Below, piece after piece: positions 1 to 38,076 of a stretch of DNA of 38,076 nucleotides. The stretch comes from Bacillota bacterium (lineage in GTDB: Bacteria > Bacillota > Limnochordia > Darwinibacteriales > DTU012), in the NCBI GenBank assembly GCA_012520795.1, contig JAAYNP010000103.1, forward strand, positions 1 to 38,076, given 5' to 3'. The translations under genes and the position numbers were made by a program. The stretch's first letter is position 1. Every line of letters starts with the position of its first letter. The notes beneath the pieces are model-generated. The model searched no databases and had not been told where the DNA came from. It saw only the letters and a list, made by a program, of their open reading frames with translations.

Positions 1-116
1 TCACTCCTTTGGTTAGGATTTCAGCGATTCTATTTTACCAAAAGGACGATCTCTTGTTTAGTTTTATCCTACAACTACTTTACACTATGTTCTACCACTC
101 CAGCCATATTTCCCGC
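1..116 (-). other. left-edge non-coding stretch downstream of lysS
   Basis: No gene is visible here. Read on the minus strand, the last bases before the edge contain AAAGGAGTGA, a good ribosome-binding site. A further minus-strand gene may therefore start just outside the window. A TAAAAT hexamer lies about 25 bases before it, but no convincing -35 partner was found. There is no strong hairpin with a T run after lysS, so lysS may be read through into the next gene. Confidence 0.3.
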
Positions 117-1598
117 TTATCCACGGGGGCGCATATGGGGGAAAAGAATCACATCCCGAATCGAACGGGAATTGGTTAACAGCATCACCAACCTGTCGAT
201 GCCGATTCCCAAGCCCCCGGCCGGCGGCATTCCATGTTCCAAGGCGGTGATGAAGTCCTCGTCCATCATGTGGGCCTCTTCATCGCCCGATTCTCTTTTC
301 TCGACTTGCTTGCGGAAACGCTCCAGCTGATCTATGGGATCGTTCAGCTCTGAAAAGCCGTTGCCAATCTCCCAAGTCACAACAAATGGCTCGAATCGTT
401 CTGTTAATTGTGGGTTGTCCTTTTTCCGCTTGGCCAAGGGTGAAATCTCAACCGGATAGTCAGTGATGAAGATGGGTTGAATCAGATTGGGTTCCACGTA
501 TGTATCAAAAAACTCCTCAAGCACCTGCCCGTAGGAAGCATCAGGCGCTACTTCCAAACCCTGGTCTTTGGCCAGTTTCCTGGCCTGTGCATCATCTATT
601 CCCGACAGATCAACCCCTGCATACTGTTTCACAGCCTCCAGCATCGGCAACCGGGGCCACGGAGGCGCCAGAGAGATGGCGTAGTCGCCAAACTGAACAT
701 CGGTAGATCCCACAACCTCCCGGGCAACATGAGCCACCAATTCTTCAGTCAGCTTCATCATGTCAGCAGCATCAGCATAGGCCTGGTACACTTCCACACC
801 TGTGAATTCCGGGTTGTGCTTGGTTGAGACACCTTCATTGCGGAAGTTCTTACCGATTTCAAATACTTTCTCAAAACCACCCACCAAAAGCCTCTTTAAG
901 TACAGCTCCGGTGCAATTCTCAAATAAAGATCCATGTCCAGCACATTGTGATGGGTGACAAACGGCCGGGCTGTGGCCCCCCCTGCAATCACATTCAACA
1001 TTGGAGTCTCCACTTCCAAAAAACCCTGCTCCAGCAAAAAGCTGCGCAGCGCGTGAATCACCCGGCTCCGTGTGGCAAACACCTCCCGCACGTCCGGGTT
1101 GACGATCAAATCCAGATAGCGCTGGCGGTAACGGATTTCCACATCCTTCAAACCATGCCACTTATCCGGCAGAGGGCGCAGTGATTTAGCCATCATCAGG
1201 AAATCATGGACTTCGACACTGATTTCACCGCGGCGTGTCCTGAAAATGCGGCCCCGGACAGCGATGATATCACCGATGTCCAGTTTGCAAAACTGCTCAT
1301 ATTTTGCTTCGCCGAGCTGGTCTACCCGGACGTAAAGCTGAATCCGGCCTGATAAATCCGCCAAATCTGCAAACGAAGCCTTGCCGTGAGTCCTAAACGA
1401 CATAATCCTGCCGGCAATTCTGGTTTCAGTTTCAGCAAGCTGGTCAAAGTTTTCAATGATTTCCCGGGCTAGATGAGTCCGCTCAAACCTTTCTCCGTAC
1501 GGGTTGATCCCCTGCTTGTACATCTCGTCAAGCTTGGCTCGGCGGATCTTCATCAACTCATCCAAAGGCAATTGGTGTTCATGATTACCTTCTGCCAC
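117..1598 (-). CDS. lysS: lysine--tRNA ligase, class II
   Basis: Charges tRNA-Lys with lysine in the cytoplasm. The 493-residue length is normal for bacterial LysRS. An N-terminal OB-fold (about residues 55-150) binds the anticodon. The class II catalytic core follows, with motif 2 around FRNEG and motif 3 near the C-terminus (GLGIGIDRLVMLLT). The start is GTG, two bases after the greA stop; its ribosome-binding site, GGGAGGG, lies inside the end of greA. The two genes are therefore translationally coupled and share the promoter at 2212-2240. The family and boundaries are clear. Confidence 0.97.
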   Translation of the reverse strand: MAEGNHEHQLPLDELMKIRRAKLDEMYKQGINPYGERFERTHLAREIIENFDQLAETETRIAGRIMSFRTHGKASFADLADLSGRIQLYVRVDQLGEAKYEQFCKLDIGDIIAVRGRIFRTRRGEISVEVHDFLMMAKSLRPLPDKWHGLKDVEIRYRQRYLDLIVNPDVREVFATRSRVIHALRSFLLEQGFLEVETPMLNVIAGGATARPFVTHHNVLDMDLYLRIAPELYLKRLLVGGFEKVFEIGKNFRNEGVSTKHNPEFTGVEVYQAYADAADMMKLTEELVAHVAREVVGSTDVQFGDYAISLAPPWPRLPMLEAVKQYAGVDLSGIDDAQARKLAKDQGLEVAPDASYGQVLEEFFDTYVEPNLIQPIFITDYPVEISPLAKRKKDNPQLTERFEPFVVTWEIGNGFSELNDPIDQLERFRKQVEKRESGDEEAHMMDEDFITALEHGMPPAGGLGIGIDRLVMLLTNSRSIRDVILFPHMRPRG

Positions 1599-1600
1599 CC

Positions 1601-2083
1601 TTATCCCTCCCGGCGGACATCTAATAATTGGTACCGCAATACTCCGTCGGCAACATCCACATCAACGATCGCCCCCGGAGTCTTGCCAATAAGTGCTTTT
1701 CCTACAGGTGATTCATTTGATATTTTGGAATCTCTGGGGTCCGCTTCCACAGAACCAACGATCTTATACTCGAAGACTTCACCTGACTCCAGATCCTTTA
1801 AGGTAACCCAGCGGCCTACAACAGCTTCTCCTTCGGCATGCTCTGCATCATCAATAACTTTGGCGTTCCGCAGCATTCTTTCTAGCGATAAAATCCTTCC
1901 TTCAACAAAAGCCTGTTCATTCTTGGCATTGTCGTACTCTGCATTTTCGGTGATATCGCCAAACTCGAGGGCCTGCTTAATCTTCTTGGCGATCTCGCGA
2001 CGCTTGACCGTCTTGAGATACTCCAATTCCTTTTCCAGTTTCTTCAATCCCTCAGGTGTCAACAGGACTTCCTTTTGTGCCAC
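1601..2083 (-). CDS. greA: transcription elongation factor GreA
   Basis: GreA rescues backtracked RNA polymerase by stimulating transcript cleavage through its secondary channel. At 160 residues it has the standard two-domain form: an N-terminal antiparallel coiled coil (about 1-75), with the conserved acidic [12 protein letters not shown] segment at the tip, and a C-terminal FKBP-like domain (about 80-160) containing the [13 protein letters not shown] signature. It starts with GTG behind AAAGGAGAGG. It is first in a two-gene unit with lysS, an order common in Firmicutes. Confidence 0.97.
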
Positions 2084-2211
2084 AGGCCAACCTCTCCTTT
2101 ATCAACACAGTAATTGCGACCCCCAATTTACCGTTAATATGGCTGTGGGGGTTAAGATTTATGCTCTGGATTTTCCCTGCTATTTTCCTCTATCCTCAAT
2201 GCGTCTTATCT

Positions 2212-2240
2212 ATTATAAGGAACAAAAAAAAAGATGTCAA
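2212..2240 (-). promoter_or_regulatory. sigma-A promoter for greA-lysS
   Basis: Consensus TTGACA (2235-2240) and TATAAT (2212-2217) are separated by exactly 17 bases on the minus strand. This is a very strong housekeeping promoter. The -35 box lies inside the terminator hairpin of the preceding gene. Confidence 0.85.
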
Positions 2241-2255
2241 GTAAATGACATCTTT
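2224..2255 (-). terminator. intrinsic terminator of the upstream unit, overlapping the greA promoter
   Basis: On the minus strand AAAGATGTCA and TGACATCTTT form a 10-bp perfect stem around a 6-base loop, followed by nine T residues. It ends transcription coming from the dusB / regulator / 2277-3188 unit. Its 3' arm also supplies the TTGACA of the next promoter. Confidence 0.8.
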
Positions 2256-2276
2256 ACACAACGCTCCCCGCTTAAA

Positions 2277-3188
2277 CTAGTTCAGCTGAACGAACCTGGG
2301 CTGGAACCCAGCCTTTTCCATCAATTCGATGTAGTCCTCCGGTTGGATTTCTGCGAGCGGTTTTTCCATATATGCCACCAGCATCGCTTCCATGACATTA
2401 GTCCCAAACGACCTGCCATGAACCTCCGGTGTTGTCGTGATCAGCAGCTCTGCACCGCGGGAACGCAGCAGTTCCACATCAGCCTGGGTGACGGTATTGG
2501 TAATGAACACTTTGCCCTCAACCCGCCAAGGCAGATATTTCTTGATCATGTGCCAGTCACCGGCAATTACGTCCGCCCACCGGTAATACTTCGTAAAGCT
2601 GTGATCTGGATATGTTTCCTCCTGTTTTTCACCAATGGGGTAAATCATTTTAAAGGGCAGCTTAACCGCTACCGGCGCCACAACTGGGGCAATGACATTA
2701 TAAAGGATGCGCAGCCGGTAGAGGGGGATTGGGAGCCCCAGCGCAAAAATGAAATCTCCGTACAGTGTTTTGCATCCTGCATCAAGCAAGGCTTCAGACA
2801 TGCCAAAACGATCCATAGCCGAAACCATCAGCACGTTTTTTCCCTGCAGCAAACTCGGTTCCCGCTCAAGCACTTGGTAGATAACGCGCCGTTCCAACGT
2901 ATTCTTTAGGCCTGAGCCGTCTACAATGGGGGTTTTCTGGGCTGAAGCAGCAATTCTCTTGCCTTCTCTGAACGTGTAACGGCGCTTTCCGCCCCAAATC
3001 CAGATATCGATGCCTCCCATGCCGAAGGCATCAATCTTGCCGTCCAATTCTCTGATCATGCTGATCGCTTTATCCATGTCACCGTCGGTACCCCGGCGTT
3101 CCAATACGAAATCCTGATCGAGGAAAGTTATTTCTGCACGGTGATCCCGCTTGCTCGAGCCAATACTTACACTCAAAACTTTTTTCAT
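2277..3188 (-). CDS. conserved protein, 'quinate 5-dehydrogenase'-like, function unproven
   Basis: A 303-residue soluble protein. I recognise it as a family conserved in Clostridia and usually annotated as quinate 5-dehydrogenase, but no shikimate or quinate genes lie nearby and I know of no biochemical proof. Visible landmarks are an N-terminal SVSIGSSKRDH segment, a Gly-rich GMGGIDIWIWGG stretch (about residues 56-67), and a C-terminal half ending in a VQLN tail. Its start overlaps the stop of the upstream regulator by four bases (ATGA). The pair is clearly co-translated, and the regulator may control or partner it. A strong terminator follows. The name should be treated as a placeholder. 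Confidence 0.7.
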   Translation of the reverse strand: MKKVLSVSIGSSKRDHRAEITFLDQDFVLERRGTDGDMDKAISMIRELDGKIDAFGMGGIDIWIWGGKRRYTFREGKRIAASAQKTPIVDGSGLKNTLERRVIYQVLEREPSLLQGKNVLMVSAMDRFGMSEALLDAGCKTLYGDFIFALGLPIPLYRLRILYNVIAPVVAPVAVKLPFKMIYPIGEKQEETYPDHSFTKYYRWADVIAGDWHMIKKYLPWRVEGKVFITNTVTQADVELLRSRGAELLITTTPEVHGRSFGTNVMEAMLVAYMEKPLAEIQPEDYIELMEKAGFQPRFVQLN

Positions 3189-3721
3189 TGAACTGTTCCA
3201 CCCTTTATACTCGCAATTAAATCGACCAAATGCTCAGGATCGTAGTAGACATCCTGTTTGATCGGTGATTCGCCAATCTCAACACCGATCACCACATCAC
3301 CGAACAGGGCTTCCGCCAGGCGGATGCGCATATCAGAGCCAATCATGATCACCACGTCAAACTCCCGCAAGCTGGTAATGATTTCCATCAGCTTGTTCAT
3401 CACCGTCAGGCCGCTTTCAACTTCCACAAACTGCCACCGTTCCCGATCGGTTAACAATAAGCAATAATCCACACCATATTCCCGGCAGACATGCTCCAAG
3501 TCAAGCTTGTTCTCCAGGGGAAAACCGATCACTGCCACCCGGGCGCCTTTGCGGACCTCGCCCAAGGTTTCCAGCCGCGAGATAAATGTACGGTCAATCC
3601 CTGTCTGATTGGCCACTTCCTGTTGTGATGAGCCGCTTGTTCTCAGTGACAGGATCCGGTCAATGGAGCGGTAGATTTTCTCACGGCTGATTAGTTTATC
3701 GCCGATTCGGACAAACTCCAT
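3185..3721 (-). CDS. HTH-domain regulator paired with the quinate-dehydrogenase-like gene
   Basis: 178 residues from the ATG at 3721, which has AGGAGG seven bases upstream; an in-frame extension to 3742 lacks a site. Residues about 15-55 form an XRE-like helix-turn-helix (SSQQEVANQTGIDRTFISRL), so DNA binding is likely. The remainder is a Rossmann-like alpha/beta domain with repeated hydrophobic strands (VAVIGFPL, DYCLLLT, DVVIMIGSD) that could bind a small ligand, but no catalytic motif stands out. It overlaps the next gene by four bases. The same two-gene arrangement occurs in other Clostridia as I recall; the ligand and targets are unknown. Confidence 0.7.
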   Translation of the reverse strand: MEFVRIGDKLISREKIYRSIDRILSLRTSGSSQQEVANQTGIDRTFISRLETLGEVRKGARVAVIGFPLENKLDLEHVCREYGVDYCLLLTDRERWQFVEVESGLTVMNKLMEIITSLREFDVVIMIGSDMRIRLAEALFGDVVIGVEIGESPIKQDVYYDPEHLVDLIASIKGGTVQ

Positions 3722-3762
3722 CGCAGTGCCTCCTGTGCACATATTTGTTCACAAACATCATA

Positions 3763-4716
3763 TCAGATTTCATCTTGATGGGCAAGGGATTCTGCAAAAT
3801 TTTCCAACAAAGCTTCGACTTCCTTATAGCTTACAGCTTGATTCACAGCCGCCCGGGCTCTGCTGGAATGGGGAATTCCCTTCAGATACCAGGCCAAATG
3901 GGAACGCATTTCTTTAACCGCATGCTCCTCGCCTTGTAATTCAATCTTTAACCGCAAATGCGCCAGAGCGGTACTGATCCGCTCAGCAAGGCTGGGTTCG
4001 GGAAGCAGGGAAGCTGTGTCCAGGTAATGCTGGATATGGTGCAAAAGCCACGGCTTGCCCAATGCCCCCCGGCCGACCATCACATGGTCACAGCCAGCAG
4101 CAGCTAACAGCCTGGCTGCTGCTTGTGGTGAATCCACATCCCCATTGCCGACAACCGGTATGCTCACCGCCGCCTTCACTTCACCGATCTTGTCCCAGTC
4201 AGCCCGGCCTCCGTAGAACTGATCCCGTGTCCTGGCATGAACCGTAATCCAATATGCCCCGGCATCCTCAATGCGGCGGGCGATTTCCACACAGTTGATC
4301 CGATCCCGCTCCCAGCCCAGGCGGATCTTTACTGTCACGGGCAGGCCGGCGCTTTCTACCACCGCCTGGACAATCTCACCTACGAGCCGGGGGGTTTTCA
4401 ACAGTGCGGCGCCATCTCCGTTTTTGACGATTCTCGGTGTAGGGCAGCCCATATTCAGATCGATCATATCCGGCCGGTGCTCTTCAGCCACTATGGCTGC
4501 GGTCTTGGCCAGAGTTTTGGGATCATGGCCAAACAACTGCACTGCGATCGGCCGCTCTTCTTCCGAAAACCGCAGCAGTGCCTGCGTATTTTTGTTATTG
4601 TACACCAAGCCTTGTGCTGAAACCATTTCGCTGACTGCCAGATCACAGCCAAAGCTTTTCACAATCAATCTAAATGCCTGATCGGTGGCTCCTGCCATGG
4701 GCGCAAGGATAACCAC
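3763..4716 (-). CDS. dusB: tRNA-dihydrouridine synthase (DusB type)
   Basis: An FMN enzyme that reduces uridine to dihydrouridine in tRNA D-loops. It is a 317-residue TIM barrel, with the N-terminal signature VILAPMAGATDQAFR, the catalytic cysteine in DLNMGCPTPRIVKNGDGA, and FMN-phosphate binding near GDVDSPQAA and VMVGRGALGKPW. The only in-frame start is GTG at 4716, with AGGTGGTGAG just upstream. This makes the N-terminus several residues shorter than typical DusB, in which an IGN-like segment precedes the strand; the upstream reading frame still encodes IGGET but has no start codon. It lies directly after the rpmE terminator. Confidence 0.92.
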   Translation of the reverse strand: MVILAPMAGATDQAFRLIVKSFGCDLAVSEMVSAQGLVYNNKNTQALLRFSEEERPIAVQLFGHDPKTLAKTAAIVAEEHRPDMIDLNMGCPTPRIVKNGDGAALLKTPRLVGEIVQAVVESAGLPVTVKIRLGWERDRINCVEIARRIEDAGAYWITVHARTRDQFYGGRADWDKIGEVKAAVSIPVVGNGDVDSPQAAARLLAAAGCDHVMVGRGALGKPWLLHHIQHYLDTASLLPEPSLAERISTALAHLRLKIELQGEEHAVKEMRSHLAWYLKGIPHSSRARAAVNQAVSYKEVEALLENFAESLAHQDEI

Positions 4717-4750
4717 TGTCTCACCACCTATCCAGCATTTTGCTGTAAAA

Positions 4751-4778
4751 AAATAAAAAGCAGGGGTTCTCCCTGCTT
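4751..4778 (-). terminator. intrinsic terminator after rpmE
   Basis: Minus-strand AAGCAGGG / CCCCTGCTT form a stem with a short AGAA-type loop, followed by a T-rich tract. It lies 15 bases past the rpmE stop, between rpmE and dusB. Confidence 0.75.
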
Positions 4779-4792
4779 AAATGTTTTCCTGC

Positions 4793-5017
4793 TTAGGCAT
4801 TTCCATTCTCTAAATCATATTTCTTCAGGAACCGTTCAATGCGTCCGCCGGTACTGACTACCTGTTGGCGCTGGCCGGTATAAAACGGGTGGCATTTCGA
4901 GCAAGCCTCTACACGGATTTCCTTTTTGGTTGACTTTGTCTTAAAGGTCTCGCCACACGCACATGTGACAGTAGCATCTCCATATTCTGGATGGATACCT
5001 TTCTGCATTGCCTTCAC
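4793..5017 (-). CDS. rpmE: 50S ribosomal protein L31, zinc-binding form
   Basis: A 74-residue large-subunit protein near the central protuberance. It keeps two cysteine pairs (CACGETF at about residues 19-21 and [11 protein letters not shown] at about 38-41), making it the zinc-containing (C+) form rather than the zinc-independent paralogue. The C-terminal [15 protein letters not shown] tail is typical. It starts with ATG behind AGAGGTGAAGG. It has its own extended -10 promoter (5042-5070) and terminator (4751-4778), so it can be expressed alone. Confidence 0.96.
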
Positions 5018-5041
5018 CTCTCTTTTCGTAAACCAAGCGTA

Positions 5042-5070
5042 ATTATATCACAAGAGAGCCACTGAAACAA
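5042..5070 (-). promoter_or_regulatory. promoter for rpmE
   Basis: On the minus strand TTGTTT (5065-5070), 17 bases, then TATAAT (5042-5047) preceded by TGA, an extended -10. It lies between the M23 peptidase stop and rpmE. Confidence 0.65.
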
Positions 5071-5071
5071 G

Positions 5072-5096
5072 TCAAAAATTCCATCCTAATTTTTGA
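5072..5096 (-). terminator. AT-rich palindrome at the end of the M23 gene, possible weak terminator
   Basis: TCAAAAATT / AATTTTTGA is a 9-bp perfect inverted repeat with a 7-base loop, spanning the M23 peptidase stop codon. The stem is AT-rich and the following T run is short. Termination would be weak, or it may be a protein-binding palindrome upstream of the rpmE promoter. Confidence 0.35.
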
Positions 5097-6249
5097 GGTA
5101 TCTCTGTGGATCCACTGGAGTGCTCCGGTACCTGATTTCAAAATGGAGATGCGGGCCCGTTGAATTACCGGTATTGCCGCTGTAGGCAATGATATCACCG
5201 CGTTTCACCTGCTGACCCACACTGACAACATTGCGCGAGTTGTGGGCATAGCGGGTCTCCACACCATTGCCATGATCAATAATCACCAGTATTCCATATC
5301 CGCCGTTGGAACCGCTGAACGTAACCCGCCCATCGGCGGCTGCCCTAATCGGAGTCCCGGTGACTACCGCAATGTCCAAACCGTTATGCATCCTGCCCCA
5401 GCGCATGCCAAATGTCGAGGAAACCCTGCCCTTTATCGGCCAGTCAAAAGCTCTCTGCAGCTGGCCGTTGACAACAAGCGCATCTTTGATCATCAGCTGG
5501 GTTGCCCCGGGAATAACAATTTCATCCCCGGCCTTGATCAGAGAAGGATTGGCAATCTTGTTCACAGCGACGATTTCAGCGAGTGAAACGCCATAACGGT
5601 CGGCAATTTCCCACAAGTTTTCACCTGTGCCAACCTTGTGGAGCACACCTTTGACTGTCAGGATCTTCAGGTTTTGCCCAACCTGGATCCGGTTCTGATT
5701 TTTAATGCTGTTTGCGGCAACAATCTCGTTGACCGTAATCCCGTATGATCTGGCAATATCCCACAAGGTTTCCCCGGCGCGGACAATGTGAATCAAAACC
5801 GTGGGTTTCTCCCTTTCCGCTTCGGGTTTGGGCAATGGCGCCTCGGGAAGCTCGTCGACATTTACCTTGACTGCTTTGATGGGCTGTTCCTGTTTGGCCG
5901 GTTCCTGATCGACCGGCTCACTCAAGGCTTCAGGGGTATCGGCAAAGGGTGCAGAATCAAGGCTGTCGCCTTGAATGCCATCCTCGGCACCATTTGTTTC
6001 TTCAACAAAGTCACTGTTGGTGTCACTGACAGCAGCGGCTTCAGCTTCATCGGGATTGTTCTCCAAGTTATGAGTCCGGTTCCCAACTGTCGCATGGGGT
6101 TGATTATGGATTTGATAATCAATACTGGAATCCCAGTCAAATCCACCGATATTCAATCTACTGTCCAACTGACCCACCAGCGATAGGCTGAACAAAGCCA
6201 TCAGGGCAAACAAGGTCAGCGGCCGTAGATATCGTCGACGGCCGTTCAT
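5086..6249 (-). CDS. membrane-anchored LysM / M23 family peptidoglycan endopeptidase
   Basis: 387 residues, predicted cell-wall hydrolase outside the inner membrane. Residues about 7-26 form a signal-anchor helix. Residues 60-125 are acidic and disordered. Two LysM peptidoglycan-binding modules lie at about 153-197 (VRAGETLWDIARSYGI) and 203-247 (VGTGENLWEIADRYGV). The M23 lysostaphin-like domain occupies 284-380 with all metal ligands: H288 and D292 in HNGLD, and the HLH pair at 367-369. The layout matches M23 proteins linked to cell division or sporulation in Firmicutes, but the target bond cannot be read. ATG is behind AAAGGAGGAAAA. A Spo0A-box heptamer lies about 40 bases upstream. Confidence 0.9.
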   Translation of the reverse strand: MNGRRRYLRPLTLFALMALFSLSLVGQLDSRLNIGGFDWDSSIDYQIHNQPHATVGNRTHNLENNPDEAEAAAVSDTNSDFVEETNGAEDGIQGDSLDSAPFADTPEALSEPVDQEPAKQEQPIKAVKVNVDELPEAPLPKPEAEREKPTVLIHIVRAGETLWDIARSYGITVNEIVAANSIKNQNRIQVGQNLKILTVKGVLHKVGTGENLWEIADRYGVSLAEIVAVNKIANPSLIKAGDEIVIPGATQLMIKDALVVNGQLQRAFDWPIKGRVSSTFGMRWGRMHNGLDIAVVTGTPIRAAADGRVTFSGSNGGYGILVIIDHGNGVETRYAHNSRNVVSVGQQVKRGDIIAYSGNTGNSTGPHLHFEIRYRSTPVDPQRYLKN

Positions 6250-6286
6250 AATTTTCCTCCTTTGCCATACCCTTCTTTAAACAACT

Positions 6287-6293
6287 TTCGACA
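6287..6293 (-). promoter_or_regulatory. candidate Spo0A box upstream of the M23 peptidase gene
   Basis: Perfect TGTCGAA (0A-box consensus) on the minus strand, 38 bases before the M23 start. It falls in the spacer of a weak TTGTTA-17-TTTAAA promoter-like pair, where binding would repress. A heptamer alone can arise by chance. Confidence 0.35.
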
Positions 6294-6311
6294 GAGATTA
6301 ACAAATTCCTT

Positions 6312-7580
6312 TTACATATTCCGCACATTCTCCGCGAAGGATGAATTAATGACCAGATCGATCAGTTCCGCGTTGGATTTGGTGGCAGACAACCGCTCCA
6401 AAATCAGGTCCAAGGTCTCTGCCGTCCCTAAAGAGCTCATTGCCTTCCTCAGAATCCACATCGCTTCCAGCTCCTCACTATCTAGGAGCAATTCTTCTTT
6501 ACGCGTACCGGAGCGGTAAATATCAATGGCGGGGAAGATCCTTCTTTCTGCAAGTTTGCGGTCAAGGTGCAGTTCCATGTTGCCAGTACCTTTGAACTCT
6601 TCATAAATCACATCATCCATCCGGCTGCCGGTTTCAACCAGGGCTGTGGCCAGAATGGTAAGGCTGCCCTGTTCTTCCAATTTGCGGGCGGCTCCGAAAA
6701 AACGTTTAGGCCGGTGCAAAGCCGCCGGGTCGACACCGCCGGACAATGTCCGCCCACTGGGAGGGACAACCAGGTTGTGGGCCCTTGCCAGCCTGGTAAT
6801 GCTGTCGAGCAGGATCACCACATCTTTGCCCGATTCAACCAGGCGTTTAGCCCGCTCCAGGACAATATCGGCCACCCGCACATGGTTCTCCGGGGGCAAA
6901 TCAAAGGTGGAGCTGATGACCTCCCCATCCACCGAGCGCTCCATGTCCGTAACCTCTTCCGGCCTTTCATCAATCAGGAGTACAATCAGTTCAATATCCG
7001 GTTGATTGGCTGTTATCGCATTGGCGATCTGTTTCAATATAGTAGTCTTGCCTGCTTTTGGCTGCGCTACGATCATTCCACGCTGGCCCAAACCCAACGG
7101 GGCGATAATATCAATCAATCTCGTAGTAATCTCCGTGGGGGCTGTTTCCAACCGTATACGCTGGTTAGGGTAGATGGGAGTCAAGTCATCAAAGTGGGGC
7201 CTTTTCAATGCCAGTTCAGGATTGGACAAATTGATGGCAGTCACTCTCAACAGGGCATAATACCTTTCGCCTTCCTTTGGGGGCCGGACCTGCCCCAGTA
7301 CCTCATCTCCGACCCGCATGTTAAAACGCCTGATCTGTGAGGGAGACACATATACATCGTCCATTCCGGGGGTATAATTGTCCACCCGCAGAAAGCCAAA
7401 ACCCTCGGGCATTATTTCCAAAATCCCACTGATAAACAACAGGCCTTCCTTTTCGGTTTCGGCTTTCAAAATCTGAATGATCAAATCCTTTTTGCGCAGA
7501 TTAGAGTATGAGACAGACAAATCCTTGGCAATTTGCTGCAGCTCTGCCGTTGTCATCTTTTCCAATTCAGCAATTTCCAA
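6312..7580 (-). CDS. rho: transcription termination factor Rho
   Basis: A hexameric RNA-dependent ATPase that terminates transcription. 422 residues: Rho-N helical domain (about 1-46), cold-shock-like RNA-binding domain (about 48-118, with GFGFLR), then a RecA-type ATPase. Walker A is QPKAGKTT at 173-180; the Walker B region includes [16 protein letters not shown]; the RNA-contacting Q-loop and R-loop segments are present. There is no long insertion of the kind seen in some high-GC lineages. The start is TTG with AGGTG upstream; the ATG eight codons later lacks a site. It follows fbaA by 54 bases. Confidence 0.97.
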
Positions 7581-7634
7581 ACAGTTGACACCTCATTTCC
7601 AAGTGATTGAGTTCGCTCCCCAATCCACCCGCTC

Positions 7635-8486
7635 TTACGCTTTGCCAACAGAGCCAAACAAATGCATTTTGGCTTTGACTACTTTTTTCACAGCCTCCTT
7701 GGCAGGCCCCATGATGTTCCGGGGATCTATTTCATCAGGATGCTCTTTTACCACTTTTCTAACGGCTTCGGAAAATGCAATCCGCAGATCCGTATCAATA
7801 TTAATCTTCACAATCCCATACCCGATTGCTTTTTGAATGACATCATCGGCCAGCCCGGACGCCCCGTGCAGCACCAACGGCGTGTTAACCTTGCTGCTGA
7901 TTGCCTGCAGCCGTTCAAAATCAATCTTAGGCTCACCACGGTACACTCCATGGGCAGTACCGACAGCTACCGCCAGCGCATCGCAGTTAGTCCGTTCCGC
8001 AAACTCATACGCCTCATCAGGATCAGTAAAAAGTGCTTCATGTTCGGCAACAGCCACATCATCCTCTACTCCGCTGATTTTGCCTAATTCCGCCTCCACG
8101 GAAACATCATTCGGATGAGCCACTTCCACTATTTTCCTGGTGATGGCGATGTTTTCCTCAAACGGCAGCTTGGAACCGTCAATCATCACAGCGGAAAAAC
8201 CGTGCCTGATGCACCGGACCACCTGATTGAAGTCAGTACCGTGATCAATATTCAAGGCAACCGGTACTTTTGCCTTGGCAGCCGCAATCTTGCCCATTCC
8301 GGCAATGTACTCAAGCCCCGCGTACCTGATGCCCCCTTGACTGGCCTGGATAAATACGGGAGAATTCAGTTCTTCGGCAGCTTCGACTATTGCCTGCAGG
8401 ATTTCCATGTTATTGATGTTAAAGGCTCCCACTGCATACTTGCGGAGTTTAGCGTCTTGAAATATTTCCTTCCCTGATACTAACAA
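7635..8486 (-). CDS. fbaA: class II fructose-1,6-bisphosphate aldolase
   Basis: A zinc-dependent glycolytic/gluconeogenic aldolase cleaving fructose 1,6-bisphosphate. 283 residues, TIM barrel. Visible signatures are AFNINNMEI near the N-terminus, a zinc histidine in LNIDHGTDF, GYGIVKINIDTDLR, and HGASGLADD near the phosphate site. Ketose-bisphosphate aldolases of the GatY/KbaY type are relatives, but the rho-fba-pyrG neighbourhood is the classic Firmicute context for FbaA. It starts with TTG behind GAGGAGGAG. Confidence 0.94.
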   Translation of the reverse strand: MLVSGKEIFQDAKLRKYAVGAFNINNMEILQAIVEAAEELNSPVFIQASQGGIRYAGLEYIAGMGKIAAAKAKVPVALNIDHGTDFNQVVRCIRHGFSAVMIDGSKLPFEENIAITRKIVEVAHPNDVSVEAELGKISGVEDDVAVAEHEALFTDPDEAYEFAERTNCDALAVAVGTAHGVYRGEPKIDFERLQAISSKVNTPLVLHGASGLADDVIQKAIGYGIVKINIDTDLRIAFSEAVRKVVKEHPDEIDPRNIMGPAKEAVKKVVKAKMHLFGSVGKA

Positions 8487-8502
8487 AGGTGCTCCTCCTC
8501 AA

Positions 8503-9099
8503 TTACCGTATCGGTTTCAGCCATTCCCCTAAATATATATATGATGCCGGCTTCATTTTCAGTTCCGGCAGGCTCACCAATCTGTTCACATCCTCCTCAC
8601 TGACGGCGCTCATCAAGATGGCGCTGCCGCAGTGGGAGCACACCAGTTCCACTTTGTCTGGGTAAACATCGATCCCAACTGCCGGGCTGCTGCAGGTACA
8701 GCCAATTTTATGTGCCGCGGCCAGTTTTTGCAGATAGGCCAGAATCCTGGTCATCACTTCGGGCGCAAAAAAATCATCCGGCTGCAGAAGGTCACTGTCA
8801 TACTCAACAGCTGCTTCCTCCACATGATCGCAATCGCCAAAGAAACCGAGAATCTCTCCTTCGTCAGGCGAGTACAATGTCAAAAGTGAAGCAGTCCAGA
8901 TGTCCCGAAAAGGGAAAAGCAGCCGCACCCGATCGCCGGCAGCAGTCAGAATACTTATTTCATAACGCCGGTTGCGCTTTGTGATCTGAGCTTGGGTATA
9001 ACCGCAGGCACAATAAAAGGCATGAGGAGAACCAGACAGTTCAAAAAGAGAAAAGTGGTGAAGCTGAACGTGTTCGCAGGCAGGGCAATGAATGGCCAT
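8503..9099 (-). CDS. uncharacterised protein with two zinc-ribbon-like cysteine clusters
   Basis: Not recognised. 198 residues from the ATG at 9099 (GAGAG five bases upstream); a TTG at 9123 behind GGGGGA is an alternative start. The N-terminus holds CPACEHV, then CACGY some 25 residues on. The second half holds CTC and CSHCGS. Each pair of knuckles could bind one zinc. Between them is a mixed alpha/beta region with an acidic patch, including DSDLLQPDDFF. There is no membrane segment. It follows a secreted-protein gene and precedes fbaA by 16 bases, so it is co-transcribed with them. Function unknown. Confidence 0.65.
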   Translation of the reverse strand: MAIHCPACEHVQLHHFSLFELSGSPHAFYCACGYTQAQITKRNRRYEISILTAAGDRVRLLFPFRDIWTASLLTLYSPDEGEILGFFGDCDHVEEAAVEYDSDLLQPDDFFAPEVMTRILAYLQKLAAAHKIGCTCSSPAVGIDVYPDKVELVCSHCGSAILMSAVSEEDVNRLVSLPELKMKPASYIYLGEWLKPIR

Positions 9100-9154
9100 A
9101 GTTCTCTCGCCGGACAGCAGCAATTTATAATTCCCCCTATCTTTTATGCATCTA

Positions 9155-9583
9155 TTATTCGCTACTAATTACCGAATCCCTCTCAAATTGGGGGAATTGT
9201 TCCACATCCTTCACCCGGCCGAATATATCATAGTAAACAATCATAGTTCCCGTTTCGGTCTGGATTTCCGCAATTGTATAGTCTACAATCATCAGGATGA
9301 CTTCTTCATGCCTGTCCACCAAAAACAGGCCTTCTTGAAACCTGGACTCGGCAATCGGCCGGGCGGAGTTAAGTGACACCGGCCGGCCGCGGCGGTAAAT
9401 CTCTGCGCCGCTGGCAAGCCTGAGAATTGTGAACTCACGACAGGTCAGCACCCGCAGCTTGTTCTGCTCGGGGAAAACTTCCACAATCTCACCATGAAGC
9501 CACCGATACTCTCCGCACTCCGCGGGCAACTGGACGGCAGTAACCAACAAAGCTGCCGCGCACAGTAAATATACGCATCTCAT
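9155..9583 (-). CDS. uncharacterised exported protein
   Basis: Not recognised. 142 residues with a clear signal peptide (about 1-23: basic start, YLLCAAALLVTAVQL core, cleavage near AECGE). The mature part is rich in short beta strands (GEIVEVF, KLRVLT, TILRL, VILMIVDYTIAEIQ, TMIVYY), suggesting a small OB- or barrel-like fold. ATG behind AAAGGGG. It lies 47 bases after pyrG. If the cell is diderm the product would be periplasmic; otherwise it would act at the wall. Confidence 0.65.
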   Translation of the reverse strand: MRCVYLLCAAALLVTAVQLPAECGEYRWLHGEIVEVFPEQNKLRVLTCREFTILRLASGAEIYRRGRPVSLNSARPIAESRFQEGLFLVDRHEEVILMIVDYTIAEIQTETGTMIVYYDIFGRVKDVEQFPQFERDSVISSE

Positions 9584-9630
9584 TATGCATACCCCTTTCT
9601 ATCAAAGAGTATGCATCATGATTTGCCAGT

Positions 9631-11262
<1,632 letters not shown>

Positions 11263-11269
11263 CTACCTC

Positions 11270-11968
11270 CTAATCCAAGTCTTTACTATGATCATTACTG
11301 TATTTTTGCAGAAGTTCCACAGTAACATAGTTCTGCATGAAACTGATCATCGCGAACCAAAGAATAATAAGTGGAATCACCAACATTACAGAGATAAAAG
11401 TCAAAAAGCCGCCCAGCAGCAGCAGCATCAGGCTTACCAACAGATTGTCAAACAGAAGCATTGCCGAGCGTTTCAGTGCCAGAAAAATGTTAATATCCTG
11501 CTGAACCAAAAAAGGGAATGCGTACTGCAGCAGCAGCACCCACAGCAGGGCCATGTACAGCCAGATTCCGTTCAAAATCCGCATGTAAACCGCTTCGTGG
11601 TTTGCCGTATGAGAAAAGTTGAACACAATAATCAACAGAGCTGCCAACCCCAGCAGAACCAACAGCTCACTGCGCCAGAAAAACCGCTTCAACCCTTTAA
11701 TGAATTCCTCGACGCTTAATTCTTCATTGGTGAGAATCCGGTGTATCAAGTAATGCATGGCAGCGGAAACTGGCCCTAAAAGAAGCAGCGCCAAAATGGT
11801 ACACACCAGGTTGATTACATCAGGGCCCTTGATTAAAGAATCAATGAACATCGGTGAAAATGCAAGGAAGAACCAAACCAGGTTCAAGACAACCAATACA
11901 GTAATGTGATCCCAGGTTTTTTTGAGGGCGTTGAGGATCAATTTTGCCGACTGAGAGACACCCATCAA
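11270..11968 (-). CDS. YesL-like (DUF624) integral membrane protein
   Basis: 232 residues with about five hydrophobic helices (for example residues 17-40, 46-70, 100-120, 136-156 and 180-215). The N-terminal pattern (LNALKKTWDHITVLVVLNLVWFF) fits the DUF624/YesL family of Firmicutes, whose function is unknown although members often sit near sugar transport genes. Here it lies 9 bases after argS and 13 before pyrG, so it is co-transcribed with housekeeping genes. It carries no enzyme motif. Confidence 0.7.
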   Translation of the reverse strand: MMGVSQSAKLILNALKKTWDHITVLVVLNLVWFFLAFSPMFIDSLIKGPDVINLVCTILALLLLGPVSAAMHYLIHRILTNEELSVEEFIKGLKRFFWRSELLVLLGLAALLIIVFNFSHTANHEAVYMRILNGIWLYMALLWVLLLQYAFPFLVQQDINIFLALKRSAMLLFDNLLVSLMLLLLGGFLTFISVMLVIPLIILWFAMISFMQNYVTVELLQKYSNDHSKDLD

Positions 11969-11977
11969 ATACCCCCT

Positions 11978-13663
11978 CTACATCCGTTCTGGAGCAGATA
12001 TGCCCATCAACCCCAACACTCGCCTTAATACTGTGCGTACACACTCAACCAATGCCAACCTGGCATCCCTGATTTTCTCCTGTTCCCCGAGGACATGACA
12101 GTGCGTGTAGTATGAGTGGAATATGCTTGCCAGCTCCAGGGCATAGCGGGCAATCCGATGCGGTGCTCTCTCTTTTGCTGCTTCAACAAGCTCTTCCGGC
12201 AGTTCCGCCATTTTCTTGATCAAGTCTATTTCCAGCTCATGATCCAAAACTTGCCAATCAATTTCAGCCACCGGCTTGACATGGATGCCTTGCTGTTCAG
12301 CCTGTCCCATAATGCTGCTGATCCGGGCATGGGCATATTGAATATAGTAGACTGGGTTCTCATTGCTCTGTTGGGCCGCCAGTGTCAGATCAAAATCAAG
12401 GTGCGAGTCCAGGCTGCGCATCACAAAAAAATAACGGGCTGCGTCGCGGCCGACTTCAGACACCAATTCCTCAAGGGTAACAAATTCACCGGCCCTTTTC
12501 GACATTTTCACCGGCTTGCCTTCGCGCAGCAGAGCCACATACTGCAGTATCAAAATTTCCAGTGTGTCTTCAGGACAACCCAAGGCTTGTACAGCCGCTT
12601 TCATCCTGCCGATATACCCGTGGTGATCGGGCCCAAGGATGTCAATCAGCTTGGTAAAGCCCCTTTGAAGCTTGTTGTGATGATAAGCTATATCCGCGGT
12701 TACATACGTATAATTACCGTCACTCTTGACAATCACCCGATCCTTGTCATCACCGAAAGCAGTGGAATGGAACCACAGCGCTCCCTCCTGCTCATAAAGA
12801 AAACCGCGGCTGTTTAACAGCTGAATGATGCTTTCCAGAGCATTGGCTTCATGAAGCTCCTGTTCCCGAAACCAGCAGTCAAACTTGACATTAAAGTTCA
12901 GCAGATCGTTTTTCTGCCATTCGATCATCTGATCAATGCCCCATTTGCGGCAGAACTCCAGCTGGGCAGCTTCATCCATTTGGCCGAAACCAGGGGCCTC
13001 AGCCTGCAGCCTTTTTGCCAGCTCAACAACATATTCACCGGGATATCCATCCTCAGGGAAAGGATAAGAGGGATCATCCAGCTGACGGTAACGAGCCAAA
13101 AGCGAGCGGCCAAAAACCTCTGTCTGGACTCCCGCATCATTGACGTAGTATTCGGTGGCCACCTGATACCCCACAGCCGCCAGAATCCGGGCCAGCGTGT
13201 CGCCAACGGCTGCCGCCCGGGCGTTGACAACGTTCATGGGCCCTACCGGGTTGGCGCTGACGAACTCCAACAAAAGCCGTTCGCCCTGTCCACAGTCCGC
13301 AATCCCATAGTCCTGGCCTTGAGCCTCAACAGCCTGCAAAACCTGGTACAGCCACTGTTTAGTGAGGAAGAAATTAATAAAACCCGGGCCAGCCACTTCA
13401 ACTTTCTCGATGTACTGGTGGGTACTTAAAATCCCGGCAATTTTACCGGCAAGATCTCTTGGTTTCATGCCCACCTGTTTGGCTAGGACCAGGGCAATAT
13501 TGGAAGCAAAATCTCCGTGGGCTTTATCTTTTGGTATTTCCAAGGTTACCTCCGGAATATTTACCGGGGGCAATTCATCCCGGGCCATCAGTTGTCCCAA
13601 CGCTGAACGAATCAATGCTGCCAATTCTTGTCTTTGCCTTGCTAAAACACTCATTTCTGACAT
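11978..13663 (-). CDS. argS: arginine--tRNA ligase with an altered HIGH motif
   Basis: A class I aminoacyl-tRNA synthetase charging tRNA-Arg. 561 residues: N-terminal Add-1 domain (about 1-115, with AHGDFASNIA), Rossmann catalytic core, and alpha-helical anticodon domain (about 440-561). KMSK is intact at 386-389 (VKMSKRAGEFV). The position of the HIGH signature reads N-V-V-N at 144-147 in SANPVGPMNVVNAR, with neither histidine. The flanking SANP.GP and AR.AA..GD residues are normal, so this is substitution rather than misalignment. The frame is intact throughout and length is standard, which argues for a working enzyme. It is preceded by an extended -10 promoter. Confidence 0.94.
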   Translation of the reverse strand: MSEMSVLARQRQELAALIRSALGQLMARDELPPVNIPEVTLEIPKDKAHGDFASNIALVLAKQVGMKPRDLAGKIAGILSTHQYIEKVEVAGPGFINFFLTKQWLYQVLQAVEAQGQDYGIADCGQGERLLLEFVSANPVGPMNVVNARAAAVGDTLARILAAVGYQVATEYYVNDAGVQTEVFGRSLLARYRQLDDPSYPFPEDGYPGEYVVELAKRLQAEAPGFGQMDEAAQLEFCRKWGIDQMIEWQKNDLLNFNVKFDCWFREQELHEANALESIIQLLNSRGFLYEQEGALWFHSTAFGDDKDRVIVKSDGNYTYVTADIAYHHNKLQRGFTKLIDILGPDHHGYIGRMKAAVQALGCPEDTLEILILQYVALLREGKPVKMSKRAGEFVTLEELVSEVGRDAARYFFVMRSLDSHLDFDLTLAAQQSNENPVYYIQYAHARISSIMGQAEQQGIHVKPVAEIDWQVLDHELEIDLIKKMAELPEELVEAAKERAPHRIARYALELASIFHSYYTHCHVLGEQEKIRDARLALVECVRTVLRRVLGLMGISAPERM

Positions 13664-13695
13664 CCTTCCCCGAGCGTAACAAACTTACCTAACAT

Positions 13696-13724
13696 AGTAT
13701 ATCAGATATGGAAAGGAAAATAAA
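13696..13724 (-). promoter_or_regulatory. promoter for argS
   Basis: Extended -10 TGATATACT (13696-13704) on the minus strand, with a poor -35 TTTATT (13719-13724) at 17-base spacing. It lies between rex and argS. Confidence 0.45.
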
Positions 13725-13759
13725 CCGCTTTTTGGACAAAATTGGCTGGGTGAATTGGC

Positions 13760-14425
13760 TTACTCCCAGGTTTGTCCCGGGGCAAGATAGTAGGCCAGCC
13801 GCTGCAGTTCAAGCGTGAGGTCAGCGTTGAGCAGCTGAACATGCTCCGGCAAGGTTAATTTGACAGGCGCAAGGTTGAGGATTGCCCGCACGCCGCAGTT
13901 GACCAACTGCATGGCGATATCCTGGGCAGCATCAGCCGGCACGGTGATCATGGCCATTTGTACATTATGCTTCCGGACAAAGCTTTCCATCTCTGCCATT
14001 GCAAAAACGGAAATGCCCTCGTAAGCTTTGCCAATCTTGTCCGGATCATGATCAAACAGCCCAACAAGTTTTAAACTGAAACTGTCGTCCATATGATAAC
14101 GGCGGATGGTGTAGCGCGCCAAAGCAATGCCCAGGCTTCCTGCCCCCACAAGGATTATGTTGTGTTCCCGTTCCATGTTGAGGATTTGCTTCAGTTCAGA
14201 ACGCAAATACTCTACCTCGTAACCTACTCCCTGTTTGCCGAACTCGCCAAACCAGGCCAGGTCTTTGCGCACCAGCGCCGATCCCACCCCTGCCCTGGCG
14301 CCCAATTCCTGTGACGAAATCATGGGGGTGTCTCCGGATTTTACCACTTCATCCAGCACACGGAGGTACAACGGAAGCCTTCTGACAACTGCGTCAGAGA
14401 TTTTTCTCCACCTCACCAATCCCAC
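13760..14425 (-). CDS. rex: redox-sensing transcriptional repressor Rex
   Basis: Senses the NADH/NAD+ ratio and represses fermentation and respiration genes. Up to 221 residues: N-terminal winged helix (about 1-80) with VRKDLAWFGEFGKQGVGY, then a Rossmann domain with GAGSLGIALARY for NAD(H), and a C-terminal domain-swap helix ending LAYYLAPGQ. The listed GTG start sits only one base after GGGAGGAG; the TTG two codons later (14419) has better spacing and may be the true start. It follows rlmH by 78 bases. Confidence 0.95.
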   Translation of the reverse strand: MGLVRWRKISDAVVRRLPLYLRVLDEVVKSGDTPMISSQELGARAGVGSALVRKDLAWFGEFGKQGVGYEVEYLRSELKQILNMEREHNIILVGAGSLGIALARYTIRRYHMDDSFSLKLVGLFDHDPDKIGKAYEGISVFAMAEMESFVRKHNVQMAMITVPADAAQDIAMQLVNCGVRAILNLAPVKLTLPEHVQLLNADLTLELQRLAYYLAPGQTWE

Positions 14426-14503
14426 ACTCCTCCCGGTCTATTCATAATTAATTCTGTCGTTTCCGGGTTTTTCCTGCATAAATGCCTAACCCGCACTTCC
14501 TTA

Positions 14504-14983
14504 TCATTTATGATACCTTTCATTGTTGATGATCGTCAAAGCCCGGTAAATCTGTTCCACCAGGATTAAACGCATCAATTGGTGAGGGAACGTGAACTTG
14601 GAAAACGACAGGACATAATCAGCCTTTCCAATTATGGATTCCGCAAGCCCCAGGGGGCCGCCTATAATAAAGGCCACATTCCCCTGCCCATATACGCACT
14701 GCTCTTCCAGGAGAGCCGCAAGCTGCGGCGAGCTTAACTGCTTTCCCTGCCGATCCAGAGCAATTACATAATAGCGGTCAGGAATCACGGCCAGGATGCG
14801 TTGGGCTTCCTTGTCCACAACCACAGCCAATCCTTTTTCGCTCAAGGGTTCATTAAAAGGCTCTTCTTTCACTTCCTTAATCTCTACCTTGGCATAAGCC
14901 TGAAGCCGTTTGAGATACTCATGAATCCCCTGGCTCAAGTATTTCTCCTTCAGTTTTCCGGCACAGATGATGCAGATATTCAT
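14504..14983 (-). CDS. rlmH: 23S rRNA (pseudouridine1915-N3)-methyltransferase RlmH
   Basis: A SPOUT-family enzyme methylating pseudouridine 1915 in helix 69 of 23S rRNA, in assembled ribosomes. 159 residues, normal length. The SAM-binding trefoil knot is evident from VAFIIGGPLGL, LSFSKFTFPHQLMRLILVEQIYRA and the terminal NNERYHK. ATG behind GCAGGAGG. It follows the htrA terminator. Confidence 0.97.
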   Translation of the reverse strand: MNICIICAGKLKEKYLSQGIHEYLKRLQAYAKVEIKEVKEEPFNEPLSEKGLAVVVDKEAQRILAVIPDRYYVIALDRQGKQLSSPQLAALLEEQCVYGQGNVAFIIGGPLGLAESIIGKADYVLSFSKFTFPHQLMRLILVEQIYRALTIINNERYHK

Positions 14984-15000
14984 TCTCGCCCTCCTGCCCC

Positions 15001-15030
15001 AAAAAAGAATCCAGGGTTCTGCCCTGGATT
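15001..15030 (-). terminator. intrinsic terminator overlapping the htrA stop codon
   Basis: Minus-strand AATCCAGGG (15022-15030) and CCCTGGATT (15008-15016) form a 9-bp stem with a 5-base loop, followed by C and six T residues. The stem begins inside the htrA stop codon. Confidence 0.8.
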
Positions 15031-16090
15031 ACAATCGTACTTCGGCCTGCTGCCTTTCCTCACCCCGGTAGTATTCCAACTGAAGTATTCCTCCAAATCC
15101 AGTGCTCCAAACGGCGTCCCTCAGCTCACGCATCCCGGCGATCTCCTGGCCGTTGACGGCTACAATGATATCCCCTGGCTTCAACCTTGCTTTATCGGCG
15201 GGGCTGTCCTGGATGACGCGGGTAATAAATGCTCCCCGTTCCACTGCAATCTGGACATTCGTTTCTTTACGGATTGTTTCAGCCAGGGCCGGATAGAGCG
15301 AACCGCCCAGTATGCCCAAACGCAGGGGCCTGCCGTGCTCAATGATTTGATCCGCGACCAATTTGGCTGTCGTTGCCGGAATTGCAAACCCGATCCCTTG
15401 GGCTTGAGCAATAATCGCAGTGTTAATGCCGATCACTTGGCCGTTAATGTCGACCAATGGGCCGCCGGAATTGCCGAGATTGATGGCGGCATCGGTCTGG
15501 ATCATGCCCTCCAAATATCGGTTCTGTTCCGGATCGACCAACAAGTCACGGTTTACCGCACTAACCACACCTGTCGTTACCGTATTATCCTGGCCCAAGG
15601 GGTTGCCAATGGCAACCACCGGCTGCCCGACCCGAATTTCATCGGAGTCTCCCAATTTGGCTGCAGGGAGATCTTGCGCATCAATTTTCAGTACAGCCAG
15701 GTCCGACAGCTCATCGCTTCCCACAATTTCCGCAGGGAAACTGCGCCCGTCCGGCAGCCTGATCAAAATCTGATCGGCAACGGCAACCACATGATGGTTT
15801 GTCAGGACATAACCATCATCCCGGTAAATCACACCAGAGCCTACGCCCTGCTGTTCTTCCAGTGTTTGAAAGAAGAACTGATCAATTACAACCTTGGCTA
15901 ATGTCTCGATTTTTACTGTGGCCGGGCCCACTTTTTGCGCCGCTATCACCACAGGATCATTCCAACTTCCCCGTTGTTCCTGGGATTCGGCTTCGCCTCC
16001 AGGGGGTATGTCCGCAGGCGGCTGCAGCATCCAGGCAAGGGCAACAATGCAGACTACAAGCAAAAATACGGCTACACCCTTCTTAACCAT
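15029..16090 (-). CDS. htrA: HtrA/DegP-type S1C serine protease with one PDZ domain
   Basis: An envelope quality-control protease and chaperone. 353 residues from the ATG at 16090, which has AGGAAGG eight bases upstream; a GTG three codons earlier is too close to that site. N-terminal signal anchor at about 5-22, linker, then trypsin-like domain with the triad H100 (TNHHVV), D130 (SDLAVLKI) and S208 (GNSGGP). A single PDZ domain occupies about 255-350. It lies directly downstream of the mla genes with a 69-base gap, and may be expressed with them or from a weak promoter there. Confidence 0.95.
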   Translation of the reverse strand: MVKKGVAVFLLVVCIVALAWMLQPPADIPPGGEAESQEQRGSWNDPVVIAAQKVGPATVKIETLAKVVIDQFFFQTLEEQQGVGSGVIYRDDGYVLTNHHVVAVADQILIRLPDGRSFPAEIVGSDELSDLAVLKIDAQDLPAAKLGDSDEIRVGQPVVAIGNPLGQDNTVTTGVVSAVNRDLLVDPEQNRYLEGMIQTDAAINLGNSGGPLVDINGQVIGINTAIIAQAQGIGFAIPATTAKLVADQIIEHGRPLRLGILGGSLYPALAETIRKETNVQIAVERGAFITRVIQDSPADKARLKPGDIIVAVNGQEIAGMRELRDAVWSTGFGGILQLEYYRGEERQQAEVRL

Positions 16091-16159
16091 GGTACACACC
16101 TTCCTTTGGTAATGTGTACCTATAGTTTGCCCAACAACAAGGGTGAATTTGTGAGCCTG

Positions 16160-18328
16160 CTAAAATTTCCGTTCCACACCGACCCTGAAGCTGTTGTCGC
16201 GCCCGATATCATCGAAAATCAGGCTGATCAGCCAGCTGGGGTTCCAGGCATAGTTGCCTTGTAACGACAGAGTCGGCTCGCCGGTGGTCAATTTCTTAAG
16301 CTCCCCGGTCAAAACCCATTTGTCACCGATCCGGGCATCAAGGCCAACGCCCAAGCTGGTGTCAATCATCCCATAGCGCTGGCGCAGGACCCCGGTTTGC
16401 CGCCCGTACTGCAGCTGCAAATGATTCCCTTCCGTACCCAGAATATCTTCGATGCCAACCAGGATGAATGAATTCGTGTTCTGGGGCCAAAATTCGAAGC
16501 TGACACCGGTCATCGGGCGCCGATCTAGGATGTTGTAATGGGCACTCCAGGTGGAACGAATGTCCACCTTTTCACCTATCGTTTTCACTTTTTCAATATC
16601 CTCGTTCAGCTTTTGGATGCTGACCATTGTATCTTCCAGTTGGGCAAAGACGCCGCTTTCTGAGTCAAAACTCTCGGAAACCTTGGCCAACAGCTGAGCC
16701 AGTTCGTCAGTCCCAGCTTCGATATTCGCCAAAGAGGCCCGCAAATCGGCGGCAGTCTCGCCTTCCGCAGTTACGTCACCAATAAAGCGGTTTATCTTGG
16801 CTACACTATCCTCAACACCCGTAACTATGCTTTGAATGTCCTTCAGTGCTATAAGAGTCTCGCGGCTGAAACTCTGAACGTCAACATTGATTTGAGTCAC
16901 CATCTGGTTTATCTCTGCCGTCACAGCGTGGACATTGGCGGAAATTCCTTCCAGATCCGCCATGATGGCAGTTACACTGTTGGGATCCACGGCGGTGCTG
17001 ACCGCCCGCAGATTCTCAACAACTTCTTCGACACCGGCTAAGAGCGCATCCAACTGCAGTTCAGCGATGGTTGTGGAGAACTGATGCAAGTCCTCTACCA
17101 CTCCCGCAAACATGGCCTCAAAATCCAGGCCGGCCAGTTCATTGGTAAACGCAGCCAACTGCACCGCCATCTCCTGCCAGCCTATATCTTTCAGTTCAGC
17201 GGCCACCACCTGCAGATCAGCGACAACCTGATCTACCGGCAGTTCCGCCAAAGTCACTGACAAATCATAAACGTTGGCTGCAATAGCCTCAACCGGCACT
17301 GAAGCCAGGCTCCTGGACACAGTCTGGAGATCCGCCGCAATCTCGTTGAGGGGAAATGTGCTTAACTGGGTTGTGAAGGCTGCAATCTCAGCACTGCGCT
17401 CCTCAAGCTCCAAAGCCTTGATTTGATCTGTAACGAGCAGAATCTCGTCGATTAACGGTTGGATTTCCACAGCCGCCAGCATGGATGTAAACTGGCGCAC
17501 ATCCGACTCAATCGCAGCCAGGTCAAGGCCGGCCAATTGCTGGGTAATTCGCTGTACATCAGCGGCAAATTCCTGCAGAGGCAGGGCATTCAACTCAGCG
17601 GCAACCTGATTGATCTCGTTGATCGGATCAACCAGGTTGATGCTGGCCAACTGCTGGGAAAAAGCCTGTATGTCTCCAAAAGTGGATCTCAGGTCCAGTT
17701 CAGGCATTTGCCGAGAAAACTCTGCCAGGTCATCCACCACAACTTGAACACTCCCGGCAACTTCATTCACCTGATCGACGGCGGTCTTCAGGCTGGATAC
17801 CGTATCCCTCAAAAGTTCACCGGTTGCCGCCAGGTTTTCCTGCAGCTGTTCAGAACCGGCCACCTCCGTAATTCTGGCAATGACTTGGTTTAGGCTCTGC
17901 AGCCCTTTCTCCACTTCCTGGATCATATTGTCTATGCTTACAGGACTTACGCCGCTGATTGTCACAGTCAAATCCATGGGTTCCTGTGCCTGGCCAGGCT
18001 GGATCTCAATATATTTGTCCCCAAGAATACCTGAAGCAGCAAGTATAAAGCGCGAATCAGACGGGATCAGCAGTTCCCGGTCCAGCCTGGCTTTGACCAG
18101 GACCTGGCTGCCTGCCAATTGTACCGCTGTCACAGTGCCGACATTGACACCGGCATAGCGTACCGGTGCCCCTTCAACCAATCCGCCAACATTTTCGAAG
18201 CTGAGGACCAGTTCTATACCTTCGGTGCGGCGCAAATCGATTCTCCCTACAGCCATGGCCATGGCTGCAAACAATATGATACTTATCAGCACAGTTACAC
18301 CCGCTTTTGCTTCTGGTGACAGCTGCAT
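16160..18328 (-). CDS. mlaD: long MCE (MlaD-like) protein with 19-residue repeats and a barrel-like C-terminal domain
   Basis: 722 residues, the lipid-binding subunit of an Mla-type ABC system. Residues 9-27 are a single membrane anchor. The MCE domain (about 37-115) has FENVGGLVEGAPVRYAGV and GILGDKYIEI. A helical region follows, holding twelve repeats of 19 residues (212-443), then more helix to about 590. Residues 591-722 change character: alternating polar/hydrophobic strands separated by turns, ending FRVGVERKF, the pattern of an outer-membrane barrel with terminal Phe. Diderm Firmicutes such as Veillonella are reported to have MlaD fused to a C-terminal barrel as a trans-envelope bridge; this fits. 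Its start shares one base with the mlaF stop (TAATG). Confidence 0.88.
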   Translation of the reverse strand: MQLSPEAKAGVTVLISIILFAAMAMAVGRIDLRRTEGIELVLSFENVGGLVEGAPVRYAGVNVGTVTAVQLAGSQVLVKARLDRELLIPSDSRFILAASGILGDKYIEIQPGQAQEPMDLTVTISGVSPVSIDNMIQEVEKGLQSLNQVIARITEVAGSEQLQENLAATGELLRDTVSSLKTAVDQVNEVAGSVQVVVDDLAEFSRQMPELDLRSTFGDIQAFSQQLASINLVDPINEINQVAAELNALPLQEFAADVQRITQQLAGLDLAAIESDVRQFTSMLAAVEIQPLIDEILLVTDQIKALELEERSAEIAAFTTQLSTFPLNEIAADLQTVSRSLASVPVEAIAANVYDLSVTLAELPVDQVVADLQVVAAELKDIGWQEMAVQLAAFTNELAGLDFEAMFAGVVEDLHQFSTTIAELQLDALLAGVEEVVENLRAVSTAVDPNSVTAIMADLEGISANVHAVTAEINQMVTQINVDVQSFSRETLIALKDIQSIVTGVEDSVAKINRFIGDVTAEGETAADLRASLANIEAGTDELAQLLAKVSESFDSESGVFAQLEDTMVSIQKLNEDIEKVKTIGEKVDIRSTWSAHYNILDRRPMTGVSFEFWPQNTNSFILVGIEDILGTEGNHLQLQYGRQTGVLRQRYGMIDTSLGVGLDARIGDKWVLTGELKKLTTGEPTLSLQGNYAWNPSWLISLIFDDIGRDNSFRVGVERKF
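17000..17695 (-). repeat. twelve tandem 19-residue protein repeats inside MlaD
   Basis: Residues 212-443 of the MCE protein divide into twelve units, eleven of exactly 19 residues and one (402-424) of 23. The approximate pattern is [P/D/E]-hydrophobic-x-x-h-x-x-[D/E]-[V/I/L]-x-x-h-x-x-x-L-x-x-hydrophobic. Examples are PLQEFAADVQRITQQLAGL, PVEAIAANVYDLSVTLAEL and PVDQVVADLQVVAAELKDI. Units are diverged at residue level, so the array is old rather than a recent DNA expansion. Confidence 0.8.
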
Positions 18329-19068
18329 TAATATCCCCCCTGCTCACCTTGACCGCCGGTAAGAAAACTCTTCACCAACGGTATTTGCGCTTGCTCCATT
18401 TCGGCCGCCGTACCCACAAAAATTATTTCACCCTCATGCAGTAGAGCCACGCGGTCAGCGATTTTGAAAGCTCCTTCCAAATCATGGGTGACAACCACGG
18501 AAGTCACTTGCAGACGCTCGTTGAGATCTCTTATTAAACTCAAGATCGTATTGCTGGTCATGGGATCTAGCCCCGAAGTAGGCTCGTCATACAATATTGC
18601 CTGCGGCTGCATGGCGATCGCCCGGGCCAGGCCAACACGCTTTTTCATACCGCCGCTTAGCTCGGCAGGCATTTTGCTTTCCACGTCAGCCAACCTAACC
18701 AGGGCAAGGGCTTCTTTTACTTTCTGAGCCAGCTCACTCTTGCTGATTCGATCATTGCGCCAGGCAAAACCCACGTTTTCAGCAACGGTGAGAGAATCAA
18801 ACAATGCCGAAGATTGAAAAACCATCCCAACTTTTCTGCGGATCGGCCCCAGTTCTTTTTCTGTAGCTTTGCTGATATCGGTGCCGTCCACCAAAATCAG
18901 GCCTGAATCCGGCCTGATCAGCCCGTTTAATAAACGGAGGATTGTACTCTTTCCGGCTCCGCTCAAGCCCATGATTACGAAGATCTCGCCATGATTGATT
19001 GACAAAGTGATCTGCTTGAGAATTTGGTTTCCATCGGCGCTGAAACAAACATCCTTTAGCACGAACAT
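18328..19068 (-). CDS. mlaF: Mla-type ABC transporter ATP-binding protein
   Basis: The ATPase of the phospholipid-transport complex, on the cytoplasmic face. 246 residues from the ATG at 19068, which has GGAGG seven bases upstream; the longer frame to 19215 lies inside mlaE and is not used. Walker A is GLSGAGKST, the signature LSGGMKKRVGLARAIA, Walker B ILYDEPTSGLDP, and the switch histidine lies in VVVTHDLEG. The KKRV following the signature is typical of MlaF-like rather than general importers. It starts 20 bases after mlaE ends. Confidence 0.94.
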   Translation of the reverse strand: MFVLKDVCFSADGNQILKQITLSINHGEIFVIMGLSGAGKSTILRLLNGLIRPDSGLILVDGTDISKATEKELGPIRRKVGMVFQSSALFDSLTVAENVGFAWRNDRISKSELAQKVKEALALVRLADVESKMPAELSGGMKKRVGLARAIAMQPQAILYDEPTSGLDPMTSNTILSLIRDLNERLQVTSVVVTHDLEGAFKIADRVALLHEGEIIFVGTAAEMEQAQIPLVKSFLTGGQGEQGGY

Positions 19069-19088
19069 GTTGCGTCCTCCAGATCGAT

Positions 19089-19826
19089 CTACCACATCAA
19101 TGCTGAGAGAAAGTAGTTGGAGATGAAGATGCCTATCATACTGCTGACTACTGCTGCGATTGTGGCTGTGCCCACACCCTGGGCCCCTTTGGTTGTGTTC
19201 AGCCCATGATAGCAACCGGCAATCGCCACGATGATGCCAAACACGGCAGCTTTAACCAAACTGCACAAAATATCGTAAATATTGATTGCCCTAATCGATG
19301 ACTGGTAGAATACCATCGGAATAATCCCCACTTGATTGGTAGCCACCACATAACCACCGGTCATTCCAATCAGATGGGCAAAAACAGTCAAGGCAGGCAC
19401 CATGATCATGCAGGCAATCACCCGGGGGACAACCAAATACTGCACCGGGCTGGTGGCCATGGCTTTCAACGCATCAATTTGCTCCGTAACATTCATTGCA
19501 CCCAGTTCGGCGGCTATTGCCGATCCTGCTCTCCCGGCAACCACAACGCCGGTCAAAACCGCTCCCAGCTCCCTGATGACGGCAAGCCCCAACAGTTGGC
19601 CGATAAAAGATTCGGCGCCAAACCGTTTCATTTCCTGGGCAACTTGCAGTGAGAACACCATGCCGGTAAAGCCGTTGATGATCAGCACCAAAGGAATTGA
19701 CCTGACACCAAGGGCCACCATTTGCTGAGTGGTGTTCTTGAATTCCACATCGCCCCGGACAATATGATAGAATGCTTCCATGATCAAACGGGCAATTTGG
19801 CCTACATTCTCAAAAAATCTGATCAT
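19089..19826 (-). CDS. mlaE: Mla-type ABC transporter permease
   Basis: The inner-membrane permease of the Mla complex. 245 residues, with an N-terminal amphipathic helix and about five membrane helices. Family landmarks are FTGMVFSLQVAQEMKRFGAE, the conserved ELGAVLTGVVVAGRAGSAIAAELG spread over two segments, EQIDALKAMATSPVQYLVVPRV, and a glycine-rich last third. ATG behind GAGGAG. It is first in the mlaE-mlaF-mlaD operon. The lipid cargo and direction cannot be read from sequence. Confidence 0.94.
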   Translation of the reverse strand: MIRFFENVGQIARLIMEAFYHIVRGDVEFKNTTQQMVALGVRSIPLVLIINGFTGMVFSLQVAQEMKRFGAESFIGQLLGLAVIRELGAVLTGVVVAGRAGSAIAAELGAMNVTEQIDALKAMATSPVQYLVVPRVIACMIMVPALTVFAHLIGMTGGYVVATNQVGIIPMVFYQSSIRAINIYDILCSLVKAAVFGIIVAIAGCYHGLNTTKGAQGVGTATIAAVVSSMIGIFISNYFLSALMW

Positions 19827-19853
19827 TGCCTGGACTCCTCGTCATGCATCTAA

Positions 19854-19881
19854 ACTATATGATATATTCTTGATCCGGCAA
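19854..19881 (-). promoter_or_regulatory. promoter for the mlaEFD operon
   Basis: On the minus strand TTGCCG (19876-19881), 16 bases, TATAGT (19854-19859), 28 bases before the mlaE start, in the only gap between the folD terminator and mlaE. Confidence 0.55.
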
Positions 19882-19896
19882 ATGAACTCCTGCGAA

Positions 19897-19926
19897 AAAA
19901 ACGCCGGCCAAAGCTGGCAGCGTTTT
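19897..19926 (-). terminator. intrinsic terminator after folD
   Basis: Minus-strand AAAACGC-T-GCC pairs with GGC-CG-GCGTTTT, continuing into a run of T. It lies 10 bases past the folD stop. Confidence 0.7.
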
Positions 19927-19935
19927 CAATGCAAT

Positions 19936-20775
19936 CTAATCTGCCGCTGACACTGTGTTGGCCAGCAGCATGGCGATAGTCATCGGCCCAACTCCACCCG
20001 GCACCGGCGTAATCCATCCCGCCACTTCCTTAACTTGGCCGAAGTCGACATCACCGACTGTCTTCTTGCCGACTCTATTGATGCCTACATCAATCACAAC
20101 CGCCCCGGTCTTTACCCACTCAGCTTTAACCATCTGCGGCCTTCCAACAGCTACAACCAGAATTTCTGCCTGCCTGGCTTCGGCCACCAAATCTTTCGTG
20201 CGGGAATGGCAGATAGTGACCGTGGCATTCCGCTGCAGCAAAAGCTGGGCAATGGGTTTGCCCACTATATTGCTGCGCCCGATTACAACTGCCTTTTTGC
20301 CTGCCGGATCAATCTTGATCCAGTCAAGCATCTTCATAATGCCCGCCGGAGTACAAGGGGGATAAGCCTTGGCTCCTATCGTCAGCCGGCCCACATTGAT
20401 GGGGTGAAACCCGTCCACATCCTTCTCGGGGTGGATCCGCATGATCACTTCCTCTTCGTTCAGGCCTTCGGGAAGAGGCAGCTGCACAAGGATTCCATGG
20501 ATTTTGGGATCGCTGTTAAGCTGATCAATCAGTTCCAGCAGCTGCTTCTGGCTGATCGTTTCCGGCAGCCGGTGTTCCTCTGAGTAAATACCCACCTCCT
20601 GGCAGGCCTTTTGCTTCATCCTTACATAGAGCTGTGAGGCAGGGTTTTCTCCTACCAGGACAACGGCCAACCCAGGCCTGGGCCTTCCCTGTTCCAAGCG
20701 AACCTGAATCTGCCGGGCCAGGTTATTACGGATTTGTTGGGCAATCTGTCTGCCGTCAATTATTTGTGCCCCCAC
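19936..20775 (-). CDS. folD: bifunctional methylene-THF dehydrogenase / methenyl-THF cyclohydrolase
   Basis: Interconverts 5,10-methylene-, methenyl- and 10-formyl-tetrahydrofolate using NADP+. 279 residues from the GTG at 20775, which has AAGGAGGAG eight bases upstream; the frame extends to 20841 but without a site. Key segments are the catalytic lysine in [21 protein letters not shown], the [15 protein letters not shown] dinucleotide loop, and the C-terminal [16 protein letters not shown]. It stands alone between the tRNA-Arg terminator and its own terminator. Confidence 0.96.
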
Positions 20776-20842
20776 ACGTTTCTCCTCCTTGCTACAGCTT
20801 ATGGTGGTTGGTTTCGGCATATTACTGTTTATTTCCTGCAAT

Positions 20843-20878
20843 AAAAAAAGACCGGAAATATGGAATAATTCTCGGTCT
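20843..20878 (-). terminator. intrinsic terminator after tRNA-Arg
   Basis: Minus-strand AGACCG / CGGTCT stem (20849-20878) with inner GAA/TTC pairing, followed by seven T residues. It lies 14 bases past the tRNA CCA end. Confidence 0.7.
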
Positions 20879-20891
20879 CAATGTTAAAATA

Positions 20892-20966
<75 letters not shown>

Positions 20967-20979
20967 ATGACCATTTGTA

Positions 20980-21008
20980 ATTATAACACTCGCCAGCCTG
21001 CCCGTCAA
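20980..21008 (-). promoter_or_regulatory. promoter for tRNA-Arg
   Basis: TTGACG (21003-21008), 17 bases, TATAAT (20980-20985) on the minus strand, 14 bases before the tRNA 5' end. It is divergent from the tRNA-Gly promoter. Confidence 0.8.
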
Positions 21009-21018
21009 GAATTCATAC

Positions 21019-21046
21019 TTGCACACCGGCCAAAAAGTGATATAAT
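21019..21046 (+). promoter_or_regulatory. promoter for tRNA-Gly
   Basis: TTGCAC (21019-21024), 16 bases, TATAAT (21041-21046), 11 bases before the tRNA 5' end. Confidence 0.8.
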
Positions 21047-21057
21047 ATTCTTAGCCA

Positions 21058-21133
21058 GCGGATGTAGCTCAATTGGTAGAGTATCGGCTTCCCAAGCCGG
21101 GGGTTGCGGGTTCGAGGCCCGTCATCCGCTCCA
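21058..21133 (+). tRNA. tRNA-Gly (anticodon CCC)
   Basis: Cloverleaf with acceptor GCGGATG/CATCCGC, anticodon stem TCGGC/GCCGG and loop TTCCCAA, T arm GCGGG TTCGAGG CCCGT, discriminator T and encoded CCA. It reads GGG. It is the only plus-strand RNA gene in this cluster. Confidence 0.96.
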
Positions 21134-21152
21134 TTTTAATTAACCAACACAG

Positions 21153-21187
21153 GCTCGATTGCGGGTAGGCTCCGCAATCGGGCTTTT
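21153..21187 (+). terminator. intrinsic terminator after tRNA-Gly
   Basis: CGATTGCGG (21156-21164) and CCGCAATCG (21172-21180) form a 9-bp stem, extended by GCT/GGC pairing, followed by TTTT. It abuts the 3' end of the convergent FMN-binding gene. Confidence 0.75.
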
Positions 21188-21581
21188 ACATTTTGTCTGC
21201 TGCTTTTAAGGCATTTTTGGCTGCTTCCCGGAATTTTTCCCCGGTGCCGGTCGCCTCGGTAATATTGTCCACCTTGTCCGGGTTCTGGGTCTCAACCAAC
21301 TGGGCTTCATATTTGGGAATTGCCTCAATTGCCTGCGGCCAGGGGTATTCCGAACCTTTGGGTTTGCCTTCGCCATCATACTCCACATACTCTGCAGACG
21401 TGATCTTGCCGTCTTCAACCTTTATCTGAATTGCTCCGTAGTTGCCCCGCTCATCAGTGACGGATTTTCCTTCGTATGTACCGTCTTTGTAGCTTACGGC
21501 GCTGGACTGGCGGTTGAAATACCAAGCGCCGGCAATAATCAAAGCCACCGCCACAATGGCGATCCACATCCTGTTCATCAA
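21186..21581 (-). CDS. membrane-anchored FMN-binding domain protein
   Basis: 131 residues. An N-terminal anchor (about 5-21) places the rest outside the inner membrane. Residues about 35-128 form an FMN_bind domain, as in RnfG/NqrC-like proteins. The flavinylation motif reads D105-N-I-T-E-A-T111, close to the DxxSGAT pattern where ApbE attaches FMN to the last Thr, but with Glu replacing Gly. It is a stand-alone gene between tRNA units, with no Rnf or ApbE gene visible. It probably acts as a small extracytoplasmic electron carrier. Confidence 0.8.
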   Translation of the reverse strand: MMNRMWIAIVAVALIIAGAWYFNRQSSAVSYKDGTYEGKSVTDERGNYGAIQIKVEDGKITSAEYVEYDGEGKPKGSEYPWPQAIEAIPKYEAQLVETQNPDKVDNITEATGTGEKFREAAKNALKAADKM

Positions 21582-21661
21582 GTTACCTCCGTCCGTTCTC
21601 TATATTTGTCAGTAGTGTTCGCCAAACAAAGCCAAACTATTCCAAATGCATTCCAGACAAC

Positions 21662-21690
21662 AAAACTCCTTCCTGTAAACAGGAAGGAGT
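21662..21690 (-). terminator. intrinsic terminator of the tRNA-Lys-Glu unit
   Basis: Perfect 11-bp stem ACTCCTTCCTG / CAGGAAGGAGT with a 4-base loop, followed on the minus strand by TTTT. On the plus strand it is followed by a T5 run, so it could work both ways. Confidence 0.75.
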
Positions 21691-21700
21691 CGGTTTTTCA

Positions 21701-21776
21701 TGGTACCCCCAACCGGATTTGAGCCGGTGCCTTCGCCGTGAAAGGGCGGTGTCCTAGGCCGCTAGACGATGGGGGC
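21701..21776 (-). tRNA. tRNA-Glu (anticodon TTC)
   Basis: Cloverleaf with acceptor GCCCCCA/TGGGGGT (first pair G-U), anticodon loop CTTTCAC, T arm ACCGG CTCAAAT CCGGT, discriminator A and encoded CCA. One base separates its 5' end from the CCA of tRNA-Lys. Confidence 0.95.
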
Positions 21777-21777
21777 A

Positions 21778-21853
21778 TGGTGAGCCATCCGCGATTCGAA
21801 CGCGGGACACCCGGATTAAAAGTCCGGTGCTCTACCTGCTGAGCTAATGGCTC
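21778..21853 (-). tRNA. tRNA-Lys (anticodon TTT)
   Basis: Cloverleaf with acceptor GAGCCAT/ATGGCTC, anticodon stem CCGGA/TCCGG and loop CTTTTAA, T arm CCGCG TTCGAAT CGCGG, discriminator A and encoded CCA. It is first in a two-tRNA transcript with tRNA-Glu. Confidence 0.96.
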
Positions 21854-21871
21854 CAATTGCACGCATTGACT

Positions 21872-21900
21872 ATTGTACAAAATAGCCCATATTTCGTCAA
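21872..21900 (-). promoter_or_regulatory. promoter for tRNA-Lys-Glu
   Basis: TTGACG (21895-21900), 17 bases, TACAAT (21872-21877) on the minus strand. The -35 box overlaps the tatD stop codon. Confidence 0.75.
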
Positions 21901-22667
21901 CCCACTTTTGGTTTGATGCCGAAAAAGGCTTGTGTATTTGCGGTAGTGACCGCAATCAATTCTTCCACCGGTATGCTGTGCAGCTCACTAAGTTTCTCCG
22001 CCACATGCTTTACCCATGCCGGCTCGTTTCTTTTACCCCGGTGTGGGACAGGGGCCAAATAAGGGCAGTCGGTCTCGATCAACAGGCGATCCAAGGGGAC
22101 TGCCGCAGCAACCTGCCGCAGTTTATGGGCGTTCTTGAATGTCACGGGCCCGGCAAAAGAAATATAACAGCCCAAATCAAGATAGATTCTGGCACTTTCC
22201 ACGCTTTGGGAATAGCAGTGCATCAGGTAACGGTTACCGGGGTGCTCACGGATGATGGCCAATGTGTCCTGGGTGGCATCGCGGGAGTGGACCACCACCG
22301 GCAGGCCCAGCCTTTCCGCCAGCTCCAAATGCCGATGAAACACCTGCTGCTGGATCTCCCGGGGTGAATTGTCGTAGTAATAGTCCAACCCTGTTTCACC
22401 GATGGCCACAACTTGCGGCGCCCGGGCCAGCTGTTCCAGCTCGGCCAGGATTTCCGGTGTCACTTTCTGTGCATAATGGGGATGCACACCAGTGACGGCG
22501 TGCATCCAATCATATTCGGCAGCCAATTCCACGGCCCTCCGGGAAGAAGGAAGATCATAGCCAATATTGATGATCCCCGTCACCCCGGCAGCCTTGGCTC
22601 TTTGGATCACCTCGTGGAGATCGGCGTCGAAATCCGGATCATTAAGATGCGCGTGACTGTCAATCAC
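21897..22667 (-). CDS. tatD: TatD family metal-dependent hydrolase
   Basis: A TIM-barrel amidohydrolase-fold enzyme; family members act as 3'-5' DNA/RNA exonucleases or D-aminoacyl hydrolases. 256 residues. Metal ligands visible are H5 and H7 (DSHAHL), Glu in IGETGLDYYY, His in VVVHSRDA, His in LMHCYS, and Asp in IETDCPYLAP. GTG start with AGGAGG seven bases upstream; that site contains the metG stop codon, so the two genes are coupled. The metG-tatD order is common in Firmicutes. Confidence 0.94.
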   Translation of the reverse strand: MIDSHAHLNDPDFDADLHEVIQRAKAAGVTGIINIGYDLPSSRRAVELAAEYDWMHAVTGVHPHYAQKVTPEILAELEQLARAPQVVAIGETGLDYYYDNSPREIQQQVFHRHLELAERLGLPVVVHSRDATQDTLAIIREHPGNRYLMHCYSQSVESARIYLDLGCYISFAGPVTFKNAHKLRQVAAAVPLDRLLIETDCPYLAPVPHRGKRNEPAWVKHVAEKLSELHSIPVEELIAVTTANTQAFFGIKPKVG

Positions 22668-22678
22668 GGTTTAACCTC

Positions 22679-24643
22679 CTATTTTACCCGGCTGCCCGGT
22701 GCAATTCGACTGGAAACAGAGACAAGCTCAAGAGTGCCGTCGGATGAAGTGGCCGCCAAGAGCATCCCTTCAGATATTTCACCCCGGAGTTTGGCGGGCT
22801 TGAGGTTGACCACAATAATAATGTTTTTGCCAATAAGCTCCTCCGGCTGATAATGCTGGGCAATACCGGCCACGATCTGGCGTTGGCCGTCTCCGGCATC
22901 AACCTGGAGTTTCAAGAGCTTGTCGGCATTTGGGTGTTCCTCGGCACTGACGACCCGGGCAACCACCAGATCCAGCCTGGCAAACTCACTGATATCGATT
23001 AAATTGTCTCCACCGGTTTTGTCATCCCCACTTGTTCCTGTTTCAGCAGCTTTAACCTTTATCTGCGGCTCCTTTGCTGATACCGCTGCAGCTGCAGTTT
23101 TGACTTCCACCTTGGTGTGAATCCTGGGGAAAATGGGATCTCCTTTGTGGGTTATGGTACCGGGCCTGAGCCCAGCCCACTCAACCGCATCAATCAAAAG
23201 CTCGTCAAGGGGTTCGTCAATTCCCAGCTGCTGCCAAATCCTGGCGCTGGTTTCCGGAATGAAAGCTTTGAGCAGCAGAGCCAGGATTCTCAGCAGTTCA
23301 AAGACATTATACATAACTGTATCCAGGCGGCCCTTCTGTTCCGGATCTTTGGCCAATGCCCAAGGAGCTGTTTCATCAATATACTTGTTGCCCCTGCGGA
23401 CCAGTTGCCACAAAGCAGCCAGGGCATCATTGATGGCCAACTTGTCAATCAACTCTCTGAATTTGCCCACGGTATCCTCGGCAAACATCACCAGGTTGTG
23501 ATCGACTTGTTCCGGCTGAATCGGCGCAGGAATTATACCGCCATGATACTTCTCCAGCATGGCGAGGCTCCGGTTGAGCAGATTACCCAAGTCATTGGCG
23601 AGATCGGCATTGGTCCTTTCAATGAGTGCCTGGCGGTTGAAATTGCCGTCCTGGCCGAAGGAAATCTCTCTTAACAGGAAATAGCGGATTGGATCGACGC
23701 CGAACTCTTCAATCAAGGCAATGGGATCGACCACGTTCCCTTTGGATTTGGACATCTTGTCGCTGTCGAACAAGAGCCACCCATGGCCGAAGATGATCTT
23801 CGGCAGAGGCAGATCCAGCGCCATGAGGATAATCGGCCAAATGACTGCGTGAAAGCGTAGAATTTCCTTGGCCATCAAATGCACATCCGCCGGCCACCAT
23901 TTGGCGAGCGACTCCTGATTGTCCGGGAAACCGACTCCAGTGAGATAATTGGTCAGAGCGTCGAACCATACGTAAATCACGTGGCCTTCCGCAATCGGGA
24001 CCGGTATTCCCCAATCAAAAGTCGTCCGGGACACGCATAAGTCGTCAAGGCCGCTTTTAATAAAGCTTACCATTTCATTGCGGCGGGACTCAGGCTGGAT
24101 GAATTCCGGGTGATCCTCAATATGTTTCAGCAGCCGATCTGCGTATTTGCTGAGCTTGAAGAAATAGCTTTCCTCTTCCACCAGTTCCACCGGGCGCCCG
24201 CAGTCAGGGCAGTTACTGTCCACCAGCTTGCTTTCCAGCCAGAAGGTTTCGCATGGAGTGCAGTACCAGCCTTTGTAGGTGCTTTTGTAAATGTCCCCCT
24301 TTTCATAGATGCGGCGGAACACTTCCTGCACCGCCCGTTCATGCCGGGGCTCGGTCGTGCGGACAAAATCGTCATACTCGATGTTGAGCCGCCGCCACAA
24401 ATCCTTGAACGTGGCCACAATCCGGTCCACATACTCCTGAGGGCTCACCCCCCGTTCTTCAGCAATCCGCTGGATTTTCTGCCCATGCTCATCGGATCCG
24501 GTCAAGAAGCGGACTTCTTTGCCAAGAAACTTGTGCCACCGGGCCAGCGCATCTGCCACCACAGTGGTGTAGGCATGGCCAATGTGCAGTTTGTCACTGG
24601 GATAATAGATGGGTGTGGTAACATAAAATTTTGGTTTTTGCAT
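22679..24643 (-). CDS. metG: methionine--tRNA ligase with C-terminal tRNA-binding domain
   Basis: A class I synthetase charging initiator and elongator tRNA-Met. 654 residues. HIGH at 20-23, zinc knuckle CTPCETFW...CPDCGR in the connective domain, KMSKS in DKMSKSKGN, anticodon domain around 390-520, a low-complexity Ala/Lys/Gly linker, and a C-terminal EMAPII/Trbp111-like dimerisation and tRNA-binding domain (about 553-654). ATG 36 bases after the T-box terminator. Expression is governed by the T-box leader at 24678-24988. Confidence 0.97.
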   Translation of the reverse strand: MQKPKFYVTTPIYYPSDKLHIGHAYTTVVADALARWHKFLGKEVRFLTGSDEHGQKIQRIAEERGVSPQEYVDRIVATFKDLWRRLNIEYDDFVRTTEPRHERAVQEVFRRIYEKGDIYKSTYKGWYCTPCETFWLESKLVDSNCPDCGRPVELVEEESYFFKLSKYADRLLKHIEDHPEFIQPESRRNEMVSFIKSGLDDLCVSRTTFDWGIPVPIAEGHVIYVWFDALTNYLTGVGFPDNQESLAKWWPADVHLMAKEILRFHAVIWPIILMALDLPLPKIIFGHGWLLFDSDKMSKSKGNVVDPIALIEEFGVDPIRYFLLREISFGQDGNFNRQALIERTNADLANDLGNLLNRSLAMLEKYHGGIIPAPIQPEQVDHNLVMFAEDTVGKFRELIDKLAINDALAALWQLVRRGNKYIDETAPWALAKDPEQKGRLDTVMYNVFELLRILALLLKAFIPETSARIWQQLGIDEPLDELLIDAVEWAGLRPGTITHKGDPIFPRIHTKVEVKTAAAAVSAKEPQIKVKAAETGTSGDDKTGGDNLIDISEFARLDLVVARVVSAEEHPNADKLLKLQVDAGDGQRQIVAGIAQHYQPEELIGKNIIIVVNLKPAKLRGEISEGMLLAATSSDGTLELVSVSSRIAPGSRVK

Positions 24644-24677
24644 GCCAATCTGCCCCCTATACAGGTATTATTGCAAT

Positions 24678-24710
24678 AAAAAAATCTCTTATCCCACTTG
24701 GGACGAGAGA
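24678..24710 (-). terminator. T-box-controlled terminator before metG
   Basis: Minus-strand TCTCT-CG-TCCC pairs with GGGA-TA-AGAGA around a 4-base loop, then seven T residues. It shares the CTCGTCCC bases with the antiterminator, so the two are exclusive. Confidence 0.9.
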
Positions 24711-24988
24711 CTCGTGGTACCACCCAATTTCATCACTGCCTCACAGCAGCGACCTTGACAGGTACTCCAAAACCGGCAGCTGATTTCGCCAGTTTCGTTT
24801 ATACCTTGATGCTGTAACGGGCACCTCCCGGTGCAGGCCTACTGAAGTTCAGCCGACGGCTCCAGAGCCATATTCAGTTATCTGCTTCTGCTAGCTTTCA
24901 CCAACCCTAGCTCGCTGTGAGAAACATCGATAACCTACTCTTCTCTTTCGTTGCCTTTGACTGTATGCTGTTTCCGGGGAAACATCTT
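24678..24988 (-). promoter_or_regulatory. T-box riboswitch with Met (ATG) specifier, controlling metG
   Basis: Minus-strand leader of about 310 bases that binds uncharged tRNA-Met and prevents termination. Visible parts are: Stem I distal hairpin (GAGCTAGGGTTGGTGAAAGC); specifier ATG at 24869-24871 after CTGAAT; Stem III-like CACCGGGAGGTG; and the T-box TGGTACC at 24716-24722 as the 7-base bulge of an antiterminator in which GGG pairs with CCC and ACGAG with CTCGT (24700-24725). The competing terminator is at 24678-24710. Confidence 0.93.
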
Positions 24989-24995
24989 AGCAATT

Positions 24996-25023
24996 AGTAT
25001 AGCATAATGGCATTGTTTGTCAA
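24996..25023 (-). promoter_or_regulatory. promoter of the metG leader
   Basis: TTGACA (25018-25023), 16 bases, TATACT (24996-25001) on the minus strand; predicted start near 24988. A Spo0A-box heptamer lies seven bases upstream of the -35. Confidence 0.8.
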
Positions 25024-25050
25024 GATTTTCTTCGACAGCCTGTTTCCATA
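25023..25050. repeat. 28-bp direct repeat, copy 1, with Spo0A-box heptamer
   Basis: 26 of 28 bases match copy 2 at 25179-25206. It contains TTCGACA (25031-25037), the complement of the 0A box TGTCGAA, placed just upstream of the metG leader promoter. The rest of the 25024-25236 gap shows no gene. Confidence 0.7.
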
Positions 25051-25178
25051 ACCATAGCAAGTCTGTATTCGAAGCACAACCATCGGCTGAAAAAATTAAC
25101 CTAATTCTGGCCATAATTATACCTCGATCGTGGGGCTAATAATTTGGGTTTTTTGGGACATTTTCGCTTTTACTTGAC

Positions 25179-25206
25179 AGATTATCTTCGACAGCCAGTT
25201 TCCATA
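25179..25206. repeat. 28-bp direct repeat, copy 2, with Spo0A-box heptamer
   Basis: Same orientation as copy 1, offset 156 bp. TTCGACA is at 25187-25193. It lies 31 bases upstream of the MFS gene start. A plus-strand TTGACA (25174-25179) adjoins it, but no good -10 follows at normal spacing. Confidence 0.7.
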
Positions 25207-25236
25207 CTATTAAAGAGCGAATAGGAGGCTGGCCAG

Positions 25237-26433
25237 ATGAAAAAAACTACTGCATGGCAGTTTGCCGTGCTCTGCGGCGTACCGTTTGTAATGGTGCTGG
25301 GGAATTCCATGCTGATTCCGGTCTTTCCCCAGATGAAGCAGGCCATGAATCTCACCCAGTTTCAAGTAGGCCTCATTATCACATTCTTTTCCTTGCCGGC
25401 AGGGATCCTGATCCCGTTTGCCGGTTATCTGTCGGATCGGTTTGGGCGCAAAGTGATTATTGTGCCGGCGTTGTTTTTGTACGGTTTCGGCGGTTTGGTT
25501 TCCGGTTTTGCCGCCCTGCTTATGGATCGCCCTTTTCCTGTCGTATTGGCCGGTAGAATTCTGCAGGGGATGGGCGCCGGCGGGACTTATCAGCTGGCGA
25601 TGGCCTTGACAGGGGATATCTTCCAAAGCAAGGAACGCACCAAGGCGCTGGGCATGCTGGAAGCCTCCAACGGCCTGGGGAAAGTGATCAGCCCCATCCT
25701 CGGCGCCCTGGTGGCTATGCTCAGCTGGTATGCCCCTTTTTTCCTGTACAGCATCGTTACCTACCCGATTGCCCTAGGTGTCTGGTTTTTGGTGAAAGAG
25801 CCCAAACATGAAAAAGCGACCGAGAGCTTGAAAAAATACGGGCAGAAGCTTTGTGACGTGTTTTGCCAAAAGGGCAAAACCCTGCTGGCCAGTTATCTCA
25901 GCGGCATGGTGGTGTTGTTTACGCTGTTTGGTGTCATGAGCTGGGTGTCGGATTTTCTGGAAAGCGAATACAAGATCTTCGCCATCAAAAAAGGCTTCTT
26001 TTTGGCGATCCCCGTGACGGCCATGGCCCTGACTTCGTACTTGAGCGGCATGTGGCTGTCAAAACAGCCCCAGTGGTCAAAAGCGGCGGTAATCTTTGGA
26101 ACGGTTGGGGCTACCGTTGTCCTGGTTTTGACTCCGCTTTTTACCAACATCTATCTTTTTATGCTGATTCTGATGCTGTTGGGTGTTTTTATCGGCAGTG
26201 TCCTGCCTCCCGTCAATTCAATCATCACCGGAGCCACCAAATCAGATCAACGGGGGATCGTCACCAGTCTGTACGGCACAGTCCGCTTTTTCGGAGTTGC
26301 TATCGGACCGCCCACTTTCGGGCTGGCCGTCAGCTACGGAAAGTGGGCTATGTTCATCGGAGCGGCGGCAATCTCCGCTGTGGCCGCCCTAGCCGCAGTG
26401 CTGTTTATCACAACTCCCCCGAAACCGGAATAG
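25237..26433 (+). CDS. MFS transporter, drug-efflux-like (DHA1 type)
   Basis: 398 residues, 12 predicted membrane helices. The loop 2-3 signature GYLSDRFGRKVI and the motif-C-like segment in helix 5 (GLGKVISPILGAL) place it with proton-driven 12-helix exporters. The substrate cannot be read. ATG behind AGGAGG with 8-base spacing. It is followed 38 bases later by comA on the same strand. The upstream gap carries copy 2 of the 28-bp repeat. Export of the comA-pathway product is conceivable from adjacency but unproven. Confidence 0.85.
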   Translation: MKKTTAWQFAVLCGVPFVMVLGNSMLIPVFPQMKQAMNLTQFQVGLIITFFSLPAGILIPFAGYLSDRFGRKVIIVPALFLYGFGGLVSGFAALLMDRPFPVVLAGRILQGMGAGGTYQLAMALTGDIFQSKERTKALGMLEASNGLGKVISPILGALVAMLSWYAPFFLYSIVTYPIALGVWFLVKEPKHEKATESLKKYGQKLCDVFCQKGKTLLASYLSGMVVLFTLFGVMSWVSDFLESEYKIFAIKKGFFLAIPVTAMALTSYLSGMWLSKQPQWSKAAVIFGTVGATVVLVLTPLFTNIYLFMLILMLLGVFIGSVLPPVNSIITGATKSDQRGIVTSLYGTVRFFGVAIGPPTFGLAVSYGKWAMFIGAAAISAVAALAAVLFITTPPKPE

Positions 26434-26471
26434 GATAACAGTATGATTTGAAATGAGGGGAGCAAGTGTGC

Positions 26472-27287
26472 ATGAGCGCTCGTACATTGGCTTGGGACTC
26501 GGTTGTAAGCATGCCGGAGAAGAACCGGGTGAAAAAGCCCCGGACAAACGGTGTCACAATGGTGATTGACAAGGGGCTGGGAATCAGGGCCGCCAAGGAT
26601 TTGCTGGAACTGGCTGCTGATTATATTGACTTTATCAAAATTGCCTTTGGCAGCCCTGCTCTCTATCCTGTCAACCTGCTTGCAGAAAAGATCGAACTTG
26701 TGAAGTCCTACGGAATTCATATTTACCCGGGAGGAACGCTGTTTGAGATTGCCGCCTACCAGGGAAGACTGCCGCAGTTTTATCAACGCGCCGCCGAACT
26801 TGGTTTTACCTATGTGGAAGTGTCGGAGGGCACGATCGATCTAACGCCGCAATTGCGGGAAAGGTACATCAAGCAGTCGCTGGACCAGGGGTTCGGCGTG
26901 CTGTCCGAAATCGGCAAGAAGGACCGTTCGATCCACCTGGATCCTCACGCAGCCATAGTTCAAATCGAAGCCGATTTGGCCAATGGTGCTGAAAAGGTAA
27001 TCATTGAAGGGCGTGATTCAGGCAAAGGAGTGGGGATTTACGATGAAGACGGGAAAGTCCGCGGTGAACTTCTGAGTGTTCTGATCAACGGCATCGCGGA
27101 CATGAGCAGAATCATTATTGAGGCTCCCCAGACCAGCCAGCACAATTACCTGCTGACCAAAATCGGGCCCAATGTCAACCTGGGCAATGTGCAGCCCCAT
27201 GATGTACTTACTCTTGAATCCACACGCTGGGGCTTGCGCGGTGATACGCTGCGAAACCTGATCAAGATCCGGCCGCCGTCTGTCTAA
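26472..27287 (+). CDS. comA: phosphosulfolactate synthase (ComA family)
   Basis: Adds sulfite to phosphoenolpyruvate to give (2R)-phospho-3-sulfolactate, first step to sulfolactate (in spores) or coenzyme M (in methanogens). 271 residues from the ATG at 26472, nine bases after GAGGGGAG; a GTG two codons earlier is too close to the site. TIM-barrel protein with TMVIDKGLG, DFIKIAFGS, GIHIYPGGTLFE, EVSEGTIDL and VIIEGRDSGKGVGIYD, all hallmarks of the family. No comB or comC gene is nearby. Its stop overlaps the convergent rsmI stop. Confidence 0.9.
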   Translation: MSARTLAWDSVVSMPEKNRVKKPRTNGVTMVIDKGLGIRAAKDLLELAADYIDFIKIAFGSPALYPVNLLAEKIELVKSYGIHIYPGGTLFEIAAYQGRLPQFYQRAAELGFTYVEVSEGTIDLTPQLRERYIKQSLDQGFGVLSEIGKKDRSIHLDPHAAIVQIEADLANGAEKVIIEGRDSGKGVGIYDEDGKVRGELLSVLINGIADMSRIIIEAPQTSQHNYLLTKIGPNVNLGNVQPHDVLTLESTRWGLRGDTLRNLIKIRPPSV

Positions 27288-28117
27288 TCCTGCTGGTCAA
27301 GCTTCAGTGCGATTCTGTAGGCTTCATTCCTGCCCACCCCAAGCAGTTGGGCTGTGGCTTTGGCTGCTTCTCTTTTTGACAATCCCTGTTCAAAAAATTG
27401 ATGCAGACAGTCTCTGATCTGTCCTTCGCCGGCTTGATCCGGCGCTGCCCCCGGATCGGAGCCTGCCACCACGATCACAAATTCGCCCCGGGGTTGATTG
27501 GCAGTGTAATAATCAATGAGCTCTGACAGCTTTCCCCGCCGCGTTTCTTCAAACTGTTTGGTCAGCTCACGGGAAACTGAACACTGGCGGTCACCCAAAT
27601 GCTCTTTGAGAGCAGTCAATGTCCCGGCCAAACGTTGAGGGGCTTCATAAAAGATCAAAGGGCAGCCCAGACTGGCCAGATCGGCCAGGAGTTTGGCGAT
27701 CTGCGATTGTTTCCGGGGCAAAAAGCCGTGAAAATAAAAGGGCCCGGTCAACAGCCCACTTTGAACCACAGCAGTAATGGCAGCATTCGCGCCGGGCAAT
27801 ACGGTAAAAGGCAGGCCTGCGGCGATGACCTCGGCGATCAACTCTGCTCCCGGATCAGAAATACCGGGCATGCCTGCATCCGAAACAAAGGCGATATTTT
27901 TGCCAGCCTTGAGCAGTGCAATGATCTGCCCGGATTTTTCCCGTTCATTGAACTTATGCAGAGAAGTCAGGGGCTTGGAAATCTGATAGTGGCTTAACAG
28001 TTTCCTGGTCCGCCTGGTATCCTCCGCAACAATCAAATCCGCCTCTTTCAAGGCACGCAGCACCCGCAGTGTGATATCTTCCAAATTGCCGATAGGTGTG
28101 GCACAGATATACAGCAT
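27284..28117 (-). CDS. rsmI: 16S rRNA (cytidine1402-2'-O)-methyltransferase RsmI
   Basis: Methylates the ribose of C1402 in the ribosomal P site. 277 residues from the ATG at 28117; the upstream in-frame TTG would place GGAGG (28131-28135) inside the gene. Tetrapyrrole-methylase fold: LYICATPIGNLEDIT, EDTRRT, FVSDAGMPGISDPG, PGANAAITA and FYEAPQRL. The C-terminal small HTH-like extension (SKREAAKATAQLLG) is usual in RsmI. It is last in the tmk-holB cluster and convergent with comA. Confidence 0.96.
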   Translation of the reverse strand: MLYICATPIGNLEDITLRVLRALKEADLIVAEDTRRTRKLLSHYQISKPLTSLHKFNEREKSGQIIALLKAGKNIAFVSDAGMPGISDPGAELIAEVIAAGLPFTVLPGANAAITAVVQSGLLTGPFYFHGFLPRKQSQIAKLLADLASLGCPLIFYEAPQRLAGTLTALKEHLGDRQCSVSRELTKQFEETRRGKLSELIDYYTANQPRGEFVIVVAGSDPGAAPDQAGEGQIRDCLHQFFEQGLSKREAAKATAQLLGVGRNEAYRIALKLDQQD

Positions 28118-28162
28118 TGGATAATTGAATCCTCCAGACAATCCGCCAAACGGATCGGATGC

Positions 28163-29197
28163 TCAGTGTTGGCTCTTGGGCCCCTTCCTCTTCTTCTTCT
28201 GGCCGGGCTTTTTCCGCTTCGGCCGGCCCTCTTTGCGCTTACGGCCTGATTTTCCACCCTTTTTAACTGGCTTTTTACCCTCTTGATCACTCGCCTGGCG
28301 TTCCTGGACAGACCGGTCACGATTCTGGGCTGTCTTTTGCTCCGGAATAGGGCTTTCGCCGCTTTGGGCAGGACCTCCGTTGCTAACAGGTTCTTCCGGC
28401 TCTGCAGGTTCATCAATCTGTTCGCCGTCGAGGAGGGCGAGATCCAGGGCGCTCTCCGCATCTTCCTGATCTTCAAGGTTATCCAATTCAGCCAAGTCTA
28501 ATTCCCCATAAGCGCTCAACACAATTGAACCTTTGTACGGAAGCTCGTCCTTGGCTTCTTTGTAGACATCGGCTTCATATTTCAAACAGCACATCAGGCG
28601 CCCGCAAATTCCGGAAATCTTGGTGGGGTTCAAAGACAGATTCTGTTCTTTTGCCATTCTGATTGAAACCGGTTCGAAATCCCCAAGGAAACTTGCACAG
28701 CATAGAGTGCGACCACAAGGCCCTATGCCCCCGATAACCTTCGCTTCATCCCTGACACCGATTTGCCTGAGTTCAATCCTGGTTTTGAATACGCTGGCTA
28801 GATCTTTCACCAATTCCCGGAAATCCACTCGGCCGTCGGCGGTGAAGTAGAAAATCAGTTTGGAATCGTCAAAGGTATATTCCGAATCAATCAATTTCAT
28901 GGGCAGCCCATGCCTCTCAATCTTTTCCAGGGCAATGTCAAAAGCCTTGGCGGCTTTGACCCGGTTTTCCTCCATGTGCTCATGGTCATCTTCGGTGGCA
29001 ATACGTATCACCTGTTTCAGAGGCTGGACCACATCATCTTCGTTCACCTCTTTGATTCCCACCACCACGTCTCCATATTCAGTGCCCCGGGCGGTTTCGA
29101 CTATGGCCCGGTGCCCAACCTCTATCTCGAGATCTCCTGGATCAAAATAATAAACTTTTCCTGCTTTCTTGAATCTAACGCCAACAACTTTTACCAT
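28163..29197 (-). CDS. ricT: RicT/YaaT, PSP1-domain protein with a basic tail
   Basis: In Bacillus, RicT forms the RicA-RicF-RicT complex, which promotes RNase Y-dependent mRNA processing and affects sporulation and competence. 344 residues, longer than the Bacillus protein. The PSP1 core (about 1-225) keeps the six cysteines at 161, 166, 167, 198, 203 and 204 (CGRTLCC and CGRLMCC) that bind Fe-S clusters. Residues 231-270 are acidic. Residues 308-344 are strongly basic (KKGGKSGRKRK, PKRKKPGQKKKRKG), suggesting RNA binding. ATG immediately after the holB stop. Confidence 0.93.
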   Translation of the reverse strand: MVKVVGVRFKKAGKVYYFDPGDLEIEVGHRAIVETARGTEYGDVVVGIKEVNEDDVVQPLKQVIRIATEDDHEHMEENRVKAAKAFDIALEKIERHGLPMKLIDSEYTFDDSKLIFYFTADGRVDFRELVKDLASVFKTRIELRQIGVRDEAKVIGGIGPCGRTLCCASFLGDFEPVSIRMAKEQNLSLNPTKISGICGRLMCCLKYEADVYKEAKDELPYKGSIVLSAYGELDLAELDNLEDQEDAESALDLALLDGEQIDEPAEPEEPVSNGGPAQSGESPIPEQKTAQNRDRSVQERQASDQEGKKPVKKGGKSGRKRKEGRPKRKKPGQKKKRKGPKSQH

Positions 29198-30193
29198 TTA
29201 TGCAAGTACTCCTTTTCTGATCTGAAGTAATAGGTTTCCCATCATGAATCTTATCCGCACATTCCGGTCCAGCTGACCGTGGAGGCCAATGATCGCCTTC
29301 GAAATCTGTTCCAATGATGACCGGTGATATCTTTTACAACTCACAGACAATTCATGTAAATAGTCAAGGTTCAACACTTGATGCTCAAGCCCCGCCTGCA
29401 AACACCATAAATCACGGTACCAATGGAGCATGATCGTTAAATCTAAAGCCACAAGCTGCCGTTCTTCCTCCCAGCGATGGCTTAACCCCAAAACTTCATA
29501 CAAGCTCATGCCCGGAAGATTGATCAGCTGCTCCAATACGAATTTGCGGCGATCAAGCAAGGGGCTTTCCCATAGGTCCATTGCCCGGCCTATTGATCCT
29601 TGCGCCATCTTCGTGACAAGTTCAATTTTTTTACCGGCATCTTCCCCGCCATCGCCGGCAGCTCTTGCCTTAAGTGCTTTGGCCACGGCAGCATCACTGA
29701 GGCGGGTAAAACTGATCGCCTGGCAGCGGGATCGAATCGTTGGCAAAATCTGTTCCACATGATCGGTAATCAAGATGAACACGACGGAGCCGGGCGGTTC
29801 TTCCAACAGTTTGAGAAAACTGTTGGCCGCCTGCGGAGTCATCCGGTGAGCTTCGTTGATGATCCAGATCAAATAGTGTTCCTGGGCATACTGCACTTGT
29901 TGGTGGACACTGCGGATCTGTTCAATCCTGATTGTGCCGTCTTGCGGATCCAGCGCCCGCAGCCCAGGGTGATTGTCCCGGCTGAGTTTGAGGCACTGGG
30001 GGCAGCTGCCGCATCCCGCCTTGGCCTCACACAGGATCTGGTGGGCAAAACCTAAAGCCGTTGTTTTCTTGCCGACACCATGATCGCCGAAAAAAAGATA
30101 GGCGTGGGCTATTGAGTCAGAGGCAACAGCACGTTGGAGGGTCCGGACAGCTACTTCCTGCTCTATGATTTCCCCTAAATGCACCGTTTTCAC
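29198..30193 (-). CDS. holB: DNA polymerase III delta' subunit
   Basis: Clamp-loader subunit that helps load the beta clamp. 331 residues: AAA+ domain with P-loop GDHGVGKKT at 36-44, zinc module with cysteines at about 55, 61, 64 and 67 (CGSCPQC), NEAHRMTPQAANSFLKLLEEPP and the SRC arginine finger in IRSRCQAI, then lid and collar domains. Positioned between yaaR and ricT exactly as in Bacillus. Confidence 0.95.
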   Translation of the reverse strand: MKTVHLGEIIEQEVAVRTLQRAVASDSIAHAYLFFGDHGVGKKTTALGFAHQILCEAKAGCGSCPQCLKLSRDNHPGLRALDPQDGTIRIEQIRSVHQQVQYAQEHYLIWIINEAHRMTPQAANSFLKLLEEPPGSVVFILITDHVEQILPTIRSRCQAISFTRLSDAAVAKALKARAAGDGGEDAGKKIELVTKMAQGSIGRAMDLWESPLLDRRKFVLEQLINLPGMSLYEVLGLSHRWEEERQLVALDLTIMLHWYRDLWCLQAGLEHQVLNLDYLHELSVSCKRYHRSSLEQISKAIIGLHGQLDRNVRIRFMMGNLLLQIRKGVLA

Positions 30194-30198
30194 CCGCT

Positions 30199-30642
30199 CT
30201 AGAGAATAATGTCCAGCAGCAGACCGCGGATCTCATCCAATTTGGACGCCAAATCCAGAGTTGTGTCCTGCTTGTCAATAACCATCTGAGTCAGCTGTTC
30301 CAGCTGCTCATCGATCCTGTCCACAATAATAAACAACCTTCTGCGGCCGACTCGATCGATAAACCGCCGTTCAGAAACCTCATAGGTGGCATTGAGCACC
30401 TGCTTCAAAAATGAACGCACTGCTGCCTTATAGCTCTTCAGATTTGCCAAAGTCGGCTGACCTCGGAGTTTTTTGCCCAACAGATCAATGGTTTCCAGGG
30501 CAGCGTCAAGATCGATCGATGCCGCTGTCTTTTCTTGGAGTGTGGTATAGAACGGGCTGTGGATCATTTCCACCTGCTGCCTGTTTGGCTTTTTTTCTCC
30601 CTTGACGAACCGATTGCGGGTTCTTTTTTCACCAATTTTCAT
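30199..30642 (-). CDS. YaaR family protein (DUF327)
   Basis: 147 residues, highly charged and helical, including KAAVRSFLKQVLNATYEV and RRLFIIVDRIDEQLEQLTQM. It matches the DUF327/YaaR family found between the c-di-AMP receptor gene and holB in Firmicutes; function unknown. No membrane segment or catalytic motif. It lies 27 bases after the yaaQ homologue and 5 bases before holB. Confidence 0.85.
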   Translation of the reverse strand: MKIGEKRTRNRFVKGEKKPNRQQVEMIHSPFYTTLQEKTAASIDLDAALETIDLLGKKLRGQPTLANLKSYKAAVRSFLKQVLNATYEVSERRFIDRVGRRRLFIIVDRIDEQLEQLTQMVIDKQDTTLDLASKLDEIRGLLLDIIL

Positions 30643-30669
30643 GGGTTACCTCCATGGTTGTCCACCCCA

Positions 30670-30900
30670 TTAAATCCGCTCAAAACGCTCCACATCAAGT
30701 ACAAACACGGTTGCCCTGGTCAGCAGTTCCAACAATTGGCCAACTCTTTGATCATCTGTTCCAATAATGAGTGTGGTGTTGCCGGTCTTAAGGAATCCAC
30801 CGGTACTGGCAAGTTTAGTGGCACTAAAACCATTGGCAGTCAGTTTGTTTAGCGCTTCTGCCACCTGTGTATCCTCAATGATGACAATCGCCAGCTTCAC
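30670..30900 (-). CDS. darA: short DarA/YaaQ-like c-di-AMP receptor homologue
   Basis: The family is a PII-like trimer that binds cyclic di-AMP. Here 76 residues, against about 109 in Bacillus DarA. The N-terminal strand-helix-strand with ATKLASTGGFLKTGNTT, which carries ligand-binding residues, is intact, and so is the last strand ATVFVLDVERF. The long loop that joins them in the family is absent: LLELL at 57-61 runs straight into ATVFVL. The frame is clean, so this is a compact form rather than a frameshift. It overlaps the tmk stop by four bases. Confidence 0.88.
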   Translation of the reverse strand: MKLAIVIIEDTQVAEALNKLTANGFSATKLASTGGFLKTGNTTLIIGTDDQRVGQLLELLTRATVFVLDVERFERI

Positions 30901-31511
30901 AGAATCCCCCTCTCTGCAATAACGGACCAGATTTTCTCAAAGACCTGATCAATTGTACCTGATGCATCGATCAGGAAAAAGCGCTCCGGTTCCGCCCGGG
31001 CTATCTGGTGATAACCGTTTCTCACTCTGTGGTAGTATTCCAGATCGCGCTGTTCAATCCGATCACCTTTCGTCCGTTTAAGGGCCCGTTCCAGCTCTTC
31101 GTCCAGGCATAAAGTAAGCTGGGGCAGAACCCCTTCCACTGCCAGTTCGTTGATCTGCCGCACCAACACCGGATCACGGCCCAGCCCATAGCCTTGATAA
31201 GCCACAGTTGAATCAAGGTAGCGATCACACAACACCACTTTACCCGCCTTGAGGGCAGGAACGATAACTTCAGCCACATGCTGGGCTCGATCAGCTGCGT
31301 AGAGCAGCAGCTCTGCTTGGGCGCCGAGGTTTTTGAGCCCGGGGTTCAACAAAAGCCGGCGGATGCCCCGCCCCAGTTCAGTGCCTCCCGGTTCTCTTGT
31401 TTTCACAACCGGGTGCCCCAACTGAAGGCATTTCTGATACACCAAGTCCAGCTGGGTGGATTTGCCCACTCCATCAATGCCTTCAAAGGTGATAAATGTT
31501 CCCTGCTTCAT
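30897..31511 (-). CDS. tmk: thymidylate kinase
   Basis: Phosphorylates dTMP to dTDP. 204 residues from the ATG at 31511 behind GAGGG; the longer frame to 31739 lies over csfB and is not used. P-loop FEGIDGVGKSTQ, TREPGGTELGRGIRRLLL, DRYLDSTVAYQGYGLG and the LID region around KRTKGDRIEQRD are all present. It is followed by the yaaQ homologue with an ATGA overlap and preceded by the Gin-like gene, matching the Bacillus cluster. Confidence 0.96.
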   Translation of the reverse strand: MKQGTFITFEGIDGVGKSTQLDLVYQKCLQLGHPVVKTREPGGTELGRGIRRLLLNPGLKNLGAQAELLLYAADRAQHVAEVIVPALKAGKVVLCDRYLDSTVAYQGYGLGRDPVLVRQINELAVEGVLPQLTLCLDEELERALKRTKGDRIEQRDLEYYHRVRNGYHQIARAEPERFFLIDASGTIDQVFEKIWSVIAERGIL

Positions 31512-31527
31512 CTTTAACCCTCTTAAA

Positions 31528-31731
31528 CTATTTGATCGGTTTCTCCGGTAGTAGAGTTTGCACGGGTAATATGAACTCCCAAAGCCTTTTAACCCGCTCG
31601 ATCCACAACGGATAACCCGGATCGGAAACCTGAAGAGAAACAATTGCAGACTCACACTCACGGCAGATGCAGGCTCCTTTGATCTCCAACCCGCCTTTGG
31701 TACATGCTTTTCCGCACAGATTACAGGCCAT
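31528..31731 (-). CDS. csfB: Gin/CsfB-like inhibitor of sigma-G
   Basis: 67 residues. In Bacillus, Gin (CsfB) is a forespore-made zinc protein that binds and inhibits sigma-G and sigma-E. The visible pattern is CNLCGKAC near the N-terminus and CICRECE about 12 residues later, giving a four-to-six-cysteine zinc site, followed by the family's SDPGYPLWIERVKRLW segment. Position next to tmk-yaaQ-yaaR-holB supports the call. ATG behind GGGGTGAGG. It is the clearest sporulation-specific gene in the window. Confidence 0.8.
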   Translation of the reverse strand: MACNLCGKACTKGGLEIKGACICRECESAIVSLQVSDPGYPLWIERVKRLWEFILPVQTLLPEKPIK

Positions 31732-31735
31732 AGCC

Positions 31736-31994
31736 TCACCCCACTACAGGATACTCCGGTTGATTGGCATCTGTGTTGGTCCGCGTTAAATAATCTTTCT
31801 CGAAAAATGCCCCATATCCTGCTTTGTGTCCAATTACCTTATAACCCCAGTGTCTTTGCCAAATCAATCCCAAGACTGAGAAAAACCCATTCCCCAGCCT
31901 GTTATCAGCTGCTGCCCGCAGGTGTACACTAAAGCCAGAAGGAAACTGCAGTCCTGATCGTGAACGTACGTATGTGTAAAGGAGCTGAACAGCT
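31736..31994 (-). other. gap upstream of csfB with a possible small ORF
   Basis: A minus-strand frame stays open for 96 codons and stops (TGA) five bases before csfB, as a coupled gene would. Its last 50 codons look protein-like (GYKVIGHKAGYGAFFEKDY), but the frame begins inside the opposing liaF gene and I find no ribosome-binding site at any internal start. It may be a decayed or very small gene. Near the right end is an ACGTACGT palindrome (31964-31971) and the liaF ribosome-binding site. No clear promoter was identified. Confidence 0.25.
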
Positions 31995-32720
31995 ATGCGG
32001 ATATCGTGGAACACCGGTGTCCCCATCTTGATTATCTTGATTGGAATCGGTTACCTGCTGGCAAACCTGGATATTATTCCGATCACCCCATGGCAAGCTT
32101 TTGTCCGGTATTGGCCGGCTCTGCTCGTATTGTGGGGACTGCGCGTCATTATTTGGGATATTTTGCGTTCAAGGTTTAGGGCTTATAAAACTGCATCCCT
32201 AATCTATGGATCCGCATTGATCTTGATTGGGCTCCACCTCCTGGTGCCGCGGCTGGGGATTACCTGGTTCGCAATCACTTGGGGTATAGTTTGGCCCGTG
32301 CTGTTAATCGCCCTGGGCCTGGAGATTCTCCTCAAGAGAAAGGGCGAACGCAAGTCTTACAACACTTTCATAGTCAGCAGTTTTTCCCGGGGCGGGACAG
32401 CCTGGTATGTGGATGATTTGTATCTGAACCAGTTTATCGGTGATATCAAATTGGATCTGACCAAAGCTGTGATTCCAAATAAAGAAATCTTTTTTGACAT
32501 CAGCGGTTCAATCGGAGATCTCGTCATCTATCTTCCAATTGATCTGCCGCTGCATGCCAAGTGCAGAGTGGGCATCGGCGAGGTGGACATCCCGGACAGG
32601 TCAGAAGAAGGTCTCGGAGCAGCAGCCGAAGTGAAAACCGCAGATTATGACGGGGCAGAACGCAAGCTGAACCTGACTGTGTCATACAGGATTGGCAGTG
32701 TTACAGTGCGGCGGATTTAA
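31995..32720 (+). CDS. liaF: LiaF-like membrane protein
   Basis: In Bacillus, LiaF keeps the LiaS kinase inactive until the envelope is damaged. 241 residues: four N-terminal membrane helices (about 8-25, 33-52, 64-82 and 88-110) typical of the LiaF transmembrane domain, then a C-terminal beta-solenoid-like domain (about 125-241) with repeated short strands (FIGDIKLDLTKA, ISGSIGDLVIYLP, VGIGEVDIP). ATG behind AAAGGAG. It leads a liaF-liaS-liaR operon. Confidence 0.88.
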   Translation: MRISWNTGVPILIILIGIGYLLANLDIIPITPWQAFVRYWPALLVLWGLRVIIWDILRSRFRAYKTASLIYGSALILIGLHLLVPRLGITWFAITWGIVWPVLLIALGLEILLKRKGERKSYNTFIVSSFSRGGTAWYVDDLYLNQFIGDIKLDLTKAVIPNKEIFFDISGSIGDLVIYLPIDLPLHAKCRVGIGEVDIPDRSEEGLGAAAEVKTADYDGAERKLNLTVSYRIGSVTVRRI

Positions 32721-32736
32721 AAAAGGGGCGACTGTA

Positions 32737-33762
32737 ATGCATAACTTCCGTTGGAAATGGATCGGGTATTACGTAATCAGCAATTTGCTGCTTGCCGCTG
32801 GTCATTTTGTCCTGATGTGGGCTGTTTTGCAGGCACAAGAGATTGAAGTGGCTGCCGCCGAATTTTTTGCATTTGCCCTGGCTGCTGCGGCAGGCACCTT
32901 TATCCTGGCTGTGATCTTTGGCTACGAGTTTTCGAAAAGCCTGCACAGCAAACTCCAGGACATCACTGCCGGGGTAAAAACCTTGGCCTACGGCGATCTC
33001 AGCTTTCGCCTGCCGTTCACGGAAGATCGGGATCTAGGCGATATTGCCCTTGCATTCAACGAAATGGCCGATCGCATCGATGCTCAAGTCTCATCTTTGC
33101 AGAAACTAGCCCAGGAAAATGAACAGCTAATTCAACAGGCCAAGTCCGTCGCCATCATCGAAGAAAGGCAAAGGCTGGCCCAAGAGCTCCATGATGCCGT
33201 CAGCCAACAATTGTTTTCCATTGCCCTGACCAGTGCCACTGCAGCGAAAATCTTTGACCAAGATCCCCAGCGGGCGTCAATGCTGCTGCGCCAGATTGAG
33301 CAATCAGCCAATAAAGCCCAGGGCGAAATGCGGGCTTTGCTGCTGCAGCTGCGGCCGCAAACGCTGGAAAACCAGCCTTTGGTTGAGGCGATCCGCTCGC
33401 TGGCCGATGAGCTTATGGCGAAAATGCCAATTAAGTGCCATTTGACGCTGGCCGACCTAAGCCTGCCGGCCCATGTGGAAAACCACTTGTACCGTATTTT
33501 TCAAGAAGGCCTGGCCAATGTACTGCGCCACTCGCACGCCTCACAGGTGGAAATCCGCCTGGAGAGCTTTGAAAACAACAGCCGGGTCCGCCTTGCCATC
33601 GAGGATAATGGGATCGGCTTCTCGGAAGAAGACATTTCCCAAACATCGTTTGGTATCCGCACAATTAGGGAAAGGGTCAATGAGCTGGGCGGCACAGCAG
33701 AGTGGATTTCAGTTCCCGGCAAAGGCACCAGGCTTGAAGTGAGAATTCCTGTCAGAAAGTAG
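32737..33762 (+). CDS. liaS: LiaS-like sensor histidine kinase
   Basis: 341 residues from the ATG at 32737 behind AAAGGGG; an earlier in-frame ATG at 32692 lies inside liaF. Two membrane helices (about 11-31 and 42-62) with almost no outside loop, so it is an intramembrane-sensing kinase. HAMP about 65-120, HisKA_3 with phospho-acceptor H152 (QRLAQELHDAVSQQLFS), and HATPase with EDNGIGF and GIRTIRERV. NarL-type kinase for the adjacent LiaR. Confidence 0.92.
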   Translation: MHNFRWKWIGYYVISNLLLAAGHFVLMWAVLQAQEIEVAAAEFFAFALAAAAGTFILAVIFGYEFSKSLHSKLQDITAGVKTLAYGDLSFRLPFTEDRDLGDIALAFNEMADRIDAQVSSLQKLAQENEQLIQQAKSVAIIEERQRLAQELHDAVSQQLFSIALTSATAAKIFDQDPQRASMLLRQIEQSANKAQGEMRALLLQLRPQTLENQPLVEAIRSLADELMAKMPIKCHLTLADLSLPAHVENHLYRIFQEGLANVLRHSHASQVEIRLESFENNSRVRLAIEDNGIGFSEEDISQTSFGIRTIRERVNELGGTAEWISVPGKGTRLEVRIPVRK

Positions 33763-33770
33763 GTGTAAGC

Positions 33771-34409
33771 ATGGTCCAAGACACCATTAAGGTCCTGATT
33801 GTGGACGACCATGAAATGGTCCGGCTTGGGTTAAGCGCTTATCTGGAAACTGAATCAGATATATCCGTGATTGGCGAAGCGGAAAACGGGCAGGCTGCCA
33901 TCGAATTCTGCCGCAGTGCCACACCTGATGTAATCCTCATGGACTTGGTGATGGATCCAGTGGACGGTGTCGAAGCCACGAGGCAAATCCTGGCGCTTAA
34001 ACCGCAGATTAAGATTATTGTCCTTACCAGCTTCATCGATGAAACCCAAATAATGCCTGCCCTTGAAGCCGGCGCCATTAGTTATTTGCTTAAGACAGCC
34101 AAGGCTGAAGAGATTGCCAGGGCAATCCGCTGTGCCCTAGAGGATCAGTCGGTTATCGAACCAACCGTTGCCGCCAAGATGCTCAGGTCTATGCGCCGGC
34201 AAGAGCCCAAACTCCATGATTCGCTCACGGAACGTGAATTGGAAGTGCTCAAACTGATCGGCCAGGGAAAAAGCAACCAGGAAATTGCCGACGCATTGTT
34301 CATCGGCATTAAGACTGTAAAGACTCATGTATCTAACATTTTGTCGAAATTGCAATGTGAAGACCGGACTCAGGCTGCAATTTACGCCAATAGGCATAAG
34401 ATTGTGTAA
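33771..34409 (+). CDS. liaR: LiaR-like NarL/FixJ response regulator
   Basis: 212 residues. The receiver domain (1-120) has VDDHEMV, phospho-acceptor D58 (LMDLVMD), Thr in VLTSF and K108 (YLLKTA). The C-terminal LuxR-type helix-turn-helix (about 148-205) has LTERELEVLKLIGQGKSNQEIA and TVKTHVSNILSKL. It starts 8 bases after liaS. It completes a cell-envelope-stress system; its targets are not visible in the window. Confidence 0.93.
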   Translation: MVQDTIKVLIVDDHEMVRLGLSAYLETESDISVIGEAENGQAAIEFCRSATPDVILMDLVMDPVDGVEATRQILALKPQIKIIVLTSFIDETQIMPALEAGAISYLLKTAKAEEIARAIRCALEDQSVIEPTVAAKMLRSMRRQEPKLHDSLTERELEVLKLIGQGKSNQEIADALFIGIKTVKTHVSNILSKLQCEDRTQAAIYANRHKIV

Positions 34410-34475
34410 AAAATCCTTTACTTTGTTAGGATTATGTGTTAGTTTATTGTTGTAATGATGAGTTTTAACATGCAC

Positions 34476-34542
34476 ACGCTCATATAAGCTCGCAATGCGG
34501 GAGTTTCTACGTGGCAACCTATATTGCCTACGCTATGAGTGT
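34476..34542 (+). promoter_or_regulatory. variant purine riboswitch upstream of an NCS2 permease
   Basis: P1 is ACGCTCATA (34476-34484) paired with TATGAGTGT (34534-34542). The core has TAA in J1/2 and the conserved TTTCTAC in J2/3 (34504-34510). P3 is GGCA/TGCC with loop ACCTATAT. The base before TATG is C (34533), the guanine/hypoxanthine-type specificity base. Differences from the usual aptamer: the P2 arm is about six bases shorter, and J3/1 reads GCTATG rather than ACTATG. A terminator at 34586-34626 is the likely output. Confidence 0.8.
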
Positions 34543-34585
34543 TCATTGACTGTGCATTAACCCACTCTTTCCTCCAGATCGTTAA

Positions 34586-34626
34586 GGCAGCCGATGATGC
34601 ACTCGTCAGCTGCCATTTCCTTTTGC
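34586..34626 (+). terminator. riboswitch-controlled terminator
   Basis: GGCAGC-C-GATGA pairs with TCGTC-A-GCTGCC (loop TGCAC), followed by ATTTCCTTTT. The P1 3' strand ATGAGTG (34535-34541) can instead pair with CACTCGT (34600-34606), part of this hairpin, giving an antiterminator. Ligand binding would free the terminator, an OFF switch. Confidence 0.6.
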
Positions 34627-34640
34627 AAGTGCTTTATTTA

Positions 34641-34681
34641 TTGCTTAGGAGATCCGCTGATCTCTAGGATAAACTAAGCAA
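34641..34681 (+). other. nested hairpin next to the permease ribosome-binding site
   Basis: TTGCTTAG / CTAAGCAA (8 bp) encloses GAGATC / GATCTC (6 bp). It is followed by a run of A and then GGAGGAG. With no T run it is not a terminator; it may stabilise the processed mRNA or affect ribosome loading. Confidence 0.45.
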
Positions 34682-34702
34682 AAAAAAAACGGAGGAGTCG
34701 AT

Positions 34703-36214
34703 ATGGAGAACTTTTTCAAACTGAAGGAAAATGGTACTAATGTCCGTACCGAAGTGCTCGCCGGGTTAACCACGTTCTTCACAATGGCGTACATCATTGT
34801 GGTTAATCCAAGCATCCTTTCACTGGCCGACATGCCTTGGGGCGCAGTCTTCCTGGCAACAATCATCGCAGCGATAGCCGGTACATTGATTATGGGCTTG
34901 TTTGCCAATGTGCCCTATGCTCAAGCTCCGGGTATGGGCCTGAACGCATTCTTTGTATTTACCGTAGTAAAGGCCTTGGGGTTTGAATGGCAAGAAGCAC
35001 TGGCCATGGTTTTCATTTGCGGCTTAATTAACATCCTGATTACTGTAACCAAGATTCGCAAACTGATCATCAAAGCAATCCCGGAAAGTCTGCAGAACGC
35101 AATTGGCGGTGGAATCGGTATCTTCATCGCTTATATCGGCATCAAGAACGCCGGGCTGCTCAAATTCACATTTGATCCAGGCACCTTCAACTTGTTTGGC
35201 GATCCGAATGTACTCACTCCAGTCCTTGAACAGGTACCCACCGCTGCTGGTCTGCTACCTCTTGCAGAACAAGCAGTGGAAACAGTGGGCTCAACCTTCA
35301 CTGCTGTAGGAGGTTCGGCTGCGGCTGTCCCGGCCCTTGTCGGCCTGAATTCTACTCCAGTACTGCTGGCTCTTTTCGGATTGATCTTGACCGTTATCCT
35401 AATGGTCCGCAAAGTCAGGGGAGCGATCTTAATCGGGATTATCGCCACCACACTTCTGGCAATTCCATTTGACCAAGTCGCATTGGGCGATGTGATCAGC
35501 TTCAGCGAAGCTGTAAAACAGCTTCCGGAAACCTTTGGAGCAATCTTCGGCAACCCCGGTTTGAGATCATTGTTCAGCGATCCAGGCAGGCTACCCACAG
35601 TTCTTATGACAATTTTCGCATTTAGCCTTGCCGATACATTCGACACAATCGGGACCTTCATTGGAACCGGCCGCAAAACAGGTATTTTCACTGATGAAGA
35701 TATGAAAGCATTGGAGTCCAGTGCCGGCTTTAAGTCGAAAATGGACAAAGCTCTCTTCGCCGATGCAACCGCTACTTCCATCGGTGCAATCTTCGGTACA
35801 TCCAATACAACCACTTATGTGGAAAGCGCTGCGGGTATCGCTGTCGGCGGGCGTACAGGGCTGACCTCGGTAGTAGTGGCAATCCTGTTTGCCCTAAGTG
35901 CTTTCTTGGCCACTTTCGTCAGCGCTGTTCCGTCAGTGGCTACCGCACCTGCCCTGATCATTGTCGGTATCTTGATGATGTCCGCTTTCAAAGAAATTGT
36001 CTGGGATGACTTCGATGTTGCAGTTCCAGCGTTCTTTGCCGGAGTCTTTATGGCACTGTGCTACAGCATTTCCGATGGAATCGCGGCAGGATTCATCTTC
36101 TACTGCATTGTCAAGATCTTCAGGAAGGAAACAAAGGAAGTTCACCCAGTGCTGTGGGTGTCCACAATTCTGTTTATCCTGAATTTCATTGTCCGTGCCA
36201 GGTTAGGTGCGTAG
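34703..36214 (+). CDS. NCS2 purine permease, AzgA/PbuG type
   Basis: Imports hypoxanthine, guanine or adenine. 503 residues, about 12-14 membrane segments. Family landmarks are NVRTEVLAGLTTFFTMAYII at the N-terminus, ANVPYAQAPGMGLNAFF, and FSLADTFDTIGTFIGTG in the substrate region. It is longer than usual because of about 60 extra residues at 155-215 between two membrane segments. ATG behind GGAGGAG. The purine-riboswitch leader supports a purine substrate. Confidence 0.92.
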   Translation: MENFFKLKENGTNVRTEVLAGLTTFFTMAYIIVVNPSILSLADMPWGAVFLATIIAAIAGTLIMGLFANVPYAQAPGMGLNAFFVFTVVKALGFEWQEALAMVFICGLINILITVTKIRKLIIKAIPESLQNAIGGGIGIFIAYIGIKNAGLLKFTFDPGTFNLFGDPNVLTPVLEQVPTAAGLLPLAEQAVETVGSTFTAVGGSAAAVPALVGLNSTPVLLALFGLILTVILMVRKVRGAILIGIIATTLLAIPFDQVALGDVISFSEAVKQLPETFGAIFGNPGLRSLFSDPGRLPTVLMTIFAFSLADTFDTIGTFIGTGRKTGIFTDEDMKALESSAGFKSKMDKALFADATATSIGAIFGTSNTTTYVESAAGIAVGGRTGLTSVVVAILFALSAFLATFVSAVPSVATAPALIIVGILMMSAFKEIVWDDFDVAVPAFFAGVFMALCYSISDGIAAGFIFYCIVKIFRKETKEVHPVLWVSTILFILNFIVRARLGA

Positions 36215-36254
36215 CGGTACCGAACAAAAGATCATAGAAAGTACGAGCTTTTGC

Positions 36255-36282
36255 TTGACAGCCATAGAATATGTGTTAGAAT
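36255..36282 (+). promoter_or_regulatory. promoter of the uracil permease leader
   Basis: TTGACA (36255-36260), 16 bases, TAGAAT (36277-36282). Predicted start near 36289, giving a leader of about 218 bases. Confidence 0.8.
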
Positions 36283-36298
36283 GGGAGTAGTGTAATAT

Positions 36299-36336
36299 CT
36301 TTAAAAGCGGTACAGAGATGCCGACAAGATGTTAAG
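36299..36336 (+). promoter_or_regulatory. PyrR-type anti-antiterminator hairpin
   Basis: Upper stem CGGTA/TGCCG (36308-36312, 36319-36323) closes the hexaloop CAGAGA (36313-36318), an exact match to the CNGNGA loop bound by PyrR. Below it are a purine-rich internal loop (AAG and ACAAGATG) and a lower stem CTTTAA/TTAAG. GACAAG (36323-36328) can pair with CTTGTC (36386-36391), the 5' arm of the downstream terminator. PyrR with UMP would hold GACAAG in this hairpin and allow termination. Confidence 0.72.
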
Positions 36337-36380
36337 TCACCACAACCTAGCCTAACCATGACTATCGGGAAAGCAGTAAT

Positions 36381-36418
36381 AAGGCCTTGTCCGCGCTCTG
36401 GAGACAAGGCCTTTTTTT
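36381..36418 (+). terminator. attenuator terminator before the uracil permease
   Basis: Perfect 11-bp stem AAGGCCTTGTC / GACAAGGCCTT with an 11-base loop, then T7. It lies about 90 bases before the gene start, inside its leader, so it acts as an attenuator. Confidence 0.88.
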
Positions 36419-36506
36419 GCGCCAAGGTGGAGGTGAGGAAGCAGTCCGGGCACCGAAACGATGATGTACGGCAGGTACCGCCAAACCAAAAACTGGAGGT
36501 TTTCCC

Positions 36507-37871
36507 ATGGCAGACAAAAATCAAATCATCGGCTATCTACCTGATGAGAAGCCATCAATTTGGAAACTAATCCTTTATGCTGTTCAACAGGTAATTGTCA
36601 TGTTCCCGGCAACAGTGGCAGTGGCACTAATCACTGGTTTTCATATCTCAACAACAATTTTTGCCAGTGGTCTTGCCACTCTTTGTTTTATATTGGTAAC
36701 CAAAGGGCAAATCCCGCTCTACTATGGATCCAGCTTTTCATACATTGCAGCCATCAGTGCTTTAATGGCCTCGGAAGCACTAAGCGGATCTTCGCTTAAC
36801 GAAAAAATCGCTGTTGCCCAGTTTGGTATCGTTATGTCTGGTTTTGTCTCGATCGCAGCTGGTATCATCGTCAACTTCTTCGGACGCGAAACCATCGAAA
36901 AAATACTGCCGGCATCAATCACCGGGCCAATTGCGATTGTTATCGGGCTTTCCCTTGCTGCAGTGGCCATGCAGGATGCAGCTTTGATTCACGATTCGGA
37001 TTTCCTCCAGCTGGAATCCAGCATGGCATGGATCATTTCCCTGTCCACGTTAATCTCGACAATTATCTTCTCCATTTACTTGAAAGGTTTCTGGCGGCAG
37101 ATCCCACTTCTGCTCGGCCCCCTCGTTGGATGCATTGTCGCATTCATTATCAGGGCGGCAACTGGAGTTGATTTGTTCAGGTCGCTGCCGGAAGCTGCCA
37201 ATACAGGGATTTTCGCACTGCCTATATTCACTTTGCCCAAACCAAGCTTGAAAGCGGCGTTGGCCATAATGCCCATTGCCATCGCCACAATTCCAGAATC
37301 GACAGCCCACATTTTCCAACTGGATGTGTATGTGAACGATTTGGCCAAGAAGAAAGGAGCCAAGCGCTACCCGCTGGCTGATAAACTTGGTTTGAACCTG
37401 ATTGGTGACGGGATTGGCGACATTGTTGCCGGTATGATCGGCGGGCCTGCCGGAACAAACTATGGTGAAAATATCAGTGCCATGGCAATCACCAAGGTGT
37501 TCTCCGTTCCTGTGTTGATCGCCGCCGCGATCCTGGCCATGGTGATTTCCTGCTTCACGCCGCTGATTAATGCCATTTATTCGCTGCCGCTTCCCGTAAT
37601 CGGCGGACTGGAAATCTACTTGTTCGGAGCAATTGCTGTCCAGGGAGTGGCGATTATGATCGACAGGAAAGTGGACATGTTCAGTGCCAAGGACATTGCT
37701 GTGATCGCAACCATCTTGATTATCGGCCTTGGCGGCCATTTCTCTCCGTTCTTTGCAGAAGGCATTCCTTTCTTCGGCATTAATGTCCCGGCAATCGCAG
37801 GTGCGGCGATTTTTGGCATACTGCTCAACCTGTTCCTTAACATCCTAGACAAGCTGATCAGGTCCAAGTAA
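36507..37871 (+). CDS. pyrP: NCS2 uracil permease
   Basis: Imports uracil by proton symport. 454 residues, about 14 membrane segments. The N-terminal LILYAVQQVIVMFPATVAVA, the GQIPLYYGSSFSYIAA region, and PIAIATIPESTAHIFQLD with its substrate-binding Glu, followed by GGPAGTNYGENISAMAITKV, match UraA/PyrP. The PyrR-like attenuator points to a pyrimidine rather than xanthine. ATG behind GGAGG with 7-base spacing. It is followed by a strong terminator. Confidence 0.92.
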   Translation: MADKNQIIGYLPDEKPSIWKLILYAVQQVIVMFPATVAVALITGFHISTTIFASGLATLCFILVTKGQIPLYYGSSFSYIAAISALMASEALSGSSLNEKIAVAQFGIVMSGFVSIAAGIIVNFFGRETIEKILPASITGPIAIVIGLSLAAVAMQDAALIHDSDFLQLESSMAWIISLSTLISTIIFSIYLKGFWRQIPLLLGPLVGCIVAFIIRAATGVDLFRSLPEAANTGIFALPIFTLPKPSLKAALAIMPIAIATIPESTAHIFQLDVYVNDLAKKKGAKRYPLADKLGLNLIGDGIGDIVAGMIGGPAGTNYGENISAMAITKVFSVPVLIAAAILAMVISCFTPLINAIYSLPLPVIGGLEIYLFGAIAVQGVAIMIDRKVDMFSAKDIAVIATILIIGLGGHFSPFFAEGIPFFGINVPAIAGAAIFGILLNLFLNILDKLIRSK

Positions 37872-37896
37872 AGGCTGCACCAATAAAGCAAAGGAA

Positions 37897-37946
37897 AACC
37901 TAGAATCCAGGCGGCTGCCAAAACCAGCCTGGTTCTAGGTTTTTTT
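37897..37946 (+). terminator. intrinsic terminator after pyrP
   Basis: AACCTAGAA-T-CCAGGC pairs with GCCTGG-TTCTAGGTT (15 bp with one bulge), followed by T7. It separates pyrP from the convergent tRNA/rRNA unit. Confidence 0.88.
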
Positions 37947-37967
37947 GCTCCAAAATATGCATAAAAA

Positions 37968-38042
<75 letters not shown>

Positions 38043-38051
38043 GCATTAAGG

Positions 38052-38076
38052 TTCTTGGCAGTGAGCTGCTCTCCCA
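38052..38076 (-). rRNA. 3' end of 5S rRNA, cut by the window edge
   Basis: The minus strand reads TGGGAGAGCAGCTCACTGCC and then AAG, matching the conserved 3' part of bacterial 5S rRNA (GGGAGAGTAG...GCTGCCA). Only about 25 bases are visible. The 16S and 23S genes would lie to the right of the window. Confidence 0.65.

Follow-up and report, generated by a model that had tools for sequence, protein, structure and literature searches.

The Mla system is usually explained as a guard of LPS asymmetry. In its canonical form in E. coli (MlaA, B, C, D, E and F), a short MlaD is combined with the soluble ferry MlaC. The E. coli proteins PqiB and LetB span the periplasm with three or seven MCE domains and have no barrel; PqiB ends in a helical needle. 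MCE systems are also established in envelopes whose outer membrane lacks LPS, namely in chloroplasts (TGD2) and in mycobacteria, the Mce1 system of M. smegmatis included. In Mce1, a ring of six different MCE proteins sits on an ABC permease. Each of these proteins contributes eight kinked helical repeats to the needle, a closed tube in which every repeat forms one stacked six-helix module (PMC9882608).

The MlaEFD transporter of Veillonella parvula, a diderm Firmicute, dispenses with MlaC. Its MlaD (419 residues) consists of an anchor, one MCE domain, an extended helical region of about 150 residues and a C-terminal 10-strand barrel, which was placed in the outer membrane by fractionation (Grasekamp et al. 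2023, PMC10665443). The genes mlaE and mlaF are adjacent, and the organism has LPS as well as TamB, which opposes MlaEFD. The periplasm of Veillonella is 24 nm wide, and structure predictions for its MlaD also gave an open-groove form (PMC10665443). In the same study, the long MlaD type was reported for 'a few Limnochordia', MlaA was reported absent from diderm Terrabacteria, and the absence of LPS was given as the reason why some diderms have no Mla. The class of the present host was already known as diderm, with Mla in a few members (PMC10665443, PMC11456536).

The window analysed here is a stretch of 38,076 nucleotides from a Limnochordia-type Bacillota MAG, a member of this class (assembly GCA_012520795.1, contig JAAYNP010000103.1). 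All genes of the locus are encoded on the reverse strand. The permease gene mlaE (19089..19826) was identified by PF02405 (E 4.7e-76) and by TIGR00056 above its cut-off. The ABC ATPase gene mlaF (18328..19068; ABC_tran E 3.9e-36, with the MlaF model among the matches) starts with an ATG at 19068 preceded by GGAGG, and its stop codon shares bases with the start codon of mlaD (TAATG). The gene mlaD (16160..18328) encodes a long, transenvelope-type protein of 722 aa. Upstream, folD (19936..20841) is a conserved neighbour that belongs to the context and lies outside the machine. The GTDB relatives L019-L026 show the same order, folD-mlaE-mlaF-mlaD, to the extent that their contigs cover it. Downstream, a gene for an HtrA/DegP-like protease with Trypsin_2 and PDZ domains (15029..16099) follows mlaD in several relatives (same place in L019-L024). 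This protease lies 60 bases past mlaD, keeps its position in at least six relatives, and could serve in barrel quality control.

Complete MlaD relatives of the same layout were found in 12 other genomes of the host's order (identity 32-75%), so that the long protein is not an assembly artefact. MlaD carries one MCE domain per chain and is the sole MCE protein of the host genome. A search for MlaC gave no match in the host genome and none above cut-off in a sample of 61 related genomes (37 of the host's order, 3 of family f6 and 21 others of the class); weak, partial MlaC-like matches below cut-off were found in five relatives.

An earlier note on this DNA had described an MlaD with an inner-membrane anchor and an MCE domain at one end, a strand-rich domain at residues 591-722 with the terminal-Phe signature of outer-membrane barrels (VGVERKF) at the other, about 470 helical residues between them, and mlaE and mlaF alongside. 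The layout obtained here agrees closely, both transport genes belonging to the same operon and lying directly upstream of mlaD in the window and, wherever the contig allows, in the GTDB relatives. Residues 1-112 (17993..18328) comprise the anchor and the MCE domain. AlphaFold2 predicted a helix at residues 5-29 followed by a beta MCE fold (pLDDT 70-85), and PF02470 matched residues 37-112 far over its cut-off (E 1.2e-21; match at 17993-18220).

The C-terminal residues 588-722 (16163..16567) end in VGVERKF and are predicted to form a 10-strand outer-membrane beta-barrel. An AlphaFold2 model of residues 570-722 built with 11 sequences showed 10 strands from about residue 588 to 722 (pLDDT 89, pTM 0.77). 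The structure prediction that had been set as a test of the C-terminus thus returned a barrel, and its best solved fold matches were outer-membrane barrels. In a VIA structure comparison, the top match was the outer-membrane protease Pla (Z 16.1, rmsd 2.4, 129 residues), and a designed ten-strand transmembrane barrel was found at Z 14.1. Foldseek gave three matches at E < 1e-3, comprising a designed transmembrane barrel and KdgM porins. No solved relative of the barrel was found by sequence-profile search. Hydrophobic and polar residues alternate in the strands (1.82 versus 0.77 +/- 0.18 shuffled), a value not reached in 5000 column shuffles. The last residue is Phe in all 12 aligned sequences, and Phe also ends BamA, OmpM and other outer-membrane barrels of the host genome. 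Small indels were present in the barrel of every relative. The fold matches, the strand alternation and the invariant terminal Phe shared with outer-membrane proteins of the host favour a predicted outer-membrane rather than a soluble barrel.

The linker that connects the MCE domain to the barrel has about 475 residues and was predicted by AlphaFold2 to be mostly helical at low confidence. The model of the full-length monomer is poor except at its ends (pTM 0.27; linker mostly pLDDT 35-69). A first segment (residues 113-207, 17708..17992) contains low-confidence helices at 132-155 and 162-207, and a second one (residues 417-587, 16568..17080) contains low-confidence helices up to residue 582. 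The residues between the two (208-416, 17081..17707) form eleven repeats of 19 residues, recognised by lag-19 self-similarity, by a consensus and by the pattern of helices and breaks. The consensus derived from 120 units is L-A-x-L-[PD]-L-E-E-I-A-A-[DE]-L-x-x-F-T-x-E, with hydrophobic residues at positions 1, 4, 6, 9, 13 and 16. Each repeat corresponds to approximately one 15-residue helix plus a short break, and the helix in the full-length model is broken about every 19 residues. Compared with shuffled sequences, the lag-19 signal reached a z of 7.2 in the window MlaD and 6-10 in eleven relatives, and was weaker (4.7) in L015. The 19-residue period was absent from the MlaD outside the order (genome G046, L016/L056), in which the barrel end is similar, and from the C-terminal helices of E. 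coli PqiB, as judged by lag-19 self-similarity. No description of the repeat was found in the literature. Its regularity offers an easy way into the question of how an MCE tube is constructed and what sets its length.

The linker of eight of the 12 relatives (36-75% identity) contains no indels. An insertion of 19 residues was found in L013 and one of 38 residues at the same place in L014; L008 has changes of -4 and -1. The most diverged relative, L015, is shorter by a net 19 residues, and a change by a whole unit was considered and rejected for it, the alignment giving smaller indels of -7, +3, -16, +7 and -6. Segment 113-207 has no gaps in 10 relatives, and segment 417-587 has one single-residue gap in the same number. 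From these alignments, the length of the linker appears strongly conserved. Changes by whole repeats are suggested by one or two events. A single straight helix of the length of the linker would measure about 70 nm; compared with the 24 nm of the Veillonella periplasm, this calls for a wide periplasm or for a chain that folds.

In the host genome, BamA is present, as in 59 of the 61 genomes of the sample, and an outer-membrane cluster of the diderm-Firmicute type encodes OmpH-like chaperones, LptF/G, an LptD-like protein, LptC, LptA, LptB, FabZ, an SLH-OmpM and the flagellar L-ring protein FlgH. Judged from this gene content (BamA, OmpM, Lpt and FlgH), the host very likely has an outer membrane, as had been proposed before. 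The four genes named in the earlier note for a search of the genome did not all turn up: BamA, OmpM and an LptD-like protein were found and LpxC gave no match. TamB gave no match in the host genome either, and the same models find LpxC and TamB in control genomes. In the LpxC-bearing classmate G049, a cluster contains TamB, LpxD, LpxC, LpxA, LpxI and LpxB. The same cluster in the host and two other genomes (G008 and G010) keeps BamA, a YjbH-like protein, LptF/G, an LptD-like protein, an ABC pair, an LpxB-like protein, LptB, DUF3084 and OmpM, and gave no match for TamB, LpxD, LpxC, LpxA and LpxI.

The LpxB-like protein clearly matches solved LpxB and scores below the equivalog cut-off for lipid A synthesis (164 versus 190 bits). 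It is diverged and encoded beside FabZ and LptB (L031:11506-12636, on contig C119 of the host genome), likewise in G008, and in G010 without FabZ. It may make a non-standard glycolipid, which would be exported by the retained Lpt machinery. Given the absence of LpxC, the lack of lpxA, lpxC, lpxD and lpxI in the syntenic cluster and the low score of the LpxB-like protein, standard lipid A synthesis in the host is very unlikely on genomic grounds. Without LpxC, the outer membrane is also unlikely to be of the standard LPS type. In the OmpM of the host (L031:14928-17534, 868 aa), the SLH domain and the barrel are separated by about 330 mostly helical residues, as estimated by eye; the stalk of Veillonella OmpM1 has about 50 residues (PMC10628300). 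Such a long stalk may mean that peptidoglycan and outer membrane lie far apart.

LpxC was absent from all 40 sampled genomes of the host's order (37) and family f6 (3); the other 21 genomes of the class all have it. An MCE protein was found in 14 of the 61 genomes, all of them lacking LpxC; MlaD and LpxC were never found together. The Fisher value for this association (0.001) takes no account of shared ancestry and should not be read as proof. MlaD was not found in G004, of the same genus as the host, nor in G007, of the same family, although their relatives have it, and in family f3 all sampled genomes but one are without MlaD, which may reflect patchy loss or assembly gaps. No description of the relation between MlaD and LpxC in this class was found in the literature. 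Since the complete transenvelope MlaEFD is confined, within a diderm class, to members that lack LpxC, a natural test of the role and direction of long MlaD without standard LPS is at hand.

Compared with V. parvula, the host has the same arrangement of anchor, single MCE domain, extended helical region and predicted 10-strand barrel, as well as adjacent mlaE and mlaF and no MlaC. It differs in the length of MlaD (722 residues) and of its linker (about 475 residues), in the 19-residue tandem repeats, and in the lack of LpxC and TamB. MlaD of the host is thus a longer, repeat-built form of the known Veillonella-type protein in an LpxC-less diderm. With Mce1, the host system shares predicted kinked helical repeats and, as proposed here, an MCE ring on an ABC permease and an outer membrane that probably lacks standard LPS; unlike Mce1, the host has one MCE gene, eleven clear repeats and a predicted ten-strand barrel of its own on each chain. 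PqiB and LetB resemble the proposed bridge in spanning the periplasm but differ from its single MCE domain. MlaE, MlaF and the MCE domain of MlaD are shared with the canonical system of E. coli, in which a short MlaD and MlaC take the place of the long MlaD. MCE proteins in the absence of LPS are not new in themselves. Within the diderm Firmicutes, the host lineage is a counterexample to the view that Mla has no use in the absence of LPS (PMC10665443).

The predicted barrel and the precedent of Veillonella make it quite likely that the locus encodes a three-component MlaEFD lipid transporter of the Veillonella type, in which one protein, MlaD, would link both membranes. By analogy with known MCE proteins, six copies of MlaD would form an MCE ring on MlaE2F2, their six sets of helices would form a hydrophobic tube, and six barrels would anchor the far end of the tube in the outer membrane. 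As in the Mce1 needle, each 19-residue repeat could be one stacked module, and the tube could lengthen by whole modules. With less certainty, the cargo may be glycerophospholipid: in a host without LpxC and TamB, the transporter would supply or balance an outer membrane devoid of standard lipid A instead of guarding LPS asymmetry. The widest version of the proposal is tentative and, taken as a whole, rather unlikely. According to it, MlaEFD would be the main route by which phospholipid is supplied to, or moves both to and from, an outer membrane that has neither standard lipid A nor TamB. Its modular tube, with a length set in steps of 19 residues, would span a periplasm of unusual width. The long tether of OmpM fits a wide periplasm.

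That the C-terminus of MlaD is instead a soluble lipocalin- or nitrobindin-like periplasmic barrel, which would hand lipids to an outer-membrane partner without being inserted, is distinctly improbable. Soluble 10-strand barrels (BFA1, DUF3598 and nitrobindins) did align with the model in VIA at Z 12-13.6, and the hydrophobic faces were, if anything, slightly more conserved than the polar ones (p 0.057), as a ligand-filled interior would also give. However, the best matches were outer-membrane proteins (Pla at Z 16.1; a designed transmembrane barrel and KdgM in Foldseek), the invariant terminal Phe closes the last strand as in the host's own outer-membrane proteins, and in Veillonella a protein of this architecture was recovered with the outer membrane on fractionation (PMC10665443). 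The long helices could serve as a tether or as fold-back coiled coils rather than as a closed tube, with lipids moving along a groove or on other carriers. This is quite unlikely: the strict conservation of length and the regular hydrophobic positions suggest a regular assembly, and a closed tube of kinked helical repeats exists in the Mce1 needle (PMC9882608), although 475 residues go far beyond the need of a 24 nm periplasm, the linker model is of low confidence, and an open-groove form is among the Veillonella predictions (PMC10665443).

A further rival reading concerns the whole-unit changes in linker length. Tandem units tend to come and go whole by mutation alone, the insertions in L013 and L014 share one site and represent one or two events, and the indels of L015 and L008 are not multiples of 19. 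Mere repeat expansion by recombination, with no ruler implied, is a serious possibility, if a little short of even; it is opposed by the segments 113-207 and 417-587, which contain no repeats and are likewise almost free of indels in 10 relatives. Finally, a glycolipid resembling lipid A might still be made in this lineage by a pathway that escapes recognition, and Mla would keep its usual role. The LpxB-like protein and the Lpt machinery retained in the outer-membrane cluster point in this direction, but such a route is somewhat unlikely in view of the absence of LpxC throughout the order and family f6 (40 of 40 genomes), the lack of lpxA, lpxC, lpxD and lpxI in its syntenic cluster, and the score of the LpxB-like protein under the lipid A cut-off.

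Three further observations were made on the host genome. A two-partner-secretion type Omp85 (ShlB/POTRA_2) adjoins a protein of 2399 aa (L032:3863-12593); the latter was considered as a possible TamB and rejected, as no Pfam or NCBIfam family matched. Positions 21186-21581 of the window encode a small FMN-binding protein that is similar to PplA, a flavoprotein of extracellular electron transfer (NCBIfam E 1e-10, well under cut-off). A 725-aa permease-like protein without a family name is encoded together with its ATPase inside the Lpt cluster (L031:8022-10955) and is kept across the class (42-65% identity to G049).

Follow-up and report, generated by a model that had tools for sequence, protein, structure and literature searches.

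The window, i.e. the whole stretch of 38,076 nucleotides that was analysed, codes for MlaE, MlaF and an MlaD of 722 aa, a set best explained as a minimal system for lipid transport that lacks both MlaA and MlaC. The helical region of this MlaD contains an array of thirteen consecutive units repeated with a period of 19 residues (residues 193-443; positions 17000..17752, minus strand). The best explanation that we have for the array is a series of kinked helical needle modules placed between the MCE ring and an outer-membrane barrel, a reading whose chances we put a shade above even. MlaD would thus probably bridge both membranes of an uncultured diderm Firmicute.

The mlaD gene (16160..18328, minus strand) was recognized from its open reading frame, the Pfam family MlaD (PF02470) and its relatives, and its product comprises a TM helix, an MCE domain, a helical region and a predicted C-terminal beta-barrel. 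PF02470 covers residues 37-112 (17993..18220, minus strand) with E=1.2e-21 and 77.1 bits, against a curated cut-off of 25.1; the rest of the protein gives no convincing Pfam match. Two other helical segments, both on the minus strand, flank the array: residues 132-192 (17753..17935), with a heptad-like pattern of ~3.4 residues per turn, and residues 444-590 (16559..16999), with ~3.5 residues per turn and common to the short MlaDs of other Bacillota. The C-terminal region (residues 591-722; 16163..16558, minus strand), which ends in F, is homologous to the end of these short MlaDs. By analogy with the barrel of the long MlaD type, known from the V. parvula study (PMC10665443), it may form an outer-membrane beta-barrel.

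Directly upstream of mlaD and on the same (minus) strand lie mlaF, an ABC ATPase gene (18328..19068; Pfam ABC_tran, with NCBIfam MlaF among the matches), the end of which overlaps the start of mlaD, and mlaE, a permease gene (19089..19826; Pfam MlaE with E=4.7e-76, TIGR00056 above its cut-off). The window genome (2.37 Mb in 154 contigs, 99% complete) contains one MlaD match, and no second copy of the array was found in it. Neither PF05494 nor PF04333 gave a match for MlaA or MlaC in this 99% complete genome, the controls being positive. No match to the array was obtained among plasmids and phages. As to close relatives, genome contigs gave a single one, of the same genus, and viral contigs gave none.

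The preliminary description had divided residues 212-443 (17695-17000) into twelve units, eleven of 19 residues and one of 23. This division is exact: the succession is ten units of 19 residues, then the one of 23, then a last one of 19. A thirteenth unit, residues 193-211 (SVQVVVDDLAEFSRQMPEL; 17696..17752, minus strand), has to be added in register before residue 212; it was found with the PWM chain, and its spacing to the next unit is 19 in the window and in most relatives. The array as a whole is defined by the period, the PWM chain and conservation. The period itself was assayed by BLOSUM62 autocorrelation with shuffles on residues 213-447, giving z=9.4 at lag 19, z=8.8 at lag 38 and z=8.1 at lag 57, while in the shuffles the maximum z, taken over all lags, has a 99.9% quantile of 4.17. 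The strict 19-residue period first read by eye thus stands far above the null. With hydrophobicity as the sole measure, z is 7.4 at lag 19, and the signal is limited to about residues 191-400. The hydrophobic period is 3.80 residues per turn in the array versus 3.4-3.5 in the flanks, and 19 is not a multiple of the heptad. A chance or low-complexity origin of the array was ruled out by the shuffles, the fixed spacing and the invariant positions.

To describe one unit we used 168 units from 13 genomes. Positions 2, 9, 12, 16 and 19 are occupied by I, L, M, F, V, W or Y in 96-100% of the units, and position 5 in 82%. The fixed hydrophobic positions initially noticed are therefore real, with the correction that the commonest residues at position 1 are P, D, E, G and N. 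D or E is present at position 8 in 126/168 units and at position 4 in 78/168, and proline occurs only at positions 1 (53 units), 4 (13), 5 (7) and 17 (7). The hydrophobic spacing inside a unit is a plain heptad one, 3-4-3-4-3, there is only one narrow hydrophobic stripe per helix, and no odd-even alternation was seen in the similarity of the units. The residues preferred at position 1, an E at position 4, and hydrophobic residues at position 5 and at the preceding position 19 are what is expected of a helix start, i.e. a capping box and a hydrophobic staple. Each unit thus has the appearance of a single short helix headed by a cap or a proline.

One helix per unit is also supported by prediction. 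The AlphaFold model of residues 307-443, built on an alignment of four rows of which two were earlier units aligned in register, has a mean pLDDT of 76.7 and shows seven helices, one for each unit; the 23-residue unit (residues 402-424; 17057..17125, minus strand) is modelled as a single longer helix (model residues 97-117). Its pTM is 0.40, so the mutual arrangement of the helices is not fixed by the model. The full-length model, built on two rows, is too poor for folds (mean pLDDT 42.5) and does not model the C-terminal barrel with confidence; its helix breaks are at the same places as in the seven-unit model. Searching the PDB by sequence gave matches to the MCE part and to designed and generic coiled coils. 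Entry 13hr_I, the solved structure of a 312-aa "Mce/MlaD domain-containing protein" whose sequence is that of eight chains of the entry, was matched by profile over the MCE domain and, weakly, over part of the helical region.

The array recurs in 13 genomes of the order, that of the window included, in MlaDs of 698-766 aa whose identity to the window protein is 32-75% in the relatives. In nine of the 13 the spacing is the same (10 times 19, 23, 19), across 31-75% identity of the repeat region. Sixteen residues of the array are invariant in all 13, solely at unit positions 12 (5), 16 (5), 1 (4) and 9 (2). Orthologous units share 7.7/19 residues, different units 4.2/19; the array is thus old and is not being homogenised, and ongoing turnover was ruled out on this basis. 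Disparities nevertheless appear in a few relatives. Two have gained whole units: G006 has +19 residues, i.e. one unit, which is most like its neighbour (9/19 identical, for an array mean of 4.5), and G009 has +38, i.e. two. A third, G008, lacks four residues in one unit, and in G015 the array departs from regularity, some of its spacings being of 22 and 26 residues, longer than 19 by one or two helical turns. The 23-residue unit, longer than the others by about one helical turn, is found at the same place, with its +4, in every member of the order that was parsed. This constant place indicates that it is probably functional and not a slip. Within the order, most members of one family (f3: G010, G013, G017-G035) have Omp85 and no MlaD match; G015 alone keeps MlaD.

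The sample consisted of 398 genomes of the same, single phylum. The other MlaDs in it are of ~411-482 aa and match the window protein only at residues 1 to ~230 and from ~451 on, i.e. their ends correspond to residues 451-722, and none of these sampled short MlaDs has a leading period of 19 residues. Since both ends of the protein occur in other Bacillota and the array between them does not, the latter appears to have expanded an MlaD of the known long "transenvelope" type, and is specific to the order as far as sampled. Many of the short MlaDs (L041-L058) show a 34-residue period with z of 4-6 in their helical region. A genome from another family of the class, G045 (L037:1522-3873, minus strand), codes for an MlaD of 784 aa which has no leading 19-residue period; it contains several copies of a different motif, like DG-TA--L---L, and elongation therefore seems to have happened differently.

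On the simplest reading, the array corresponds to the stacked helical "needle" of mycobacterial Mce transporters, in a form of unusual length and regularity. A long-type MlaD would start at the inner membrane with its helix and the MCE ring, and end in the outer membrane with a C-terminal beta-barrel. Each unit would form a helix of ~15-17 residues with its cap or proline at position 1, consecutive helices being linked through a kink or a turn of very few residues. Module n of all six chains of the MCE hexamer would together make one six-helix bundle, the hydrophobic stripe (positions 2, 5, 9, 12, 16 and 19) would line a lipid conduit, and the tube between ring and barrel would be a stack of 13 such bundles. 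The array would have been gained by whole modules before the order diversified and would now be near-fixed, with +1 and +2 in two lineages. The hexamer, tube, conduit and barrel of the window MlaD are thus putative elements of the model. The initial proposal of a helical repeat forming a stacked tunnel wall keeps its place as the best-supported reading, which does not extend to its use as a ruler.

Besides a period of 19 residues where actinobacterial Mce needles have 21, two results weigh against needle modules. With its low pTM, the seven-unit monomer has as best structural matches extended antiparallel hairpins (chemoreceptor 3g6b, Vipp1, Smc arms), and no Mce1 chain is among its Foldseek matches. 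Moreover, at the rise of Mce1 (~150 Å for 8 modules of ~21 residues, i.e. ~0.9 Å per residue) residues 132-590 would extend over ~41 nm, and over 69 nm as a continuous helix, by simple arithmetic, versus 24.2 nm for the periplasm of V. parvula, the one measured diderm-Firmicute value (PMC10665443). Either the periplasm is very wide, or the array does not go straight across. A kinked helix that doubles back in each chain as an antiparallel hairpin or bundle would agree with the hairpin matches and would remove this length paradox; the array would then thicken, brace or give slack without proportional lengthening, in line with a TamB that is not longer in the order. But AlphaFold frequently folds back isolated helical segments when it models them as monomers, the match scores are within the range of common arrangements, and the odd single-unit gain of G006 is awkward for a hairpin of paired units. 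We hold such folding back to be rather unlikely.

The hydrophobic period of 3.80 residues per turn, distinct from that of the flanks, could also denote a continuous right-handed coiled coil with 19 residues in five turns, a long-period relative of the 11/3 and 15/4 coiled coils. This value, however, follows from any 19-residue unit with five turns, and a continuous coil fits poorly with the heptad spacing inside the unit, with the proline at position 1 in 53/168 units and with the helix breaks of both models, which makes it very improbable. Still less credence, indeed hardly any, can be given to a compact single-chain alpha-solenoid (HEAT-like, with one or two helices per repeat) acting as a periplasmic docking platform. 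In several relatives the signal at lag 38 matches that at lag 19 in strength, and FD15, a designed flat helical repeat, comes top for the poor full-length model, all matches of which are insignificant. Yet the units show neither odd-even alternation nor more than a single narrow stripe per helix, and no natural solenoid family is among the matches listed for the seven-unit model, the second structural comparison being limited to Foldseek's own matches.

It had been suggested at the outset that the repeat number could be a ruler for the width of the periplasm, i.e. that the number of modules sets or matches the distance between the inner and outer membranes; the periplasm of the order would then be exceptionally wide, roughly double that of Veillonella. 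In two lineages the array differs in length by exact multiples of the unit, the unit number is near-constant in the rest of the order, which fits a constrained length, and G045 reaches a similar length by its different motif. Against this, the unit number varies by +1 and +2 inside one order, a straight tube would far exceed the periplasm of V. parvula, and TamB, another presumed envelope-spanning protein, is shorter in the order (~1040-1170 aa; 1041, ~1036 and 1167 residues in three members) than in the Bacillota with short MlaDs (~1440-1590 aa; 1443-1594 residues). The ruler thus has the rank of a possibility and not of a result, and we consider it unlikely. The comparison of repeat number with envelope spacing among homologues, also proposed initially, gave an array kept in the 13 genomes and, with the same spacing in nine of them, little variation to correlate with the envelope.

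Other features bear on the envelope of these bacteria. Omp85 is present in 35 of the 36 genomes of the order, which is thus very probably diderm, and in cultivated Limnochordia the outer membrane is visible in thin sections (PMC11456536). No value of the periplasm width was found for the lineage in the literature, including the available sections of that paper. TamB was not detected in the other members of the order searched, among them the window genome. In the relative G001 (L089:1372-8200) the tamB gene lies between a gene for a ~600-aa protein and Omp85; in the window genome (L088:4978-8764) these two neighbours are adjacent, without TamB between them. In Veillonella, tamB mutations suppress mla defects (PMC10665443), which makes an Mla system without TamB notable.

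The mismatch between the length of the helical region and the one measured periplasm of a diderm Firmicute calls for a resolution, in whichever direction. A distinct 19-residue needle geometry, in which a homohexamer of 13-15 modules would form a very long conduit with whole-module length steps matched to an unusually wide periplasm, has in our opinion a small chance of being right. If it were, each joint would have two residues fewer than in Mce proteins and the lumen stripe would advance unlike that of the left-handed Mce1 needle. Modules of this regularity, all coded by a single gene and varying in nature by +1 and +2, offer a clean way to study how MCE conduits are built, and to ask whether the length of a conduit follows, sets or ignores the width of the periplasm.

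Two MCE proteins of E. coli, PqiB and LetB, reach across the periplasm; LetB does so by stacked MCE rings, PqiB in part by a tunnel of alpha-helices. Their length comes largely from several MCE domains, in contrast to the window MlaD, which has one MCE domain and many helical modules. PqiB is also treated in the study of Grasekamp et al. (2023; PMC10665443), which reports Mla in a few Limnochordia and, for the long MlaD of V. parvula (419 aa), shows separable inner- and outer-membrane parts and presents an AlphaFold-modelled hexameric tunnel. The window protein is probably of this type: it has the TM helix, the MCE domain, the helical region and the MlaEFD operon without MlaA and MlaC, and its C-terminal region is homologous to the short MlaDs of other Bacillota. 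It differs by its length, 722 aa versus 419, with ~250 extra residues that correspond to the thirteen regular modules, of which no mention was found in the available sections of that study.

The closest likeness to the array itself is with Mce1 of Mycobacterium smegmatis (PDB 8fed/8fee/8fef), whose subunits also carry short helical repeats separated by kinks. Its cryo-EM structure shows eight such repeats per subunit, repeat n of the six chains forming a six-helix bundle and the bundles stacking into a hydrophobic tunnel (PMC9882608). Mce1 is a heterohexamer with 8 modules per chain, versus 13 modules and a single MlaD gene in the window genome. The NCBIfam Mce family TIGR00996 aligns to residues 12-265 of the window MlaD, i.e. 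into the array, below its cut-off, and the core pattern D-L-x-x-F-T-x-x-L of the latter is similar to L-D-x-F-T-x-x-L in a Rhodococcus Mce protein. The six Mce proteins of a Rhodococcus plasmid have a pooled period of 21 (z 9.2), with no peak at 19. The initial remark that the 19-residue period was not known from described MCE proteins consequently stands for its value, 19 versus 21 in these actinobacterial needles; helical modules as such were known, with the eight of each Mce1 subunit. With a period of 19 and not 21, the packing cannot be identical to that of the actinobacterial Mce needles. The array thus resembles the Mce needle in kind and differs from it in period; we do not class it as one, and it may work like one.
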